This document shows positions 1 to 64,000 of a stretch of 64,000 nucleotides of DNA, one piece after another. Origin of the DNA: Dehalococcoidia bacterium. GTDB taxonomy: Bacteria > Chloroflexota > Dehalococcoidia > Bin125. The notes beneath the pieces are model-generated. The model saw nothing but the letters and a program-made list of their open reading frames with translations. It was not told where the DNA came from and searched no databases. A program made the translations under genes and the position numbers. Positions within the stretch are counted from its first letter, which is position 1. Every line of letters starts with the position of its first letter. Where the stretch lies: contig JAJDWB010000010.1 of NCBI GenBank assembly GCA_022825855.1, forward strand, positions 124,001 to 188,000, in the 5' to 3' direction.

Positions 1-301
1 CCTCGACGCGCTCAAACGACTCCCCGGCCAGGGTGTGGGCGAAGTGCCCGGTGTGCGCCTGGCAGTAGAGGCAGCCGGCCGATCGCGAGACCACGTGGGC
101 GATGAGCTGCTTCAGCCCGTTGGGCACGCCGCCCTCGGTCATGATCGAATTGAAGAACGGTCCAAAGGCGTTCAGTACCGCCGGTCGCCGGGCGAGCACG
201 TGCAGCGACGTAGGAATCGTGCCGCCGCGGTCGACGAGCGCCTGCAGATGCGGGGCGACCTCCAGCACGTCCTGTGTGTCCAACGGTGTGACCCTGTTCA
301 T
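1..301 (-). CDS. AhpD/carboxymuconolactone decarboxylase-family protein (3' end cut by window edge)
   Basis: Translating the minus strand from the ATG at 301-299 gives about 100 residues with no stop before the window edge. Near residues 77-84 is a CLYCQAHTGH motif, the CXXC...H redox centre of the AhpD/CMD fold. The family includes peroxidase-coupled disulfide reductases and gamma-carboxymuconolactone decarboxylases; the intact CXXC favours a thiol-redox role (inference). Its ATG overlaps the TGA of the upstream methyltransferase as ATGA, so translation is probably coupled. Both Cys codons are ordinary TGC. The fragment is too short to choose the subfamily. Confidence 0.8.
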   Translation of the reverse strand, partial: MNRVTPLDTQDVLEVAPHLQALVDRGGTIPTSLHVLARRPAVLNAFGPFFNSIMTEGGVPNGLKQLIAHVVSRSAGCLYCQAHTGHFAHTLAGESFERVE

Positions 302-1164
302 GATGTCCTCCAGCGAATCATCATCTGGTTCGGTTGATCGGGCAGCGTCCAGCCGCCGTCCTGCTCGATCAGGAGCGCCGTCACGGCATCCCGCAACGCC
401 GGCAATCTGACCGAGTTCTCCGCTAACCATAGTCGTCTGCGCGCCCACTCGACGGCGTCCTCAACAGTGTCGAAGACAAAGCGCCGGCGGTCGCCGGGCG
501 GCGGGATGGCGGAGGCGTCAACGCTCGCCCCGCGCGCTTCGAGCAGCGCGACGAACTCGTTGCCGCCCGGCAACTGCACCAGGTCTTCGCCGTGAACTGC
601 GGGCCAGGCCTGCCAGAACATGGTGCTGGGCGCGTGGTCGAAGAGGATGGCGACGCACTCGCGCCGCGCCGAGCGTTCCAGCGTGTCGAGGAAGCCGCCG
701 ATCGGCTCGATGTCGTAGGCCACGTGCGAGATCAGCGCCACGTCTCCGATGTCGGTGACGGCGGGATCGTCCGACGGCCAGCGATCGTCGCGCAGGTCGA
801 CATTGGTGATGCCATGCTCGATCTGCAGGTTGGCGAACTCTGCCCGCATCGCGCCCGACGGCTCGATCGCGACCACCGACTCCACCTGCAGCGCCAGCGG
901 CAAGGAGAAACGTCCCGCGCCGGCGCCCACGTCGATCCAGGTGTCCGACGGCTTGGCGATGGCCAGCAGCGCATCCAGCACCTCATCGCCGCTGCGCCGT
1001 GGATCGGCGCGGAACATCGAGGCCAACGGCCGGTAGTGGTCGCCGTCGCCTTGTTCTTCGCGCAGGCGCTCGGCCTGTTCGCGATTGGCGATCACACGGT
1101 CCGCCCAGGCCTGAGACAATCCGGCAGCCGACGCGCGGCCGCCGCTGGAGTAAACTTCGGTCAT
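298..1164 (-). CDS. class I SAM-dependent methyltransferase
   Basis: About 288 residues. A glycine-rich motif I (IDVGAGAGRF) followed by a beta2 acidic residue (VAIEPS) marks a Rossmann-fold SAM methyltransferase; the substrate is not readable. The open frame extends 13 codons upstream, but the ATG at 1164-1162 is preferred because a purine-rich GGTGAGG site sits just before it. This ATG overlaps the ATG of the divergent PAC2 gene in one CATG, so there is no intergenic DNA. Its stop overlaps the start of the AhpD-like gene, so the two form one operon. The conserved methyltransferase core is clear; the C-terminal third is not diagnostic. Confidence 0.8.
   Translation of the reverse strand: MTEVYSSGGRASAAGLSQAWADRVIANREQAERLREEQGDGDHYRPLASMFRADPRRSGDEVLDALLAIAKPSDTWIDVGAGAGRFSLPLALQVESVVAIEPSGAMRAEFANLQIEHGITNVDLRDDRWPSDDPAVTDIGDVALISHVAYDIEPIGGFLDTLERSARRECVAILFDHAPSTMFWQAWPAVHGEDLVQLPGGNEFVALLEARGASVDASAIPPPGDRRRFVFDTVEDAVEWARRRLWLAENSVRLPALRDAVTALLIEQDGGWTLPDQPNQMMIRWRTS
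1151..1156 (+). promoter_or_regulatory. -10 box TAAACT of the PAC2 gene, leaderless type
   Basis: TAAACT ends 6 nt before the ATG at 1163, so transcription would begin at or next to the start codon. A GGAG lies 12 nt upstream of the ATG, too far for a good ribosome site. This is one of ten genes in the window with the same arrangement. Confidence 0.55.
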
Positions 1165-2047
1165 GACCACCTCACCTGATCTCAATATCGAGGGCCTGCC
1201 CAACCTGACCGACCCGATCCTGATCCTGGCCTGGGAAGGCTGGAACGACGCCGGCGAGTCCGCGTCGACCGCCGCCCAGTACCTGATTCAGCAGTTCGGT
1301 GAGATGCCCTTCGCAACCATCAATCCGGAGGAATTCTACGACTTCACGGAAGTCAGACCAATGGCGCGGTATCGCGACGGCGAGCGCTTCATCGACTGGC
1401 CGGAGACGGAGTTCATCCATCTCCAACCCTCCGGCGGCCGGCGAGACATCGTGGTCGGCATTGGGATCGAGCCGCAGTATCGCTGGAAGCGCTACATGGC
1501 GGCGGTCTCCGAGCTGGTCGAGACGATCGGCGCCAAGCTGATCCTCTCGCTCGGCGCCGTCGCCACCGGCGCCCCGCACACCCTGCCGGTGCACGTGCGC
1601 GGCTCGGCCAACAACTCGGCGCTGGCCCAGCGCTACAACATGCATCCCTCGCGGTTCGAAGGTCCCTCGGGCATCGTCGGCGTGTTCCACGACCACTGCC
1701 GCCGTCTGGGCGTCGGCGGCGTGTCGCTGTGGGCCTCGGTGCCGCACTATCTGCCGGGCATCACCAACCCTGTCGGCGCGCAGGCGCTGCTGCGCGTGGT
1801 CAGCGACATGACCGGACTGCACATGGACTACGAACCGCTGGAGCGCGGGATCGAGCGATTCCACACGCAACTGGAAGAGGCGCTGCGCGAGAACAGCGAC
1901 CTGCGCGACTATGTCGCCAGGCTTGAGGCGGCCGCCGGAACGCCCGAGCCGCAAGCCCAGCAGGAGAGCGAGCTGCCCAGCGCCGACGCGCTGATCGCCG
2001 ACCTCGAGGACTTCTTCCGGCAAGGCGGCGACAACGCCAACAACTAG
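1163..2047 (+). CDS. PAC2-family protein
   Basis: 294 residues matching the PAC2 (proteasome assembly chaperone 2-like) family seen in archaea, actinobacteria and Chloroflexi: an N-terminal LAWEGWNDAG segment, a central ILSLGAVATGAPHT strand-loop, and conserved VSLWASVPHYLPG and NPVGAQALL segments. The tail is coiled-coil-like and acidic. Bacterial PAC2 proteins have no settled function; some co-occur with proteasome or pupylation genes, none of which are here. The start overlaps that of the divergent methyltransferase. The TAAACT box 6 nt upstream suggests a leaderless transcript. Confidence 0.85.
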   Translation: MTTSPDLNIEGLPNLTDPILILAWEGWNDAGESASTAAQYLIQQFGEMPFATINPEEFYDFTEVRPMARYRDGERFIDWPETEFIHLQPSGGRRDIVVGIGIEPQYRWKRYMAAVSELVETIGAKLILSLGAVATGAPHTLPVHVRGSANNSALAQRYNMHPSRFEGPSGIVGVFHDHCRRLGVGGVSLWASVPHYLPGITNPVGAQALLRVVSDMTGLHMDYEPLERGIERFHTQLEEALRENSDLRDYVARLEAAAGTPEPQAQQESELPSADALIADLEDFFRQGGDNANN

Positions 2048-2133
2048 CGGGAACGTCGCGATTGCACTCCCCCTTCAGGGCGTAGAGTGGATTGAGCGGA
2101 GACACGCAACTCGGCATAGATGGGTGGCACGAG

Positions 2134-2595
2134 ATGGCGGACGTGGAGCAGGTCAGCGACGACGATCGGCAGCAGGCGTCGGAGAAGAACCTGAACAAGA
2201 TGTGGAAGTTCGCCCGCAACTTCGCGGAGAAGAGCGGATCGTATCTGCATCCGGAACACGACATCACCGAATTCCTGGTGATCGGTCTGGCCAAGCACAT
2301 CGACGACTACGGCCGTCCGCTCTGTCCCTGCAACTTCTACGAGGACAAGGCGGAAGAGGTCAAGGAATCGACCTGGATCTGTCCCTGCGAAGAGATGCAG
2401 CGCTGGAAGTACTGCCATTGACTGCTCTTCTGCGATGAGGAAGGTCTTCCCATCACCGAACATCTGCCCAAGGACCACGAGGGCATCGCGATCTACGGCG
2501 AGCGCAAGGATCCGCACCCCGACAAGGGCCGCGCGCTCGGTCGCCTGGAAGAGCAGAGCGGACGCAAAATCGACAAGCGCAAGCGCCGCGACTGA
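2134..2595 (+). CDS. ferredoxin:thioredoxin reductase catalytic-chain homologue, predicted selenoprotein (in-frame TGA at 2419-2421 read as Sec)
   Basis: Read through the TGA, this is a 153-residue protein with the full signature of the FTR catalytic chain: CPC at 64-66, 16 residues, CPC at 83-85, 8 residues, then C94-H95-U96. In plant-type FTR the CHC motif ends in the cluster-proximal Cys of the redox-active disulfide, and the other Cys of the signature bind the [4Fe-4S] cluster (family knowledge). Here that last Cys is TGA. The flanks look normal: KMWKFARNF and SGSYLHPE upstream, LLFCDEEGLP downstream, where chloroplast-type FTRs have a similar CHCMLF context. After the TGA the frame runs 57 more codons to a TGA at 2593-2595 with coding composition. 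A hairpin fitting a bacterial SECIS lies at 2434-2454. No FTR variable chain, ferredoxin or Sec machinery is in the window. The start at 2134 has a weak upstream GGTGG; a TTG at 2092 is also possible. The alternative is a nonsense mutation or sequencing error. Confidence 0.8.
2434..2454 (+). promoter_or_regulatory. candidate bacterial SECIS hairpin
   Basis: Twelve nt after the TGA, GATG (2434-2437) pairs with CATC (2451-2454). A38 is bulged, GGAA (2439-2442) pairs with TTCC (2447-2450), and the loop is GGTC (2443-2446). The E. coli fdhF SECIS also has a GGUC-containing loop about 20 nt after its UGA and a single-base bulge in the stem. Here the loop is 3 nt further away, within the tolerated spacing. 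Codons under the hairpin (GAT, GAA, GGT, CTT) end in A/T far more often than the surrounding GC-rich codons, consistent with RNA-level constraint. Confidence 0.7.
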
Positions 2596-2636
2596 GGTTG
2601 TGTCTCCGACACTAGCCACACCAATCCGCTTGCCAT

Positions 2637-2642
2637 TAGGCT
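2637..2642 (+). promoter_or_regulatory. putative -10 box TAGGCT for rpsN
   Basis: TAGGCT lies 37 nt before the ATG, in the only AT-richer stretch between the FTR homologue and rpsN. No good -35 is evident. Confidence 0.35.
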
Positions 2643-2679
2643 CATAGAGACGACCCGACAGGCAATCACTGGACGACGA

Positions 2680-2982
2680 ATGGCCCGAACCTCGAATATC
2701 CACCGCGACCTCAAGCGCCGCAAGATGCACGACAAGTTCAAGAGTCGGCGCGAGTCGCTCAAGCAGCAGCTCAAAGAGTCGAACAATCCGCGCGAGAAGC
2801 AGAACATCCAGTTCCAGCTCCAGGCGCTGCCGCGCAACAGCTCGCCCACGCGGCTCAAGAACCGCTGCGCCGTGACCGGCCGGCCGCGTGCCTACATGCG
2901 CAAGTTCGGTCTGAGCCGGATCACCTTCCGCGAGATGGCCTCGCTGGGCCTGCTGCCCGGCGTCCGCAAGAGCTCCTGGTAG
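2680..2982 (+). CDS. rpsN: 30S ribosomal protein S14 (long, zinc-free form)
   Basis: 100 residues. The C-terminal block, with [19 protein letters not shown] and ending [11 protein letters not shown], is the S14 signature that binds 16S rRNA in the head of the small subunit. The length and absence of the two CXXC pairs of the short zinc-ribbon form make this the E. coli-like, zinc-independent type. The gene stands alone, outside an spc-type ribosomal operon. In some bacteria such stand-alone zinc-free copies are zinc-limitation paralogues of a zinc form elsewhere; whether a second copy exists here is unknown. A putative -10 lies at 2637. Confidence 0.97.
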
Positions 2983-3041
2983 CCGAAACCCACTAGCCCC
3001 GGCGTCGGACGCCGTAGCCCGAGGCCTTTTCTCCATAATAC

Positions 3042-3070
3042 TTGCAATACATGATTTATTGGTGGACAAT
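3042..3070 (+). promoter_or_regulatory. putative promoter and operator of the iron-type ABC operon
   Basis: TTGCAA (3042-3047), a 17-nt spacer and GACAAT (3065-3070) form a plausible sigma-70 promoter in an AT-rich island. An inverted repeat, CAATA (3045-3049) and TATTG (3057-3061), overlaps the -35 and spacer, a position suited to a repressor. The regulator is not identifiable. Confidence 0.35.
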
Positions 3071-3127
3071 CATCCCGCCGACGAATCCGAGGGCGCACAG
3101 GCCCCCCGGACGGGAAATGCCTTGCTC

Positions 3128-4180
3128 ATGCTGAATCCACGCTCGCCTCTCACGACATCTCTGTTTGCCCACCGCCTGTTTCTTGGCCTCCTGCTGTTGG
3201 CCGCGCTCGCGTTCGGCCTGAGCGCCTGTTCCGATGATGCGCAGCAGGACGAGGATCACGGCCAGCTCACGATCTACTCGGGACGCGGCGAGTCGCTCGT
3301 CGGTCCGCTGATCGAGCGGTTCGAGGCGGAAACAGGGATCGCGGTCCGCGTGCGCTATGCCGGCACGGCAGAGCTCGCGGCCGCGATTTTGGAAGAGGGC
3401 GAGCGCTCGCCGGCGGACATCTACTACGCGCAGGACGCCGGCGCGCTGGCCGCGCTGGCCGAGGCCGGCGCGCTGTCGCGCTTGCCTGACGACCTCGTCG
3501 AGCGCGTATCCGAGTCCTTCGCGGACGCCGACGCATTCTGGATCGCCACCTCAGGCCGGGCCCGCGTACTGGTCTACTCGCCCGAGCGTGTGCCCAACCC
3601 GCCCGACAGCGTCTTCGACCTCGTCAACGAGGAATGGCGCGGACGCGTGGGCTGGGCGCCGACCAACGCAAGTTTCCAGGCTTTCGTCACCGCCATGCGC
3701 CAGATTCACGGGGAAGAGGCGACCGAGGCCTGGCTGCGAGGCATGATCGCCAACGACATCCGCGAGTTCCCCGGCAACTCGCCGCAAGTCCAGGCCGTCG
3801 GCGACGGCGAGATTGACATCGGACTGGTCAATCACTACTACCTCTTCCGCTTCCTGGCCGAGGATCCGGGGTTCGCCGCGGCCAATCACTTCACCGATCC
3901 GGGCGCCGCGGGCGGACTGATCAACATCGCCGGCGTCGCCCTGCTCGAATCCTCCGAGAACGACGACAACGCGCTCGCCTTCATCCGCTTCCTGCTCGGC
4001 GAGGAGGCGCAGACCTACTTCCGCGACGAAACCAGCGAATATCCCGTCAGCGCTGAGGTCGAAGCTCGGGCGGAGCTGATCCCGCTCGAGGACCTCAGCC
4101 CGCCATCGCTAGCGTTGACCTCATTGGCGGACCTCGAAGGCACCCTGGACCTGCTGCAAGCGGTCGGCGCGCTGCCATAA
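3128..4180 (+). CDS. iron(III)-type ABC transporter substrate-binding lipoprotein
   Basis: 350 residues from the ATG at 3128. This start places a signal peptide (hydrophobic LFLGLLLLAALAFGLSAC) with a lipobox LSAC right at the N-terminus; the open frame extends 23 codons further upstream. The mature part resembles FbpA/AfuA-type periplasmic iron-binding proteins: LTIYSGRGESLVGPLIERFE at the start, a DIYYAQDAG segment, and NHYYLF, where FbpA has its paired Tyr ligands. It is the first gene of a three-gene importer. Iron is the likely cargo by family; thiamine or phosphonate relatives have a similar fold. Confidence 0.87.
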   Translation: MLNPRSPLTTSLFAHRLFLGLLLLAALAFGLSACSDDAQQDEDHGQLTIYSGRGESLVGPLIERFEAETGIAVRVRYAGTAELAAAILEEGERSPADIYYAQDAGALAALAEAGALSRLPDDLVERVSESFADADAFWIATSGRARVLVYSPERVPNPPDSVFDLVNEEWRGRVGWAPTNASFQAFVTAMRQIHGEEATEAWLRGMIANDIREFPGNSPQVQAVGDGEIDIGLVNHYYLFRFLAEDPGFAAANHFTDPGAAGGLINIAGVALLESSENDDNALAFIRFLLGEEAQTYFRDETSEYPVSAEVEARAELIPLEDLSPPSLALTSLADLEGTLDLLQAVGALP

Positions 4181-4226
4181 CTCCGCGCTATCGAATGAGC
4201 GGATTCTCGAGTTCGATCGGCTCGGA

Positions 4227-4232
4227 TAATCT
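4227..4232 (+). promoter_or_regulatory. -10 box TAATCT, leaderless type, before the ABC permease
   Basis: TAATCT ends 6 nt before the ATG at 4239, and no Shine-Dalgarno sequence is seen. It suggests the permease and ATPase can be transcribed separately from the binding protein. Confidence 0.5.
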
Positions 4233-4238
4233 CAAGCC

Positions 4239-5846
4239 ATGAGCATTCTCAGCGGAGTCACCGACTTCCCGCCGCGACTCCGGTTCCGCATCCCGGCGCT
4301 CTGGATCCTGGCAACCGCCGCGGCCGCCGCCGCATGTATCCCCCTGCTCTACCTGGTGATCCGCGCGGCGCAGGCCGACAGCGCTGCCTGGGCGGACGTC
4401 TTCTCCGGCGAGACTGGCCGACTGCTGCTCAACACGGCGCTCCTGGCCCTGTCCGTGACGGCGACATCCGCCGCTCTGGCCCTGCCGATGGCCTATCTGA
4501 CCGAACGCACTGATCTGCCATTCGCCCGCTGGTGGCGTTCGATCACGATCATCCCGCTCGCCGTGCCGTCCTACGTGGGCGGCTTCGCCTTCATCGTCGC
4601 CTTCGGCCCGCACGGGTCGCTGCAGCAGTTGCTGTCTCCGCTCGGCGTGGAGAGCATCCCTTCGCTCTACGGCTTCGTCGGCGCCTGGTTGACCCTGACC
4701 CTCTTCACCTACCCATACCTGCTGTTGGTCATCCGTGCCGGGCTGCGCGACTTGGACCCGGCGCAGGAAGAGGCGGCCAGATCGCTGGGACAATCGGCCT
4801 GGGGCGCGTTCTGGCGGGTCACGGTGCCTCAGCTCCGCGTGCCGTTGGCCGCGGGCAGCTTGCTCGTCGCGCTCTATGTGATCTCCGACTTCGGCGCGGT
4901 CTCGATGATGCGCTTCGACACCTTCACGCGCGCGATCTTCGTCAGGTTCGGCTCCAGCTTCGACCGCTCTACCCTCGCCGTGCTCTCGCTCGTGCTGGTC
5001 GCATTGGTTGCCGTGGTCCTGGCGATCGACTGGTCGCAGCGCCGCAACGCCCGCTATCACCGGCTGGGCGCCGGAGCCGCCCGCGCGCCGAGGCTGATCC
5101 AGCTTCGCCGCTATCGCTGGCCCGCGTCGGCAGGGTTGACGTTCGTGATGGCAGTCGCGCTCTTGGTGCCGGTCGCGGTGCTGTTCCACTGGCTCGCCAA
5201 CGGCCTCAGGCAGGGCGAGACCTTCCCCGGCCTCTGGTCGGCGGCGCTGCACTCGCTGGAAGCCTCGGCGCTGGCCGGCGGCGTCGCGGTTGCGGCCGCG
5301 ATCCCGATCGCGATCGTGGTCGTGCGCCGTCCAGGAGTGCTCGCTCGCGTAATCGACCGCGCCGCCTACGTCGGCTACGCGCTGCCCGGCATCGTGGTCG
5401 CGTTCGCCCTGATTTTCTTCTCGCTGCGCGTCACCCCCGGCCTCTACCAAACGCTGGGCATCCTCATCTTCGCCTACGCCGTGCTGTTTCTACCCCAGGC
5501 GATCTCCGGCCTGCGTTCATCCCTGGTGCGCGTCCAGCCCGGCATCGAGGAGGCGTCCCGATCGCTCACGCGAAACTCCTGGCAGACCTTCTACAGCGTT
5601 ACCCTGCCCTTGATCGCCCCCGGTGTCCTTGCCGGTTTCTCCCTGGTGTTTCTGACGACGATGAAAGAGCTTCCCGCAACCCTGCTGCTGGCTCCCATCG
5701 GCTTCGAGACGCTGGCCACCAACCTCTGGGCGCAGCACCAGGACGTTTACTTTGCCCGAGCCGCCGCCAACGCGCTGCTGCTGCTGGGATGCGCTGCCTT
5801 GCCGATGATCATCCTGTTCGGAAACGACCGTGACCTCCGCGCCTGA
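4239..5846 (+). CDS. iron(III)-type ABC transporter permease (two fused permease domains)
   Basis: 535 residues, about 12 hydrophobic segments. Two copies of the binding-protein-dependent permease domain are visible, each with an EAA-type loop contacting the ATPase: EEAARSLGQSAWGAFWRVTV near residue 180 and EEASRSLTRNSWQTFYSVTL near 440. Fused double permeases of this length are typical of FbpB-like iron importers. It follows the binding protein by 58 nt and overlaps the ATPase start by 17 nt, so the three genes form one transport system in the cytoplasmic membrane. Confidence 0.9.
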   Translation: MSILSGVTDFPPRLRFRIPALWILATAAAAAACIPLLYLVIRAAQADSAAWADVFSGETGRLLLNTALLALSVTATSAALALPMAYLTERTDLPFARWWRSITIIPLAVPSYVGGFAFIVAFGPHGSLQQLLSPLGVESIPSLYGFVGAWLTLTLFTYPYLLLVIRAGLRDLDPAQEEAARSLGQSAWGAFWRVTVPQLRVPLAAGSLLVALYVISDFGAVSMMRFDTFTRAIFVRFGSSFDRSTLAVLSLVLVALVAVVLAIDWSQRRNARYHRLGAGAARAPRLIQLRRYRWPASAGLTFVMAVALLVPVAVLFHWLANGLRQGETFPGLWSAALHSLEASALAGGVAVAAAIPIAIVVVRRPGVLARVIDRAAYVGYALPGIVVAFALIFFSLRVTPGLYQTLGILIFAYAVLFLPQAISGLRSSLVRVQPGIEEASRSLTRNSWQTFYSVTLPLIAPGVLAGFSLVFLTTMKELPATLLLAPIGFETLATNLWAQHQDVYFARAAANALLLLGCAALPMIILFGNDRDLRA

Positions 5847-6939
5847 ATCCGCCACGCCCACGCCTGCGCTGCTGATCCGCGACCTGTCCAAGTCGTTCGG
5901 CGACACCGTCGCCGTGCGCGAGGCGACCTTCGAAGTCACCCGAGGCGAGATCGTCGCCTTGCTCGGTCCCAGCGGTTGCGGCAAGTCGACCACCCTGCGC
6001 ATGATCGCCGGATTCGAGCGGCCCGACAGCGGGCTGGTCCTCGTCAACGGCGAGACGGCGGTCGGCCCGGACGTCTGGCAACCGCCGGAGCGCCGCCGGG
6101 TCGGCATCGTGCCCCAGGACTTCGCCCTCTTCCCCCACCTGAGCGTGGCCGAGAACATCGCCTTCGGACTGGCCGATGGACACCACGCCTGGTGGACGCG
6201 TCCCTGGCGCCGACTCCGGCACGAGCGGCCGCCCGCTCGGGTCGCGGAGATGCTGGAGCTGGTCGGCTTGCGCGACTTCGGCGAGCGCTATCCGCACGAG
6301 CTCTCCGGCGGCGAAGCACAGCGCGTCGCCCTCGCCCGCGCCCTCGCGCCCGAACCGGCCGCCGTCCTGCTCGACGAACCCTTCAGCAACCTCGACCAGA
6401 ACCTGCGCGCCAGCCTGCGCCTCGCCATGCGCCGCATCCTCAAGGCCGCCGACACCGCCGCCGTCTTCGTCACCCACGACCGCGAGGAGGCGCTCTCCCT
6501 CGCCGACCGAGTCGCCGTCATGCGCGAGGGCCGGATCGAACAGATCGGCCCGCCCGACGACATCTACTACCGGCCCGAGACCCGCTTCATCGGCTCCTTC
6601 GTCGGCGACGCCAACATCCTGCCCGCCACCAGCGTCCGCGGCGGAGCAGAGACCGAACTGGGATTCGTCATCCTCGTCAACCCGGAAGAAGGCGACGACG
6701 GCCGGTCCCTGGACGTCCTGCTGCGTCCCGAGCAGCTTGCCTTGAAGCGCGCCGAGGCCAACGACGCCGGAGCCGGCCGGGTCATCAACAGCGAGTACTA
6801 CGGCCACGACCAGGTCGTGCGCGTGGCGCTGCCCTCGGGGCACAGGGTCGAAACCAGGTTGCGCACCGAAACGGTCTGGCATCCCGACGACCCCGTCCAC
6901 GTCATCGTCCTCGACGACGCCGTCGGCTTCCCTCGCTGA
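5830..6939 (+). CDS. iron(III)-type ABC transporter ATP-binding protein
   Basis: 369 residues, GTG start inside the end of the permease gene. Walker A GPSGCGKST, Q-loop VPQDFALFPHL, signature LSGGEAQR, Walker B VLLDEPFSNLD and the switch His (FVTHDREEA) are all present. The last third is a TOBE-like domain, as in FbpC/PotA-type ATPases. An approximately 20-residue Trp/Arg-rich insertion (around HHAWWTRPWRRLRHERP) follows the Q-loop and is not typical. It powers the upstream permease. Confidence 0.92.
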   Translation: MTSAPESATPTPALLIRDLSKSFGDTVAVREATFEVTRGEIVALLGPSGCGKSTTLRMIAGFERPDSGLVLVNGETAVGPDVWQPPERRRVGIVPQDFALFPHLSVAENIAFGLADGHHAWWTRPWRRLRHERPPARVAEMLELVGLRDFGERYPHELSGGEAQRVALARALAPEPAAVLLDEPFSNLDQNLRASLRLAMRRILKAADTAAVFVTHDREEALSLADRVAVMREGRIEQIGPPDDIYYRPETRFIGSFVGDANILPATSVRGGAETELGFVILVNPEEGDDGRSLDVLLRPEQLALKRAEANDAGAGRVINSEYYGHDQVVRVALPSGHRVETRLRTETVWHPDDPVHVIVLDDAVGFPR

Positions 6940-7007
6940 CTGTCCCGTCTCCCGCCTCCGTCTTCCAACCGACGATGCCGCGAAGTGTGACTCGCGTCAA
7001 TCGGCCC

Positions 7008-7013
7008 TACCAT
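7008..7013 (+). promoter_or_regulatory. putative -10 box TACCAT upstream of the LLM gene at 7041
   Basis: TACCAT lies 27 nt before the ATG, followed by a GAGAGGA ribosome site 9 nt before the start. A second box-like TAGACA at 7017 overlaps this region, so the exact -10 is uncertain. Confidence 0.35.
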
Positions 7014-7040
7014 GCCTAGACAGCGCCGAGAGGAACCGCA

Positions 7041-8018
7041 ATGCGCGTCGCCCTGATGGTGGAGGGACAGAACGGTCTGACCTGGGAGCGTTGGCGGCAC
7101 ATCCTGCGGCTGGCCGAGCGCCTCGGGTTCCCCTCGCTCTTCCGCAGCGACCATTACTTCACCGGCCCGCCCGAGCGCAGCCAGCAGGACAGCCTCGAGT
7201 GCTTCCTCAGCTTCGTCATGGCGGCCGAAGAGACGTCCAACCTGCGTTTCGGCCCGATGGTCACACCCGTCACCTTCCGCCGGCCTGTCGATGTCGGGCG
7301 CATGGCCGCACAGATCGACCAGCTCTCCGACGGCCGCTTCGTCATGGGCCTCGGTGCCGGCTGGAACCAGCCGGAGCACGACGCCTACGGGCTCGACTTC
7401 CCCTCAACCCGCGAGCGCTTCGAGCGTCTTGAGGAAGCAATCAACCTGATGCAGGCCCTCTGGAGTCCGGGGCCATCCCACTACCAGGGCCGCTACTACC
7501 GACTCGATGGCGCAGACTGCCGGCCGATTCCCGTACCGGGTCGTCCCCCCATCCTGATCGGCGGAGGCGGCGAGCGGCGCACCATTCCCATGGCCGCCCG
7601 CTACGCGGCCGAGTGGAACTGCGTCTCGCTGACGCCCGAGGCCTACGCGCACAAGCGCGACATCATGGCCCGCGCCTGCGAAACAGTCCAGCGCGATCCG
7701 AACCAGATCGAACACTCGATGATGATGTTCCACGCGGTCGGTCCGCCGGAACTGGTCGAGGCCGGCGGAGAAGTCGCGCAGGGCATATTCGGCGGTCGGG
7801 GCGAGTCGCTGGACGAGTTCCTGGCCGGATTCCGCGCCGCCGGCCGGCTCGTCGGCGGCGCCGACGAGACGGTCGACGCACTCGGCCGGCTGGCCGAGGC
7901 GGGCGTCGCCGAGGTTCAGTTCCAGCACTTCATGTTCGATCGCGACGACGTGCCCGAGTTCCTCGCCCGCGATGTCGCGCCGCAGGTCGCCGGCATCGCC
8001 ATCGGCGACCACAGCTAG
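7041..8018 (+). CDS. LLM-class (luciferase-like) flavin/F420-dependent oxidoreductase
   Basis: 325 residues with the bacterial luciferase-like TIM barrel: N-terminal GLTWERWRHILRLAERLGF, FGPMVTPVTFRRPVD, then GRFVMGLGAGWNQPEH and PPILIGGGGERRT, which bind the cofactor. It resembles the F420-associated LLM subgroup; whether FMN or F420 is used cannot be told from sequence. It starts a plus-strand run with DinB-like, metallo-beta-lactamase and two more LLM genes. Start supported by GAGAGGA. Confidence 0.87.
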   Translation: MRVALMVEGQNGLTWERWRHILRLAERLGFPSLFRSDHYFTGPPERSQQDSLECFLSFVMAAEETSNLRFGPMVTPVTFRRPVDVGRMAAQIDQLSDGRFVMGLGAGWNQPEHDAYGLDFPSTRERFERLEEAINLMQALWSPGPSHYQGRYYRLDGADCRPIPVPGRPPILIGGGGERRTIPMAARYAAEWNCVSLTPEAYAHKRDIMARACETVQRDPNQIEHSMMMFHAVGPPELVEAGGEVAQGIFGGRGESLDEFLAGFRAAGRLVGGADETVDALGRLAEAGVAEVQFQHFMFDRDDVPEFLARDVAPQVAGIAIGDHS

Positions 8019-8058
8019 AAGGAGCCGGGAAGCACCGGGACAGCCGGGGAGGTCAACG

Positions 8059-8586
8059 ATGAACGTCCAGGAACTCTTGATCCACTTCATGCAGACGCTG
8101 CACGACGGCTACATCGCCGCGCTGGACGATCTGACCGACGAGCAGCTCAACTGGCGTTACAACGACGAGGCGGTCTCGCCCGGATTCCACGCCTGGCACT
8201 ACATCCGCACCAAGGACAACATCGTCAATTTCGTCTGCCAGGACCGCAAGCCGCCCGTCTGGCTGCGGCAGGGCCTCAACGAGTCCTGGAACTTCCCCAA
8301 GGTCGCCCAGGGCACCGACATGGCCCGCGACGAAGCCCAGGAGCTGCTGATTCCCTCCGTGACCCAGCTCGTCGCCTACTTCAACGACGTCCACGACGAC
8401 GTGCTCGCCTATCTCAACGCCTCCACCGACGCCGATCTCGCCGAGACGGTCCGCGTCGTCCAGTTCGGACACCAGGCCAAGTCGCAGCAGATCATGCAGA
8501 CCTGCATCGCCCACGGCAACGGACACCTCGGTCAGATCCTCAACACGCGCACGGTCATGGGCTTTCCCGCCCGGATCGACTTCTAA
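8059..8586 (+). CDS. DinB-like metal-binding protein
   Basis: 175 residues from the ATG at 8059, preceded by a strong GGGGAGG; the longer open frame reaches back into the LLM gene and is not used. Features fit the DinB/YfiT four-helix bundle: an early His in GFHAWHYIR and a late HGNGHLGQI pair give the usual His triad for a divalent metal. Such proteins in actinobacteria and Chloroflexi include mycothiol- or bacillithiol-dependent transferases and many unknowns. The neighbouring LLM and MBL genes suggest a role in substrate breakdown or detoxification (inference). Confidence 0.75.
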   Translation: MNVQELLIHFMQTLHDGYIAALDDLTDEQLNWRYNDEAVSPGFHAWHYIRTKDNIVNFVCQDRKPPVWLRQGLNESWNFPKVAQGTDMARDEAQELLIPSVTQLVAYFNDVHDDVLAYLNASTDADLAETVRVVQFGHQAKSQQIMQTCIAHGNGHLGQILNTRTVMGFPARIDF

Positions 8587-8622
8587 CCGCATCCAGTCCG
8601 CACAACCCTCCGGAGCATCCGC

Positions 8623-9627
8623 ATGAAGATCAGTGACAACGTCCGCATGGTCCCGGTCCCCGAGGACCAGCCGATGCGCCCCACCTCGACCAACATCTAC
8701 ATCATCGGACAGCGCGGCGGCCAGACCCTTACCATCGACTCCGGCGAGGCGATCGACAAGTTCCGCTGGATGCTGCGCGGCTACCTCGCCGCCATCGACC
8801 ATTCTGAGATCGGCGTCGCGGCAATCACGCATCACCACTTCGACCACTCGGGCAACCTCAAGCACGTGCGCGAGCACTTGAAGGCGGAAATTGCGGTACC
8901 CGAGAACGGCCTCAAGCTGCTCAAACGTCAACTCCCCAATGACAACGAGGGCGTCAAGACCTACGCCGACGGCGACATCATCGACCTCGACGGCGGCGTC
9001 CGGGTCCAGGTCATGACCAGCCCCGGACACTCCGTCGATTCGCTCTGCTACTACATCGAGGAGGAGGGCATCCTCTTCACCGGCGACACCATCCTCGGCA
9101 ACACGACATCGGTTGTCGGCGATGTCAACTCCTACATGGCCTCGCTCCGCCGCCTGCTGGAGCTGCCCAACGTCAAGGTCCTCTGCCCCGGCCACGGACC
9201 CCTGATCCGCGACACCGACGACGCCAAGGCCCGAGACCGCCTTGAGATGTACGTCGCCCACCGACAGATGCGCGAGGACCAGATCCTCGAACAACTGCAG
9301 GACGGCGAGCCGAAGTCGTCCTGGCAGATCATGGAGAACATCTACGGCGACAGCATCGACAGACGCCTGCGCCGCGCCGCCGACGGCAATGTCCAGGCGC
9401 ATCTCAAGAGCCTGCAGAAGTCGGGGATCGTCAAGGCTTCTCGCGGCCAGAAGAAAAGGCCCAATCCGGCGACGGTCGCCAGGGACAAGGCCAAGGACAA
9501 AGCCAACCGCAAGATCATCCAGCAGGGCAAACGCCTCGACAAGGCCCAGCGAGCCAAGATCCTCGCCCAGCAGGAAAACCCGCCCAGCGACGTCTGGAAG
9601 AAACCGCCTACCTACCAACTGCGTTAA
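8623..9627 (+). CDS. metallo-beta-lactamase-fold hydrolase with winged-helix tail
   Basis: 334 residues. The zinc motif ITHHHFDHSGN (HXHXDH), then SPGHS, FTGDTILG and CPGHGPLI, supply the two-metal site. After about residue 210 comes a helical, LACTB2-like C-terminal domain (QILEQLQDGEPKSSWQIM), then a Lys/Arg-rich tail of about 60 residues, unusual for the family and possibly nucleic-acid binding. The substrate is unknown; thioester or RNA hydrolysis are family options. It lies between the DinB-like and LLM genes in the same direction with short gaps. Confidence 0.85.
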   Translation: MKISDNVRMVPVPEDQPMRPTSTNIYIIGQRGGQTLTIDSGEAIDKFRWMLRGYLAAIDHSEIGVAAITHHHFDHSGNLKHVREHLKAEIAVPENGLKLLKRQLPNDNEGVKTYADGDIIDLDGGVRVQVMTSPGHSVDSLCYYIEEEGILFTGDTILGNTTSVVGDVNSYMASLRRLLELPNVKVLCPGHGPLIRDTDDAKARDRLEMYVAHRQMREDQILEQLQDGEPKSSWQIMENIYGDSIDRRLRRAADGNVQAHLKSLQKSGIVKASRGQKKRPNPATVARDKAKDKANRKIIQQGKRLDKAQRAKILAQQENPPSDVWKKPPTYQLR

Positions 9628-9645
9628 CCCGCAAAGGAGCCAATC

Positions 9646-10734
9646 ATGCACTACGGAATCGGAATCCCCAGTTGGATCAACGCCTGGCAGGAGGTCCAGC
9701 GCGCCGAAGCCGCCGGATTCACCCACGCCTGGTTCTACGACTCGCAGCTGATCTATTCGGACGTCTACGCCGCCATGGCGCTGGCCGCCCATCACACGTC
9801 CACGATCAAGCTGGGCACGCTGGTCGCGATCCCCTCCAATCGGATCGCCCCGGTGACCGCCTCCGCCGTCGCCTCCCTCAACAAGCTCGCGCCCGGACGC
9901 ATCATCCTCGGCATCGGCACCGGCTACACCGGACGCAACACCATGGGTCTGCCCGCCTACCCGATCAAGCGCTACCGCGAGTACGCCCAGCAGGTGCGCG
10001 GACTGCTCAACGGCGAAGACGTCCTCTACACCGACGACGTCACCGGCCAGGAACGCTGGATCCGGCTGATCCACGGCCGGCACTCCGAGTTCCTCAACCT
10101 CGACGACTTCATCCCCATATATGTCGCCGCCAACGGCCCCCGCGCCATGGAGGTCGTCGGACAGGTGGGCGACGGCTGGGTCACGACCGGCATGGGACTC
10201 AACGCCCAGCAGGGCTTCCCCGTCATCGCGGCGGCGGCCGAAGCGGCGGGACGGCCGGCCGAGAAGCCGTACACGGTCGGCCTGACCACCGGGCTCGTCC
10301 TGCAGGACGGCGAGGGATTCGATTCCGAGCGCGTCATGCGCATCCTCGGTCCCGGCATGGTGCCCGGCGTCCACGCGATGTGGGAGGCGGCCTACGGTCC
10401 CGGCGCCAACCTCGGCATGGACAACCCCGACCTCGCCGGCGAGTACCACAACTACATCCGCGAGTACTCGGCAGCCAGAGGTACGCCCGACGACCGGCTC
10501 TACCTCGACGTCCACGAGGGTCACATGGTCTATCTCAAGCCGGGCGAGGAGCGCTTCATCTTCCCCCAGGTGCTGGAACGCAGCCTGGTCGGTTCGGGAC
10601 CTGAGATCATCGAGAAGCTCGAACACTTCGAGTCGATCGGCGTCGACAACGTCGCCCTGACCGCCAACGATCCCGACGGCGCCCGCGAAATCATCGACGA
10701 CTTCGCCCGCGAGGTCATCCACAAGCGCGGCTAG
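9646..10734 (+). CDS. LLM-class flavin/F420-dependent oxidoreductase (paralogue A)
   Basis: 362 residues; AAGGAGCC precedes the start. Characteristic segments: HAWFYDSQLIYSD, STIKLGTLVAIPSNRIAPVT, LGIGTGYTGRNTMGLPAYP and IPIYVAANGPRAMEVVG. It is a close paralogue of the gene at 11200 (same length, matching segments throughout), so the pair arose by duplication. Expected chemistry is reduced-flavin or F420-dependent oxygenation or hydride transfer on an organic substrate. Followed by an untranslated 465-bp gap. Confidence 0.88.
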   Translation: MHYGIGIPSWINAWQEVQRAEAAGFTHAWFYDSQLIYSDVYAAMALAAHHTSTIKLGTLVAIPSNRIAPVTASAVASLNKLAPGRIILGIGTGYTGRNTMGLPAYPIKRYREYAQQVRGLLNGEDVLYTDDVTGQERWIRLIHGRHSEFLNLDDFIPIYVAANGPRAMEVVGQVGDGWVTTGMGLNAQQGFPVIAAAAEAAGRPAEKPYTVGLTTGLVLQDGEGFDSERVMRILGPGMVPGVHAMWEAAYGPGANLGMDNPDLAGEYHNYIREYSAARGTPDDRLYLDVHEGHMVYLKPGEERFIFPQVLERSLVGSGPEIIEKLEHFESIGVDNVALTANDPDGAREIIDDFAREVIHKRG

Positions 10735-10760
10735 CAGCCCGTCCCGATCGACGTTCCGGT

Positions 10761-10794
10761 CCCCTCTCCCCGAGGGAGAGGGTTAGGGTGAGGG
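10761..10794 (+). repeat. palindromic dispersed repeat, copy 1
   Basis: Core CCCTCTCCC, CGA loop and GGGAGAGGG, then TTAGGGTGAGGG. The 9-bp stem would fold strongly in RNA. Copies 2 and 3 are at 12321 and 14106. Confidence 0.85.
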
Positions 10795-10821
10795 CCCTGC
10801 GGCACCCCCTTGACGCAGGCC

Positions 10822-10857
10822 TTGACAACCAGCCACCGAACACCGTACATTTGTACG
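10822..10857 (+). promoter_or_regulatory. sigma-70 promoter with palindromic operator over its -10
   Basis: TTGACA (10822-10827), an 18-nt spacer and TACATT (10846-10851). The perfect palindrome CGTACA-TT-TGTACG (10844-10857) covers the -10, a classical repressor position. The spacing of the arms recalls SOS-type boxes, but the sequence is not a known LexA box. The nearest downstream start is 343 nt away. Confidence 0.5.
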
Positions 10858-11199
10858 CTTACCGGCTAGTCAGAAAGCAATCCTCGCCGTGCCCTCCGCC
10901 GCCTCGGTCCCGTTTCTCTCTCCCCGTCTCCAATCCGCCGGAGGCGAACGGAATCGAACAAAACCGAACGCTGCGACCGTCATTTCCGCTGATCTGGGCT
11001 GTCCCAGACGGTCCGAAACCAACACCAAATTGTGCAAAATTGATTCCCCCGATCGCACGATTCCCCGCAAAACACTGGACTTCCGCCTGTTTCGCCGCCC
11101 GCAGAAAAAACTCCGCCCGATCACCAAACGCCGACGCCCGGGCGCCGAAATTCTCCACCCGCCGAACAACTAGCCTGATCCGACCTGAGGAGGCGTGTC

Positions 11200-12288
11200 A
11201 TGGACTACGGATTGGTCGTTCCCACCTACGTCGACATGTGGAAGGAAGTCGTGCGCGCCGAGCAGGCGGGCTTCACCCACGCCTGGTTCCCCGACTCCCA
11301 GTTGATCTGGTCCGACTGCTACGCCGCGATGGCCCTCGCCGCCGAGCGCACCTCCACGATCAAGCTCGGCACGCACGTCTCGATTCCCTCCAACCGGATC
11401 GCGCCGGTCACCGCCTCGGCCATCGCCACCATCAACAAGCTCGCGCCGGGACGCACGATCCTCGCCCTGGGTACCGGCTACACCGGCCGCAACACGATGG
11501 GCCTGCCCGGCTATCCCGTGAAGAAGTTCCGCGAGTACGCGCAACAGGTCCGCGACCTGCTCGACGGCAATGACGTCCTGCACACCGACGACGTGACCGG
11601 ACGCGAGACTTGGATCCGGCTGATCCATCCGGACCATCCCGACTTCTACAACATCAAGGATCACATTCCGATCTATCTGGCCGCCAACGGCCCGAGAGCG
11701 ACGGCGGTGGTCGGCGAGATCGGCGACGGATTCGTCACCGCCGGGACCGGGCCCTGGCTCGATTCCGCCTTCCCGATCATCGAAAACGCGGCGCGTGCGG
11801 CGGGTCGCTCGACCGAGAAGCCCTACACCGTCGGGCTGGTCGGTGCGTGCGTGCTGGAGGACGGCGAGGACATCATGTCCGAGCGCGTGATCCATCGGAC
11901 CGGCGCCGTGGCCGCCGTCTACAACCACACACTGTGGGAATCCGAGTACGGCGGCTGGGGCGGCAATCTCAAGGGCCTCGACCCCGACGGCGCGGCTCAG
12001 TACCACCAGTACATCACCGCCTACGCCGAGCAGCGCGGGCATCCCACCGACCGGCTCTACCTCGACGTGCACGAGGGCCACTACAGCTACCTCAAGGAGG
12101 GCGAAGCCGAGTTCATCACCCGCGACCGGCTGGAAGACATGATGATCGGCACTCCGGACCAGATCATCGAGAAGGCGGAACAGGCAGCAGCCAGAGGCGT
12201 CGACCACCTCGCCACGCACGCGCTCGATCCGGCCGCGGCGAACGACCTGATCGACGAGTTGGCCCCGATCATCGCGAGAAGCACATGA
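11200..12288 (+). CDS. LLM-class flavin/F420-dependent oxidoreductase (paralogue B)
   Basis: 362 residues, ATG 6 nt after GAGGAGG. Closely related to the 9646 gene: DSQLIWSD, STIKLGTHVSIPSNRIAPVT, LGTGYTGRNTMGLPGYP, IYLAANGPRATAVVG. It differs mainly around residues 185-260, where substrate contacts usually lie. It has its own likely promoter (TAGCCT at 11172). The gene is followed by repeat copy 2 and a hydrolase in the same direction, suggesting one catabolic unit. Confidence 0.88.
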   Translation: MDYGLVVPTYVDMWKEVVRAEQAGFTHAWFPDSQLIWSDCYAAMALAAERTSTIKLGTHVSIPSNRIAPVTASAIATINKLAPGRTILALGTGYTGRNTMGLPGYPVKKFREYAQQVRDLLDGNDVLHTDDVTGRETWIRLIHPDHPDFYNIKDHIPIYLAANGPRATAVVGEIGDGFVTAGTGPWLDSAFPIIENAARAAGRSTEKPYTVGLVGACVLEDGEDIMSERVIHRTGAVAAVYNHTLWESEYGGWGGNLKGLDPDGAAQYHQYITAYAEQRGHPTDRLYLDVHEGHYSYLKEGEAEFITRDRLEDMMIGTPDQIIEKAEQAAARGVDHLATHALDPAAANDLIDELAPIIARST

Positions 12289-12320
12289 CATCCTCCTCTG
12301 CGAGAGGTTCGTCTTGGGTT

Positions 12321-12353
12321 CCCTCTCCCTCTGGGAGAGGGTTGGGGTGAGGG
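12321..12353 (+). repeat. palindromic dispersed repeat, copy 2
   Basis: Same repeat as at 10761 with loop CTCT and TTGGGGTGAGGG tail, located between the LLM gene and the hydrolase start at 12365. Confidence 0.85.
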
Positions 12354-12364
12354 TGCCGCCCACA

Positions 12365-13009
12365 ATGGACACACCGCTGACCTGGAATCTGCCCGCGTCG
12401 CCGCCTGCGCCGACGCTGCTGCTGACCCACGGCGCCGGCGCATCCTCAACCCATCCCAACACCACCCGCCTGGCCGAACTGATCGCCGAGCGCGGTGTGC
12501 GCGTCGCCCGCTTCGACTTCCCCTACATGCGCCGCGCGATGCAGACAGGCAAGCGCCCCTGGCCGCCCGATCCCGAGGATGTCCTCGCCGCCGCCTGGGT
12601 CCAGGTCATCCAGCAGCTCGCCGGACAGGGCGTGCCGCCCAACAAACTCTTCATCGGCGGCCGCAGCATGGGCGGACGCATCGCCAGCTACATCGCCGAC
12701 GCCGTCGAGCCCGCCGGCATGGTCTGCATCAGCTACCCGTTCCACGCCCCCAACAACCCCGCCTCCGCCATCACCATCCACCTGCAGCAACTGGCCATCC
12801 CCACCCTGATCGTCCAGGGCGAGCGCGACGAGTACGGTACCCGCGACGAGGTCGAGGGCTACGAGCTGTCGCCCAACATCAAGCTCTGCTGGATTCCCGA
12901 CGGCAATCACGGCCTGATCCCGCGCAAACGCTCCGGCCACACCGAGGAGGGCAATCGCGAACTGGCAGCGGCAGCCATCGCCGAGTTCGTGCTCGGTCAG
13001 CGAACGTGA
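12365..13009 (+). CDS. alpha/beta hydrolase (KANL3/Tex30-like)
   Basis: 214 residues. LLLTHGAGASS near the N-terminus supplies the oxyanion region, FIGGRSMGGRIAS the nucleophile elbow (Ser in GRSMGG), VQGERDEYG the acid, and PDGNHGL the His. The short length and HGAGA motif fit the KANL3/Tex30 group of small hydrolases, whose substrates are mostly unknown. No clear Shine-Dalgarno sequence precedes the ATG; the stem of repeat copy 2 ends about 20 nt upstream and could affect its translation. Confidence 0.8.
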   Translation: MDTPLTWNLPASPPAPTLLLTHGAGASSTHPNTTRLAELIAERGVRVARFDFPYMRRAMQTGKRPWPPDPEDVLAAAWVQVIQQLAGQGVPPNKLFIGGRSMGGRIASYIADAVEPAGMVCISYPFHAPNNPASAITIHLQQLAIPTLIVQGERDEYGTRDEVEGYELSPNIKLCWIPDGNHGLIPRKRSGHTEEGNRELAAAAIAEFVLGQRT

Positions 13010-13048
13010 ATGGGACGCTGCCGACGTGTCGACCCGGAACTCGCGAGA

Positions 13049-14008
13049 TCAGCCGAGCACTTCAGGATTGACGATCGCCTCAGGGCGATTGCCGTTGATG
13101 ACGTTGACGACATTCCGCGTCGCCAGCGCGCGCATCGCGTAGCGCGTCTCCTCGGTCGCCGTGCCGATGTGCGGGAACGTAATCACGTTGGGCAGCTTGA
13201 CAATCGGCTCGTCGGGATCAGGCGGCTCGTCCTCGAGCACGTCCAGCCCCGCCCCGGCAATCCGGTTGGCGACCAGCGCATCGTGCAGCGCCCGCTGGTC
13301 GACCGCCGGCCCGCGCGAGGTGTTGATCAGGTAAGCGGTAGGCTTCATCAACGCGATCTCGCGCGCGCCGATCATGTGCCGCGAGGACTCGTTCAGGTCG
13401 GTATGCACGCTGACGAAGTCGGACTCGGCCAGCAACTCGTCCAGCGTGCGCTTCTCGGCCGGCGGCGCGTCCGCCGGAGCCTCGTCGAAGATGTCGTACC
13501 ACAGCACCTGCATCCCGGCAAACACCGCCCGCCGGGCGACCTCGCGCCCAATCCGTCCAAACCCCACGATCCCGATCGTCTTGCCCAACGGATCGTTGGC
13601 CAGCGCAGGATAGGGCTCGCGACGACCCCAGCCGCCCGAGCGGTTGTAGGCCTCGAACTCCATCAGGTGCCGCGAGAGCATCAACAGAAACGCCATCGTC
13701 AAGTCGGCCACGGCCGCGCTGAGCACGCCCGGCGTGTTGCACAGGGCAATCCCGTTGCCGGTCAGAAAGGGCACGTCGAACGCGTCAAAGCCGACCGAGG
13801 TCGTGGCCACCACCTTCAGGTTGGGCGCAAGATCGACAACCTGCTGATCAATCTTGACCAGGGGATTGAGCAGCACGCCGTCGGCGTCCTTGACCGCCTC
13901 GATGAACGCGCCGCGGTCGCGCCCGTCAACGACGCGGACATCGCCGGCCTCGGCGAGCATGTCGTGGAGTTCGTCTTCAATCGGCACGGCCTGGACAATG
14001 GTCGGCAT
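13049..14008 (-). CDS. D-2-hydroxyacid dehydrogenase (NAD-binding)
   Basis: 319 residues. NAD fold motif VGFGRIGREVARRA; catalytic Arg in INTSRGPAVD, Glu in LDVLEDEPP, and His in TFPHIGTATEE. The family interconverts 2-oxoacids and D-2-hydroxyacids (glyoxylate/hydroxypyruvate, phosphoglycerate). GGAG precedes the ATG. It is the last gene of a minus-strand run with an amidohydrolase, an HpcH/HpaI aldolase and a second 2-hydroxyacid dehydrogenase, so it may reduce an oxoacid released by the aldolase (inference). Confidence 0.9.
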   Translation of the reverse strand: MPTIVQAVPIEDELHDMLAEAGDVRVVDGRDRGAFIEAVKDADGVLLNPLVKIDQQVVDLAPNLKVVATTSVGFDAFDVPFLTGNGIALCNTPGVLSAAVADLTMAFLLMLSRHLMEFEAYNRSGGWGRREPYPALANDPLGKTIGIVGFGRIGREVARRAVFAGMQVLWYDIFDEAPADAPPAEKRTLDELLAESDFVSVHTDLNESSRHMIGAREIALMKPTAYLINTSRGPAVDQRALHDALVANRIAGAGLDVLEDEPPDPDEPIVKLPNVITFPHIGTATEETRYAMRALATRNVVNVINGNRPEAIVNPEVLG

Positions 14009-14105
14009 GGTTGGATCTCTCCTATGCGGCTTCGCTGGACGAATAGTAAGGCAGCCGCAGCCCTCGCATTAGCCCGCCCCCAGGGGGAGTGCACAGATCA
14101 GACAC

Positions 14106-14139
14106 CCCCTCTCCCCGAGGGAGAGGGTTGGGGTGAGGG
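14106..14139 (+). repeat. palindromic dispersed repeat, copy 3
   Basis: Identical to copy 1 except TTGGGG for TTAGGG. It lies in the 147-bp gap between the amidohydrolase end and the dehydrogenase start, so here it is inside a minus-strand operon. Confidence 0.85.
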
Positions 14140-14155
14140 CCGCTCACGGTCTGGT

Positions 14156-15175
14156 CTAGTGCGCTTCCAGCCGGTAGACCCGCAGCGCCGTGTCGTGGAA
14201 CATCTGGTCCTTCTCGTCCTGCGGGTAGTCGGCGACGAGCTTGAAGAACTGGTTGTACATGTTCGTGTAGCTGCAGCACACCTTGTCGACCGGAAAGTTG
14301 CTCTCGAACATGCAGCGCTCGGGGCCGAACGACTGGATCATGTGCTCGTACCAGCGGCGGTTGACCTCGAGCAGTTCGTCCGACGACGGCGCACGCTCCA
14401 TCTGCTCCCAGCCGAAGCCGTTGATCACCATCTGGATGCCGCCGACCTTGGCGACCACGTTCTCGCAGGTGGCCAGCTCGGTGATCCAGTCCCGCCAGCT
14501 CGGGAAGTACTCGTCGTGCTTGCCCGCGTACGGACCCGCGCCCAGCGGACCGCCGAGATGGTTGAGGATGATCGTGGTCTCGGGAAACGCGCGCGCCAGG
14601 TCGGTCAGCTCGGGAATCTGCGGGTGGTAGAGCCACCCCTCGAAGCTCAGTCCGCGCTTGCCCAGCTCGGCGAAACCCTCGCGGTAGGTCTCGTTCAGAT
14701 AGATGTGTGGAATCTTGACGATCCGCGAGTTAGGCACGTCCGGCGACGCGTCCCAGCTCGCGTGATGGCGAATGCCGCGGAAGCGGTCGCTGGTCTCCAT
14801 GTGCGCGTCCAGCACCTCGCCGACAGCCGCGCCCAGCAGCAGATCGGCGTGGCTGACGATGCCCGCGCAGGCCCGCATCTCGCCGTACAGTCCGCTCGCG
14901 CTCTGGGCCGAAACGCCGGCGACGTACTCGGTCTCGCCGACCGGCGCCATCGCGGTCGAGGCGTCCGCGTTGTACATCGCGCCGCACTCGATGAACACCG
15001 TCTGGCGGACGTTCAGGTCCTTTGTGTCCTCCAGCAGTTCATCAAGGAAGTAGCGCAGACGCGGACCGTCGGGGCGCGCGTCCCACAGGTGATGGTGCGG
15101 GTCAATGATCTTCTGGTCCGGATCGACAGCCGGTTCCTGGGTCGTCGCGAGCCAGTCGAAGTTGTTGGTGACCAT
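14156..15175 (-). CDS. amidohydrolase-family metal-dependent hydrolase/decarboxylase
   Basis: 339 residues of the amidohydrolase 2 (PF04909-like) type. IIDPHHHLWDARP carries the paired metal-binding His, a mid-protein GIRHHASWD and TTIILNHLGGPLG supply further His, and the C-terminal RCMFESNFPVDK holds the expected terminal motif. Family members hydrolyse lactones or decarboxylate ring acids such as 2-pyrone-dicarboxylate. AGGAAG precedes the start, 12 nt after the aldolase stop, so the two are co-transcribed. Confidence 0.85.
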   Translation of the reverse strand: MVTNNFDWLATTQEPAVDPDQKIIDPHHHLWDARPDGPRLRYFLDELLEDTKDLNVRQTVFIECGAMYNADASTAMAPVGETEYVAGVSAQSASGLYGEMRACAGIVSHADLLLGAAVGEVLDAHMETSDRFRGIRHHASWDASPDVPNSRIVKIPHIYLNETYREGFAELGKRGLSFEGWLYHPQIPELTDLARAFPETTIILNHLGGPLGAGPYAGKHDEYFPSWRDWITELATCENVVAKVGGIQMVINGFGWEQMERAPSSDELLEVNRRWYEHMIQSFGPERCMFESNFPVDKVCCSYTNMYNQFFKLVADYPQDEKDQMFHDTALRVYRLEAH

Positions 15176-15187
15176 GACCGTGTCTTC

Positions 15188-15985
15188 CTAGGAATCCATG
15201 AGTTCACGCAGGCCGCGGCCGAGTTCGGTGTAGCCCTGATTGAGCAGGAAGCGATCCCAGCCGATGCAAAAGTGCTTGACTCCCAGGTCAAGGTAACGCT
15301 GGGCCTGCTCGACCGCGCCGATCTCGATCCTCGGATGCACGCCGTACTCGAGCGACTTGGCGATCACCCGCTCCTCGGCCGCACGTATCTCTTCGGCGTC
15401 GGGTCGCTCGTCGAAGGAGAAGCCGTAGTCGCTGGGTCCCCACTGGGTCATGTCGACGCCGAGTTCGGCCGAGCGTTCGAGGATCGCGTCGATGTCGTCG
15501 AGCGCGACCCGCTTCTCGAGCATGATCGCGGTGACGATGTCGTACAGGTCGTCACCGTAGCTGTCGGCGTAGCCGGCCAGCGCCGGGCGCCGGGTCTTGA
15601 CCCCCATGTGTCCGCCGATGCCCAGCGTCTTCGGCTTGTCGGGACGGATCGCCTGCAGCGCCAGGTCGACATCCTCGGGCGTGCGGATATCGGTGTAGAG
15701 CACGGCCTTGAATCCCGCGCCCAGCGCGGCCTGGGCCCAGAAGGTCTGGTCGGCCTGGTCGAGCTTGATCATCAACGGCAGATTGCCGCACTGCGCTGCC
15801 CGCGCGAGGTGGTAGAGCGTCTTCATGTCGAAGGTCGAGTACTCGGCCACGTACTCGGCGTAGTCGAACTGCCCCACGTCGCCGATCAGCTCGGCGATGT
15901 CGGGGTCGTTGAAGAGGAAGTGCGTGCCGATCGTCGGCTTGCCTGCGTTCAGCAGGTCGCGCAGGGTGTTGGGAAGCACGGCCAT
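15188..15985 (-). CDS. HpcH/HpaI-family aldolase
   Basis: 265 residues; AGGAGGAG before the ATG. IGTHFLFNDPDIAELIG at the N-terminus, FDYAEYVAEYSTFD, a LPLMIKLDQ segment and MLEKRVALDDIDAIL fit the HpcH/HpaI aldolase/citrate-lyase barrel, which cleaves 4-hydroxy-2-oxoacids to pyruvate or a related oxoacid plus an aldehyde, using a divalent metal. The match is weaker than for classical HpcH, and substrate choice is open. It lies between the dehydrogenase and amidohydrolase genes of one operon. Confidence 0.78.
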   Translation of the reverse strand: MAVLPNTLRDLLNAGKPTIGTHFLFNDPDIAELIGDVGQFDYAEYVAEYSTFDMKTLYHLARAAQCGNLPLMIKLDQADQTFWAQAALGAGFKAVLYTDIRTPEDVDLALQAIRPDKPKTLGIGGHMGVKTRRPALAGYADSYGDDLYDIVTAIMLEKRVALDDIDAILERSAELGVDMTQWGPSDYGFSFDERPDAEEIRAAEERVIAKSLEYGVHPRIEIGAVEQAQRYLDLGVKHFCIGWDRFLLNQGYTELGRGLRELMDS

Positions 15986-16068
15986 AGGTTGGTCTCCTCC
16001 TTGAATCGGGCATTCGTCCGCCGACAGGGTAGACGCGAGTCAGCCGCCGATGCAGGCAGCCGATCGGA

Positions 16069-17031
16069 TCAGTGCCACTTCTCCTTGTCGACAACGTTGA
16101 CGAAGTCGCGGCCGTCAACCAGGCGGCGGGCATTCTCGAGGATCAGCTCGAAGCGCCGTTCGGAGATGTTGGCGGCGTCGGCGACCGCGATGTGGGGCGT
16201 GATGATCACGTTCTCCATCTGCCACAGGGGATGGCCTTCGGGCAGCGGCTCGATCTCGAACACGTCCAGACCCGCGCCGGCGATCTCGCCCGCGTCCAGG
16301 GCTGCCACCAGATCGTCCAGCTTGCAGGTCATACCGCGCCCGATGTTGATGAAGTACGCCGTCGCCCTCATCGACGCGAAGCGCTCGGCGTCCCACATGA
16401 ACTCGGTCTCGGGTGTATGCGGGACGGTCGTGACGACAAAGTCCGCCTCCGGCAGTCGAACGTCGAGCTGTGACGGATCGACGATCTCCCCTTCGATCTC
16501 ATATGCCGGGCGTGGGTCAACGCCGATCACGCGGCATCCGAAGGCGGCGCAAAGCCGCGCCGCCTCGGCGCCGATTCCGCCGACACCGTTGATCAGGACG
16601 GTCGAGCTGGAGAGGTCGACGTAGCCGTGCTGGCGTGCGTGGCGGTCCCAGCGGCCCTCGGCCTGGGCGCTCAGGTAGTAGGGCAGCCCCCGCGACAGGG
16701 CCAGCATGTACATGAGGATGTGCTGGGCAATGTGATCGGAGTAGATCCCGCGCGGATTGCTGACCGTGACCGGATGCTGCGCGAGCTCCGGGTAGTACCA
16801 GCCGACGAAGGGGCCGGCGTACGGGTTCTGCAGCAACCGCAGCCGCTCGACATGAGGCAACACCTCGGGCGGAACCCAGCCGTAGGCGGCGTCGGCGTCG
16901 GCGAGCTGCCGGGCGGCATCGGCCTCGTCCTCGACAATGACGACTTCGAGATCGGGCAGCGCCTCCCGCATCCGCGCGGCCCAGACGCGCATGTCATCGT
17001 CAATCGGCGGCAGCATCACGTACTTGGGCAT
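16069..17031 (-). CDS. D-2-hydroxyacid dehydrogenase (second copy)
   Basis: 320 residues. NAD-binding motif INGVGGIGAEAARLCAAFG, catalytic Arg in INIGRGMTCK, Glu in LDVFEIEPLPEGHPLW, and His in ITPHIAVADAAN. It is only distantly similar to the 13049 gene, so the two probably act on different substrates. First gene of the minus-strand unit; AAGGA precedes its ATG. A 98-bp divergent promoter region separates it from the LLM gene at 17130. Confidence 0.9.
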   Translation of the reverse strand: MPKYVMLPPIDDDMRVWAARMREALPDLEVVIVEDEADAARQLADADAAYGWVPPEVLPHVERLRLLQNPYAGPFVGWYYPELAQHPVTVSNPRGIYSDHIAQHILMYMLALSRGLPYYLSAQAEGRWDRHARQHGYVDLSSSTVLINGVGGIGAEAARLCAAFGCRVIGVDPRPAYEIEGEIVDPSQLDVRLPEADFVVTTVPHTPETEFMWDAERFASMRATAYFINIGRGMTCKLDDLVAALDAGEIAGAGLDVFEIEPLPEGHPLWQMENVIITPHIAVADAANISERRFELILENARRLVDGRDFVNVVDKEKWH

Positions 17032-17096
17032 GTTCAGTCCTTGCTCTGCGCTTGGGCGAGTCTCAGGCTACCTCGGGACGTGCATCGCTCAGCGGC

Positions 17097-17102
17097 TACC
17101 AT
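17097..17102 (+). promoter_or_regulatory. putative -10 box TACCAT for the LLM pair
   Basis: Lies 28 nt before the ATG at 17130, with CAGGGAG as ribosome site. The rest of the 98-bp divergent spacer shows no other clear site. Confidence 0.35.
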
Positions 17103-17129
17103 CAACGGGCAAACCAGGGAGTAGCGATT

Positions 17130-18197
17130 ATGGCCGTGGAATTCTGGACCATGGGCGGTGGCCGCCCGACGAGCGACGATCCATCCGTCTTCAGCGGCGT
17201 GCAGATGGCCGTCGAGGCCGAGACGCTCGGCTACGACGGCATCGTCTGGGTGGACAGCCAGAACCTCGCCCCCGACTGTTACGTCTCGATGGCGCTGGCG
17301 GCCCACGCCACCTCTCGCATCCAGCTCGGCACGGGCGTCACCAACTCCTACACGCGGCACCCCGCGATCACGGCGTCCGCGATTGCCAGTATTCAGGCCG
17401 AAAGTCGTGGTCGGGCCCATATGGGCATCGGCCGGGGCGACTCGGCGCTGGCACACCTGGGACTCGCCCCGCACGGCGTGCGAGAGTTCGAGCAGTACCT
17501 GATTCAACTCCAGGCCTACCTGCGCGGCGACGAGGTGCAGTTCGGCGAATCCGACGTCGACGCGTTGGGTCTGGCCGACACCCCCCAGGCCAGCCGCATC
17601 CACTACATGCCGCAGATGGGAACCAAGGTCCCGGTCGATGTGGCCGCGACCGGACCTCGAGTGATCCAGGCGGCGGCCCGCCACGCCGATCGGGTCAGCT
17701 TCAATCTCGGCGCCGATGTCGAGCGCACCCTCTGGGGCATGGAGGTCGCACGCGAAGCTCGTTCCGAGGCCGGCCTCGATCCGGAAATCCCCTTCGCCGC
17801 CTACATCCCGCTGGCCGTGCACGACGACCCGGAGCAGGCGATGCGGATCGGCGCGGGCCAGGTCTCGCTGTTCGCGCGCTTTTCCAGCATGTACGGAACC
17901 GTGATCGGGCCGGCCAGCGACCAGCAGGCGCAGGTCCTGACCGACATCCACGACCACTACGACATGCACGGACACGGCCGTCCGGGCAGCGCCCAGGCCG
18001 GCGTAATCCCGACCGAGTTCGAGCGCTCCTTCGGCATCTTCGGTCCGCCCGACTACTGCGTCCAACGCATCGGCGAGCTGATCGAGACGGGCGTCGACCG
18101 CTTCATCTTCCGCGGCTCGCCGCTCGATCCGAGCGATCCGGACACCGAGTCGAGCGTGCGCTTCACGCAAGAGGTCGTGCCACAACTGAAGGGATAG
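17130..18197 (+). CDS. LLM-class flavin/F420-dependent oxidoreductase (tandem copy 1)
   Basis: 355 residues, ATG after CAGGGAG. FWTMGGG start, WVDSQNLAPDCYV, LGTGVTNSYTRHPA, MGIGRGDSALAHLGLAP, VPVDVAATGPRVI and FGPPDYCVQRIGEL identify the LLM fold with the DSQ motif shared by all four related genes here. It forms a tandem pair with the gene 5 nt downstream and is well separated in sequence from the 9646/11200 pair. The substrate is unknown. Confidence 0.87.
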   Translation: MAVEFWTMGGGRPTSDDPSVFSGVQMAVEAETLGYDGIVWVDSQNLAPDCYVSMALAAHATSRIQLGTGVTNSYTRHPAITASAIASIQAESRGRAHMGIGRGDSALAHLGLAPHGVREFEQYLIQLQAYLRGDEVQFGESDVDALGLADTPQASRIHYMPQMGTKVPVDVAATGPRVIQAAARHADRVSFNLGADVERTLWGMEVAREARSEAGLDPEIPFAAYIPLAVHDDPEQAMRIGAGQVSLFARFSSMYGTVIGPASDQQAQVLTDIHDHYDMHGHGRPGSAQAGVIPTEFERSFGIFGPPDYCVQRIGELIETGVDRFIFRGSPLDPSDPDTESSVRFTQEVVPQLKG

Positions 18198-18202
18198 GTC
18201 TC

Positions 18203-19276
18203 ATGGCCGCCGAGTTCTGGACATCAGGCCGAGGACGCGCGTCGAGTGGCGATCCGTCCGTATTCACATCGGCCAGACAGGCACAGCGCGCTGAAGAGCT
18301 GGGCTTTGACGGGATTACCTTTGTCGACAGCCAGAATCGGGCCAGCGATTGTTATGTCGCGCTGACCGCTGCGGCGCACGCGACCTCCAACCTCAAGCTG
18401 GGCACCGGCGTGACCAACTCGTACACGCGGCATCCGGCCGTGACCGCCTCGGCGATTGCGGCGATCCAGGCGGAGAGCGGCGGCCGCGCCTATCTCGGCA
18501 TCGGGCGCGGCGACTCGGCGCTGGCCCATCTCGGACTCGCGCCTCACGCGGTGCCGAAGTTCGAACAGTACCTGGAGCAGCTCCAGGGCTACCTGCGCGG
18601 TGAGGACGTGGCGTTCGGCGAAACCGATGTCCACGTCCTGGGCCTCGCCGACACGCCCGAAGCCAGCCGTCTCGAGTGGCTCGAGCTGTCCTACACCAAG
18701 GTCCCGGTCGATGTCGCCGCCACCGGACCGCGCGTGATCGCTGCGGCCGCTCGTCACGCCGAGCAGGTCAGCCTGGCCGTCGGCGCCGACCCCGAGCGCA
18801 TCAAGTGGGGCATGGATGTCGCTGGGCAAGCTCGATCGACAGCCGGCCTCGATCCTGACGACATCTCATTCGCCGCGTACGTGCCCACGGTGGTCCACGA
18901 CGACGCGGAGACCGCGCTTTCGATTGGCTCGGCGGGACTCTCGTTGTTCGCGCGCTTCTCAAACATGTACGGCGAGATTGTGGGGCCGGTTTCGGAGACC
19001 CAGCGCGACGTGCTGACCAAAATCCACGACAGCTACGACATGCACGGTCACGCGCGGGAGGGCAGTCCGCAGTCGGCTCAGGTCACTCAGGAGTTCGCCG
19101 GCACCTTCGGTGTCTTCGGTCCGCCCGACTACTGCGTCCAGCGCCTCGGTGAACTGATCGATCTGGGCGTCGAGCGCTTCATGATCGCCGGCACCACACT
19201 CGACCCCAGCCACCCCTACTCAGAGTGCAGCGAGCGTTTCGTCGGCGAGGTGATGCCGCAGTTGAAGAAGATCTGA
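18203..19276 (+). CDS. LLM-class flavin/F420-dependent oxidoreductase (tandem copy 2)
   Basis: 357 residues, starting at MAAEFW; GGGATAGG lies just upstream. An open frame runs 1.26 kb further upstream through the first copy, but that part is antibiased sequence in another frame and not coding. Matching segments with copy 1 along the full length (FVDSQNRASDCYV, LGTGVTNSYTRHPAVTA, LGIGRGDSALAHLGLAP, FGPPDYCVQRLGELIDLG) show a tandem duplication. It ends 1 nt before the convergent epoxide-hydrolase-like gene. Confidence 0.87.
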   Translation: MAAEFWTSGRGRASSGDPSVFTSARQAQRAEELGFDGITFVDSQNRASDCYVALTAAAHATSNLKLGTGVTNSYTRHPAVTASAIAAIQAESGGRAYLGIGRGDSALAHLGLAPHAVPKFEQYLEQLQGYLRGEDVAFGETDVHVLGLADTPEASRLEWLELSYTKVPVDVAATGPRVIAAAARHAEQVSLAVGADPERIKWGMDVAGQARSTAGLDPDDISFAAYVPTVVHDDAETALSIGSAGLSLFARFSNMYGEIVGPVSETQRDVLTKIHDSYDMHGHAREGSPQSAQVTQEFAGTFGVFGPPDYCVQRLGELIDLGVERFMIAGTTLDPSHPYSECSERFVGEVMPQLKKI

Positions 19277-19277
19277 T

Positions 19278-20429
19278 TCAGGCCGTTGCCGCCTCATCGA
19301 GGAAGCGCAAGAGCAAGTCGGCGACCGCTTCTGGCTGCTCCTGCTGGACCCAGTGGCCTGCGCCGTCGACCAGGTGCCGGCCGAGCAGCTTCGTGCAGGC
19401 CGTCGGCATCCGATCGAACGCGCCCGGCGACTGGTAGACGCCCCAGTCGGACGCGCCGCCGATGAAGGCGGCCGGCACATCGATCGTCTTGCCGTGGAAG
19501 AGTTGGAGTTGGGCCAGGCACCCCGGATCGCGGGTGGCGCGGTACCAGTTGAGGCCGCCCTGGAATCCGTTGCGCTGGTACTCGCGGGCGTACACGGCGA
19601 GTTCGTCCTCCGTGAGCCAGGCGCAGTTGGCAATCTCGTCGGCCGACGGCATCTCGTGCGCAACGGTGGTCGGCATATCTTCCGCGAGGTCCATCACGTA
19701 GTAGGTCGGCACCTTGGCCAATTCGGTCGCGGTCCAGGCTTCGAGCGGATGGGGCTGGTTCTGCTGCCAGTCGGCGCTCTTGTGGTGGTAGTAGGCGCGC
19801 AGGAAGTCGTGGACGCCCTGCGGCGCGTTGGTCATGTCGGCGTCGGCGGGGCGGGTGCAGTAGTAGAGCTGGTAGTGCTTGCGCGGCCGCTCCAGCCGGG
19901 CCAGGTCGTCGGCGACGCTCGCCGATCCCACCGCGCCCGATCCGCGCGCCTCACCCGACGCCAGCGCGGGCGGCCCCTGCCACGGCCCGCTCATGGTCAC
20001 GACCGAGTGAAACAGGTCGGGCCGGATTAGTGCGCAGTACGCCGCCACCGGCGAGCCGAAGTCGTGGCCGATCACGCCGTCGACGCTGTCCCAGCCCAAC
20101 GCGCCGATCAGCCCCACGGCGTCGCGAGTCAGATTGAGCATCCCAAAGGGAATCAGGCTGTCGTCGTAGTTGGCCGTCCAGCCGGTCGTACGTCCGTATC
20201 CGCGCTGGTCGGGCGCGACGACATGGAAGCCGGCCTCGGCCAGCAGCGGCATCACCTTGCGCCAGCTGTAGGCGATCTCAGGAAACCCATGCAGCATGAG
20301 CAGCCGCGGGCGATCCTCGCCCCGTCCCGCTTCGAGGATGTGCATCGTCAGGCCGTTGACGCCTTCGACGAATCGCGAGCGGATTGAGGCGTCCAGCGTT
20401 TCGGCGCCGTAGCCGAGTTGTTCTGTCAT
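19278..20429 (-). CDS. epoxide-hydrolase-like alpha/beta hydrolase
   Basis: 383 residues. HGFPEIAYSW is the HGXP oxyanion motif of epoxide hydrolases and haloalkane dehalogenases; VIGHDFGSP has an Asp nucleophile rather than Ser; GAGHWVQQEQP carries the His. A cap insertion of about 150 residues includes the expected Tyr-rich part (YYHHKSADW). Asp nucleophile plus HGXP makes epoxide hydrolysis the best guess, which would suit epoxides made by the neighbouring monooxygenases (inference). Its ATG directly follows the TGA of the enoyl-CoA hydratase gene. Confidence 0.82.
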   Translation of the reverse strand: MTEQLGYGAETLDASIRSRFVEGVNGLTMHILEAGRGEDRPRLLMLHGFPEIAYSWRKVMPLLAEAGFHVVAPDQRGYGRTTGWTANYDDSLIPFGMLNLTRDAVGLIGALGWDSVDGVIGHDFGSPVAAYCALIRPDLFHSVVTMSGPWQGPPALASGEARGSGAVGSASVADDLARLERPRKHYQLYYCTRPADADMTNAPQGVHDFLRAYYHHKSADWQQNQPHPLEAWTATELAKVPTYYVMDLAEDMPTTVAHEMPSADEIANCAWLTEDELAVYAREYQRNGFQGGLNWYRATRDPGCLAQLQLFHGKTIDVPAAFIGGASDWGVYQSPGAFDRMPTACTKLLGRHLVDGAGHWVQQEQPEAVADLLLRFLDEAATA

Positions 20430-21218
20430 TCAGCGGCCCTTGAACTGGGGAGTGCGCTTCTCCATGAAGGCCTTGGGACCTTCGATCGCGTCTTCGCTGC
20501 CGAAGGCTCGGGCTCCGAGCAAGGACTCGAGGCTCCACGCCTGCTCCCACGACATGCCCATCGCGCCGCGCACGGCAATCTCCTTGGCGGTGCGTACCGC
20601 AAGCGGTCCATTGGCGCAGATCAGGTCGGCGATGGCGTGGGCGGTCGGCATCAGGTCTTCAAGCGGAACGACGCGGTTGATCAGTCCGCAGTGCAACGCC
20701 TCCTGCGCCGACATCCGCCTGCCGGTCAGGATCAACTCCATCGCCCAGGCCCAGGGAATCTGGCGCGGCAGGCGGATATGCGCGCCCTGATCGGGGACGA
20801 TGCCCCAGCGCACCTCCTGCAAGCCAAACTCGGCATGCTCGGCGGCGACGCGGATGTCGGTCCCGAGCATGTACTCGAGCCCGCCGGCGATGCAGTAACC
20901 GTTGACGGCCGAGATGATCGGTTTGAAGACGTGGTGTAGGTTGCGCGTGTCTTGGACGCGGAGCGGATTGTCGCGCGCGCCGGCCGACTTCGCAGGAATC
21001 GTGCTGCCCAGGTCGGCGCCGGCGCAGAATGCGCGCTCACCGGCGCCGGTGATGATCGCAACCCAGATGTCGGGATCGTTGTTGAAATCCTCGGTGGCGT
21101 CGCGCAGCAGCCGCAACAGGTCCTGCGACATTGCGTTCATCCGCTCGGGGCGGTTGAACGTGATTACGCAGCGGCGGTTGGCGGGGTCCTTCTCGTAGAT
21201 CAGCGGTTCGTCGGTCAT
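20430..21218 (-). CDS. enoyl-CoA hydratase/isomerase (tandem copy 1)
   Basis: 262 residues from the ATG preceded by AAGGAG; the open frame extends 60 codons upstream into non-coding sequence. Crotonase motifs: ITFNRPERMNAM, GAGERAFCAGADLG (oxyanion hole), VNGYCIAGGLEYMLGTDIR and EVRWGIVPDQGAHIRLPRQIP with the catalytic region. It hydrates enoyl-CoA or isomerizes related thioesters. The 61 C-terminal residues match copy 2 at 56 positions, far above the rest, suggesting recent gene conversion. Confidence 0.92.
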   Translation of the reverse strand: MTDEPLIYEKDPANRRCVITFNRPERMNAMSQDLLRLLRDATEDFNNDPDIWVAIITGAGERAFCAGADLGSTIPAKSAGARDNPLRVQDTRNLHHVFKPIISAVNGYCIAGGLEYMLGTDIRVAAEHAEFGLQEVRWGIVPDQGAHIRLPRQIPWAWAMELILTGRRMSAQEALHCGLINRVVPLEDLMPTAHAIADLICANGPLAVRTAKEIAVRGAMGMSWEQAWSLESLLGARAFGSEDAIEGPKAFMEKRTPQFKGR

Positions 21219-21249
21219 CGTGTTGCTCCTTCTCACAGAATGGTTGGAA

Positions 21250-22038
21250 CTAGCGGCCCTTGAAGACGGGGTCGCGCTTCTCCATGAATGCGCGCGGGCC
21301 TTCAACGGCGTCCTCGCTGCCGAAGGCGCGGGCTCCGAGCAGTGATTCCAGGCTCCAGGCCTGCTCCCACGACATGCCCATCGCGCCGCGCACGGCAATC
21401 TCTTTGGCCGTGCGCACGGCGAGCGGACCGTTACGGCAGATCAGGTCGGCGATGCCGTGGGCCGTCTCCATCAACCGGTCGGCTGGCACCACGCGATTGA
21501 TCAGGCCGCATTGCAGCGCTTCGGCGGCGGACAGCCGTCGGCCGGTGAGCAGGATCTCCATCGCCCAGCACCAAGGAATCTGGCGGGGCAGGCGGATGTG
21601 CGAACCGCCAATCGGGATGATCCCCCAGCGCACTTCCTGCAGGCCGAACTCGGCGTGTTCGGCGGCAACCCGGATATCGGTTCCGAGCATGAACTCAAGT
21701 CCGCCGGCGATGCAGTAGCCGTTGACAGCGGCAATCACAGGCTTGTGAACGTCATGGAGGTTGCGCGTCTCGTTGACCCTGAGCGGTTCTTCCCGCGTCG
21801 CCTGGGTCGCGTTGGGAATCGTACTGCCCAGATCGGCGCCGGCGCAGAACGCGCGCTCACCTGCGCCGGTGACAATCAGCACCCAGAGATCCGGATCGTT
21901 CCTGAAGTCCGCAATCGCTTCGCGCATCAGCGCCTGCAGGTCGGGACTCATGGCGTTCATCCGCTCGGGGCGATTGAAAGTCACCAGTGCGCGGCGGTTG
22001 GCATGATCGGGTTCATAGAGCAAAGGCGGTTCGGGCAT
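21250..22038 (-). CDS. enoyl-CoA hydratase/isomerase (tandem copy 2)
   Basis: 262 residues from the ATG after GGAG. The upstream 28 codons of the open frame are not used. Same crotonase motifs as copy 1: VTFNRPERMNAM, GAGERAFCAGADLG, VNGYCIAGGLEFMLG, EVRWGIIPIGGSHIRLPRQIP. The main differences are near residues 75-90 and 145-160, where acyl-chain contacts lie, so substrate range may differ. It is 31 nt upstream of copy 1, and the epoxide-hydrolase-like gene follows, forming one unit. Confidence 0.92.
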   Translation of the reverse strand: MPEPPLLYEPDHANRRALVTFNRPERMNAMSPDLQALMREAIADFRNDPDLWVLIVTGAGERAFCAGADLGSTIPNATQATREEPLRVNETRNLHDVHKPVIAAVNGYCIAGGLEFMLGTDIRVAAEHAEFGLQEVRWGIIPIGGSHIRLPRQIPWCWAMEILLTGRRLSAAEALQCGLINRVVPADRLMETAHGIADLICRNGPLAVRTAKEIAVRGAMGMSWEQAWSLESLLGARAFGSEDAVEGPRAFMEKRDPVFKGR

Positions 22039-22135
22039 GGCGGACTCCGGAGATGCCTGACAGGGTCTACGCAGAAGATACGCGCAGGGCGGCGTAACCC
22101 GGTAGCACCCCTCCCCGGCCACCCCGTCCTGCGCA

Positions 22136-22141
22136 TAGGCT
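22136..22141 (+). promoter_or_regulatory. putative -10 box TAGGCT for the DUF3179 gene
   Basis: Lies 28 nt before the ATG at 22170, followed by a GGCGGAG ribosome site. Confidence 0.4.
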
Positions 22142-22169
22142 GGAGTGAGCGGGCGTGAGGGGCGGAGAC

Positions 22170-23759
22170 ATGCGATTCATCATCCTGTGGCTGGCTGCGG
22201 CGGCGTTGCTGGTGTCGGCGTTCGGCTGCAGCGGATCGGATGCCCAGCCCGAAGCCGCGACCGAGCAGGAGGTAGAGCAATCGGCATCGACCGACACCCA
22301 GTCAGCACCCGCGGAGCCCTCTGAGGATGAAGCACAGCAGCAGGCAGACGGTCAAAGGCAAGCAGCGACAAGCAACACAGCGGCACAAAACGCCGGCGAA
22401 CCGCAGGCCGAGCCTCAAGCTGAGGAGCAGGAGAGCCCCGGGTTCGACCCGGACGCAGCCGAGCTGTGGCGCATGATCTACTGGGGCCCCGACGATGGAT
22501 TCTTCGGCGTTCTGCTGCCGATCCCCTCGGCGGTGCAGCACCTGCTCGACGACTTGCTGACGTCCGACTCGCCGGCGGCCGACAAGTACATCGTTGATCT
22601 GGCCGCATACCCGAATCCGTTCCGCGATCAGGTCATGCAGCATCTGGCGGTTCGCTACGGCATCCGACTGCAGACGGTGTACGACTATCCGGAGATCTGG
22701 GAGTTCGATCCCGACGACTCGACGACGCAGGCGTACCTGCGATTCAAGCAGGACCTCTTTGCCGCAAGCCTGAAAGACATGTCGCTGTTTCTCGACCCGG
22801 AGGCTGAGCGCACGATTGATGCGCGGGAAGTGATGTGGGGTGGAGTGAACATCGACGGCATTCCCCCGCTCGAGCATCCGACGCAGATCTGGCCCGACGA
22901 AGCGGCCGACTGGATCCTGGACAGCGACATCGTCGTCGGCGTGGAACTCAACGGCGACACGCGCGCGTATCCAATCCGGATCATCGCCTGGCACGAAATG
23001 GTCAACGACACGATTGGCGGGATTCCGGTCTCGCTGGCCTACTGCACGCTCTGCGGCTCACCCATCCTGTTTGATGGCCGCTTCGGAAGCGAGGTCTACC
23101 GATTCGGCACGAGCGGCCTGTTGTACCGCTCGAACAAGCTGATGTACGACCGCAACACGCGCACGCTCTGGAACCAGTTCACCGGCCGCCCGGCGTGGGG
23201 TCCCCTGGCCGGGGATGACATTCGGCTTGAGGTCTTGCCGGTCGTGGTCTCGACCTGGGCCGACTGGTACGCGCAGCATCCGGACACGACGGTGCTGGAT
23301 ATCGAGACCGGCTTCGTTCGCGACTACGGTTCAGGCGTCGCCTACAACGACTACTTCAACACCTCACTGACGTGGTTCAACGTGCCGGTCGTGGACGGCC
23401 GGCTGGCTCAGAAGGACGATGTGTACGTCGTGCGGATCGGCGACGAGCTGACCGCGTATCCAATCAAGGTGCTTGCCAGAGACATACTGATCCAGGACGA
23501 AGTCGGGGGAGTGCCGATCGTCGTGATCGCGACAGCCGAACGGGCCGGCGGCCGCTCATACGAGTCGGGAGAGGTCAGGTTCGCCTCGGCCGATCCGGGC
23601 GCGGGCACCCTGCTGGACAGCGAAGGCCAGATGTGGACGATCAGCGAGAACAGCCTGCTCGGCCCGGACGGCCAGTCGCTGCCCAGAGTCGGCGGGCACA
23701 ACGCCTATTGGTTCGCGGTCACCAATCAGACCGACAACGGCCGGCTCTGGGAGGGTTGA
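22170..23759 (+). CDS. DUF3179 domain lipoprotein
   Basis: 529 residues. ATG at 22170 follows GGCGGAG and gives an immediate signal peptide (IILWLAAAALLVSAFGC) with a lipobox Cys. A Gln/Glu/Ala-rich linker spans about residues 25-95. The C-terminal half is DUF3179: VELNGDTRAYPIRIIAWHEM, LAYCTLCGSPILFDG with the conserved CXXC, and a second half-domain around VVRIGDELTAYPIKV. DUF3179 proteins are exported and of unknown function. It lies divergent to the hydratase genes and convergent to the acyl-CoA dehydrogenase. Confidence 0.9.
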   Translation: MRFIILWLAAAALLVSAFGCSGSDAQPEAATEQEVEQSASTDTQSAPAEPSEDEAQQQADGQRQAATSNTAAQNAGEPQAEPQAEEQESPGFDPDAAELWRMIYWGPDDGFFGVLLPIPSAVQHLLDDLLTSDSPAADKYIVDLAAYPNPFRDQVMQHLAVRYGIRLQTVYDYPEIWEFDPDDSTTQAYLRFKQDLFAASLKDMSLFLDPEAERTIDAREVMWGGVNIDGIPPLEHPTQIWPDEAADWILDSDIVVGVELNGDTRAYPIRIIAWHEMVNDTIGGIPVSLAYCTLCGSPILFDGRFGSEVYRFGTSGLLYRSNKLMYDRNTRTLWNQFTGRPAWGPLAGDDIRLEVLPVVVSTWADWYAQHPDTTVLDIETGFVRDYGSGVAYNDYFNTSLTWFNVPVVDGRLAQKDDVYVVRIGDELTAYPIKVLARDILIQDEVGGVPIVVIATAERAGGRSYESGEVRFASADPGAGTLLDSEGQMWTISENSLLGPDGQSLPRVGGHNAYWFAVTNQTDNGRLWEG

Positions 23760-23768
23760 GCATCGCTC

Positions 23769-23794
23769 GAGTCGCCCATCGGAACGAGCGACTC
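23769..23794. terminator. putative bidirectional hairpin between convergent genes
   Basis: GAGTCGC (23769-23775) pairs with GCGACTC (23788-23794) around a 12-nt loop, in the 54-bp gap between two convergent genes. No U-run, so only possibly a terminator. Confidence 0.4.
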
Positions 23795-23813
23795 CCGGTG
23801 CGCCTCTTCGGCC

Positions 23814-24995
23814 CTACGACCTCGGCAGGCCGAGTCCCCGCGTGGCGATGATATTGCGCTGGATCTCGTTGGTGCCGGAGTAGATCGTGCTGGGCACCGC
23901 GAGCAGGTACTGCTCGGGCATGTCGCCGGCCCAGGGCGCGGTCGGCTCCTCGGGGATGAGCTGCCCTGAGAGGCCGAACATCTTGATCCCGTAGTTGTAG
24001 ATCCGCTGACCCAGTTCGGACTGGAAGATCTTGATCACCGAAGCTTCGTAGTTGGGCACGTTGCCGGTCGCCTGGATGTGACCGATACGGTAGCCGAGGT
24101 ACTTGGCCACGTTGTTAGCCACGACCAGGTCGGTCAGTCCGATGCGGTACCGCTCGCGCTCCTCGGCCGAGCCGTTCTGCAGCTCCTCGGTCATGCCCTC
24201 AAGGGTCTTGCGCTGGCCGGCGGTCGTCCCGATCCCGGAACGCTCGAAGTCGAGCAAGGTCATGCCGACATACCAGCCGCGATTCTCCTCGCCGATGCGA
24301 TTCTTGGCCGGGACGCGAACGTCCTCGAAAAACACCTCGTTGAAGTGGTGGCGTCCAGCCATGTTGATCAGCGGGCGGACCGAGAGACCAGGGGTGTTCT
24401 TGATGTCGTCAATCAGCAGGAAGGAGATGCCCCGGTGCTTGGGCGCGTCGGGGTCGGTGCGGACGAGACAGAACATCTGGTTGGCGCGGTGACCGCCCGA
24501 GGTCCAGATCTTCTGGCCGTTGATGATGTAGTCGTCACCGTCGCGCACGGCGCGGGTCTGCAGCGAAGCGAGGTCGGAACCGGAGCCAGGCTCGGAGTAG
24601 CCCTGGCACCAGATGTGCTCACCGGAGGTGATCTTCGGCAGGTACTCGGCCTTCTGCTCGTCGGAGCCGTGGATGATCAGGGTCGGGCCAATCATGCCCA
24701 CGCCGAAGCCGCGCGTACCGGTGTCAGGTGCGCCGTGGTAGCCGAACTCCTCGTTGAAGACGATCTGCTCGTAGATCGAGGCGCCCAGGCCGCCGTATTC
24801 CTTCGGCCAGGCTGGAGCAATCCAGCCGCGGTCGGCGAGTTTGCGGTTGAAGTCGACGGCGTTGTTGAAGTCTTCTTCGTTCTCTCGTGCTCCGCCGGGT
24901 CCCTCCGACGAAGCGGGTTCGGGGATATTGTCGAGCAGGAATTGGCGGACCTCGCCGCGCAGGGTCTCTTCGGCCTCGGAGAATCGCAGTTCCAT
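23814..24995 (-). CDS. acyl-CoA dehydrogenase
   Basis: 393 residues. N-terminal helical domain with PAWPKEYGGLGAS; middle domain with the FAD-contacting motif QGYSEPGSGSDLASLQTRA and IINGQKIWTSGGH; C-terminal domain ending SGTNEIQRNIIATRGLGLPR, the terminal signature of the family. It oxidizes an acyl-CoA to the enoyl-CoA, passing electrons to ETF. With the enoyl-CoA hydratases it suggests beta-oxidation-like catabolism. The catalytic-base position is not assigned with confidence. Confidence 0.95.
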   Translation of the reverse strand: MELRFSEAEETLRGEVRQFLLDNIPEPASSEGPGGARENEEDFNNAVDFNRKLADRGWIAPAWPKEYGGLGASIYEQIVFNEEFGYHGAPDTGTRGFGVGMIGPTLIIHGSDEQKAEYLPKITSGEHIWCQGYSEPGSGSDLASLQTRAVRDGDDYIINGQKIWTSGGHRANQMFCLVRTDPDAPKHRGISFLLIDDIKNTPGLSVRPLINMAGRHHFNEVFFEDVRVPAKNRIGEENRGWYVGMTLLDFERSGIGTTAGQRKTLEGMTEELQNGSAEERERYRIGLTDLVVANNVAKYLGYRIGHIQATGNVPNYEASVIKIFQSELGQRIYNYGIKMFGLSGQLIPEEPTAPWAGDMPEQYLLAVPSTIYSGTNEIQRNIIATRGLGLPRS

Positions 24996-25040
24996 CGTGT
25001 GTGCCTCACTATCCCGATTGGCGGGACTTGCTGAACTTCC

Positions 25041-25115
25041 TGGAGCGGGAGACGGGATTCGAACCCGCGACCCTCTGCTTGGGAAGCAGATGCTCTACCA
25101 CTGAGCTACTCCCGC
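25041..25115 (-). tRNA. tRNA-Gly (CCC anticodon)
   Basis: 75 nt on the minus strand, CCA encoded. Acceptor stem GCGGGAG/CTCCCGC with U discriminator; D-arm GCTCAGTGGTAGAGC; anticodon arm TCTGC-TTCCCAA-GCAGA with anticodon CCC; T-loop GTTCGAATC. Clean cloverleaf. Confidence 0.97.
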
Positions 25116-25220
25116 GCGCACGTACGGAACGGCGGCCATCCCGTCGATTCCGTGCGTGTCAAGCGCTGTCGCATTCCTGGTTGCATCGTACACGTCGAAG
25201 CGGTTGCGGGCAGTGAACGG

Positions 25221-26042
25221 TTACGGCCGACCCGGGCGGTCGGCGGCGCGCAGCAGCAGCCCGCCCAGGACCGCCGAGGTAGCGACCGCCCCGGCCGCCA
25301 GCGCGACGATGGCTGCGTTGCGGGCCAGCATGTCTACGGCGTCGACCGCGATCCACCAGAGATCGGCGCCGAACGGGTCCAGCGACGACTCGGCGCTGCC
25401 GGTGAACGACGATTGCAGCAGCGAGGCGGCAATCCAGACGATTGCGGCTCCAACGCCGAGGCCGAGTGCCGGCGCTCCGAAGCGAGCCAGTCCTCGGGCC
25501 TGAGCCGCGACCGACATCGCCAACAGCACGGTCAGGGTCCCGCTGACGATCAGGGCAATCGTGGCAACGCTGTGTCCGCCTCTGGTCAGGCGGCCCACCG
25601 AGCCATCGAAGGCAGCCCCTCGAGAGAGAAAGCGGAAGGCCTGCGGGGATTGGGCCAGTATGTCGAAGCCGTCGTCGTACACGAGCGAGGCGGTCGCAGC
25701 GGCGACTTCGCGGGCGACGGCTTTGGGTCCGTCAGCGACGGCCGCCGGGTCGAGCTGCAGGCCCACCGGGAACCCCGACAGTTCAATCGGCTCGCCCAGT
25801 TCGGCGGCCTCTTCCAGCGCCGGCCAGGCGTAGGCGACGAACCGATCGATCTCCAACAGCGAACTTGTCGCGGACGCGAGCAGACGCTGTGCCGTGGCGC
25901 GTGCGGTGAGCTGGGTCGCCGATATCGAGATCACTGCGATCGTGGCGCCGAGCGCGGTCAGCAACATGGTGATAACGAAGAGCGAGCGCCGCCAGCTCGA
26001 ATCGCTCGCCGCGACAAGGGTGTGGTGAGGAAGCGTGCTCAC
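25221..26042 (-). CDS. membrane protein of unknown function (four membrane segments)
   Basis: 273 residues, GTG start overlapping the TGA of the RDD gene as GTGA, so translation is coupled. One membrane segment near residues 20-43, an outside-facing stretch of about 100 residues, then three hydrophobic segments near 158-180, 188-210 and 235-262. I recognise no family. The single-segment anchor plus extracytoplasmic domain is sensor- or receptor-like in layout, but that is only topology. It pairs with an RDD protein and stands divergent to a membrane-anchored protease candidate. Confidence 0.75.
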   Translation of the reverse strand: MSTLPHHTLVAASDSSWRRSLFVITMLLTALGATIAVISISATQLTARATAQRLLASATSSLLEIDRFVAYAWPALEEAAELGEPIELSGFPVGLQLDPAAVADGPKAVAREVAAATASLVYDDGFDILAQSPQAFRFLSRGAAFDGSVGRLTRGGHSVATIALIVSGTLTVLLAMSVAAQARGLARFGAPALGLGVGAAIVWIAASLLQSSFTGSAESSLDPFGADLWWIAVDAVDMLARNAAIVALAAGAVATSAVLGGLLLRAADRPGRP

Positions 26043-26494
26043 GTCGGCTCGGTCTCAAACAGGATCGAACCGGAGAACATGTCGGGCAGACTCCGGCCGA
26101 GCGAGTCAACCCAGGGCCACCACATGCCGACGCCGAACAGCAGGAACGACGGCCACCACATCAATCCCCGAATCAGAAACGTGCGTGTGCCGCCTCGCAG
26201 CTCGCGCAGACCAAGCAGGCGCGCGCCAACCGTGCGAGCGCCGAGCCCGGCGTAGAGCGAGGAGATCAGGAACCAACAGAGCGCCACGGCGTATCCGACG
26301 CCCCACTCGCCGGCGGTCGGGTCGCGCTCCAGCGGATCGACCTGGAGCAGCATCGCCAACGCGGCAATGGCCGCGCAGAGCGCGCTGAACAGGCCGATGA
26401 TCAGGAAGTCGATCGTTGCCGCGACGGCTCGCGCCTCGCGGCGGACGATGGGCAAGCGGATGGAGGTGGGGAGATCGGACTCTACGGTCGCCAT
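26039..26494 (-). CDS. RDD-family membrane protein
   Basis: 151 residues from the ATG at 26494; the open frame extends far upstream but that part is the reverse of the protease gene. Three membrane segments: about 28-50, 66-88 and 110-135. REARAVAATIDFLIIGLF has the Arg...Asp pattern at the first segment, and GARLLGLRELRGG the second conserved part of the RDD domain. RDD proteins are poorly characterised; some act in ion/compatible-solute transport or as accessory subunits. Divergent from the protease gene at 26523, with back-to-back -10-like boxes. Confidence 0.78.
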   Translation of the reverse strand: MATVESDLPTSIRLPIVRREARAVAATIDFLIIGLFSALCAAIAALAMLLQVDPLERDPTAGEWGVGYAVALCWFLISSLYAGLGARTVGARLLGLRELRGGTRTFLIRGLMWWPSFLLFGVGMWWPWVDSLGRSLPDMFSGSILFETEPT

Positions 26495-26509
26495 CAATGC
26501 CGTTGAGCG

Positions 26510-26515
26510 TAGCAT
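26510..26515 (+). promoter_or_regulatory. -10 box TAGCAT, leaderless type
   Basis: TAGCAT ends 7 nt before the ATG at 26523. On the other strand a TACGCT (26506-26511) overlaps it and faces the RDD gene, so the two divergent promoters share sequence. Confidence 0.5.
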
Positions 26516-26522
26516 CGAATCC

Positions 26523-27665
26523 ATGCGCAGTAGACGGCTCGGCCTTGTCATCGCGCTGGGCATGCTGGCCCTGGGCGGCGCGGTGCTGGCTGTGCTCCTG
26601 GCGCTGCTGTTGCTGCGTGTCCAGTCCTCAACGGCGCTCGACGACGCGGTGGCCGAGGCGACCGAGGGGCATCGCTTCGATCTCCTGCAGTTCGAGTTCA
26701 CGCATCTACCCAACCGGCTGCTGACCGAGGTCGCCCGCTGGTTCGACCCCTCCGAGCCGGACCACGATGCGGTGCTGGAACGCTGGTTCAGCGAACGCAA
26801 CGAGGCAGACCGTAAGCCGGCCGAGCGGGCCCTGGAGCGAAGCATCGCCCGTGCCGCCGCCGACCTGGAGCTCGGTTCGCCCCTGCCGCTGTTCTCCGAT
26901 GTGGAAGTCCTCTGGCCGCCGATCGATGTGGACCTGGGAGAGACGCTGCGCGTGTTAGCCGTATCGCCGCTCAACGAGGTGCGGCTGGTCCGCACTGAGT
27001 TGCTCGGCTCGCAAATCGCATCGGAAGACTTCGGCCGGCTTGAGGCGACCGTTGAAGCCGGGGGCGAGTGGTCGGCTTGGGTGACAACGATCGGCGGCGT
27101 GGCCCTCTACCCGGCGCCGGTCGTGTCCTCTCGCGACTATCTGCGCACGTTACGAGTGATGGCCCACGAGTGGACGCATCACTACCTGGGGTTCTACCCG
27201 CTGGGATTGTCCTACGCCCGGGGATCGGAGATGCGCACGATCAACGAGACGGTCGCTGACATCGTCGGCGACGAACTGGGCGCGGCGGCCGCTTCGCTCA
27301 TCGGCGCCGACCTGCCTGCGGTCGACAACCCGGAACGGGCAGCGCTGTTGGCTCGTACCGATCCGATCCTGCGCAACCTGAGGATCGAGGTGGACGAGCT
27401 CCTGGCGCAGGGAGAGCTGGCCGAGGCGGAGCGTCGCATGGAGGCGGCACGACTGGAACTGATTGAACTGGGCCGTCCGTTCCGCAAGATCAACCAGGCA
27501 TTCCTCGCCTTTCGCGGCGGCTACGGCGCCAGTGGGGCGTCGGCCAGCCGGTGGGGGCCGAGGTTGTTCGCCCTGCGAGACGCCAGCGATTCCCTGGCCC
27601 ACTTCCTCGAGCAGGTGCGAGTGATCGACTCTCCCGAGGAGGCCGATCGGCTGCTGCCGCAGTAG
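26523..27665 (+). CDS. membrane-anchored HEXXH metalloprotease candidate (gluzincin-like)
   Basis: 380 residues. One N-terminal membrane segment (about 8-32) anchors a predicted outside domain. H215-E216-W217-T218-H219-H220 is a zinc-protease HEXXH motif, and NETVAD (241-246), about 20 residues on, supplies the third ligand Glu in the manner of gluzincins. The C-terminal 130 residues are helical and charged. I do not recognise a named family; the motif arrangement is a strong hint of a protease, but the substrate is unknown. Neighbours are the divergent RDD/membrane pair and the convergent penicillin-binding protein, so a cell-envelope job is plausible. Confidence 0.72.
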   Translation: MRSRRLGLVIALGMLALGGAVLAVLLALLLLRVQSSTALDDAVAEATEGHRFDLLQFEFTHLPNRLLTEVARWFDPSEPDHDAVLERWFSERNEADRKPAERALERSIARAAADLELGSPLPLFSDVEVLWPPIDVDLGETLRVLAVSPLNEVRLVRTELLGSQIASEDFGRLEATVEAGGEWSAWVTTIGGVALYPAPVVSSRDYLRTLRVMAHEWTHHYLGFYPLGLSYARGSEMRTINETVADIVGDELGAAAASLIGADLPAVDNPERAALLARTDPILRNLRIEVDELLAQGELAEAERRMEAARLELIELGRPFRKINQAFLAFRGGYGASGASASRWGPRLFALRDASDSLAHFLEQVRVIDSPEEADRLLPQ

Positions 27666-27695
27666 CACAATGCGCCCGACTGCGACGCCGCGGCC

Positions 27696-30509
27696 CTACT
27701 CCTCTGCGGCTTCGACGTCGAGCACGCTGGCGTCGTCGGGGATCGCAACCTGGATCTGGTCGATGACGGTGCCCAGGTAGCTGTCGCGGACTTCGAGCCG
27801 CAACTGGTAGACCCCGCCCGGCAGTTCGCTGCTGTCCCAGCGACCGAGCACGCCGCTGGCAACGGCGTCGTCGCCCTCGGCAATCAGGAAGGTCTCCTCG
27901 CCGTCGAGTAACAGCGCCATCAACGTCCAACCAAGCAGATCGGCGCTGTCCGCACGCCCGGTGATGACCAGCGCACCGCGCTTGATCGTCGCGCCGTCGA
28001 CAGGCGAATCGAGACGCGCGGGGACGTGGGATTCGGCAATGGTACCGGGTTGCAGATAGGCGACCTGATTGCGTCGCAGCCAGTCGACGACGACCGGATC
28101 GAGAGCGGTGGCGGCGCCGCGCGCAACCGTCGGCGCTTCCAGCCAGACGCCCTGTTGCAGGTGCGCCTCAGGTGTGTCGACGGTTGCGCGCTGCAATGTG
28201 CGCGCGTCGATCTCGACATCGATGCAGATCTGATTGTCGAGCGGCGGCGCGACACGGATGGAAACGAAAATCTCCACGCGCGGGGACGTGCAGGGATTGC
28301 GGGGCGCCAATCCACTCGACGCCGTTGCGGACAACGGCGATACCGCAGGCGCGTAGACCTCCGAGCGATGGAGGCGGTCCGGTTCGACAAACGCAACTGT
28401 CTCCAGCCCGGCGTGCGCGGCCAGCATGAAGCGATTCCAGATCCGGCCGGCGGTCTGCACGGACGAACCGCCGGTCATCGGCGATTCGTCGGCATTGCCG
28501 ACCCAGACGCCGACGGCGAGCTGCGGCGTGTAGCCCATGGTCCAGTAGTCGCGGCGCACGTCGTCTCGTCCCGGATCGCCGGCCGTGCCGGTCTTGGCGG
28601 CGGCGGGACGATCGATCACTAACGGGCTGGCCGTGCCGTAGAGCAGCGAGCGAGCCTGGTTGTCGGAGAGCATGTTTGTGATCTGGTAAACCTGTGCGGC
28701 CTTGGCCACTGCCCTGACCTCCGGCTCACCGGTCGGTGACCACTCATAGAGCAGCCGGCCCTCGGCGTCGCGAATCTCCAGCACGGCGACCGGATCGAGT
28801 TCGCGGAATCCGTCAGGCAAGACGATCGTCGTCGCGTGACCCTTCATCTCACCTCCGTTGGCGAGGGTTGAGTAGGCATAGGTCATGTCGAGCAAGGAGA
28901 CCTCGCCGCCGCCGAGGGTCAGTGACGGCCCGTACGCGCCGGGATCGTGCATCGTCGTGATCCCGAGCCGATGCATCGTGTCGAGCATCGCGCCGACGCC
29001 GAGCCGGTCGGCGACCTTGAAGGCGGGCACGTTCATCGAGTTGGCCAAGGCGCTGCGAATCGTGACCGGCCCGCGAAATACACCGTCAAAGTTGGCCGGG
29101 CGGAACTCGGTTCCGTCGGCTTCGGTATATGTCGTGGGTACGTCCCAGAGAACGGTCGCGGGATGCCACATGCGCGGATCGATCTGGAACGCGGCCAGGT
29201 AGGTGAGCGGTTTGATGGCGGAACCGGGCGAATGGGTCGCCGTGGCCAGGTTGACCTGCCCGTCGATCGATTCGTCGAAGAAGTCTCGGCTGCCGACCAT
29301 CGCGAGAATCTGGCCGGTGGCCGGATCGATGGCGACCAGCGCTCCGTTATGTGCACCGGTGGCGGCTTCGAAATCGTCAATAGCTGCGCGCAGCTCAACC
29401 TCGGCGCGTTCTTGCAGGGCGAAATCTAGCGACGTACGCACACGCAGGCCGCCGTTGTCCATCAGGTTGTCGCAGCCTCCCGCCCCCGACGGCGGCACGA
29501 ATCGTTCCAGCTCGCAGAGCCGCACGATCTGCTCACGTACGTAGATCACGTAGTGCGGCGCGTTGATGTCGAACTCGGCGGAGTCGAAGTCGAGCGGCTC
29601 GGCCCAGGCGTCGTCAGCCTCGGAACGGCTGACGTAGCCGTGACGCACCATGAGCGCCAGGACCTGCCTCTGGCGCTGCTTCGCGCCTTCGAAGTTGACC
29701 AGTGGGTTGTAGAGCGAAGGCGCCTGGGGCAGACCGGCCAGCAACGCCGACTCGGCCAGGGTGAGCTGCGAAGGGGGCTTGCCGAAGTAGCGTTGGCTGG
29801 CCGCGCCGATCCCGTAGGAGAAGTTCCCGTAGTAGATCGAGTTCAGGTACCACTCAAGGATCTGTTCCTTGCCGTACTCGTTGGTCAGTTCGACCGCGAG
29901 GATGGTTTCCTTGACCTTGCCGCGCACACGATTGAGCGTGCGTCCGCTGCGTTCCTCGGGCGGAATCAGAACGTTCTTGACCAGTTGCTGCGTGATCGAG
30001 GAGCCGCCCGAGCCGCCCAGAAAGTCGGAACTGCCGACGCCGAAGTTCTCCCACGCGGCTCTGAGCAGACCGCGAAGGTTGATGCCTTCGTTGGTCCAGA
30101 AGGATGAGTCCTCGGTCGCCACGGTCGCGTCGATCATGAATTGTGAGACGCCGTGCAAGCGCACTGGCGCGCGCAGACCGTCGTAGGGACGGGCGTACTC
30201 GAAGAGCAAGACGCCCTCTTCGCCGTTGCGGTCGAAGATCCGGCTGCTGCCCAGCAGCCGCTGGGTTTCCTCGATCCGGTCGGGCGGGGCGAGATCATCG
30301 GCGAACTCGGAGTAGATCAGATAAGCAGTGGCCGCGGTTGCGCCGAGCATCAGCGCAGGCAGGCCGAGCACGAGTGTGAGCGCGATCATCCAGCCGCGCA
30401 TGCGCGGCGGTTCGGCTCGTACGCCCCGCTTGCGGCGGCGCGAGCGGATTGCGAGTCGCGTCGCCAGCGTCAGCCGCCGATTGCGTCCCGGATTACGTTC
30501 CGAGGCCAA
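27696..30509 (-). CDS. class A penicillin-binding protein (PBP1A-like)
   Basis: 937 residues from a TTG start after AGGAGG. A basic cytoplasmic tail and one membrane segment (39-65) precede the glycosyltransferase 51 domain, with the catalytic Glu in VATEDSSFW (Glu 133) and GGSSITQQLVKN. The transpeptidase domain has SXXK at 430-433 (SAIK), SMN near 491, and KTGTAGD at 639-645. About 230 extra C-terminal residues look like one or two beta-sandwich domains. It makes and crosslinks peptidoglycan, so this organism has a murein wall. A divergent gap leads to gatC. Confidence 0.95.
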   Translation of the reverse strand: MASERNPGRNRRLTLATRLAIRSRRRKRGVRAEPPRMRGWMIALTLVLGLPALMLGATAATAYLIYSEFADDLAPPDRIEETQRLLGSSRIFDRNGEEGVLLFEYARPYDGLRAPVRLHGVSQFMIDATVATEDSSFWTNEGINLRGLLRAAWENFGVGSSDFLGGSGGSSITQQLVKNVLIPPEERSGRTLNRVRGKVKETILAVELTNEYGKEQILEWYLNSIYYGNFSYGIGAASQRYFGKPPSQLTLAESALLAGLPQAPSLYNPLVNFEGAKQRQRQVLALMVRHGYVSRSEADDAWAEPLDFDSAEFDINAPHYVIYVREQIVRLCELERFVPPSGAGGCDNLMDNGGLRVRTSLDFALQERAEVELRAAIDDFEAATGAHNGALVAIDPATGQILAMVGSRDFFDESIDGQVNLATATHSPGSAIKPLTYLAAFQIDPRMWHPATVLWDVPTTYTEADGTEFRPANFDGVFRGPVTIRSALANSMNVPAFKVADRLGVGAMLDTMHRLGITTMHDPGAYGPSLTLGGGEVSLLDMTYAYSTLANGGEMKGHATTIVLPDGFRELDPVAVLEIRDAEGRLLYEWSPTGEPEVRAVAKAAQVYQITNMLSDNQARSLLYGTASPLVIDRPAAAKTGTAGDPGRDDVRRDYWTMGYTPQLAVGVWVGNADESPMTGGSSVQTAGRIWNRFMLAAHAGLETVAFVEPDRLHRSEVYAPAVSPLSATASSGLAPRNPCTSPRVEIFVSIRVAPPLDNQICIDVEIDARTLQRATVDTPEAHLQQGVWLEAPTVARGAATALDPVVVDWLRRNQVAYLQPGTIAESHVPARLDSPVDGATIKRGALVITGRADSADLLGWTLMALLLDGEETFLIAEGDDAVASGVLGRWDSSELPGGVYQLRLEVRDSYLGTVIDQIQVAIPDDASVLDVEAAEE

Positions 30510-30633
30510 GGCCGATCCTCCTGCTCATCCTTCACAGTACGTCGCGTCCCCCACAAGCGAGATGCGCGATAGGCTGCCCATCACCGAGCGGTGATCGACG
30601 AGCGCATGTCCGCGCCGCATCGACCTGTCCACT

Positions 30634-30945
30634 ATGCCCGACGCTGACGCCACGCAGTTCACGAGCGATCAGGTGCGACACCTGGCCTCGCTGGTGCGTA
30701 TTGAATTGACGGAATCGGAAGTCGAAGAGTTCCGCAGCGAACTGGCCAGCATTCTCTCGCACATCGACGCCCTGTCCGAGATCGACACGGAGGGTGTGCC
30801 GCCGACCAACAACGGGGCTGACCTGCTCAACGTCGAGGACGAAGATGCAGCGCAGCCGCCGATGCCGCTCGAGGAGGCACTGGCCAACGCGCCTCAGCGC
30901 GAAGCGGACTACTTCCGCGTCCACGCGGTGCTGGACCAGTCATGA
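30634..30945 (+). CDS. gatC: Asp-tRNA(Asn)/Glu-tRNA(Gln) amidotransferase subunit C
   Basis: 103 residues. VRHLASLVRIELTESEVEEF and the ILSHIDALSEIDTEGV segment are the typical GatC fold that ties GatA to GatB. It overlaps gatA by four bases (ATGA). TAGGCT at about 30573 could be its -10, giving a leader of about 50 nt. gatB is not adjacent. Confidence 0.95.
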   Translation: MPDADATQFTSDQVRHLASLVRIELTESEVEEFRSELASILSHIDALSEIDTEGVPPTNNGADLLNVEDEDAAQPPMPLEEALANAPQREADYFRVHAVLDQS

Positions 30946-32441
30946 CGGCCGACGCCGACTCTGAGATGCTGTCGATCACGCTGGCCGAAGGCGCCCGCCG
31001 GTTGCGCGCGGGCGAGATCACATCGCGTCGCCTGACCGAGGCGTTCCTCGACCGGATCGCGGCGACGGACGACGAGGTGCACGCCTTCGTCACAGTCACG
31101 TCGGAAGCAGCGCTGGCCGAGGCTGACGAGGCTGACGCGCTACTCGCCAGCGGCGACGCGCAGGCGCCGCTGACTGGTCTGCCGGTTGCGATCAAGGACG
31201 TGTTGATGACCAAGGGCGTGCGCACCACGGCCGGTTCGCGGATGCTCGACTCGTTGATTCCCCCGTACGACGCGACGGCAGTGGGCCTGCTGCGCGACGC
31301 AGGCGCGATCTCGGTGGGCAAGACCAACATGGACGAGTTCGCGATGGGCTCCTCGACCGAGCATTCGGCCTGGTTCCCCACCTCGAATCCGTGGGATCTG
31401 GAGCGCGTGCCGGGCGGATCGTCGGGCGGATCAGCGGCGGCGGTGGCGGCTCAACAGTGCATCGCATCGCTGGGATCGGACACGGGCGGATCGATCCGGC
31501 AACCGGCGTCGTTCTGCGGAGTCGTGGGCCTCAAGCCAACCTACGGCCGCGTGTCTCGTTATGGGCTGATCGCGTTTGCCAGCTCGCTCGATCAGATTGG
31601 CCCCTTCACCCGGACCGTCGAGGATGCGGCGTTACTGCTGCAGGCGATTGCCGGACCGGACCCGCTCGACTCGACCTGTTACCACGAACCGGCGCCCGAC
31701 TTCAGCGCGCAGTTGGAGCGGGGGCTCGACGGACTGAAGGTCGCCGCGCCGCGCGAGTTTTTCGGAGAAGGCATGGACGACGATGTCGCCGCGCCGATCG
31801 TGGCGGCGCTCGACCTGATGTCGGCCCACGGGGCAGTGATCGACCGTTCGCCGAGCATGCCCTCCGTGCCGATGGCGCTGCCGGTTTACTACATCCTCGC
31901 ACCGTCGGAATGCTCGGCGAATCTGGCCCGCTTCGACGGAGTCAAGTACGGCTACGGCGCGCGCGGGGGCGAGTCGATGTGGTCGGACATGGAAGCGACG
32001 CGCAAGCATGGCTTTGGCCGCGAGGTCAAGCGGCGCATCCTGCTGGGCGCCTATGCGCTCTCGGCCGGCTACTACGACGCGTACTACCTGCAAGCGCAGA
32101 AGGTGCGCACGCTGATCCGTCGCGAGTTCGACCGCGTCTTTGCCGAGCACGACGTGATCGTTGCGCCGACCGCGCCGACGGTCGCCTTCAAGCGTGGCGC
32201 AATCACCGATCCGTATCAGATGTACCTGAACGACATCTTCACGATCCCGGCCAACATCGCGGGATTGCCCGCGATCTCGATTCCCGGCGGCTTCGGCGCC
32301 GACGGGATGCCGGTCGGCCTGCAATTCGTGGGCCAGCGGCTGCAGGAGGCGGACTTGCTGGGTGTCGCCAACGCCTACGAGCGGCTCGCGGACTGGCCCA
32401 CGACACCGCCGGTGACGGCGGCCAATGTTGGCTCTACGTAA
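30942..32441 (+). CDS. gatA: Asp-tRNA(Asn)/Glu-tRNA(Gln) amidotransferase subunit A
   Basis: 499 residues with the full amidase signature: VAIKDVLMTKG holds the catalytic Lys, GGSSGGSAAAVAA and GSDTGGSIRQPA the cis-Ser and nucleophile Ser. C-terminal NIAGLPAISIPGGF matches GatA. It releases ammonia from Gln to amidate Glu-tRNA(Gln) or Asp-tRNA(Asn). Start overlaps gatC. gatB is not seen in the window. Confidence 0.96.
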   Translation: MTADADSEMLSITLAEGARRLRAGEITSRRLTEAFLDRIAATDDEVHAFVTVTSEAALAEADEADALLASGDAQAPLTGLPVAIKDVLMTKGVRTTAGSRMLDSLIPPYDATAVGLLRDAGAISVGKTNMDEFAMGSSTEHSAWFPTSNPWDLERVPGGSSGGSAAAVAAQQCIASLGSDTGGSIRQPASFCGVVGLKPTYGRVSRYGLIAFASSLDQIGPFTRTVEDAALLLQAIAGPDPLDSTCYHEPAPDFSAQLERGLDGLKVAAPREFFGEGMDDDVAAPIVAALDLMSAHGAVIDRSPSMPSVPMALPVYYILAPSECSANLARFDGVKYGYGARGGESMWSDMEATRKHGFGREVKRRILLGAYALSAGYYDAYYLQAQKVRTLIRREFDRVFAEHDVIVAPTAPTVAFKRGAITDPYQMYLNDIFTIPANIAGLPAISIPGGFGADGMPVGLQFVGQRLQEADLLGVANAYERLADWPTTPPVTAANVGST

Positions 32442-32534
32442 CGAGACCGCCGACTCGTGCGACCAGCGCAGACACCGCCCAATTCTTCACGTAAAGTGCG
32501 ACATTAGCGGTCTTGAACTGACGGACTCGATCTG

Positions 32535-33026
32535 ATGGAATCGATACTCGAACCTGTTCTGCGCGAACTCGCCCGCGACGCCCGGCTCACGGCAGCCCAG
32601 ATCGCATCCACCCTCGGCGTCGAAGAGTCCGCCGTCGCCGACGCCATGCGCGAGGCGGACGAGCGCAATATCGTCCTCGGTCACGGCGCGAAGATCAACT
32701 GGGAGACGCTCGGTCTCTCAACCGTCTACGCCGTCGTCGAGGTCACCGTCGAGCCACAGGAGAACGTTGGCTACAACGCCGTCGCACGGCGCATTGCCCG
32801 CTTCGACGAAGTGCAGACCGTGTACTTCGTCTCCGGCGCCTACGACCTGCTGGTGATGATCGCGGCCGACAACATGCGCGGCATCTCCGACTTCGTCGGC
32901 GAGCGCCTGGCCACCATGTCCGGCGTCAAGGGCACCACCACGCGCGTCCTCATGCGCCGTTACAAGGAAGACGGCGTGTACATCGACTCCGACCTCCAGA
33001 ACGACCGCCAGAAGGTCGTCTTCTGA
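32535..33026 (+). CDS. Lrp/AsnC-family transcriptional regulator
   Basis: 163 residues. An N-terminal helix-turn-helix (DARLTAAQIASTLGVEESAVADAM) and a C-terminal RAM effector domain (VYFVSGAYDLLVMI, MRGISDFVGERLATM) define the family, which responds to amino acids. The adjacent aminotransferase, 53 nt downstream, is a likely target (inference). A box TAAAGT at 32492 is a weak -10 candidate. Confidence 0.9.
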   Translation: MESILEPVLRELARDARLTAAQIASTLGVEESAVADAMREADERNIVLGHGAKINWETLGLSTVYAVVEVTVEPQENVGYNAVARRIARFDEVQTVYFVSGAYDLLVMIAADNMRGISDFVGERLATMSGVKGTTTRVLMRRYKEDGVYIDSDLQNDRQKVVF

Positions 33027-33079
33027 GCCCGAACCGAATCCTGATCGGACAGACGAGAGCAGCACAGAGCGAGAGTTCC

Positions 33080-34366
33080 ATGCCGATAGCCTCCAATGAC
33101 CGCCAGTTCGTAAGCGACGACGACCCCCGGCGTATCGGCGCCGCGGCCGCTGGTTCGGCGACTGCGGCGGGAGCGTCGGTGGACGGAGCACTTCGCGAGT
33201 CCCGCGTGGCCGAGCGGGTGCAGGCGGTGCCGAGTTCGGGTATCCGCCGTTTCTTCGACATCATCGCCTCGATGGATCACGTGATCTCGCTCGGCGTCGG
33301 CGAGCCCGACTTCGTCACGCCCTGGCCGATCAGCGAGGCCGGCATCCGCGCGATCGAGCGCGGGCACACGCACTACACCTCGAATCTCGGTTTGCTCGAA
33401 CTGCGCGAGGCGATCGCCTCCGACCTCGCGCGGCGCTACGACGTGGAATGGGATCCGCTCGATGAGTTGCTGATCACGACCGGCGTCTCGGAGGGGCTGG
33501 ACCTGGCGGCGCGGGCGATCATCAATCCCGGCGACGAGGTGATCGTCGCGGACCCGTCCTACGCGGCCCATGCGCCGGCGATCCTGCTCGCCGGCGGCGC
33601 GCCGGTGGCGGTCGAAACCAGCGCGGCGCAGGGATTCGCCCTCGAACCGGACGCGGTCGAGGCGGCGATCACTCCGCGCACCAGGGCGCTGCTGCTCGGA
33701 TATCCCTCGAATCCGACCGGCGCCGTGCTCGATCGGACGACGCTGGAGTCGCTGTCCGAGATCGCCCAGCGACACGACCTGCTCGTGATTTCGGACGAGA
33801 TCTACGACCGGCTGGTCTACGGTGGCGCGGTGCACACGCCGATCGCCTCGCTGCCCGGCATGAAGGACCGTACGATCACCCTGGGCGGGTTCTCCAAATC
33901 GCACGCGATGACCGGGTGGCGGGTCGCCTGGGCCGCTGCGCCCGCCGACCTGTTCGGCGGCATGCTCAAGATCCACCAGTACGCGATGATGTCCGCACCC
34001 ACCGTCGCCCAGTACGCCGCCCTGGAGGCCGTCCGTGCCGGCGAGGAATACGTCGTCTCGATGCGCGAGGAGTACGACCGCCGACGGCAACTCATGTGGC
34101 GCGGATTCAACGACCTCGGACTCGCCTGCGCCGAGCCGCGCGGCGCCTTCTATGCTTTTCCGTCGGTCACGCAGACCGGCTACGACGACGAGACGTTCGC
34201 CGAGCAGCTCCTGCTGCGCGAGCAGGTCGCGGTCGTGCCGGGCTCGGCCTTCGGCGCCGCCGGCGCCGGTCACGTGCGTGCCTGCTACGCCACGAGCTAC
34301 GAGGAGATCGAGGAAGCGCTGCACCGCATCCGCCGTTTCCTGCAGCAGACTCCGATGGCCAAATAG
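33080..34366 (+). CDS. class I/II PLP-dependent aminotransferase
   Basis: 428 residues. After about 45 Ala/Ser-rich residues comes the conserved ISLGVGEPDFVTP; the central ISDEIYDRLVYGG carries the PLP-binding Asp and Tyr; GGFSKSHAMTGWRVAW holds the Schiff-base Lys (FSKSHAMTGWR). It resembles aspartate/alanine-type aminotransferases. The N-terminal extension is longer than usual; a later start would remove it but no GGAG site is seen there. The upstream Lrp gene is likely its regulator. Confidence 0.9.
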   Translation: MPIASNDRQFVSDDDPRRIGAAAAGSATAAGASVDGALRESRVAERVQAVPSSGIRRFFDIIASMDHVISLGVGEPDFVTPWPISEAGIRAIERGHTHYTSNLGLLELREAIASDLARRYDVEWDPLDELLITTGVSEGLDLAARAIINPGDEVIVADPSYAAHAPAILLAGGAPVAVETSAAQGFALEPDAVEAAITPRTRALLLGYPSNPTGAVLDRTTLESLSEIAQRHDLLVISDEIYDRLVYGGAVHTPIASLPGMKDRTITLGGFSKSHAMTGWRVAWAAAPADLFGGMLKIHQYAMMSAPTVAQYAALEAVRAGEEYVVSMREEYDRRRQLMWRGFNDLGLACAEPRGAFYAFPSVTQTGYDDETFAEQLLLREQVAVVPGSAFGAAGAGHVRACYATSYEEIEEALHRIRRFLQQTPMAK

Positions 34367-34390
34367 TCCAGGCCGGGCGGACGCACGCGC

Positions 34391-34396
34391 TAGCCT
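34391..34396 (+). promoter_or_regulatory. -10 box TAGCCT, leaderless type
   Basis: TAGCCT ends exactly 6 nt before the ATG at 34403, with no ribosome site. Confidence 0.5.
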
Positions 34397-34402
34397 GCGG
34401 CC

Positions 34403-35134
34403 ATGACCTTTCGCCTCAATCCTTCGCCGGATCAGCCGGATCAGCCCGATCCCGAAGACTTGACCCTAAGAATCACCGGCGTCCAGGCTCGTCCCCGACC
34501 GGCAGAGGGTGACGAAGCGGACCCCTCCCGGCTCGAGCTACGACTGGCGACCACGCGGGGCGAGATCTCGGCGCTGCTCGATGTCAGCGAAGGCCAGACC
34601 GGCGCACTGATCACCTGCTCCGGCGCTATGGGCGGCGAACACGAGACGCGCGGACCAGCCGACAGCGTCTACCGGCGGCTGGCCGAGCGATTGCCGGATG
34701 AGGGCGTGTCAACGCTGCGCATTCACTATCGGATCGCCGGAGAGTTCGAGGAATGCGTCCTCGATCTGCTTGGAGCGTGCTCGTTCCTGACCGGAATCGG
34801 AGCGGAACGAATCGTGCTGGCCGGCCACTCGTTCGGCGGGGCGGTGGTGATCAAGACGGCGCAGATACTGCCCCAGGTTCGAGGCGTGATTTCGCTCTCG
34901 CCCCAGCTCTTCGGTACCCGCCAGGTCGACGAGATGGCCAAGCCGCTGCTGCTGATCCACGGCACCGCCGACGCCATCCTGCATCACATGGCCTCGGAAG
35001 ACATCTACGAGCGGGCCAACGACCCGAAAAAACTCGTCCTGGTCGACGGCGGAGGCCACGGCCTGGCCGAGGATCCGGAGCTGGTAATGACGGAGATGCA
35101 CGAGTTCGTGCACGCGCACGTCGGGCCGACGTAG
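34403..35134 (+). CDS. alpha/beta hydrolase
   Basis: 243 residues. An N-terminal region of about 75 residues precedes the hydrolase core with VLAGHSFGGAVVI (nucleophile Ser in GHSFGG), LLLIHGTADAIL (acid Asp) and DGGGHGLAED (His). This is a dienelactone-hydrolase-like small hydrolase; no substrate hint. Leaderless promoter arrangement. Convergent with the SPFH gene. Confidence 0.82.
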   Translation: MTFRLNPSPDQPDQPDPEDLTLRITGVQARPRPAEGDEADPSRLELRLATTRGEISALLDVSEGQTGALITCSGAMGGEHETRGPADSVYRRLAERLPDEGVSTLRIHYRIAGEFEECVLDLLGACSFLTGIGAERIVLAGHSFGGAVVIKTAQILPQVRGVISLSPQLFGTRQVDEMAKPLLLIHGTADAILHHMASEDIYERANDPKKLVLVDGGGHGLAEDPELVMTEMHEFVHAHVGPT

Positions 35135-35165
35135 GGACTAACTCGGGCCGTGGTCGATTGCCCGA

Positions 35166-36038
35166 TCAGCCGTTGTTGTCGTTGTTGTCGGGGTTGCCCG
35201 ATGCGACTCCGACGCCCAGGCGTTCGGCGATCGTGCGCGCCGCGTTGGTCAGCTCCATGGGAATGATCCACTTGGTGCTATCGCTGTTGGCGAGGTTGCG
35301 TAGCGTGTCCAGGTACTGCAGACCCATCGTGTTGCCGTGCGCGACTTGTGCAGCCGTGTTGATCGAATTCAACGCGTCGGCGTAGCCCTGCGCTTCGAGG
35401 ATCTGCGCCTCGCGGTGACCCTCGGCGCGCAGGATCTGCGCCTGCTTCTCACCCTCGGCCTCCAGGATCGCCGCCTGTCGTTCACCCTCGGCGACGTTGA
35501 TCTGCGCGTCGCGCGAACCTTCGGACTCGGTGATCTGCGCTCGCCGCGTGCGCTCCGCCGACATCTGGCGGGTCATCGCTTCGGCGATCGCGGGCGGCGG
35601 CTCAATCTCGCGAATCTCCACGGCCGTGACCTTGACGCCCCAGCGGTTGGTCACGTCATCAAGCTTGACCTGCATCTGGTCGTTAATGTCGTCGCGGCGC
35701 GAGAGCACCTCGTCCAGCGACAGTTCACCAATCACCGCGCGCAGCGTCGTGGTGGCGAGTTGGCGCGCCGCGCCGAGGTAGTCGCGCACCTCCAGCACCG
35801 TCCGCTCGGGATCCACCACGCGCAGGTAGACGACAAAGTCGACGTCGACTCCGGCGTTGTCGGCAGTGATGTTGCGCTGCGGCGGCACGTCGAAGTACTG
35901 CTCGCGCATATCGACCTTGGTGCCGGCCTGGATGATCGGAATGATCCAGACAAGTCCCGGTCCCTTCATCCCCACGTAGCGGCCGAGCTGGAACTTGGCG
36001 ATGCTCTCGTAATCCCGAACCATGTTGAGAATGGCCAT
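35166..36038 (-). CDS. SPFH/band 7 (stomatin-like) protein
   Basis: 290 residues. YVGMKGPGLVWIIPIIQ and VDMREQYFDVPPQRNITADN start the SPFH domain; the C-terminal half is a long helix with the flotillin-like pattern AEGERQAAILEAEGEKQAQIL. Stomatin relatives usually start with a hydrophobic hairpin; here only the first 45 residues are mildly hydrophobic and no clear membrane helix is seen. The C-terminus is Asn-rich (DNNDNNG). SPFH proteins form oligomeric rings on membranes and often pair with a NfeD protease, which is not present here. GGAG before the ATG. Confidence 0.88.
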   Translation of the reverse strand: MAILNMVRDYESIAKFQLGRYVGMKGPGLVWIIPIIQAGTKVDMREQYFDVPPQRNITADNAGVDVDFVVYLRVVDPERTVLEVRDYLGAARQLATTTLRAVIGELSLDEVLSRRDDINDQMQVKLDDVTNRWGVKVTAVEIREIEPPPAIAEAMTRQMSAERTRRAQITESEGSRDAQINVAEGERQAAILEAEGEKQAQILRAEGHREAQILEAQGYADALNSINTAAQVAHGNTMGLQYLDTLRNLANSDSTKWIIPMELTNAARTIAERLGVGVASGNPDNNDNNG

Positions 36039-36157
36039 CCCGGACTCCTGTCTGTGCGGTTCACCGAGCGTGCCGGTGGTTGCAACGAGTATATGTAGGA
36101 GCCGTCACACGCATACGAACGGCAATCCACAGAGGCCGGAATCAGATGTACGGCGAA

Positions 36158-36163
36158 TAAGCT
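36158..36163 (+). promoter_or_regulatory. -10 box TAAGCT, leaderless type
   Basis: TAAGCT ends 6 nt before the GTG at 36170; no ribosome site. Confidence 0.5.
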
Positions 36164-36169
36164 GGCGGG

Positions 36170-37057
36170 GTGACCGAGCCACGGCCCAGTTGGCGCATCC
36201 GCTTCGTTCGCAGCCGCGTCCATGCGACGGTCGAGCTTGCCCGTCCGCGAATCAGTCTGTGGCTGATGGCGGCCGCGGCGTTGATGGTTGTCGCCGCGGC
36301 GCGCGGCGAGGTCTCCTGGAGCCGGCCGCTGATGTATGCGGTCATAGTCGTCTCCTTGGCCTGCTGCGCGGGCATGGTCAACAGCGTGCTCGACGCCGAG
36401 ATTGACGGGCGCAGCCGGCTCTGGCGGCCGCTGCCGGCCGGACGCCTGACCTCGCGCGCGGGATGGATTGCGATGCTCGCGCCCCTGGTCGCGGGCTCGC
36501 TGGCAGGATTCCTCAGCGATTGGCGCGTTGGCGTGATCGGCTGGGCGATGCTGGGTGTGGCGGCGCTCTACAGCGCCGCCTGGCGCGGATCGCTGTTGAG
36601 CGTCGCAGCCTTTGCCCTGATCGGCGTCCTGCTGCCGCTGGGCGCAATCCAGATTGCCGACGCCTCATTTGCCAACGACCATCTGCTCTGGCTGATCCCG
36701 GTGGGCGCGCTGGCCGGGATGGGCGGGTTCCTGCTCTACAAGCTGCCCTACTTCGAGAAGGACGACGAGGACGGCGCCCGCTCGATCCTGCACTGGCTGG
36801 GCATCGACATGGCGATCCCGACAGCCTGGGCGGTGGTCACGGCGGCGCTGGCGCTGGCCGCGGCGTCGATCAACATCTCCGGCGGCGAACTCGTCTGGCT
36901 GGTCGGTCCGCTGCTCTACTTCATTCTCGCCGGGCTGTTCTGCATCTGGTTGATGATGCGCGGCGTGACCGAGGACCGTCTGGCGTTGCAGCGCACGTTG
37001 ATTGTGCCCTTCCTGCCGGTGTTGATGCTCTGTTGGCTGGGCGCGGCGGCGGCGTGA
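36170..37057 (+). CDS. UbiA-family prenyltransferase-like membrane protein
   Basis: 295 residues, GTG start, about 8 membrane segments. MVNSVLDAEIDGRSRLWRPL with PAGRLTS is the NXXXDXXXD prenyl-diphosphate motif of UbiA enzymes. The second Asp cluster near residue 200 (EKDDEDGARS) is the counterpart of the second motif. Substrate could be a quinone precursor, heme or chlorophyll-like ring; not decidable. Confidence 0.8.
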   Translation: MTEPRPSWRIRFVRSRVHATVELARPRISLWLMAAAALMVVAAARGEVSWSRPLMYAVIVVSLACCAGMVNSVLDAEIDGRSRLWRPLPAGRLTSRAGWIAMLAPLVAGSLAGFLSDWRVGVIGWAMLGVAALYSAAWRGSLLSVAAFALIGVLLPLGAIQIADASFANDHLLWLIPVGALAGMGGFLLYKLPYFEKDDEDGARSILHWLGIDMAIPTAWAVVTAALALAAASINISGGELVWLVGPLLYFILAGLFCIWLMMRGVTEDRLALQRTLIVPFLPVLMLCWLGAAAA

Positions 37058-37081
37058 ACCGGTTTGGGCAGGCGCTCGGCC

Positions 37082-37087
37082 TAGACT
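37082..37087 (+). promoter_or_regulatory. putative -10 box TAGACT
   Basis: Lies 39 nt before the ATG at 37127, in the gap after the UbiA gene. Confidence 0.35.
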
Positions 37088-37126
37088 GCGCTCAATCAGA
37101 CGACTGCGAACGAAACGAGCAACGCC

Positions 37127-37588
37127 ATGTCCGATGTCTTTAGCGTCGACCCGAACCTGCCCGACTGGATCCGCGATCACACCGAGCAGTACCTCGGCTC
37201 GGGCGGCGCGGAGGGTCACATGTGGAACCGTCCCGACGGCTCCGGCTCGATTCCCTGCTTGCTGCTGGCGACCAAGGGGCGGCGATCCGGTCAGTGGCGG
37301 ACGCTGCCGTTGATCTACGGCGAGTCGGACGGCGCCTACGTGATCGTGGCGAGCAAGGGCGGAGCCAGAAGCCATCCGGCCTGGTACCTCAACCTCGACG
37401 CCAACCCCGACGTTCAGTTGATGGTCGGGACGGAGCAGTTCGAGGCGACGGCGCGGACGGCCGAAGGCGCGGAGCGAGACAAGCTGTTCGCGCTGATGGC
37501 GCAGGACTTCGCGCCCTATCTCGACTACGCCATCCGGGCCGGCGGCGCCGGCCGGCAGATTCCGATCGTGGTGCTCGAACGGAAGTAG
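37127..37588 (+). CDS. deazaflavin (F420)-dependent nitroreductase-family protein (Ddn-like)
   Basis: 153 residues with the PF04075 Ddn/F420H2-oxidoreductase pattern: LLLATKGRRSGQWRTLPLIY, then VASKGGARSHPAWYLNLDANP, the F420 pocket segment in characterised members. The family reduces quinones, nitro compounds or other acceptors with F420H2. The five LLM genes here belong to a fold that also uses F420, so an F420 economy is plausible. The gene ends in TAGCGCGCTA, a palindrome that supplies the stop of both this gene and trpS. Confidence 0.85.
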   Translation: MSDVFSVDPNLPDWIRDHTEQYLGSGGAEGHMWNRPDGSGSIPCLLLATKGRRSGQWRTLPLIYGESDGAYVIVASKGGARSHPAWYLNLDANPDVQLMVGTEQFEATARTAEGAERDKLFALMAQDFAPYLDYAIRAGGAGRQIPIVVLERK

Positions 37589-37592
37589 CGCG

Positions 37593-38594
37593 CTAGCGAA
37601 CGTTCGCCACCTCAGGCAGCGAGGCCGGCAGGCCGATGGCCTGCTTGACGTCGGCGAGAACGTCGGCGGCGATTACGCGGGCCCGGCGGGCGCCGTCGAT
37701 CAGGATCTCGTCCACGGCGTCCGGATCGGCCGACAGCTCTTCGCGTCGGGCGCGGATCGGGCCGAAGTAGTCGTTGACCGACTCGGTGAGCTGCTTCTTG
37801 CAATCGACGCAGCCGATCTCGGCGCTGCGGCAGGCGGCGTCGATCTCGGGCTGCTTCTCCGGTCCGAAGAAGCCGTGCAGCGAGAAGACGTTGCAGACCT
37901 CCGGGCGGCCCGGATCGTTGCGTCGGACGCGCTGGGGGTCGGTGATCGCGGTGCGGATGGCCTGGAAGGTCTCCTCGGGCGTGGCCGCGATATCGACCGC
38001 GTTGCCGTAGGACTTGGACATCTTGCGGTTGTCGAAGCCCAACACCATGGGCGCGCTGGTCAGCTCGGCCTCGGGCTCGGGGAAGGTGTCGCCGAAGATG
38101 TTGTTGAATCGGCGCACGATCTCGCGCGCCAGCTCCAGGTGCGGGAGCTGATCTTCGCCGACCGGCACCTTGTTGGCGCGGTACATGACGATGTCGGCAG
38201 TCTGCAGCACGGGATAGCCGACCAGACCGTAGTTGACGTTCTCGGGCTGCGACTTGGCCTTCTCCTTGAAGGTGGGCACGTTCATCAGCCGCCCAATCGG
38301 CGTGACCATCGAGAGCAGCAGGTGCAGCTCGGAGATCTCGGGCACGTGGCTCTGGGCGTAGAGGATCGTCTCCTCGGGCCGAATTCCGGCGGCGAGCAGG
38401 TCGAGCGCGGTCTCACGGACGTGATCGCGAAGCTGCTCGGTCTCGGTCAGCGTGGTGAGCGAGTGCAGATCGACGATCGAGTAGATGCACTCGTAGCGGT
38501 CCTGCAGCGCGACGAAGTTCTGGATTGCGCCGAGGTAGTTGCCGATGTGCTGCCGGCCCGTGGCGCGGATTCCCGCGAAGACGCGATCCTGCAT
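37593..38594 (-). CDS. trpS: tryptophanyl-tRNA synthetase
   Basis: 333 residues, class I. RQHIGNYLGAIQ is the HIGH motif, NRKMSKSYGNA the KMSKS loop. Length and the VGYPVLQTADIVMYRA segment match bacterial TrpS. GGAGG precedes the ATG. Follows argS by 19 nt in the same direction and is convergent with the Ddn-like gene 4 nt away. Confidence 0.97.
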   Translation of the reverse strand: MQDRVFAGIRATGRQHIGNYLGAIQNFVALQDRYECIYSIVDLHSLTTLTETEQLRDHVRETALDLLAAGIRPEETILYAQSHVPEISELHLLLSMVTPIGRLMNVPTFKEKAKSQPENVNYGLVGYPVLQTADIVMYRANKVPVGEDQLPHLELAREIVRRFNNIFGDTFPEPEAELTSAPMVLGFDNRKMSKSYGNAVDIAATPEETFQAIRTAITDPQRVRRNDPGRPEVCNVFSLHGFFGPEKQPEIDAACRSAEIGCVDCKKQLTESVNDYFGPIRARREELSADPDAVDEILIDGARRARVIAADVLADVKQAIGLPASLPEVANVR

Positions 38595-38613
38595 GGTCGA
38601 TTCCTCCGAACGG

Positions 38614-40296
38614 TTACATTTCGTCGGGCGCGTCGACGCCGAGCATGCGCAGGGCCGAGGCCAGGGCGGCCTGGGCGGCCTGGGTCAGCGTGAGGCGGGC
38701 GGCGGAGCGCCGGGGCTCCTCGGGCTCGACGATCCGGCAGGTGTCGTAGAACTGGGTGAAGGCCTGGGCGAGGCTCTGCGCGTAGTAGGTGAGGTGATGC
38801 GGCTCGCGCTTGAGCGCCATGTCCTCGACCAGCTCCGGCAGACGCAGGATCTCGCCGATCAGCACGGCTTCCTGTTCGGCGGCGAGCAGATGCAGGTGGT
38901 CGGACGAGGCCGATAGTCCCGCGTCCTGCGCGGTGCGCATGACGCTGGCGCAGCGGGCGTGAGCGTAGCGGACGTAGGTGGCGGGATTCTGGCGGGGATC
39001 GGCGGAAGCCGCCGCGCTGAGGTCGAAGTCCATCTGCGCGTCGGCCGAACGCTGGAGCATGAAGAAGCGGGCCGCGTCGGCGCCGACTTCCTCGATCAGC
39101 TCGCGCAGGGTCACGATCTCGCCAGTGCGCTTGGACATCCGCACGCGTTCATCGCCGCGGCGCAGGTGGACGAGCTGGTAGAGCAGCACCTCGAGCGCCT
39201 CGCCGTCGCCGCCGACGGCGGAGACCGCGGCCTTGGTTCGCGCGACGTGACCCTGGTGGTCCGCGCCCCAGACGTCGATCACGGTGTCGAAGCCGCGGGT
39301 CAGGAACTTGTCGTAGTGGTAGGCGACATCGGAGGCGAAGTAGGTCGGCTCGCCGGAGGAGCGGATCAGGACGTTGTCCTTGTCCTCGCCCAGGTCCTCG
39401 GCGCGGAACCAGACCGCGCCCTCCTTCTCGATCACGTAGGCGCCGTCGCGCAGGCGGTCCATGGCGACGTCGTAGGTCGATTGGCTCTGGCCGGCGTCGT
39501 AGAGCGCGCTTTCGCGCTGCCAGTGGTTGAACTCGACCCGCAGCGCTGCCAGGTCCTCGCGGATCTGATCGACCATCAGTTGCAGTCCGCGCTCGGACAG
39601 CTCCTCGGGCGGATCGTCGCTGCTCTCGAGCCAGCGCTCGCCGGACTCGGCCTTGAGCCGAGAGGCGAGGTCGATCATGTAGGCGCCCTGGTAGCCGCCG
39701 TCGGGCAGCGGCACTTCGCGTCCGAACTGCTGCTGGTAGCGGGCGAAGAGGGTGCGCCCGAAGAGGCGGATCTGCGCGCCGGCGTCGTTGATGTAGTACT
39801 CGCGCTCAACTTCGAATCCGGCTGCGTCGAGCACGGAGGCAAGGGCGTCGCCGAGGACTGCGCCGCGGCCGTTGCCGACCTGCAAGGGTCCGGTCGGGTT
39901 GGCGGAGACGAACTCGATCTGCACGCGTTGGCCGGCGCCGATATCGGCCCGGCCCCACTGGTCGCCAGATTCAATCACGGCGAGCAGTTGCCCGCGCTGC
40001 CACTCGGCGTCGAGCCTGAGATTGATGAAGCCGGGCGGGGCGACATCGACCTCGGCGATCGGCTCGGTGCGCAGGATGCGCTGGGCGATGGCGGATGCGA
40101 CTTCCATCGGCGGCATGCGCACGGCGCTGGCGAGCCTGAGCGCGACGTTGCAGGAGTAATCGCCGTGTTCGCGCTCCTTGGGCCGCTCGATGCGCATTTC
40201 GATCGGCGGGACCGGCGGCAATGCGCCGTCGGCCTGGGCCAGTTCCAGGGCATTGCGGACCAGCTCTCCGACCAGCTCTCGCGTCGCACGCGCCAT
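38614..40296 (-). CDS. argS: arginyl-tRNA synthetase
   Basis: 560 residues. NPTGPLQVGNGRGAVLGDA contains the HIGH-like HXGN-type motif; MSKRTGEIVTLRELIEEVG is the KMSKS-equivalent; the N-terminal Add-1 domain and C-terminal DALR anticodon-binding domain are in the usual order. GAGGAG precedes the ATG; TACAGT about 35 nt upstream may be its -10. A 10-nt repeat array lies 160-270 nt upstream. Confidence 0.97.
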   Translation of the reverse strand: MARATRELVGELVRNALELAQADGALPPVPPIEMRIERPKEREHGDYSCNVALRLASAVRMPPMEVASAIAQRILRTEPIAEVDVAPPGFINLRLDAEWQRGQLLAVIESGDQWGRADIGAGQRVQIEFVSANPTGPLQVGNGRGAVLGDALASVLDAAGFEVEREYYINDAGAQIRLFGRTLFARYQQQFGREVPLPDGGYQGAYMIDLASRLKAESGERWLESSDDPPEELSERGLQLMVDQIREDLAALRVEFNHWQRESALYDAGQSQSTYDVAMDRLRDGAYVIEKEGAVWFRAEDLGEDKDNVLIRSSGEPTYFASDVAYHYDKFLTRGFDTVIDVWGADHQGHVARTKAAVSAVGGDGEALEVLLYQLVHLRRGDERVRMSKRTGEIVTLRELIEEVGADAARFFMLQRSADAQMDFDLSAAASADPRQNPATYVRYAHARCASVMRTAQDAGLSASSDHLHLLAAEQEAVLIGEILRLPELVEDMALKREPHHLTYYAQSLAQAFTQFYDTCRIVEPEEPRRSAARLTLTQAAQAALASALRMLGVDAPDEM

Positions 40297-40667
40297 GATC
40301 TTGTTGCTCTCCTCAACTGCCAGATTGCCACTGTAGACGGCGAACGGCCAAAGGATCAGGATATCCGCCAGCCCGGAACAGGGACAAAAGAATGGGGCAT
40401 CTCGGCTGCAATTCGTGCGTGCGGCGCTGTGGGCTGGGAATTCATGCTGGGGGATGTCAGATTTGGTCAGATCCTGTCAGATTTTGGGTGAGTAAGGTCA
40501 GATCTCGGTGAGCCACGTCGGCTGACGTCGGGTCATGTCGAGTGTTGTTGGGTGGGGTGATGGGGTTCATGAGGCGCTCCTGGATCGCTTGCTCCGATTG
40601 GGGATCGTCGATTGTATGCGCACACACGTTCTTCCGCACGTTGGGGGCGTATCGCAGGCAACAGGCG
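40297..40667. other. 371-bp intergenic region between argS and recG, with a phased repeat array
   Basis: Only features seen are argS promoter elements near 40296-40340 and the repeat array at 40456-40564. The remainder (40565-40667) shows no gene or obvious hairpin. Small open frames here lack coding bias. Confidence 0.6.
40456..40564 (+). repeat. imperfect 10-nt tandem repeat array
   Basis: GTCAGAT occurs exactly at 40456, 40466, 40476 and 40497; degenerate units GTCGGCT, GTCGGGT, GTCGAGT and GTTGGGT begin at 40517, 40527, 40537 and 40547, and GTGAG units at 40488 and 40508 fill most gaps. The period is 10-11 nt, one DNA turn, so units lie on one face of the helix. Confidence 0.75.
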
Positions 40668-43211
40668 CTAGTGGACGGCGGTGGCGCCGGAGACGTTGAG
40701 CTGCTCGGACTGCAGGCGCAGCAGGCGATGCTCGGGCGATCGCAGGTTGGGGTCGTCGTCAAGGATGCGGTTGGCCCAGTTGCGGGCCAGGTCGAGGGTG
40801 CGGTGGTCGGTCAGCTTGGCCACGCGCAACTCGGGCAGCCCCGACTGGCGGGTGCCGAAGTACTCACCCGGTCCGCGCATCTCGAGGTCGGCCTCGGCGA
40901 GGTCGAACCCATTCGAGGTCTGGACCATCAGGTCGAGCCGGCGGCGGCTCTGCTCGATGCCGGTGTCGGAGATGAGGAAGCAGACCGATTCGATGTCACT
41001 GCGTCCGACGCGACCGCGCAACTGGTGGAGCTGGGCGAGGCCGAAGCGCTCGGCGCCCTCGACCGCCATGACTGTGGCGCGGGGCAGATCGACGCCGACC
41101 TCGACCACGATCGTCGAGACCAGCACATCGGCCGCGCCGCTGGTCAGATCGGCCATGACCGCGCGTTTCTCGTCGGACGACATGCGGCCGTGCAGCAGAC
41201 GGATGCGCGGCGCGAGGTCGCGCAGCGGTCCGGTGCGGAGGTACTCGTACTGCTCGGTCGCCGCTTCCGACTCGAGACTCTCCGACTCTTCGACCAGTGG
41301 GCAGATGACGAACGACTGGCGGCCAAGCCGCGCTTCCTCGCGGATGCGCGTGTAGACGATCTCCTCACGCTGCGAGGGCTCGACCACCTGGGTGCGGACG
41401 CGCAAGCGGCCGGGCGGGAGCTCGTCGATCACGGACGAATCGAGCTCGCCGTAGACGGTCAGGGCGAGCGTGCGCGGGATCGGCGTGGCGGTCATGACCA
41501 GCAGATGCGGGCTGCGGCCCTTGCCGCGCAAGGCGTCGCGCTGGAGCACGCCGAACCGGTGCTGCTCGTCGACCACGGCGAGTCCCAGGTCCTTGAAACT
41601 CGCGCCCTCCTGGATCAGGGCGTGGGTGCCGACGACGAGGTCGAGCGCGCCCGACTCCATCTCCTGGTGGATTTGCCGCTTGCGCGCGGCGCGGGCGCTG
41701 CCGGTGAGCAGGGCCATGCGCACTGGGCGGCCCAGCGCTGGCGCGAGGCTGTAGTTGTGCCAGAGCTGGTCCGACCCGTCCTGTTCGTTGCCGGCGAACA
41801 GACGCTGGAAGGTCTCGAAGTGCTGCGAGGCCAGCACCTCGGTCGGCGCCATGAGGACGGTCTGGTGGCCGGCGCGGACGGCGGCGAGCATGGCGGCGGC
41901 GGCGACCACGGTCTTGCCCGAGCCCACGTCGCCCTGCAAGAGGCGGGCCATGGGCTCGCGGCGGAACATGTCGTTGCGGATCTCGGTCAGGACGCGTTGC
42001 TGGGCCGTGGTCAACTGGAAGGGCAGCGCCTCGATGAAACGGTCGAGGAAGTCGCCGGGCATCGGGATCGGCGGCGCGTCGGCGCGCAGCCGCGCCTCGC
42101 GCTTGCGCGAGAGCACAGCGAGCTGGATGGCCAGCAGTTCCTGGAACGCGATCCGCTGCTTGGCGTCGTCGACGTCTTCGAGCCGGTCGGGGAAGTGGAT
42201 GGTGCTCAGGGCGTCGGGCTCGGAGCAGAAGCCCTGCTCCGCGACGAGGTAGGCGGGCAGGGATTCGGCCAGCATCGGCAGATAGTCGCGCACGGCGGCG
42301 TGCGCGAGGCGGCGGATGGTGCGGTTGGGCAGACCGCGCGTCCTGGGATAGACGGGCGAGAGGCGTCCGACGTGCACGGTGTCGTCGTTGGGATCGTCGA
42401 GCCGCTCCCACTCCGGCGACTCCATCTGCAGATAGCGGCCGCGGATGCCGACCTTGCCCGAGAGTCCGACGCGCATGCCGGGCTGCAGCGAACGGGCGAG
42501 ATAGGGTTGCTGCCACCACCAGACGCGGATGCTGCCGGAGCCGTCGCGGACGACGGCCTCGGTCGCCTTGCGTCCACCGCGCAGATGCTTGACCTCGATG
42601 CTGGCGATCTCGCCGACGATGGTCAGCTCGATGCCTTCGAGGGCGTCGGCGATCGAGCGCACGTTGCGCCAATCCTCGTAGCGGAAGGGCAGGTGCCAGA
42701 GCACGTCGTAGACGGTGTTGATGTTCAGGCTGGCGAGCGCCTTGCGCGAGATGGGCGGAATGCGACCGAGGACCGAGACGTCGCGGGCGAGGGGGTTTTC
42801 GTCGTCGAATGCGGCGACGGGGCGTCTGCGGCTGGATTTTGTGCGCGTTGCTGTTCGGGATTGTCCAGATTGGTCCGGATCCTGGGATGATTGGTCCTGA
42901 GTTCGAGACGATTTGCGCGAGTTTCCGGGCTGTCTGTTCGCGTTCGTCCTCGGAGGCGACGCGCCGGGGCGCAGCCTGGCCCGGACGCCCGAGGCCCAGC
43001 GCTCGCGCTCTTCGGGCGTGAGCGCGGCGTAGCCGTCCTGGGGCAGCGCGGCGACGATGCGCTTGAAGAACTGTGCCTGCTCGCCGCCGTTGAGGACGTT
43101 GCGCAGGAACCGGTCGAGCCCGCCGGCGACGGCGCGGTCCTGGTAGCCGAGCTTGTCCTCCAACGCCAGCATCGACTGGAGCGTCTGCGTGGGCCGGCGT
43201 TGCGTGGTCAT
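40668..43211 (-). CDS. recG: ATP-dependent DNA helicase RecG
   Basis: 847 residues. Motif I LLQGDVGSGKTVVAAA, DEQH box VVDEQHRFGVLQR, VMTATPIPRTLAL and QLRGRVGRSD are the RecG motor; the wedge domain with the OB fold precedes them. About 160 N-terminal residues form an extension with a Ser/Arg/Gln-rich low-complexity stretch, making it longer than E. coli RecG. Its ATG overlaps the TGA of the DegV gene by one base (TGATG), so translation is coupled. Confidence 0.97.
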   Translation of the reverse strand: MTTQRRPTQTLQSMLALEDKLGYQDRAVAGGLDRFLRNVLNGGEQAQFFKRIVAALPQDGYAALTPEERERWASGVRARLRPGASPPRTNANRQPGNSRKSSRTQDQSSQDPDQSGQSRTATRTKSSRRRPVAAFDDENPLARDVSVLGRIPPISRKALASLNINTVYDVLWHLPFRYEDWRNVRSIADALEGIELTIVGEIASIEVKHLRGGRKATEAVVRDGSGSIRVWWWQQPYLARSLQPGMRVGLSGKVGIRGRYLQMESPEWERLDDPNDDTVHVGRLSPVYPRTRGLPNRTIRRLAHAAVRDYLPMLAESLPAYLVAEQGFCSEPDALSTIHFPDRLEDVDDAKQRIAFQELLAIQLAVLSRKREARLRADAPPIPMPGDFLDRFIEALPFQLTTAQQRVLTEIRNDMFRREPMARLLQGDVGSGKTVVAAAAMLAAVRAGHQTVLMAPTEVLASQHFETFQRLFAGNEQDGSDQLWHNYSLAPALGRPVRMALLTGSARAARKRQIHQEMESGALDLVVGTHALIQEGASFKDLGLAVVDEQHRFGVLQRDALRGKGRSPHLLVMTATPIPRTLALTVYGELDSSVIDELPPGRLRVRTQVVEPSQREEIVYTRIREEARLGRQSFVICPLVEESESLESEAATEQYEYLRTGPLRDLAPRIRLLHGRMSSDEKRAVMADLTSGAADVLVSTIVVEVGVDLPRATVMAVEGAERFGLAQLHQLRGRVGRSDIESVCFLISDTGIEQSRRRLDLMVQTSNGFDLAEADLEMRGPGEYFGTRQSGLPELRVAKLTDHRTLDLARNWANRILDDDPNLRSPEHRLLRLQSEQLNVSGATAVH

Positions 43212-44059
43212 CAGGCGCGCCGGAGGATGGTGGCCCCGACCGTGCCCGGACCGATGTGCGCGCCGAGGACCGGGGAACTGAGGACTACGGGCACGTCCAT
43301 ATCGCCGCAGGACTCGGAGACGCGCTGAGCGAGGGCGTCGGCGTCGGCGGCGGCGTTGCCGTGCAGGATGGCGACGCGCTCGGGCTCGCCGTTGGACATG
43401 ATCTGGGCGTAGAGGCGGTCGAGCGCCTTCTTGCGCGTGCGCGGACGCTCGACATCGGCGACCTCGCCCTCGATCAGCTCGAGCAAGGGGCGCATGCGCA
43501 GCAGCTTGCCGGCGAGCTGACGGGCGCGTCCGATGCGGCCGCCGCGCAGGAGGTAGTCGAGGGTCTCGACGAAGAGCATGGTGCGGGTGCGGGCGGCCAG
43601 CTCGCGGGCGGCCTCGGCCGCTTCCACAACGTCTGCGCCGGCCTGGGTCGCGGCCAGCGCGGCCTCGGCGGCCCAGCCGACCGCCATCGAGGCCGACTCG
43701 GAGTCGACGAACTCAAACGGCGGCGCGTCCTCGAGCAACGACGCGCCCTGGCGGGCGGAGTTGAGCGTGCCCGAGAGTTTGCCGCTGACGTGGATGGCGA
43801 CGACGCCGTCCGCGCCGTCGTCGATCAGGCGCTGGTAGGTGTCGCGGAAGGCGCCGGGGGATGCCTGCGAGGTGGTCGGCAGGATGCCGTCCTCGGCGAC
43901 GACGCGGTCGAGCTTGGTCCAGAAGTCGGGCTTGGAGAGCGTCAGTCCGTCTTCGAAGACCTCGTCGCCGAAGTGCAGATGCAGGGGGACGACGGTGATG
44001 CCCTCGATCTGGCCCTGTTCGAGGTCGGAGGCGGAGTCGGTGACGACGGCGATGGACAT
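43211..44059 (-). CDS. DegV-family fatty-acid-binding protein (FakB-like)
   Basis: 282 residues. AVVTDSASDL at the start, LPTTSQASPGAFRDTYQRL (conserved TSQXS fatty-acid-carboxylate site) and VAIHVSGKLSGTLNSARQ are DegV hallmarks. DegV/FakB proteins present a fatty acid to the kinase FakA for conversion to acyl-phosphate. The FakA-like gene is the next one upstream on the same strand. A TAGGAT box 7 nt from the start gives a leaderless arrangement. Confidence 0.92.
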   Translation of the reverse strand: MSIAVVTDSASDLEQGQIEGITVVPLHLHFGDEVFEDGLTLSKPDFWTKLDRVVAEDGILPTTSQASPGAFRDTYQRLIDDGADGVVAIHVSGKLSGTLNSARQGASLLEDAPPFEFVDSESASMAVGWAAEAALAATQAGADVVEAAEAARELAARTRTMLFVETLDYLLRGGRIGRARQLAGKLLRMRPLLELIEGEVADVERPRTRKKALDRLYAQIMSNGEPERVAILHGNAAADADALAQRVSESCGDMDVPVVLSSPVLGAHIGPGTVGATILRRA

Positions 44060-44066
44060 ATGTTCG

Positions 44067-44072
44067 ATCCTA
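44067..44072 (-). promoter_or_regulatory. -10 box TAGGAT, leaderless type
   Basis: On the minus strand TAGGAT ends 7 nt before the ATG at 44059-44057. It allows recG and degV to be transcribed apart from fakA. Confidence 0.5.
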
Positions 44073-44125
44073 TCAGCGGGTGCGTGGTGGCGCGAGTTTC
44101 CGGGGAACCCCCTCAGCCTTCGGCA

Positions 44126-44146
44126 GCTCCCCCTGGAAGGGGGAGC
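44126..44146. repeat. GC-rich hairpin in the degV-fakA gap
   Basis: GCTCCCCC pairs with GGGGGAGC around TGGAA (8-bp stem, 5-nt loop). It resembles dispersed intergenic palindromes and could end the fakA transcript. Confidence 0.5.
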
Positions 44147-44212
44147 GAGTAGGGGCGCGGTGCGGCGACTCCTCCTGGAAGAGAGAGCGGGGTTGGGCGG
44201 AATGCGGCATGT

Positions 44213-45820
44213 CTACTCCAGGGCGAGCAGCCAGGGGTAGTGGGGCTGGCCGCCGTCGATCAGGTCGACTTCGAGCCCGGTGCGGTCCTCAATGGCCTCG
44301 GCCAATGCGTCGGCGCGGTCTTCGTCGACCTCGTCGCCGACGTAGACGGTGAAGAGCGACGCGCCGGACAGCGAGTCGGACATGCGCTCGGACAGTTGGA
44401 GCGCGACGCCGTCGATCGTGTCTCCCGCGCCGACGATCTCGCCGTCGAGCATGGCGAAGGGTTGGCCCTCGGTGATCGGGATGTCGCCTTCCAGCGTGCG
44501 CGCGGCGTGGGTGACGCGTCCGATGCGGACGGCGGAGAGCGCCTCCTGCATTTCTTCGAGCACATCTTCGGCCGGGACGCCGCCGATCAGGGCGGTCAGC
44601 GCGGCGACGCCCTCGGCCTGGCTGTCGTTGTGGACGACGTGAACGCGCTGGGGTTCGTCGGCGGCGGCGGCGAGTTCTCCGGCGCGCTCGGCGGCGGGGG
44701 TGACGTTGTGATTGTTGGGCAGGATGATCACGTCCTCGCCCTTGACGGACTCGGCGGCCGAGAAAAGCATCTCGACGGAGGGATTGTCGGCTGCGCCGCC
44801 GGAGACGATCGCGGCCGCGCCCAGTTCGGTGAACACGCGGACGAAGCCGCTGCCCTGGGCGACGGCGACGACGGCGGGGTCGGACTGCGACTCGTGGGTG
44901 CGGGCGGCCTGGGCGCGCATGTCGACGGCGCGGAAGACGCGGATGCGTCCAGCGCGGTCGGCGGCGGCGTAGGCGTCGGCGGGTTCGACGGTGTGGATGT
45001 GGATGCGCAGGTCGTCGCCGTCGGGCGCGAGCATGACGGTCTCGTCGTCGCCGGCGAGAATCTCGCGCAGGCCTTCGATGTCCTCGACGCCGGCGACGAC
45101 GAGCTCGGTGCAGAAGCCGTCGAAGTCGCCGTCGGAGTCGAGCCGGCGGGCGAGCCAGCCGGGATCGATCGCGCCCAGCTCGGCCGGGACGTCGGGGATC
45201 GGATCGCCGGCCAGCGCGCCGGCCATACCGCGCAGCATGAACTCCAGGCCGCGCGCGCCGGCGTCGACGACGCCGGCGTCCTTGAGCACCGGGTTTTGCT
45301 CGGGCGTGTACTCGACCGACTCGTAGGCCGCGTCGACCGCGACCTGCATCTGCTGGGCAGGGTCGCCCTGGGCCGATTGGACTGCGGCGGCGGTGTCGGC
45401 GGCAACCGAGATCATGGTCCCGTCGCGGGGCTCGGTGACGGCGCTGCGAGCGGCGTCGGCGGCGGCCGCGAAGGCCGCCGCGAGCGATGCGCCGCCGTCG
45501 TCTTCGAGCCCGGAGGCGAAGCCGCGCAGCCACTGCGCGCCGATCACGCCGGAGCTGCCGCGTCCGCCGAGCAGGGCGGCGGAGGCGGAGGCTGAGGCGA
45601 TCTCGTGGGCGGTTGCCTCGGCGTCGGCCTCTTCGGCCGCCTGGCTGGCAGCGGCGAGCGTGCGGCCGAGGTTGGCGCCGGTGTCGCCGTCGGGCACGGG
45701 GAAGACGTTGATCTGGTTGAGCGCCTCGCGGTGGAGGGCGACCCAGCCGGCGGCGCCCTGGATCATGCGGCGCACGTCCGGACCGCTGAGCGCGGAGATC
45801 GAATCGTCGCCGTGGGTCAT
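44213..45820 (-). CDS. DAK2/DegV-domain kinase (FakA/YloV-like)
   Basis: 535 residues. NVFPVPDGDTGANLGRTL is the DhaL-type nucleotide-binding motif with metal-binding Asp; LLGGRGSSGVIGAQ is the second DhaL motif; the C-terminal 200 residues are the DegV-like/middle domain typical of FakA. With FakB it phosphorylates fatty acids for phospholipid synthesis (family knowledge). The start is the ATG at 45820; TATAGG about 12 nt upstream may be its -10. Confidence 0.9.
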   Translation of the reverse strand: MTHGDDSISALSGPDVRRMIQGAAGWVALHREALNQINVFPVPDGDTGANLGRTLAAASQAAEEADAEATAHEIASASASAALLGGRGSSGVIGAQWLRGFASGLEDDGGASLAAAFAAAADAARSAVTEPRDGTMISVAADTAAAVQSAQGDPAQQMQVAVDAAYESVEYTPEQNPVLKDAGVVDAGARGLEFMLRGMAGALAGDPIPDVPAELGAIDPGWLARRLDSDGDFDGFCTELVVAGVEDIEGLREILAGDDETVMLAPDGDDLRIHIHTVEPADAYAAADRAGRIRVFRAVDMRAQAARTHESQSDPAVVAVAQGSGFVRVFTELGAAAIVSGGAADNPSVEMLFSAAESVKGEDVIILPNNHNVTPAAERAGELAAAADEPQRVHVVHNDSQAEGVAALTALIGGVPAEDVLEEMQEALSAVRIGRVTHAARTLEGDIPITEGQPFAMLDGEIVGAGDTIDGVALQLSERMSDSLSGASLFTVYVGDEVDEDRADALAEAIEDRTGLEVDLIDGGQPHYPWLLALE

Positions 45821-45885
45821 CTGTAGTGTCCCCTATAGAGCGCGGCGTCTGCGCTTGTGTTGACACCGGCGCCGGTTCAGAGTGC

Positions 45886-45894
45886 TGGTATGAT
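45886..45894 (+). promoter_or_regulatory. extended -10 promoter of rpmB
   Basis: TGG-TATGAT (45886-45894) is a textbook extended -10 (TGN plus -10). A TTGACA at 45860 is 23 nt away, too far to be its -35. Confidence 0.55.
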
Positions 45895-45960
45895 ACCTGC
45901 CACGTGCCGGCGAACGCCGTGATCGGTGCGTGTGCGGATGAGGGATCGAGGACGGACCGA

Positions 45961-46175
45961 TGGCCGGCAAATGCGACCTCTGCCCCAAGGTGACCACGTT
46001 TGGTCGCAACATTCGCCACAAGCACTCGGGCCGCTGGAAGCGCAAGGCGCCGCGCACCTCTCGTACGTTCAAGCCGAATGTTCACCGACACAAAGTGACC
46101 ATTGACGGGAAGACCCAGCGGCTTAACGTATGCACCGCCTGCCTGCGCACGATGATGAAGAAGCTGGCCGCCTGA
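45961..46175 (+). CDS. rpmB: 50S ribosomal protein L28
   Basis: 71 residues. CDLCPK at the N-terminus and CTACLR near the C-terminus are the paired CXXC of the zinc-binding form; KHSGRWKRKAPRTSRTF and FKPNVHRHKV are L28 signatures. The S14 gene of this window is the zinc-free form, so the two proteins differ in zinc need. Stand-alone gene with an extended -10 promoter. Confidence 0.97.
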
Positions 46176-46246
46176 TTCATCACAGCCGCACCATGCACAT
46201 GACTGACAACGGGATCGGAAGACTGCACGCCTGAGAGCCAGAGCAA

Positions 46247-46261
46247 CGGACGAAGCGTCCG
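46247..46261 (+). other. small hairpin after rpmB
   Basis: CGGACG-AAG-CGTCCG, a 6-bp stem and 3-nt loop in the 148-bp gap after rpmB. No U-run follows; it may stabilise or end the rpmB transcript. Confidence 0.35.
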
Positions 46262-46323
46262 CCCCTGACTACACGACTGAGACCCACTCGAGCGCTGACG
46301 CGCCCACACCGAGACCGAGGAAC

Positions 46324-46767
46324 ATGAGAATCTACGTTGGGAACCTGCCGTTCCGCACCAACTCCGAGGAACTGCGCGACCTGTTCGCCGAGCACGGCGA
46401 AGTTCGCGATTGCGTCATCCCCGTTGACCGCGACAGCGGCCGTTCGCGCGGCTTCGGCTTCGTCGACATGGACGATGAGGAAGCCCGCACCGCGATCACC
46501 GCACTGGACGGCTACGACATGGACGGTCGTCAGCTGCGCGTCAACGAGGCGCGGCCTCGTGGAGGCGGGGGCGGCGGCGGCGGTGGTTACCGCGGCGGTG
46601 GCGGCGGCGGTGGATACCGCGAAGAGCGCGGCGGCTACCGCGAAGAGCGCGGCGGCGGCGGATACCGCGAGAATCGCGGCGGCGGGGGCGGCGGTGGATA
46701 CCGCGAACCGCGCTACGACGATCGCGGCTCGCGCGACAGCTACGCCGACCGGGGACGCCGCTACTAG
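46324..46767 (+). CDS. RRM-type RNA-binding protein with Gly/Arg-rich tail
   Basis: 147 residues. RNP2 (IYVGNLPF) and RNP1 (GRSRGFGFVDM) define one RNA-recognition motif in residues 1-80; the rest is an RGG-like tail of GGGGYRE repeats, as in cyanobacterial Rbp proteins. Such proteins bind single-stranded RNA, often in cold or stress response. GAGGA precedes the ATG. The coding repeats in the tail could slip during replication. Confidence 0.93.
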   Translation: MRIYVGNLPFRTNSEELRDLFAEHGEVRDCVIPVDRDSGRSRGFGFVDMDDEEARTAITALDGYDMDGRQLRVNEARPRGGGGGGGGGYRGGGGGGGYREERGGYREERGGGGYRENRGGGGGGGYREPRYDDRGSRDSYADRGRRY

Positions 46768-46809
46768 CAGCGCGCCCCGCTCAGACCGCGCCGTCCTGGG
46801 ACGGTTGAG

Positions 46810-47943
46810 ATGACCTCTGACGTCCGGGTCCGACGGGTCGGATTCGGACGCGAGGCGACGCCTTTCATTGATGTGCTCTGGCGCGTCTATGCCGGCGATC
46901 CGCACTGGATCCCGACGCTGCGCCGTGTCCAGCGTGAACGGCTCGATCCGACGCAGACGCCGTTTCTGCGTTACGGCCAGGCACAGCTCTTCCTGGCCGA
47001 GCGCGACGGCGTCCCGGTGGGCCGGATCTCGGCGCAGATCAATCCGTTGCACGACGAGAAGTGGGGCGAATCGGCCGGCTTCTTCGGTCACTTCGACTGC
47101 ATGGACGATCCGGTGGCGGCGGCGGCGCTGTTCGAGGCGGCGGAGTCGTGGCTGCGAGAGCGCGGGGCCGTGTTCTCGCGCGGTCCGTTCAGCTTCACGA
47201 TCAACGACGAATCGGGCTGCCTGGTCGAGGGCTTCGACACGCCGCCGATGATCGCGATGCCGCACGGGCGGCGCTGGTTCCCGGAGTTGATCGAGGCCAA
47301 CGGCTACGCAGGGGTCAAGGATCTCTGGGCGTACCGCTATCCGGTCGACGCGCCGCTGGGGGAGCGGCGGCAGCGCGCCTGGGAGCGAATCCACGAGCAT
47401 CCGCGAGTCACGGTGCGCTCATTCGACAAACGCAATCTGCAGCGCGACGTGCGGATCGCTGCGGAGATTTTCAACGAGGCCTGGGTCGAGAATTGGGGAT
47501 CGCTGCCGATCACCGAGGAGGAGGCCGACCGGCTCGCGCACGATCTCGTCCAGTTCGCGGATCCGGAACTGACCGCGTTCGTCGAGATCGACGGCGATCC
47601 GGCCGCCATGGTGATCTCGATTCCCAACCTGAACGAGTGCGCACGCGACATCGACGGGCGGCTGTTTCCGTTCGGCTGGGCCAAGCTGCTCTGGCGGTTG
47701 AAGCGGCGGCCGGAGAGCGGCCGGGTGATGCTGTTGGGCGTGCGGCAGAAGTGGCGCACGCGCGAGTTTGCGCAGCTCGGCGTGATGCTGACTGCGGAGG
47801 TGCACGTGCGGGGCGCGGCCAAGGGTTATCGCTGGGCCGAACTCGGTTGGGTGCTGGAAGACAACCACTTGCTCAACCACGCGCTGCGCCGCACCGACGC
47901 CGAGGTTTACAAGGTCTACCGCGTGTATCAGAAGCCGCTCTAG
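46810..47943 (+). CDS. GNAT-like protein of unknown substrate
   Basis: 377 residues, 42 nt after the RRM gene. WRVYAGDPHWIPTLR and GQAQLFLAERDGVPVGRISAQINP near the N-terminus look like an acetyl-CoA-binding GNAT fold; the C-terminal half (RVMLLGVRQKWR, YRWAELGWVLEDNHLLNHAL) resembles a second one. Related proteins are widespread and uncharacterised. No catalytic residues can be named. Convergent with rpe. Confidence 0.6.
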   Translation: MTSDVRVRRVGFGREATPFIDVLWRVYAGDPHWIPTLRRVQRERLDPTQTPFLRYGQAQLFLAERDGVPVGRISAQINPLHDEKWGESAGFFGHFDCMDDPVAAAALFEAAESWLRERGAVFSRGPFSFTINDESGCLVEGFDTPPMIAMPHGRRWFPELIEANGYAGVKDLWAYRYPVDAPLGERRQRAWERIHEHPRVTVRSFDKRNLQRDVRIAAEIFNEAWVENWGSLPITEEEADRLAHDLVQFADPELTAFVEIDGDPAAMVISIPNLNECARDIDGRLFPFGWAKLLWRLKRRPESGRVMLLGVRQKWRTREFAQLGVMLTAEVHVRGAAKGYRWAELGWVLEDNHLLNHALRRTDAEVYKVYRVYQKPL

Positions 47944-47957
47944 CGGGGCTCAACTCG

Positions 47958-48629
47958 TCAGAGGGGCAGCGCGCGGCGCAGGCGGGCCACCGCGTCGGAG
48001 ACGGACTCGCGGTCGTTGTAGACGGCTGAGCCGGCCACCAGCCAGTCGGCGCCGGCGTCGACGATGCCAGCGATTGTCGACTCGTTGACGCCGCCGTCGA
48101 CGGCGACATGGGCGGACTCGCGGCCGCAATCGTCCAGCAACGAGCGGGCCCGGCTGATGCGCGCCAGCGACTCGGGGATGAAGCGCTGGCCTCCCCAGCC
48201 GGGGTTGACACTCATGATCTGGACCCGATCGCAGATCGGCAGGACAGCCTCGATCTCGCTAAGCGGGGTGCCGGGATTGAGCGTGATCCCGGCTTCGACG
48301 CCCCGCTCGGCGATGCGCTGCAGCAGCCGGTGCGGATGCCGCGTGGTTTCGACGTGGATGGTGACGCAGTTGACGCCGGCGTCGATGAACTCGTCGATCT
48401 GATCCTCGGGATGCTCGACCATCAGATGCGCCTCGATCGGCAGCGAGGTGAGGCGGCGGACGGCCGCGGCCATCTGCGCGCCGAAGGTGATTGGCGGGAC
48501 GAAGTTGCCGTCCATCACGTCGAGCGAGATCCAGTCGACGCCGGCCGCCTCGGCCTCGGCGATCTGCTCGGCCAGACGGGTCCAGTCGGCGTTGAGGATC
48601 GAGGGGGCGAGTTGGACGGGCAGGGTCAT
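47958..48629 (-). CDS. rpe: ribulose-phosphate 3-epimerase
   Basis: 223 residues, TIM barrel. LAPSILNADWTRL, DWISLDVMDGNFVPPITFG (metal His/Asp region), EAHLMVEHPE, MSVNPGWGGQRF and VAVDGGVNEST are the family motifs. Interconverts ribulose-5-P and xylulose-5-P. Its ATG overlaps the argH stop (ATGA), so it is the last gene of the arginine transcript. Confidence 0.97.
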   Translation of the reverse strand: MTLPVQLAPSILNADWTRLAEQIAEAEAAGVDWISLDVMDGNFVPPITFGAQMAAAVRRLTSLPIEAHLMVEHPEDQIDEFIDAGVNCVTIHVETTRHPHRLLQRIAERGVEAGITLNPGTPLSEIEAVLPICDRVQIMSVNPGWGGQRFIPESLARISRARSLLDDCGRESAHVAVDGGVNESTIAGIVDAGADWLVAGSAVYNDRESVSDAVARLRRALPL

Positions 48630-50164
48630 CGTCGGCCCTGCTGCTTCGCGGCGGCGCGCTCGGCGGCGCGGCGCTGGGCGCGGTTGAGTCCGGTCTCGAG
48701 GGTCGGATCGGCCTGCGGCGTTCCAGCCTGCCCCTGCGTCTCCTGACTCGCGGGCTGGAGTTGCAGCCGCGCCTTCGCCTCGTCCAGCGCGGCCCGGACC
48801 TGCGTCGGCGCGGTGCCGCCGGGCACGTCTCGCGACTCCAGGGCGAACTGCGGGGTCATACCCACGGCGTCCGACTCGAACGCGGGGTGCTCGGAGCGCA
48901 GATCGTCGAGACTCAGATCGGCCAAGCCGCAGCCGCGCTGCTCGCAGAGCCTGACCAGGCGTCCGACGACACCGTGCGCCTCGCGGAAGGGGACGCCCTT
49001 GCGAGTGATGTAGTCCGCGTAATCGGTGGCCAGGATAAAGGGGTCGTTGTCGACCATCGCGCGGGCGCGGTCGCCGTCGACCTGGGCGGTCAGCAACGCC
49101 CGAGCGAGCACGTGCAGCGTGCCGATCAGCGTCTCGGCGGTGTCGAACAGGCCCGACTTGTCCTCTTGCAGATCGCGGTTATAGGCGAGCGGCAGCCCCT
49201 TGAGCGTGGTCAACAGCGCGGTCAGGTGGCCCAGCACCTTGCCGCTGCGACCGCGGGCCAGCTCGGCGATGTCGGGATTGCGCTTCTGCGGCATGATCGA
49301 CGAGCCGGTGGTGAACGCGTCGCCGAACTGCAGCAGGCCGAACTCGGCCGAGCTCCAGAGGATTACGTCTTCGCACAGCCGCGAGACATTGACCATGCAG
49401 ATCGCGGCGTTGGCGAGGAACTCGGCGATGTAGTCGCGCGAGGAGACGGCATCCATGCTGTTGCGCGAGAGCGACTCGAAGCCCAGCTCGTCGGCGACGG
49501 CCTGGCGGTCGAGCGGATAGGCCGCGCCGGCCAGCGCGGCGCTGCCCAGCGGCATGATGTCGGCCCGGGCGAAGGCGTCGACCAGGCGGTCGGCGTCGCG
49601 GTCGAGCATTTCCAGGTAGGCGAGCAGGTGATGGGCGAGCAGCACCGGCTGGGCGCGCTGGAGATGCGTGTAGCCGGGCAGGTAGACGTCAAGCGAACGC
49701 TCGGCCAGCTCAATCAGCGAGGCCTGCAGCCCGCGCACCGCGCCGACGGACTGGACGATGGCGTCACGGACGAACATGCGCGTGTCCAGCGCGACCTGGT
49801 CGTTGCGCGATCGCGCGGTGTGCAGGCGACCGGCGGCGTCGGCGCCGATGATCTGACCCAGCCGAGCCTCGACGTGGGTGTGGATGTCCTCGAGCTCGTG
49901 GTTGATCTCGAATCCGCCCGATTCGATCTCCGATTCGACCTGGTCGAGCCCCTCGAGGATGCGCGCGGCGTCGTCGGCGTCGATGATGCCCTGCGCGGCA
50001 AGCATTCGGGCGTGCGCGCGGGAGCCGGCGATGTCATGGCGAAAGAGCAGCAGGTCGACCTGGATCGACGAGGTGTAGGCCTGCACCAGGGCGTCGGGCG
50101 CTTCCTCGAAGCGGCCGCCCCAGAGGCGTTGGTCGTCGGCGGTGGGATTGTCGGCGTCAGCCAT
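48626..50164 (-). CDS. argH: argininosuccinate lyase
   Basis: 512 residues. GSSIMPQKRNPDIAE is the fumarase/lyase signature loop with the catalytic Ser; THLQRAQPVLLAHH and TARSRNDQVALDTRM are also conserved. It releases arginine and fumarate. About 50 extra C-terminal residues, Gln/Ala/Arg-rich and ending in a LNRAQRRAAERAAAK-type tail, lie beyond the usual end. Confidence 0.97.
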   Translation of the reverse strand: MADADNPTADDQRLWGGRFEEAPDALVQAYTSSIQVDLLLFRHDIAGSRAHARMLAAQGIIDADDAARILEGLDQVESEIESGGFEINHELEDIHTHVEARLGQIIGADAAGRLHTARSRNDQVALDTRMFVRDAIVQSVGAVRGLQASLIELAERSLDVYLPGYTHLQRAQPVLLAHHLLAYLEMLDRDADRLVDAFARADIMPLGSAALAGAAYPLDRQAVADELGFESLSRNSMDAVSSRDYIAEFLANAAICMVNVSRLCEDVILWSSAEFGLLQFGDAFTTGSSIMPQKRNPDIAELARGRSGKVLGHLTALLTTLKGLPLAYNRDLQEDKSGLFDTAETLIGTLHVLARALLTAQVDGDRARAMVDNDPFILATDYADYITRKGVPFREAHGVVGRLVRLCEQRGCGLADLSLDDLRSEHPAFESDAVGMTPQFALESRDVPGGTAPTQVRAALDEAKARLQLQPASQETQGQAGTPQADPTLETGLNRAQRRAAERAAAKQQGRR

Positions 50165-50174
50165 GCGCCCGCCG

Positions 50175-50534
50175 CTATTCCTCTGTGGGCAGCGTCGTCA
50201 GCCCGGCGGCGTCGATCACGGTTTCGATCTGCTCGGCCGAGAGGTCGCGGGCGCGGATCGTCTGGATCGCCGGCGGCTCAATGCCCTGTCCGATCTGGTC
50301 GCGGTAGAGCGCGTCGCCGATGGCGCGGATGATCGCCTGCACATCGCTCTCCGCGAGCGGTCCGCAGAGCGCTTCGAAGGCCTGCCTGGCATCGAGCGCG
50401 AGGTAGAGCGCGCACTCAAGCGAAGCGTGGCCGGGACGCCGGATCTGGAAGTCGGCCGCGTCGGGTCCACCGGCGGTGGGCACCGCGGTTTCGTATTCGA
50501 TTGCGATCTCGATCTCTCCGGCGTTAGTCGTCAT
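50175..50534 (-). CDS. unknown small acidic protein between argG and argH
   Basis: 119 residues from the ATG at 50534; a longer reading extends into argG. No motif or membrane segment is recognised. It is acidic and Ala-rich with predicted helices (ESDVQAIIRAIGDALYRD). Gaps of 46 nt from argG and 10 nt to argH place it in the arginine transcript. It may be a fast-evolving accessory protein. Confidence 0.65.
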   Translation of the reverse strand: MTTNAGEIEIAIEYETAVPTAGGPDAADFQIRRPGHASLECALYLALDARQAFEALCGPLAESDVQAIIRAIGDALYRDQIGQGIEPPAIQTIRARDLSAEQIETVIDAAGLTTLPTEE

Positions 50535-50580
50535 CGCTGCCGTCCTGTCTGACCGATGTGAGCGCCCGGTCTTCTTCCCG

Positions 50581-51834
50581 TTATCCCGTTCGTCCCGATG
50601 ATACGTCCAGGACGCCGCCCGGTTGCTTGAGCAGTTGCTTCTCGGCCTGCACGCGAACCGGCAGACCGAAGATGTCGATGAAGCCCACGGCCGAGGTCTG
50701 GTCGAACACGTCGCCTTCGTCGTAGGTCGCCAGCGAGTACTGGTAGAGGCTGTTGGGGCTCTCGACGCCGACCGCGACGCACTGGCCCTTGTACAGCTTG
50801 AGCCGCGCTGTGCCGCTGACATGACGCTGCATCGAGGCGGTGAAGGCGGCCAGGTCCTGGTGCACGCCGGTGAACCAGAGCCCGTCATAGATCAGGTCGG
50901 CGTAGTCCTGCATCAGCCGGTGCTTGAGCCGGATCTGCGACTTGGACAGGGTCAGCGTTTCCAGCGCCTGGTGGGCGATCCGCAGGGTCGTGGCGGCCGG
51001 CGCTTCGTAGACCTCGCGGGACTTGATCCCGACGAGGCGGTCTTCCACCATGTCGATCCGGCCGACGCCGTTGGCGCCGGCGACATCGTGCACGCGGCTG
51101 ATCAGCGTGACCGGATCGAGTTCCTCGCCGTCGAGCGTGACCGGCCGTCCGCGCTCAAATCCGACCTCGATGTAGGTCGGTTCGTCCGGCGCGGACTCCG
51201 GGTTGACCGTCCACTCCCAGACGTTGTCGGGCGGCTCGGTCCACGGGTCCTCGAGCGGGCCCGCCTCGATCGAACGGCCCCAGAGGTTCTCATCGGTGGA
51301 GTACTGCTTCTCGACGCTGACCGTGATCGGGATGTCGTGCGCCTGGGCGTAGACGATCTCCGACTCGCGGGTCGTGAGTTCCCACTCGCGCACCGGCGCG
51401 AGGATGCGCAGGTCGGGCGCGAGCGCCTGCACGGAGACGTCGAAGCGGACCTGGTCGTTGCCCTTGCCCGTGCAGCCGTGGGCGACGGCGGTGGCATTGT
51501 GCCGCCGCGCCACGTCGACGAGCGCCTTGGCGATTAACGGCCGCGCCAGCGCGGTCGCCAGCGGGTAGCGGCCCTCGTAGAGCGCGCCCGCCATCAGCGC
51601 CGGGAAGCAGAACGACCTGGCGAAGTCGTCGCGCAAATCGAGCATCTCGAATCCGACCGCTCCGGCGGCATGGGCGCGCGACTCGAGGTCTTCATCGGCC
51701 TCGAGGTAGCCCATGTCTGCGGTCATGCAGACGACTTCCCAGCCGCGCTCGGTCAGCCAGCGCGTCACCACCGACGTGTCCAGCCCGCCGGAATAGGCCA
51801 GCACCACCCGCTTGTCTTCTGTTCGTCTTGGCAC
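50581..51834 (-). CDS. argG: argininosuccinate synthase
   Basis: 417 residues, GTG start after a GGGGGAG site. VVLAYSGGLDTSVV is the ATP-pyrophosphatase P-loop; AHGCTGKGNDQVRFD and WGRSIEAGPLEDPW are ArgG signatures. It joins citrulline and aspartate using ATP. 42 nt downstream of argD. Confidence 0.97.
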   Translation of the reverse strand: MPRRTEDKRVVLAYSGGLDTSVVTRWLTERGWEVVCMTADMGYLEADEDLESRAHAAGAVGFEMLDLRDDFARSFCFPALMAGALYEGRYPLATALARPLIAKALVDVARRHNATAVAHGCTGKGNDQVRFDVSVQALAPDLRILAPVREWELTTRESEIVYAQAHDIPITVSVEKQYSTDENLWGRSIEAGPLEDPWTEPPDNVWEWTVNPESAPDEPTYIEVGFERGRPVTLDGEELDPVTLISRVHDVAGANGVGRIDMVEDRLVGIKSREVYEAPAATTLRIAHQALETLTLSKSQIRLKHRLMQDYADLIYDGLWFTGVHQDLAAFTASMQRHVSGTARLKLYKGQCVAVGVESPNSLYQYSLATYDEGDVFDQTSAVGFIDIFGLPVRVQAEKQLLKQPGGVLDVSSGRTG

Positions 51835-51876
51835 CCCGGGTCTCCCCCTACTGATTCGGAACGGCTTGTGTCGTGG

Positions 51877-53061
51877 TTACTCGGCCACCGAGCCCAGCGC
51901 GTCGTCGATGATTGCGATCGCCTGATTGATCTCGTCTTCGGAGATGGTCAAGGGCGGCACCAGGCGCAGCACGTTGGGCTTGACCACGTTGCAGAGCAAC
52001 CCGCGCTCGCGAATCGCCGTGACCAGCGCCGGCCCGACGTCGGCGCTCAGTTCGACCGCGACCAGCAGTCCCTTGCCGCGCACGTGGTCGATCAGCGGGT
52101 GCCGGTCCTCCAGCGCGCGAATGCCCGACATGAGCTGTTCGCCCCGCTCGGCCGCCTGCGCAGGAATGTCCTCTTCGGTGATCACGCGCAACGTCTCCAG
52201 CGCGACCGACGTGGTGAACGGCTGTCCGCCGAAGGTGGTGCCGTGGTCGCCGGGCTCGAGGATGTCGCCGCGCTCGTTGGCGACAATTGCGCCGATCGGG
52301 ACGCCGCTGCCCAGACCCTTGGCCAGCGCCATCACGTCGGGCTGAACGTCCTCGTGCTGCCAGGCGAAGAGCGCGCCCGTGCGGCCGATCCCGGTCTGGA
52401 CTTCGTCGAACATCAGCAACAGGTCATGTTCGTCGCAGATCTCGCGCAGGGCGACGAGGTAGCCGTCGTCGGCGACGTTGACGCCGCCCTCGCCCTGCAG
52501 CGGTTCGACGAGGATGGCGGCGGTCTGCGGTCCGACGGCGGCGCGCACGGCGTCGACATCGTTGAAGGGCACGTGGCGGAAGCCGTCGAGCGGGCCGAAC
52601 GGCTCTCGATAGGCCGGATTGCCGGAGGCATTGACGGAAGCGAGGGTGCGACCGTGGAACGCCTGATCCATGACGATGATCTCGGTCGCGCCGCCGCGCC
52701 TGGTCTGGCCCCACTTGCGGCCGATCTTGATCGCGCCTTCGGTCGCTTCGGCGCCGCTGTTGCAGAAGAAGATGCGGGTCATGCCCGACTGCTCGAGGAT
52801 CAGGTCGGCCAGATCGAGCTGGGGAATCGTGTAGAAGTAGTTCGAGACGTGCAACAACGTCTCGGACTGATTCTTGATCGCCTCGACGATGCGCGGGTGG
52901 CAGTGGCCGAGGTTGTCGGCGGCGATCCCGGCGACGAAGTCGAGGTACTCGTTGCCCTCGTCGTCCCAGACCCTGGCGCCTTCGCCGCGCACGAGCGTGA
53001 CGGGCAAACGCCCCGCCGACATCATGAAGACGGCAGACTCGCGCTCGGCAGTGGTGGGCAT
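51877..53061 (-). CDS. argD: acetylornithine aminotransferase
   Basis: 394 residues, class III PLP transaminase. FFCNSGAEATEGAIKI, MFDEVQTGIGRTG (PLP Asp) and ALAKGLGSGVPIGAI (Schiff-base Lys) are present; GEGGVNVADDGY is typical of ArgD. It turns N-acetylglutamate semialdehyde into acetylornithine. GGAG before the ATG. Related enzymes act on succinylornithine or ornithine, but the arg setting fixes the call. Confidence 0.96.
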   Translation of the reverse strand: MPTTAERESAVFMMSAGRLPVTLVRGEGARVWDDEGNEYLDFVAGIAADNLGHCHPRIVEAIKNQSETLLHVSNYFYTIPQLDLADLILEQSGMTRIFFCNSGAEATEGAIKIGRKWGQTRRGGATEIIVMDQAFHGRTLASVNASGNPAYREPFGPLDGFRHVPFNDVDAVRAAVGPQTAAILVEPLQGEGGVNVADDGYLVALREICDEHDLLLMFDEVQTGIGRTGALFAWQHEDVQPDVMALAKGLGSGVPIGAIVANERGDILEPGDHGTTFGGQPFTTSVALETLRVITEEDIPAQAAERGEQLMSGIRALEDRHPLIDHVRGKGLLVAVELSADVGPALVTAIRERGLLCNVVKPNVLRLVPPLTISEDEINQAIAIIDDALGSVAE

Positions 53062-53157
53062 GGTCAGTTCTCCGGAAGGGGCATCGGCAGGGTCAGTCCA
53101 ACTCAGATTAGGCGAGCGTCGAACGCGCGTCTATGCAGCCGATGGCGCAACGTTTGC

Positions 53158-56100
53158 CTACTCGGACGCCACGGCCAACCGCTCGAGGATCTCTCCCAGC
53201 CGCTCGATCGCCGCGCCGTAGCCGGCCCAGTCGCCCTCGCGTTGACGCTCCAGCGCCTCCTCGAAGGCCTCCTGCGCCTGTTCGGCCAGCTCGGCAGCGT
53301 CGTCAGAGAGCACAATCGGCGCGCGATCCTCGGGCTGTTCCTGTTGCGCCTGTTGCTGGTCTGCTTCTGCGGCCGGCTCCGCGCCGGGCTGTCCGGGCAC
53401 GTCGCCCAGGAATGAGAGGCCCTGCGCCGATTGGTTGCCCAGCGCGACCTGGACGGCGCGGGCGAACGTGTCCTCGAAGGCGATCGTGTCGCCGTTGACC
53501 ACGATCACGCCCTTGAGCTGCGGGAAGCGTCCGGTCTCGGCCTGCAGATAGATCGGCTCCACGTAGACATACGAGTCGCCCACGGGAATGAAGAGCAGAT
53601 TGCCGCGGATCACCTCGGAGCCCTGCTGACCGAGCAGGGTGAACTGGCGCGATACGGCGACATCCTGGTCGATCCGGTTCTCAATCTGCTTGGGGCCGTC
53701 CACGTTCTTGTTCGCGGGGAAGCGGAAGGCGAACAGCTTGCCGTAGTTTTCGCCGTCCGATCGTCCCGCCATCCAGGCAATTGAGTTGAGCCGGTTGCGC
53801 GGCGTGAAGGGCAGGATCAGCAGGAACTCCGGCTCCGCCTGGTCGGGCAGACGCAGCGTCACGTAGTAGGGCTCGACCGCGATCTCGGCCTGGCGCAGCA
53901 ACTCCTGCGGGATGGCCCAGAGGTCCTCGCGGTTGAACAGTCCGCGCGCCGTCTCGATGTGGTAGGTCAGGTACTGGTCGGCCTGGACCTGGAAGTAGTC
54001 CTGCGGGTAGCGCCAGTGGTCCTGCAGGTCGGCCGGGAACTCGTCGGCCGGCTTGAACAGCTCGGGGAAGATGTCGTCCCAGACCTGGATGATCGGATCG
54101 GATTGGTCGACGATGTACAGGTCGACCGTCCCGTTGTAGGCGTCGATCACGGCCTTGACCGAGTTGCGCACATAGTTGTAGCCCCAGGCATGCGGCTGCG
54201 AGTAGGGGTAGCGATCGGTGACCGTGTAGGCGTCCTGGATCCAGTAGAGCCTGCCGTCCTCGCCGACCACGATGTAGGGGTCGGCGTCGAGCTGCAGGAA
54301 CGGCGCCAGTTCGTTGACGCGCTCCTGGATCAGCCGGCGGAAGAGGATCCGGCTATCGCCGTCGACCGACCCGGAGATCAGGATGTTGGCGTCGCCGAAC
54401 GACCAGGCAAAGGCGAGCCGCCGGAAGAAGCCGCCCAGCTCGATCCCGCCGTCGCCCGAGTAGCGGGTCGTGGCCTGATCGGCCACGCCGTCCGATTCCT
54501 CACCGCTCAGCGGATAGTCGAACTCTTCGGTCTCGCTGTTGGCGATCACGTAGGCGTCGGTGACTTCGCCGTAGTAGATGCGCGGTTCCACGACCTCCAA
54601 CTCGATCGGTCCGGAGGAGGTCTCGTCGATCACTTCCGGCGGGATGTTCGAGACCCAGAAGACCGGCTCGCCCGCCGGTGAGACTTCGTCGACCGGCGTC
54701 ATCACCACGCCGAAACCGTGTGTGAACTGCAGCCGTCGGTTGACCCAGCCTTGCTGGGTCGATTGCAGGTTCGCCTGCGACAGTTCGCGGGCGGCGAGGA
54801 AGACCTGGTGCTCTTCTCCGCCCACGCTGTAGCGATCGACATCGACGTCGGGGAAGACGTAGAGGGGGCGGATCGTCTGGATCGTGTTCAGGGTGTCGTT
54901 GAGCGGACGGTGGTCCCAGAGCCGGACATTGCTCAGCGCTTCGGGATTCTGCTGCAGATCGGGCTCGCCGACGAAGTCGTCGGCGGGGAACTCCCGCTCC
55001 TCGATCTCGTCCAGCGCGAAGGCCGAGCGCGTCGCGGCGATGTTGCGCTCGATGTAGGGCGTCTCCCGCTGCAACTCGTTCGGTTCGACCGTGAAGCGCT
55101 GGATCGCGGCCGGGAGGATTGCGCCGCCCACGATCGAGACCAGGATCAGGACCGCGATCGAGGTGATCGGGAAGCGCAGCCGCTCGTGGAAAGGCCAGGA
55201 CAGCACGCCGAGGATGACCAGCACGCCGGCGACCATCTTGACGATCTGTATCGGCGAGCGGATGTTGTCGTCGGTGTATGTCGCGCCGAAGACGAAACCG
55301 CCCGGGTTGAGCGCCAGCTCGAAGCGCGCCAGCCAGTAGCTCCAGACGAACAGGCCCATCACTATGGCGATGGTGATCGCGATGTGCAGACGTACGCCCA
55401 GCGTCGAGCGGGCGTTGCCGCGATGCATCATCAGCCGCGCGCCATAGGTGGCGGCGGTGGTCAGCATCGTCATGATCGCCAGGCCGGTCGCCCAGCCCTT
55501 CATAAACTGCAGCGCCTCGAGCTCGAAGACGTAGAAGCCGAGATCCCGGCCGAACTGCGGATCGGTCTCGCCAAACGGCTTGGCATTCAGGTACTGGAGG
55601 ATGAGCTCCCACTGCCCGGCGGCAACCGAGCCGAAGATGATCGCCAGCAGGATCATGGCCACGGCGGCGATGATGTGGATCACGCGGACGAGGCGTGGAT
55701 CGTCGATTGCCGGGGCCACTTCCTCCACCGGCATGCGCCAGGCGATCACATAGCTCACGCCCAGCACGGCCAGCGAGATCGCGGCGCCGGCAACGAACAA
55801 CCAGACCTGGGTCACGATGCGCAGATCGAAGACGCCCTGGTAGCCGACATTGCCGAACCAGAGGCGGTCAACGTAGATATCGATGCCGATGTTGAGCAGG
55901 ATCAGCAGGACCAGCAAGGCGACGCCGGCCACGACGATCCGCGGCCAGGTGCGTCCACCGCCCGAGGGCTGCCCCTCGGCCGCCGTGTAGGGAGGCGGCT
56001 CCTCGTCGCCGAAGCCTCCGCCCAGACCCTCGCGGAAGACCGGCGGCGGCGGTCCGAGCTGTCCCGAACGCCCCTCATCCGAAGGCGGTACGTCTTGCGG

Positions 56101-56178
56101 CCCGTCGCCGCCGTTGCGCCAGCCGCCCTGCGAGCGCTGGATCCATCCGCTCCAGGACGAGCGATCGGGGAACGTCAT
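53158..56178 (-). CDS. UPF0182-family large membrane protein
   Basis: 1006 residues from the ATG at 56178, which overlaps the argB TGA (ATGA), so it is translated with argB. A Gly/Pro-rich cytoplasmic N-terminus precedes about seven membrane segments (roughly residues 80-390); a long extracytoplasmic domain follows with conserved RDTPYI-like segments (ETPYIERNI) and NEVP-type repeats; the last 90 residues are acidic, Gln/Ala-rich. UPF0182 is widespread in actinobacteria, cyanobacteria and Chloroflexi and has no known function. Followed by argD after 96 nt. Confidence 0.92.
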   Translation of the reverse strand: MTFPDRSSWSGWIQRSQGGWRNGGDGPQDVPPSDEGRSGQLGPPPPVFREGLGGGFGDEEPPPYTAAEGQPSGGGRTWPRIVVAGVALLVLLILLNIGIDIYVDRLWFGNVGYQGVFDLRIVTQVWLFVAGAAISLAVLGVSYVIAWRMPVEEVAPAIDDPRLVRVIHIIAAVAMILLAIIFGSVAAGQWELILQYLNAKPFGETDPQFGRDLGFYVFELEALQFMKGWATGLAIMTMLTTAATYGARLMMHRGNARSTLGVRLHIAITIAIVMGLFVWSYWLARFELALNPGGFVFGATYTDDNIRSPIQIVKMVAGVLVILGVLSWPFHERLRFPITSIAVLILVSIVGGAILPAAIQRFTVEPNELQRETPYIERNIAATRSAFALDEIEEREFPADDFVGEPDLQQNPEALSNVRLWDHRPLNDTLNTIQTIRPLYVFPDVDVDRYSVGGEEHQVFLAARELSQANLQSTQQGWVNRRLQFTHGFGVVMTPVDEVSPAGEPVFWVSNIPPEVIDETSSGPIELEVVEPRIYYGEVTDAYVIANSETEEFDYPLSGEESDGVADQATTRYSGDGGIELGGFFRRLAFAWSFGDANILISGSVDGDSRILFRRLIQERVNELAPFLQLDADPYIVVGEDGRLYWIQDAYTVTDRYPYSQPHAWGYNYVRNSVKAVIDAYNGTVDLYIVDQSDPIIQVWDDIFPELFKPADEFPADLQDHWRYPQDYFQVQADQYLTYHIETARGLFNREDLWAIPQELLRQAEIAVEPYYVTLRLPDQAEPEFLLILPFTPRNRLNSIAWMAGRSDGENYGKLFAFRFPANKNVDGPKQIENRIDQDVAVSRQFTLLGQQGSEVIRGNLLFIPVGDSYVYVEPIYLQAETGRFPQLKGVIVVNGDTIAFEDTFARAVQVALGNQSAQGLSFLGDVPGQPGAEPAAEADQQQAQQEQPEDRAPIVLSDDAAELAEQAQEAFEEALERQREGDWAGYGAAIERLGEILERLAVASE

Positions 56179-56954
56179 GAGAGCGCCGTTCCGATAGCCG
56201 CGCCGTCGACCACACGCCGTACGACCCGAGGCTGAGTGCCGTCCACGATACGCACTGCAGATCCGGCGCACTGCGCCGCCCGTCCCGAACGCAGCTTGGG
56301 CAGCATCCCTCCGGCGATCACGCCGGCGTCGGTCAACTGCTCCTGGCGGGCGGCATCGAGACAGCCGATGCCCCGGCCCTCGGCGTCCAGTACCTGCGGT
56401 ACGTCGGTCAGGTAGATCAGCGCCGCCGCCTGCAGGGCGACCGCGACCGCACCGGCGGCCGTGTCGGCGTTGATGTTGAGGGTCGTCGAGCAATCATCGG
56501 CCATCCCGACCGGCGCCAAGACCGGCAGCAGACCCGCCGTCAACAGCGTGCGCAGCGTCGACGGATCGCAGGTCGGCGATTCGCCCACCAGTCCGATTCG
56601 TGTCGAGATCGGCGACCGCAGCGTGGCGCCGTCCACGCCGCTCAACCCGATCGCCGGCGCGCCGAGTTGCTGCAGCGCCTGCGCGAGTTGCTTGTTGATC
56701 AATCCGGCCAGCACCGCGACGACCACTTCCAGCGATTCCGGCGTCGTCGATCGCAACCCGTCGACCCAGGCCGCTTCAGCGCCCAGCCGCTGCTGCCAGT
56801 CTGTCACAGCCGCGCCGCCGCCATGCACGATCACGACCTGCCGACCTTCGCGGTGCAGCTCGGCGCAATCCCGCAGCGACGTATCGTGCTCGCCCAGGGT
56901 TGAACCGCCGATCTTGATCACGATCGGGCCGTCCTCGTTGGTCGTCGCATTCAT
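56175..56954 (-). CDS. argB: acetylglutamate kinase
   Basis: 259 residues. VIKIGGSTLG phosphate-binding start, VIVHGGGAAVTDW, then NINADTAAGAVAVAL and AGGMLPKLRS near the C-terminus are the amino-acid-kinase signatures for acetylglutamate. The ATG at 56954 is preferred over an upstream one 27 nt away because of the leaderless -10 at 56962. Transcription is divergent to the Mo oxidoreductase at 57040. Confidence 0.96.
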   Translation of the reverse strand: MNATTNEDGPIVIKIGGSTLGEHDTSLRDCAELHREGRQVVIVHGGGAAVTDWQQRLGAEAAWVDGLRSTTPESLEVVVAVLAGLINKQLAQALQQLGAPAIGLSGVDGATLRSPISTRIGLVGESPTCDPSTLRTLLTAGLLPVLAPVGMADDCSTTLNINADTAAGAVAVALQAAALIYLTDVPQVLDAEGRGIGCLDAARQEQLTDAGVIAGGMLPKLRSGRAAQCAGSAVRIVDGTQPRVVRRVVDGAAIGTALS

Positions 56955-56961
56955 GCCTGTC

Positions 56962-56967
56962 AGCCTA
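56962..56967 (-). promoter_or_regulatory. -10 box TAGGCT, leaderless type, before argB
   Basis: On the minus strand TAGGCT ends 7 nt before the argB ATG. Confidence 0.55.
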
Positions 56968-57027
56968 TCCCACGTCCCCATCCGGCGCTCCTGTCCGGCT
57001 GAGGCTCAGGCGGCTTCCCGAACCCGG

Positions 57028-57033
57028 TACCGT
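57028..57033 (+). promoter_or_regulatory. -10 box TACCGT, leaderless type
   Basis: TACCGT ends 6 nt before the ATG at 57040. Confidence 0.45.
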
Positions 57034-57039
57034 CGCCGT

Positions 57040-58080
57040 ATGAGTGCCCGCGCGACCAATCACGCCATTCTGTTCCTGCTCAGCTTCGAGCTGCTCTCCG
57101 GCCTGATCTCGTTCACAGTTGGCCGTCCGGGCGGCGAGTGGGTGTTCTGGCTGCACGGCATTGCCGGATTCTCGCTCGTCGGACTCGTGATCTGGAAGTA
57201 CCGCATCGTCCTGCGCTCGTTCCGACGCCGCGGCGTCGCGGCCGAGACCGTCGGATCGATCCTGCTCGCGCTGCTCTTCGTCGGCGTGCTGACCACGGGC
57301 ACGCTCTGGGCGATCATCGGCCGCGGCAGCATCGACATCCCCGGCTACGGCAACGTGCGGCTCCTGGTGATCCACACGACGCTGGGTCTGGTGCTGACGA
57401 TTCCGCTGATCGTCCACGCCGCGATGCGCTGGCCGCGCCGGGTCAAACCCGGCGACTTCACCAACCGCCGCGCCGCATTGCGCCTGTTCCTGGTCGGGAT
57501 CGCCGGCGTCGCCCTCTGGCAGAGCGCCTCGGCAGCCGCGCCGGTCGCGGGCAAGCGACCGCGATTCACCGGCTCCCGCGAGACCGCCAGCGGCCAGGGC
57601 AACGCCCACCCGGTGACCCAATGGCTGTTCGACAGTCGACAACGCATCGACGCCGACGTGTGGCGGCTGAGCGTCCACGGAGAGGTCGCGCAGCCTGCCC
57701 AACTCAGCCTCGACGAGATCGCCGCCATCGCCCGCCACCGCGCGACGGCCACGCTCGATTGCACCGGCGGCTGGTTCACGGTGCAGGACTGGAGCGGACT
57801 CCGGCTCTCCGACTTGCTTGAGACCGTCGATCCGAGCCAGCAAGCGGAGAGCGTCGTGATCGAGTCCGCGACCGGATTCAACCGCCGCTTCGCAATCGCC
57901 GACGCCGACAAGCTGCTGCTCGCGACCCATATCTCGGGCGAGCCCCTGTCGACGGGCCACGGCTATCCGCTGCGCCTGGTCGCGCCCGGCCATCGCGGCT
58001 ACAACTGGGTCAAGTGGGTGTCGAGGATCGAGGTCAGCAGCAAGCCGCCCTGGTGGCAATCGCCGCTGCCGCTGCAGTAG
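57040..58080 (+). CDS. membrane molybdopterin oxidoreductase fused to a b-type cytochrome-like domain
   Basis: 346 residues. Residues 1-130 hold four membrane helices with His at 8, 39, 112 and 126, a pattern able to bind two hemes as in cytochrome-b561-like domains. A fifth hydrophobic stretch (about 145-165) leads to a sulfite-oxidase-type domain: TLDCTGGWF carries the Mo-binding Cys 241, followed by VQDWSG, PLSTGHGYPLRLVAPGHRGYNWVKW (only partly quoted motif), the usual C-terminal signature. The fusion would pass electrons from an outer substrate into the membrane. Divergent to argB; convergent with the toxin-like gene. Confidence 0.85.
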   Translation: MSARATNHAILFLLSFELLSGLISFTVGRPGGEWVFWLHGIAGFSLVGLVIWKYRIVLRSFRRRGVAAETVGSILLALLFVGVLTTGTLWAIIGRGSIDIPGYGNVRLLVIHTTLGLVLTIPLIVHAAMRWPRRVKPGDFTNRRAALRLFLVGIAGVALWQSASAAAPVAGKRPRFTGSRETASGQGNAHPVTQWLFDSRQRIDADVWRLSVHGEVAQPAQLSLDEIAAIARHRATATLDCTGGWFTVQDWSGLRLSDLLETVDPSQQAESVVIESATGFNRRFAIADADKLLLATHISGEPLSTGHGYPLRLVAPGHRGYNWVKWVSRIEVSSKPPWWQSPLPLQ

Positions 58081-58091
58081 GTGGGACTCAA

Positions 58092-58343
58092 TCAATCGCG
58101 GGTGATCGCGACAATATGCACACGCTCACTCTTACGGTTGAGCTCATATCGGAGGGTGATCTGTTGGTTGCTGAGCTGCATGAGCTCGGTACCAGGAGTT
58201 GACTGGCCTTGGACTGGTTCGCCCAGGAGCCAGCGATCATGCTTGAAGCTTCCGACCAGAGCCCGGACCCTGACCATGTCCCATCCGGGAGACGCGCGAA
58301 ACACTGCGAGTACTTCGTCGCTGTAGCTAATCGTGAATGGCAT
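58092..58343 (-). CDS. RelE/HigB-like toxin-fold protein
   Basis: 83 residues from the ATG at 58343. The pattern ISYSDEVLAVF, a middle KHDRWLLGEPVQG and QQITLRYELNRKSERVHIVAI follows the RelE/ParE fold. In the family the C-terminal strands bind mRNA on the ribosome; catalytic residues are not clear here. It overlaps the upstream gene by 17 nt, as toxin/antitoxin pairs often do. Confidence 0.55.
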   Translation of the reverse strand: MPFTISYSDEVLAVFRASPGWDMVRVRALVGSFKHDRWLLGEPVQGQSTPGTELMQLSNQQITLRYELNRKSERVHIVAITRD

Positions 58344-58683
58344 CCGGCACTGAGAACCGTCTGCCAAACTCGAGCACTTCTTCTTCGGTTGGCAAGCCAA
58401 GAGAGGCTGCCAGCGCCTCCCTCGTCTCGCCAAATTCTTCCATGATCTCCAGGTCCGTCAGACCCGTGCTATCAAGCAGTTGGTCAGCGGTCAAGCCGAG
58501 CGCCAGCATGAAGTCGCGATCTTCAACTGACCCATCAGGCTCAGAAACGGCCTTGATTCGACGTTCATACTCGTCGTGGGAGTTGGCATCCCACAGGTGC
58601 TCACCTACCCGTACTGGAGGCCTCGTTGACTCCGGCACACCGGGGATCAACCAAATCCTGTCCGGCTCTCGCTTGGTTGCCAT
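58327..58683 (-). CDS. putative antitoxin-like acidic protein
   Basis: 118 residues, acidic, with possible helices in the second half (LTADQLLDSTGLTDLEIMEEF). It lacks an obvious DNA-binding motif. Position upstream of the RelE-like gene and overlap suggest an antitoxin; antitoxins are usually shorter, so the call is tentative. Leaderless -10 at 58690. Confidence 0.5.
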   Translation of the reverse strand: MATKREPDRIWLIPGVPESTRPPVRVGEHLWDANSHDEYERRIKAVSEPDGSVEDRDFMLALGLTADQLLDSTGLTDLEIMEEFGETREALAASLGLPTEEEVLEFGRRFSVPDAIHD

Positions 58684-58689
58684 GAGTGC

Positions 58690-58695
58690 ATTGTA
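58690..58695 (-). promoter_or_regulatory. -10 box TACAAT, leaderless type
   Basis: On the minus strand TACAAT ends 6 nt before the ATG at 58683, at the very end of argJ. It would uncouple the pair from arginine transcription. Confidence 0.5.
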
Positions 58696-58696
58696 C

Positions 58697-59926
58697 CTAC
58701 GTCACGTAGTCGGCGTTGAAGCGGACGTACTCCTCGGTCAGATCGCAGCCCCAGGCCGTCGCCTCCGACCGGCCCTGACCGAGGTCCATGCGCAGGAAGA
58801 CCTCTTCGCCTTGCGTCTTGGCCGAGGCTTCGTCTTCGGGCACACCGGTGGCCGTACCGTCGAAGACGCAGAGGTCCGAGATCCAGATCTTGACCCGGTC
58901 CAGGTCGTACGGGACGCCGGCGCGGCCGGCCGCCATCAGGATCCGCCCCCAGTTGGGGTCGTATTTGCTCAACGCCGCCTTGAGCAGCGGTGAGACGACC
59001 ACTGTCCGGGCGACATCGCGAGCGTCCTCCCACGACTTCGCGCCCGAGACCGTCATCGCGATCCGCTTGCTCGCGCCCTCGCCGTCGCGCGCGATCATCT
59101 TGGCCAGCGGAGTCGCCGCGGCTGCCAGCGCCTCGCGGAACGACTTCAACCCCGCGCCCGACAGCGTCTCGCCGCCGGCCGCGCCGTTGGCGAGAATCAC
59201 CGCCGAGTCGTTCGTCGAGGTATCGCCGTCGACCGTGACCATGTTGATCGAACGATCCATCGCGTGCCGGAACGCCGCATCCAGATCCGACGACGCAACC
59301 GGCGCGTCGGTGGAAAAAAACGCCAGCATCGTTGCCATGTCGGGATGGATCATGCCGGCGCCCTTGGCGCAGCCGCCGATCGTGTAGCTGACCCCGTTCG
59401 CTTCGAACGTGGCGACCGTTTCCTTCTGGAACGTGTCGGTGGTCATGATCGAGCGGGCAAAGGCCTCGCCGCCGTCCGTCGCCGGCTCAAGCTGGGGGAT
59501 CGCCGCGCGCAGCAGGTCCATCGGCAGGTAGTGGCCGATGATCCCGGTCGAGTTGACGAAGACGTCCTCCGCCTCGCAACCAATCAACGCAGCGGCGAGC
59601 TGTGTCATTTCCCGGGCGTCGGACAGTCCCTGGACGCCGGTCGCGCAGTTGGCATTGCCCGAGTTCACAATGGCAACTCTCAGGCTGCCCGATGCCGTGT
59701 GAGCCCGGCTCACGTGTACCGGCGCGGCCGTGCTCTCATTCTGCGTGTAGACCGCAGCAGCGGTTGCGGGCCGGTCCGAAACCAGCAGTGCCAGGTCAGG
59801 CAGGCCCGATTCCTTGATTCCGGCGGTAAAGCCGCAGGCCGAGAACCCTTGCGGCCTGGTGACCGCGCCTACCGCATTGGGATCTGCGCCCAGTGCGTCG
59901 TGCGTAGTAGCTGAAGCCGTGGTCAT
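58697..59926 (-). CDS. argJ: glutamate N-acetyltransferase / amino-acid acetyltransferase
   Basis: 409 residues. GCAKGAGMIHPDMATML holds the self-cleavage Thr (ATML) that becomes the nucleophile of the beta chain; upstream SGNANCATG and STGIIG are also family markers. The enzyme makes acetylglutamate by recycling acetyl from acetylornithine. Its ATG overlaps the argC stop (ATGA). Confidence 0.97.
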   Translation of the reverse strand: MTTASATTHDALGADPNAVGAVTRPQGFSACGFTAGIKESGLPDLALLVSDRPATAAAVYTQNESTAAPVHVSRAHTASGSLRVAIVNSGNANCATGVQGLSDAREMTQLAAALIGCEAEDVFVNSTGIIGHYLPMDLLRAAIPQLEPATDGGEAFARSIMTTDTFQKETVATFEANGVSYTIGGCAKGAGMIHPDMATMLAFFSTDAPVASSDLDAAFRHAMDRSINMVTVDGDTSTNDSAVILANGAAGGETLSGAGLKSFREALAAAATPLAKMIARDGEGASKRIAMTVSGAKSWEDARDVARTVVVSPLLKAALSKYDPNWGRILMAAGRAGVPYDLDRVKIWISDLCVFDGTATGVPEDEASAKTQGEEVFLRMDLGQGRSEATAWGCDLTEEYVRFNADYVT

Positions 59927-60996
59927 GGGTACACGCCGATCTTGCTGAGACCGAGTTCCTCAGGCAGGCCAAACATCAGGTTCAGGCACTGGACTGCGCC
60001 CCCGGCCGTGCCCTTGACCAGGTTGTCGATCGCGCTGATCACCATCACCTCATTGGTCATCGGATCGACCATCGGATAAACGATGCAGGCATTGGAGCCC
60101 AGCGTCTGTTTCGTTGACGGCGCAGCCGGTGCCACATGCACGAACGGTTCGTCGGCGTAGTAGGACTCGTACGCATCGCGCAGCGCTGCCGCGCGCTCCT
60201 CCGGATTCTCCGGCAGGGCGCCGTCCGAGATCGACGGGTAGCAGGTCGCCAGGATGCCCCGCGTCATCGGCACGAGATGCGGCACGAACGTCACGTTCAG
60301 CTCGGCCTCGCTCTCCGCGGATTGCTGTAGCGAGGACAGCTCCTGCACCATCTCCGGCTGATGCCGATGCCCGCTCAGGCCGTAGGCGGAGAAGTTCGAG
60401 TCGACCTCCGAGAAATGAGAAGTCAGCTTCAACGATCGGCCCGCGCCCGAGACGCCCGACTTGGCGTCCACGACCGTGCGGCCGCCCAGCCAGCCTTTGG
60501 CCGCCAGCGGCGCCAGGGCCAGAATGGTGGTCGTCGGGTAGCAACCCGGCACCGCCACAAGCCGCGACTCGGCGATCGCCTCGCGGTGCAGCTCGGGCAG
60601 TCCATAGACCGACTGAGCCAGCAGATGCGGCGCTGGATGTTCCCCGTACCACTGCTCGTAGACCTCTTCGTCGTACAGGCGAAAGTCGGCCGAGGCATCG
60701 ATCACCGGCACGCCTTGCTCGATGAACGGCGTCAAGCGTTCGGCCGCGGCCGCGTGCGGCAGACCCGAGAAGATCACGTCGACATCGCCCTCGACGTCGG
60801 CCACGATCGGCAGATCGACCGACCACAGGTGGGGAAACACATTGGGCAGACGCTTGCCCACCTCGGAACGTCCGGTCACGCAGACGATCTCGACGGCAGG
60901 GTGCTGCGCCAGCAGACGCGCCAGCTCCGCGCCGACGTAGCCGGTCACGTTGATGATCGCTGCCCGGATCGGCGATCCGGATGCCGAGGTGCTCAC
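59923..60996 (-). CDS. argC: N-acetyl-gamma-glutamyl-phosphate reductase
   Basis: 357 residues from the GTG at 60996. IINVTGYVGAELARLL is the NADP site; AVPGCYPTTTILAL holds the catalytic Cys; FVPHLVPMTRGILAT is the signature near the His. A TTG at 61053 also opens the frame but overlaps the likely -10 (TATATT, 61046-61041), so GTG is preferred. First gene of the arginine group with argJ. Confidence 0.93.
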   Translation of the reverse strand: MSTSASGSPIRAAIINVTGYVGAELARLLAQHPAVEIVCVTGRSEVGKRLPNVFPHLWSVDLPIVADVEGDVDVIFSGLPHAAAAERLTPFIEQGVPVIDASADFRLYDEEVYEQWYGEHPAPHLLAQSVYGLPELHREAIAESRLVAVPGCYPTTTILALAPLAAKGWLGGRTVVDAKSGVSGAGRSLKLTSHFSEVDSNFSAYGLSGHRHQPEMVQELSSLQQSAESEAELNVTFVPHLVPMTRGILATCYPSISDGALPENPEERAAALRDAYESYYADEPFVHVAPAAPSTKQTLGSNACIVYPMVDPMTNEVMVISAIDNLVKGTAGGAVQCLNLMFGLPEELGLSKIGVYP

Positions 60997-61074
60997 GACA
61001 ATGTCCAATCCACTGAGCCGGAACCCACTGAGAAAAGCCGAATATACACCCAACCGCTAGCGCAGCACCTGTCG

Positions 61075-61080
61075 TACCTT
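61075..61080 (+). promoter_or_regulatory. -10 box TACCTT, leaderless type
   Basis: TACCTT ends 7 nt before the ATG at 61088, opposite the argC promoter. Confidence 0.5.
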
Positions 61081-61087
61081 ACTGGGT

Positions 61088-62290
61088 ATGTCCCAGACAA
61101 CGCCCGCCGCGTTGAGCCCCTATCGCGCCCTCGACCTGACCGCCGATCTCGGCGGTCTCACCACGATGGTGCTGGCCGGTCTGGGCGTCGATGTGATTCG
61201 CGTCGAACCGCCCGGCGGTCACCCTACTCGCCGGCGCGGCCCCATGCTCCACCACGACCAGGACTCTTCCCTCTACTGGGCCCAGATGAACGCCGGCAAG
61301 CGCTCGATCACGCTCGACTTCGACGACGAGGCCGACCGCGAGCGCCTGCGCGCGCTCGGCGAGACGGCCGACTTCCTCTTCGAGTCGGACGCGCCCGGCG
61401 CAATGGCGGCGCGAGGCCTGGGCTACAACGACCTGCGAGAGCGCGCGCCGCAACTGATCTACGTCTCGATCACTCCCTTCGGGCAGAGCGGCCCGAAATC
61501 GCTCTGGGCCGCCTCCGACCTGATCGGGCACGTCGCGGGCGGGCTCAGTTCGCTCTGCGGCGAACCAGATCGCGCCCCCCTGCGGCCCTCGGTCGAGCAG
61601 GCCTGCAACATCACCGCGCTCAATGCCGGCTCGGCCGCGATGATCGCGCTTCACGCCCGGCACCTGACCGGCCGCGGCCAGCACGTTGATGTGGCCATGC
61701 AGGCGGCGATGGCGAACACGCTGGGCAACGCCCGGCTCTACTACGAGATGGACGGCATCATCACCCGCCGCGCCGGTGGCGCCCGCGCCTTTGCCGACCG
61801 CGCCACGCGGATCATCTATCCCTGCGCCGACGGCTACGTCGCCTTCGTCCGCGTGCCCGCCTCGATGCCCCGCCTGCACCGCTGGATGACGGCCGAGGGG
61901 GCAAACCCTCGCTTCGACGACGAGAAGTGGGCCAACATCTCGATCGCCGGCGACAATCTGCCCGGTGATGACGAGATCGACGAGCTGGAGTCGGAGATCG
62001 AGTCGTTCTTCGCCGCCCGCGGCGCGCAGGCGCTGTACGAGTCGGGCCAGCAGTTCAACGTGATGATCTGTCCGGTCAACACGATGCAGGACATCGTCGA
62101 CAGCCCACAGCTCGCCGCCCGCGAGTTCTTCGCCGAGGTCGACGATCCTGCCCTCGGTCGGCTGCGTGTCCCCGGCGCGCCGCTCAAGATGTCGCGGACG
62201 CCCTGGCAATCGCGGCCCGCGCCAACTCCGGGACAGCATCAAGACGAGATCCTGGTCGCCGCCCGACCGGGAGTGATACACGGAGACTGA
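61088..62290 (+). CDS. CaiB/BaiF-family (class III) CoA-transferase
   Basis: 400 residues. ALDLTADLGGLTTMVLAGLG and DVIRVEPPGGHPTRRRGP start the Rossmann part; GRGQHVDVAMQAAM contains the Asp that forms the acyl-anhydride with the substrate in this family. It transfers CoA between a free acid and a CoA thioester. It starts a plus-strand set with an enoyl-CoA hydratase (2 nt gap) and a second CoA-transferase. Confidence 0.92.
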   Translation: MSQTTPAALSPYRALDLTADLGGLTTMVLAGLGVDVIRVEPPGGHPTRRRGPMLHHDQDSSLYWAQMNAGKRSITLDFDDEADRERLRALGETADFLFESDAPGAMAARGLGYNDLRERAPQLIYVSITPFGQSGPKSLWAASDLIGHVAGGLSSLCGEPDRAPLRPSVEQACNITALNAGSAAMIALHARHLTGRGQHVDVAMQAAMANTLGNARLYYEMDGIITRRAGGARAFADRATRIIYPCADGYVAFVRVPASMPRLHRWMTAEGANPRFDDEKWANISIAGDNLPGDDEIDELESEIESFFAARGAQALYESGQQFNVMICPVNTMQDIVDSPQLAAREFFAEVDDPALGRLRVPGAPLKMSRTPWQSRPAPTPGQHQDEILVAARPGVIHGD

Positions 62291-62292
62291 CC

Positions 62293-63084
62293 ATGAGCGA
62301 GGACCATCTGTTGATCGAACGGCGAGACCACGGCGTCGTGCTGGCCACCTTGAACCGGCCCGAAGTGCTCAACGCGCTCTCCACCCGGATCCGCGACGGA
62401 CTGCGCGAGATGGTCGCCGATCTGCGCGCCGATCCCGACGCTCGTGCGCTGGTAATCACCGGCGCCGGCCGCGGGTTCTGCTCGGGCGCGGACCTCTCCA
62501 ACCGCGAAGAACGGGTCGCGGCCGAGGCGGAGCCCGGCCTCGCCTCGACCGAACTGCGCTACGGTTTTGCCGCCGAGTTGCAGCAGCTCGAGATTCCCGT
62601 AATCGCCGCTGTCAACGGCGCCGCCGCCGGAGCCGGATTCGCGATCGCCCTTGCCTGCGACATGCGCCTGATGTCCGACCGCGCCCGCTTTCACCCGGGC
62701 TTCCTCAAGATCGGCCTGGGACCCGACTGGGCCGCCTCCTGGACCCTCACCCGGCTCGCCGGCCACTCCCGCGCCCTGGAGGCCTTCTGGCTCTCCGATC
62801 CGATCGACGCCGACCGCGCGCTCGAACTCGGCATCGCCAACCGCGTCGTCGCCCACGACGAGCTGATGCCGGAAGCCCTCGCGCTCGCCGACCGCCTCGC
62901 TCAGAACGCGCCCTGGGCAATGGCTCTAACCAAGCGCGCCATCTACGCCGCGCTCAACAACGACGCCACTCAGCAGGCCCAGCTCGAAGAACTCAACCAG
63001 GCCTGGCTGCGCAACTCGCTCGACGCGAAAGAGGGCGCCCGATCGTTCGTCGAGAAGCGCTCGCCCCGGTTCATGAAGCGCTAG
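62293..63084 (+). CDS. enoyl-CoA hydratase/isomerase
   Basis: 263 residues. Crotonase motifs: LATLNRPEVLNALS, GAGRGFCSGADLS (oxyanion hole), VNGAAAGAGFAIALACDMRL. Ends in a KRSPRF-type tail. Only moderately similar to the pair at 20.4-22 kb. It sits between two CoA-transferases and is likely part of the same acyl-CoA route. Confidence 0.93.
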   Translation: MSEDHLLIERRDHGVVLATLNRPEVLNALSTRIRDGLREMVADLRADPDARALVITGAGRGFCSGADLSNREERVAAEAEPGLASTELRYGFAAELQQLEIPVIAAVNGAAAGAGFAIALACDMRLMSDRARFHPGFLKIGLGPDWAASWTLTRLAGHSRALEAFWLSDPIDADRALELGIANRVVAHDELMPEALALADRLAQNAPWAMALTKRAIYAALNNDATQQAQLEELNQAWLRNSLDAKEGARSFVEKRSPRFMKR

Positions 63085-63098
63085 GCCGAACTCGCCCG

Positions 63099-64000
63099 AT
63101 GAGCAGCCACGACGTTCCCGGCGCGCATCTGTTTGACGGCATCCGCATCGCCGATTTCGCCTGGGTCGGCGTCGGACCCAACGCCACCATGCAGATGGCC
63201 TTCCACGGCGCGGAGGTGATCCGCGTCGAGTCCTCGCACCGGCCCGACACCTTCCGCTCCGGCGGGCCGCGGCCGGCCGGCGACCGCTCGCTCGACGCCT
63301 CCGCCTACTTCGCCAAGTTCAACCGCGGCAAGCGCTCGGTCGCGATCAACCTCGCCCACCCGCGCGGCGCGGAGGTCGCCCGACGCCTTGTCGCCACCGC
63401 CGACATCGTTACCGAGTCCTTCGCGCCCGGCTTCATGCAGCGCATCGGCCTCGGCTACGAGGAGGTCCGCCAGATCAAGCCCGACGTGATCATGTGCTCG
63501 ATGTCGATGGAGGGCCAGACCGGTCCCCACGCGAAGTTCCGCGGCTTCGGACTCACCTTGCAGGCCACGGCCGGCGTCACCGGCGTCACCGGCTGGCCCG
63601 ACCGCAATCCCGTCGGCACCGGCGTCGCCTATACCGACTGGGTCGCGACCCACCTCGGCATCATCGGCATCCTCGCCGCGCTCGACCACCGCAACCGCAC
63701 CGGTGAAGGCCAGTACATCGACCTCTCCCAGTTCGAGGCATCGACCCTGGTGCTCGACGCCGGCGTGATCGACGCCGCCAACACCGGACGCGTCGCCGGG
63801 CCGCTGGGCAACCGCGACCCGCGCCACGCGCCGCACGGCGTCTATCCCTGCGCCGACGACCACACCGGCGGCGACCGCTGGGTCGCCATCGCGATCACAA
63901 ACGACGATCAGTGGCGCCGGCTGGCATTGATCATCGACCGGCAGGACTGGCTCGAATCCGACGAACTCTGCCACGCGGCCGGCCGGCTGGACGCGCAGGA
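63099..64000 (+). CDS. CaiB/BaiF-family CoA-transferase (3' end cut by window edge)
   Basis: Open from the ATG at 63099 to the window edge, about 300 residues, no stop. FDGIRIADFAWVGVGPNATMQ, EVIRVESSHRPDTFR, AYFAKFNRGKRSVAINL and GEGQYIDLSQFEAS (active-site Asp) mark a class III CoA-transferase. It differs clearly from the copy at 61088, so the two probably use different acids. Confidence 0.9.
   Translation, partial: MSSHDVPGAHLFDGIRIADFAWVGVGPNATMQMAFHGAEVIRVESSHRPDTFRSGGPRPAGDRSLDASAYFAKFNRGKRSVAINLAHPRGAEVARRLVATADIVTESFAPGFMQRIGLGYEEVRQIKPDVIMCSMSMEGQTGPHAKFRGFGLTLQATAGVTGVTGWPDRNPVGTGVAYTDWVATHLGIIGILAALDHRNRTGEGQYIDLSQFEASTLVLDAGVIDAANTGRVAGPLGNRDPRHAPHGVYPCADDHTGGDRWVAIAITNDDQWRRLALIIDRQDWLESDELCHAAGRLDAQ

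Follow-up and report, generated by a model that had tools for sequence, protein, structure and literature searches.

Gluzincins are recognised by an HEXXH motif together with a downstream glutamate on a second helix. The described peptidases that come closest to the protein P1 reported here are the M1 aminopeptidases (PF01433), the M4 thermolysin-like peptidases (PF01447), the M3 oligopeptidases (Pz peptidase, oligoendopeptidase F) and the family PF10023 (Aminopep, formerly DUF2265). P1 is found in the Chloroflexota, whose envelopes are unusual, and in some genomes it neighbours proteins of the SPFH/Band 7 class, which is known for holding membrane proteases. In E. coli, the SPFH proteins HflK and HflC are described as controlling the protease FtsH (PMC12048511). 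Inactive zincins have been described as well (PMC3650047), one RDD protein has been reported to be a Na+(Li+,K+)/H+ antiporter (PMC5996927), and part of the Dehalococcoidia is reported to have lost peptidoglycan (PMC10284905).

The window analysed here, a stretch of 64,000 nucleotides from a Dehalococcoidia bacterium, carries a three-gene group in which the gene of P1 is divergent from those of an RDD-family membrane protein and of a second membrane protein, P3 (Table 1). P1 is a member of a conserved, uncurated, Chloroflexota-wide family with the gluzincin motif set, and in one branch of this family RDD, P3 and P1 form a real conserved divergent module. The locus as a whole is best read as encoding a gluzincin envelope peptidase which, in that branch, is tied to the RDD–P3 membrane pair; we give this reading a probability of about 0.62.

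Table 1. Features of the P1 locus, in positions of the window.
Feature	Position	Strand	Description
P1	26523-27665	+	380 aa; membrane-anchored gluzincin-like putative zinc peptidase; no named family
P1 N-terminal membrane anchor	26526-26621	+	hydrophobic helix, residues 2-33
P1 HEWTHH, residues 215-220	27165-27182	+	H215, E216 and H219, proposed zinc ligands and general base; helix 206-222
P1 NETVAD, residues 241-246	27243-27260	+	E242, proposed third zinc ligand; helix 235-257
P1 C-terminal signature RxxNQAxxAxxGxY	27483-27524	+	R321, N324, Q325, Y334; proposed substrate/transition-state site
RDD-family membrane protein	26039-26494	-	151 aa; divergent from P1; PF06271
P3, four-helix membrane protein	25221-26042	-	273 aa; large helical region, predicted extracytoplasmic
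GTGA stop/start overlap of RDD and P3	26039-26042	-	couples RDD with P3
Conserved intergenic block GTTGAGCGTAGCATCGAA	26502-26519	.	putative -10 boxes TAGCAT (+, 26510-26515) and TACGCT (-, 26511-26506); promoter role inferred
Class A penicillin-binding protein (PBP)	27696-30509	-	convergent to P1; PF00912 + PF00905; frequent neighbour, not thought a part of the module
tRNA-Gly	25041-25115		flanks the three-gene group, with the PBP gene at its other side

The anchor, the HEWTHH motif and the NETVAD motif that an earlier, sequence-only reading had assigned to P1 are all present, with 20 residues between the two motifs, and the gluzincin pair of HEXXH and a downstream Glu on a second helix is found in the alignment as well as in the AlphaFold model. 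In 114 distinct family members, E216, H219 and E242 never vary, and 112 of them have H215. The same reading had named the loss of these four residues in homologues as a refutation, and as a whole this is not triggered: all four occur together in 112/114 members, with two real exceptions, sisters in the P1 tree, in which H215 is replaced by Glu (EEWxH). Also invariant are W217, L227, G228 and N241 in the motif region and P132, S148, E174, G192 and P197 elsewhere; R321, Q325 and Y334 are present in 113 members, the remaining one having a gap. In 104 of the 111 members scored, a TM-like stretch lies ahead of the domain, and the basic N-terminus and the anchor suggest that the catalytic domain faces outside. 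Residue L150 of the window's P1 is odd in that 113/114 members have Arg there.

The AlphaFold model of P1 (mean pLDDT of 94.2, pTM of 0.90, from an 81-row alignment) has a mixed sheet that is followed by the helices of HEXXH and NE. A Foldseek search with this model gave no significant solved relative in the PDB (best E of 0.54) and nothing significant among viral models, which, with structural Z-scores of ~8, counts against the envelope-peptidase reading. When 635 Foldseek candidates were realigned with VIA-align, 48 of the 50 resulting rows were M1, M2 (including ACE2), M3, M4 or M32 peptidases, as assigned by the analyst from structure titles, at Z of 5.4–8.1; according to the program's own note, Z near 8 is common for models that have no clear match, and the weight lies in the agreement among rows. 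The other two rows are a 'putative lipoprotein' (3o0y) and a mitoribosome chain. The M3 Pz peptidase 3ahm ranks first (Z of 8.1 over 214 residues, 4.8 Å), followed by M4 elastases and thermolysins (Z up to 7.9, the value for LasB over 180 residues at 4.6 Å), M1, M2 and M32.

Profile comparisons agree with the structural ones. In hhalign, HEXXH and NE of P1 fall in register with M1 (P of 1.2e-4), M4 (2.6e-4) and a verified PF10023 member (1.6e-4), the controls being Lit (0.72), P3 (0.17) and FtsH/M41 (0.1). For comparison, the P value between M1 and M4 is 4.6e-5, so P1 is about as distant from M1 and M4 as those two are from each other. Structure prediction, residue conservation and in-register profiles all support the gluzincin-like site proposed from sequence, and P1 very probably has a gluzincin fold and zinc site.

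Of 61 related genomes, 47 contain a relative of P1 (of the 37 of good quality, 32 do), and so do 77 in a sample of 301 Chloroflexota genomes, each of the 77 with exactly one match; within this phylum sample, none of the 11 listed genomes of one family (code f14) has a match. The family occupies at least 573 places (confirmed loci) in the genome collection and was not found on the plasmids searched. Among the best 80 of these 573 loci, the names are of Chloroflexota type or bacteria HR24 and HR29, and the closest records that bear a name are MAGs of Dehalococcoidia/Chloroflexi; distant relatives are under-sampled because these 80 are the best of the 573. For the first P1 alignment (46 rows) one split locus was excluded, and the neighbourhood set of 118 loci was reduced to 117 that contain P1 and then to 109 distinct ones by dropping copies identical over the last 250 residues.

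That the zinc site belongs to no recognised family was borne out by HMM searches: P1 matches no Pfam family at E ≤ 1, and its sole rows in NCBIfam and PHROGs have E of 0.033 and 0.053, the former far under its cut-off. Searches of PDB sequences with the P1 sequence and profile gave matches at chance level, P3 matches no named family in Pfam or NCBIfam, and the anti-phage defence library PADLOC contains no family for P1, RDD or P3 at E ≤ 0.01. A literature search for an HEXXH protein in Dehalococcoidia, for COG4324 or for HEWTHH found no publications. The best reading is that P1 represents a new family within a known kind of enzyme, the gluzincins.

The RDD protein is by sequence a true, if short and divergent, member of PF06271 (37.4 bits; cut-off 24.1), with R22, D29 and D138 invariant in 12/12 sequences. 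P3 is modelled by AlphaFold (pLDDT of 85.5) as four long helices (residues 8–45, 154–181, 186–219 and 223–267), the first two of which are separated by a helical region of ~110 residues predicted to lie outside. Its top full-length structural neighbour is the lipoprotein intramolecular transacylase Lit (PF07314; 7b0p, Z of 9.3, 173 of 215 residues aligned), which has the same arrangement of one helix, an outer region and three helices. A Lit-like transacylase was nevertheless rejected, since hhalign detects no profile similarity (probabilities of 2.6 and 0.6) and the invariant His and Trp motifs of Lit are not in P3. Helical membrane bundles may reach such Z-scores by chance. The genome of the window carries a PF07314 gene elsewhere.

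When the 109 distinct loci were searched with profiles, 37 had RDD and P3 together in divergent orientation to P1, three had RDD alone, none had P3 alone and 69 had neither; 14 loci that are without the full module have less than 1.8 kb of upstream DNA. In the P1 tree, the module is confined to one starred group of 61 rows, and an inner clade of 51 rows (support 85) has 46 with 1.8 kb or more of upstream DNA, of which 37 contain it. Its distribution takes 10 changes on the tree against a shuffled mean of 31, and because of this clustering the module was probably assembled once and inherited, with losses. The common neighbourhood may be inherited synteny; gene order alone cannot separate selection from slow loss of order.

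At the level of genomes, P3 is found in 25 of the 61 relatives (a set that includes the window genome and 15 members of one genus), and 24 of these 25 also have P1, the exception being G037, in which P1 is not detected. P1 and P3 share a contig, within ~5 kb, in 20 of the 24; they are split at contig ends in G004 and lie on different contigs in G035, G049 and G052, with RDD adjoining P3 apart from P1 in G052. The co-occurrence of the three genes, the GTGA overlap of RDD and P3, and the four helices and large outside loop of P3, all put forward earlier from sequence, have held up, the last in the AlphaFold model with the side of the membrane predicted. The length of the RDD/P3 overlap is identical in five loci of the set. 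A functional tie between P1 and RDD–P3, where the pair is present, is somewhat favoured, the 69 loci with neither partner divergent counting against it. Among the class genomes listed in both the transglycosylase and the P3 search, the five that bear P3 all have a transglycosylase; five without P3 have none, and a sixth has a match only at E of 8.8e-4. This gives a small hint that RDD–P3 goes with peptidoglycan and P1 does not.

The genes of P1 and RDD are separated by 28 bp. The segment AGCGTAGCAT at 26506–26515 contains TAGCAT on the plus strand and TACGCT on the minus strand with two bases in common; the former ends 7 nt before the ATG of P1, whose transcript would be leaderless or nearly so, and the latter eleven bases before the ATG of RDD. 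The surrounding block GAGCGTAGCATCGA is present in 15/15 members of the genus, at the P1 locus in 14 and, in G004, on another contig, where RDD and P3 lie, and the flanking coding DNA varies. With up to three mismatches the block occurs once in the window, against a mean of 0.17 in shuffles. Next to P1 outside the genus it was not seen, TAGCAT-N7-ATG with one mismatch is not enriched (three found, 3.7 expected), and a scan for the sigma-70 consensus gave no promoter and no -35 boxes. The overlapping divergent -10 boxes of the sequence-only reading are real and conserved as sequence and have no sigma-70 consensus match; as that scan was empty, a promoter function is inferred from the conservation of the block. 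Shared control of P1 and RDD–P3 is supported as probable.

A mechanism compatible with these data can be outlined. The N-terminal helix would tether P1 to the outer face of the cytoplasmic membrane, zinc would be bound by H215, H219 and E242, and water would be activated by E216. The nearly invariant C-terminal patch of R321, N324, Q325 and Y334 may bind substrate or steady the transition state, and P1 would cleave exported or membrane-bound proteins or peptides. Zinc binding, peptidase activity, outward topology and the partnership with RDD–P3 are all predicted properties, and P1 is likely to be an active peptidase. In one branch, P1 would be transcribed back to back with an RDD–P3 operon, probably from overlapping promoters, and the pair may form a membrane complex that acts in the same envelope process. 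In another branch two SPFH/Band 7 genes lie downstream of P1: the pair, or part of it, comes next on the strand of P1 in 7/109 loci (gaps of 20–213 nt; one member of each cluster verified as Band_7) and accounts for two changes on the P1 tree. This branch includes a genome with no detected transglycosylase. EF-G-like genes are divergent to P1 in 10 of the 109 loci (one member verified). More speculatively, P1 could be the core of a phylum-typical envelope proteolysis with exchangeable partners, either RDD–P3 on a back-to-back promoter or the SPFH pair, in which RDD–P3 would be an ion- or envelope-sensing gate; we regard this extension as doubtful.

A less likely alternative, though the foremost among those considered, makes P1 a far relative of PF10023, a membrane-tethered peptide trimmer for nutrition or recycling, with RDD–P3 as merely stable neighbours. 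The hhalign match of P1 to the PF10023 member is stronger than that of M4 (1.7e-3) or M1 (3.8e-3) to the same member, two of 81 P1 family members reach PF10023 (best E of 0.041), and P1 is much more widespread than RDD–P3. A permissive realignment, the only one to give a full-length register, pairs NQA...Y of P1 with NNT...Y of one PF10023 sequence, a register of low confidence that serves only as a lead. However, P1 is not matched by the Pfam model of PF10023 at E ≤ 1 (criterion of more than 25 bits) and the confident alignment spans 48 columns, while the module has persisted through deep divergence of P1 and the shared upstream block is conserved in the genus, both of which argue against mere proximity. 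That P3, or the RDD–P3 pair, is the direct substrate or a dedicated inhibitor of P1 would suit the divergent adjacency at 37/109 loci, where P3 never occurs without RDD, and the sizeable outer region predicted for P3. The sequence-only reading had suggested that P1 acts on a membrane substrate or has a membrane regulator. We consider this role of P3 improbable: among the 61 relatives, 47 genomes have P1 and 23 of these show no P3 match, G037 has P3 and no detected P1, and RDD–P3 lies on a contig away from P1 in G052. Because P1 is present in 47 of the 61 genomes and P3 in 25, P3 cannot be its only or general substrate.

The two EEWxH members could be taken to mean that P1 is a non-catalytic zinc-site protein whose fold is kept for binding, but the catalytic Glu in 114/114 members and all four residues in 112 are what an active site under selection would show, and we judge a binding role to be as improbable as the substrate role of P3. 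Least likely of all is a role of P1 in peptidoglycan synthesis or turnover together with the class A PBP: the PBP1A gene is convergent to P1 in 39/109 loci, yet eight class genomes have P1 and no listed transglycosylase (PF00912) match, in line with the reported loss of peptidoglycan (PMC10284905). The retention of P1 on both sides of this loss suggests a basic function in the envelope. The envelope-peptidase reading, with its tie to RDD–P3 in one branch, is preferred.

On this reading, P1 stands for a family of zinc peptidases in a poorly cultivated major phylum, present in single copy and deeply conserved, for which the searched libraries gave no named match, and it is a good candidate for a so far undescribed system of cell-envelope proteolysis. 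The question is testable because the full module has orthologues in records named Tepidiformaceae and Tepidiforma, a genus with cultured species.

Among known systems, M3 oligopeptidases give the top structural row and are likened to P1 by structure alone; P1 is smaller, membrane-anchored and without a Pfam match. M1 aminopeptidases resemble P1 in the HEXXH...NE register and in structure (Z up to 7.2), but P1 does not match PF01433, a true M1 gene of the genome sits elsewhere (C17:15465-16088), and GxMEN, the exopeptidase motif of M1 aminopeptidases, does not occur in the P1 sequence when read through. With M4, P1 shares the same register and the structural similarity noted above; the Pfam M4 models do not match P1 at E ≤ 1, a PF01447 search of the window's own genome found nothing, and the C-terminal halves differ. 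The spacing from HEXXH to Glu is 22 residues in P1 and 19 in the M4 members seen, and unlike in M4, D246 is not conserved, being present in only 61/114 P1 members. The nearest relative, judging from profiles, is perhaps PF10023, a member of which is the best cross-family match of P1 to a single sequence; a PF10023 search returned 0/151 Chloroflexota genomes and likewise 0/14 control genomes, so it supports no inference on absence. Both families have HEXXH, an N-terminal hydrophobic stretch and the glutamate helix NExxA, and they may have a C-terminal stretch in common (N-N...Y in PF10023, N-Q...Y in P1). They differ in that the PF10023 member seen has 12 residues from HEXXH to Glu, and in that P1 has HEW where PF10023 has HEL and carries a PLG loop as well.

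The site of P1, the membrane-anchored predicted zinc peptidase, varies in two sister members of its family (at loci L067 and L139), in which the first histidine of the HEXXH motif is replaced by glutamate (EEWSH and EEWLH) and which share an insertion ahead of NET. Judging from these sequences, the glutamate may serve as an altered metal ligand or else mark an inactive form. The window protein carries a private change of its own, a leucine at residue 150, an otherwise near-invariant position where 113 of the 114 aligned members have the arginine of the S148-P-R150 motif.

In seven of 109 neighbourhood loci (L057, L103, L104, L114, L125, L127 and L134), all confined to one part of the tree, SPFH/Band 7 genes lie 3' of P1 on the same strand, at distances of 20–213 nt. 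The G004 assembly is broken at the P1 locus (L033 and L032, contigs 37 and 22): one contig ends with the divergent RDD–P3 gene pair and the conserved putative promoter block, and another starts with P1.

Coordinates of the features discussed
Feature	Position	Strand	Remark
Tandem similar reading frames	20430-21398, 21250-22122	-	from the ORF list
P1 residue 150	26970-26972		Leu
P1 relative	L067:6760-7806		
P1 relative	L139:5980-7203		
Lit gene	G000:C10:104029-104568		PF07314

Elsewhere in the window, the tandem frames, presumably enoyl-CoA-hydratase-like, are probably a duplication. Apart from the P1 locus, the same genome carries a true Lit (lipoprotein intramolecular transacylase) gene, and PF07314 is present in 67 of 151 genomes of the phylum.
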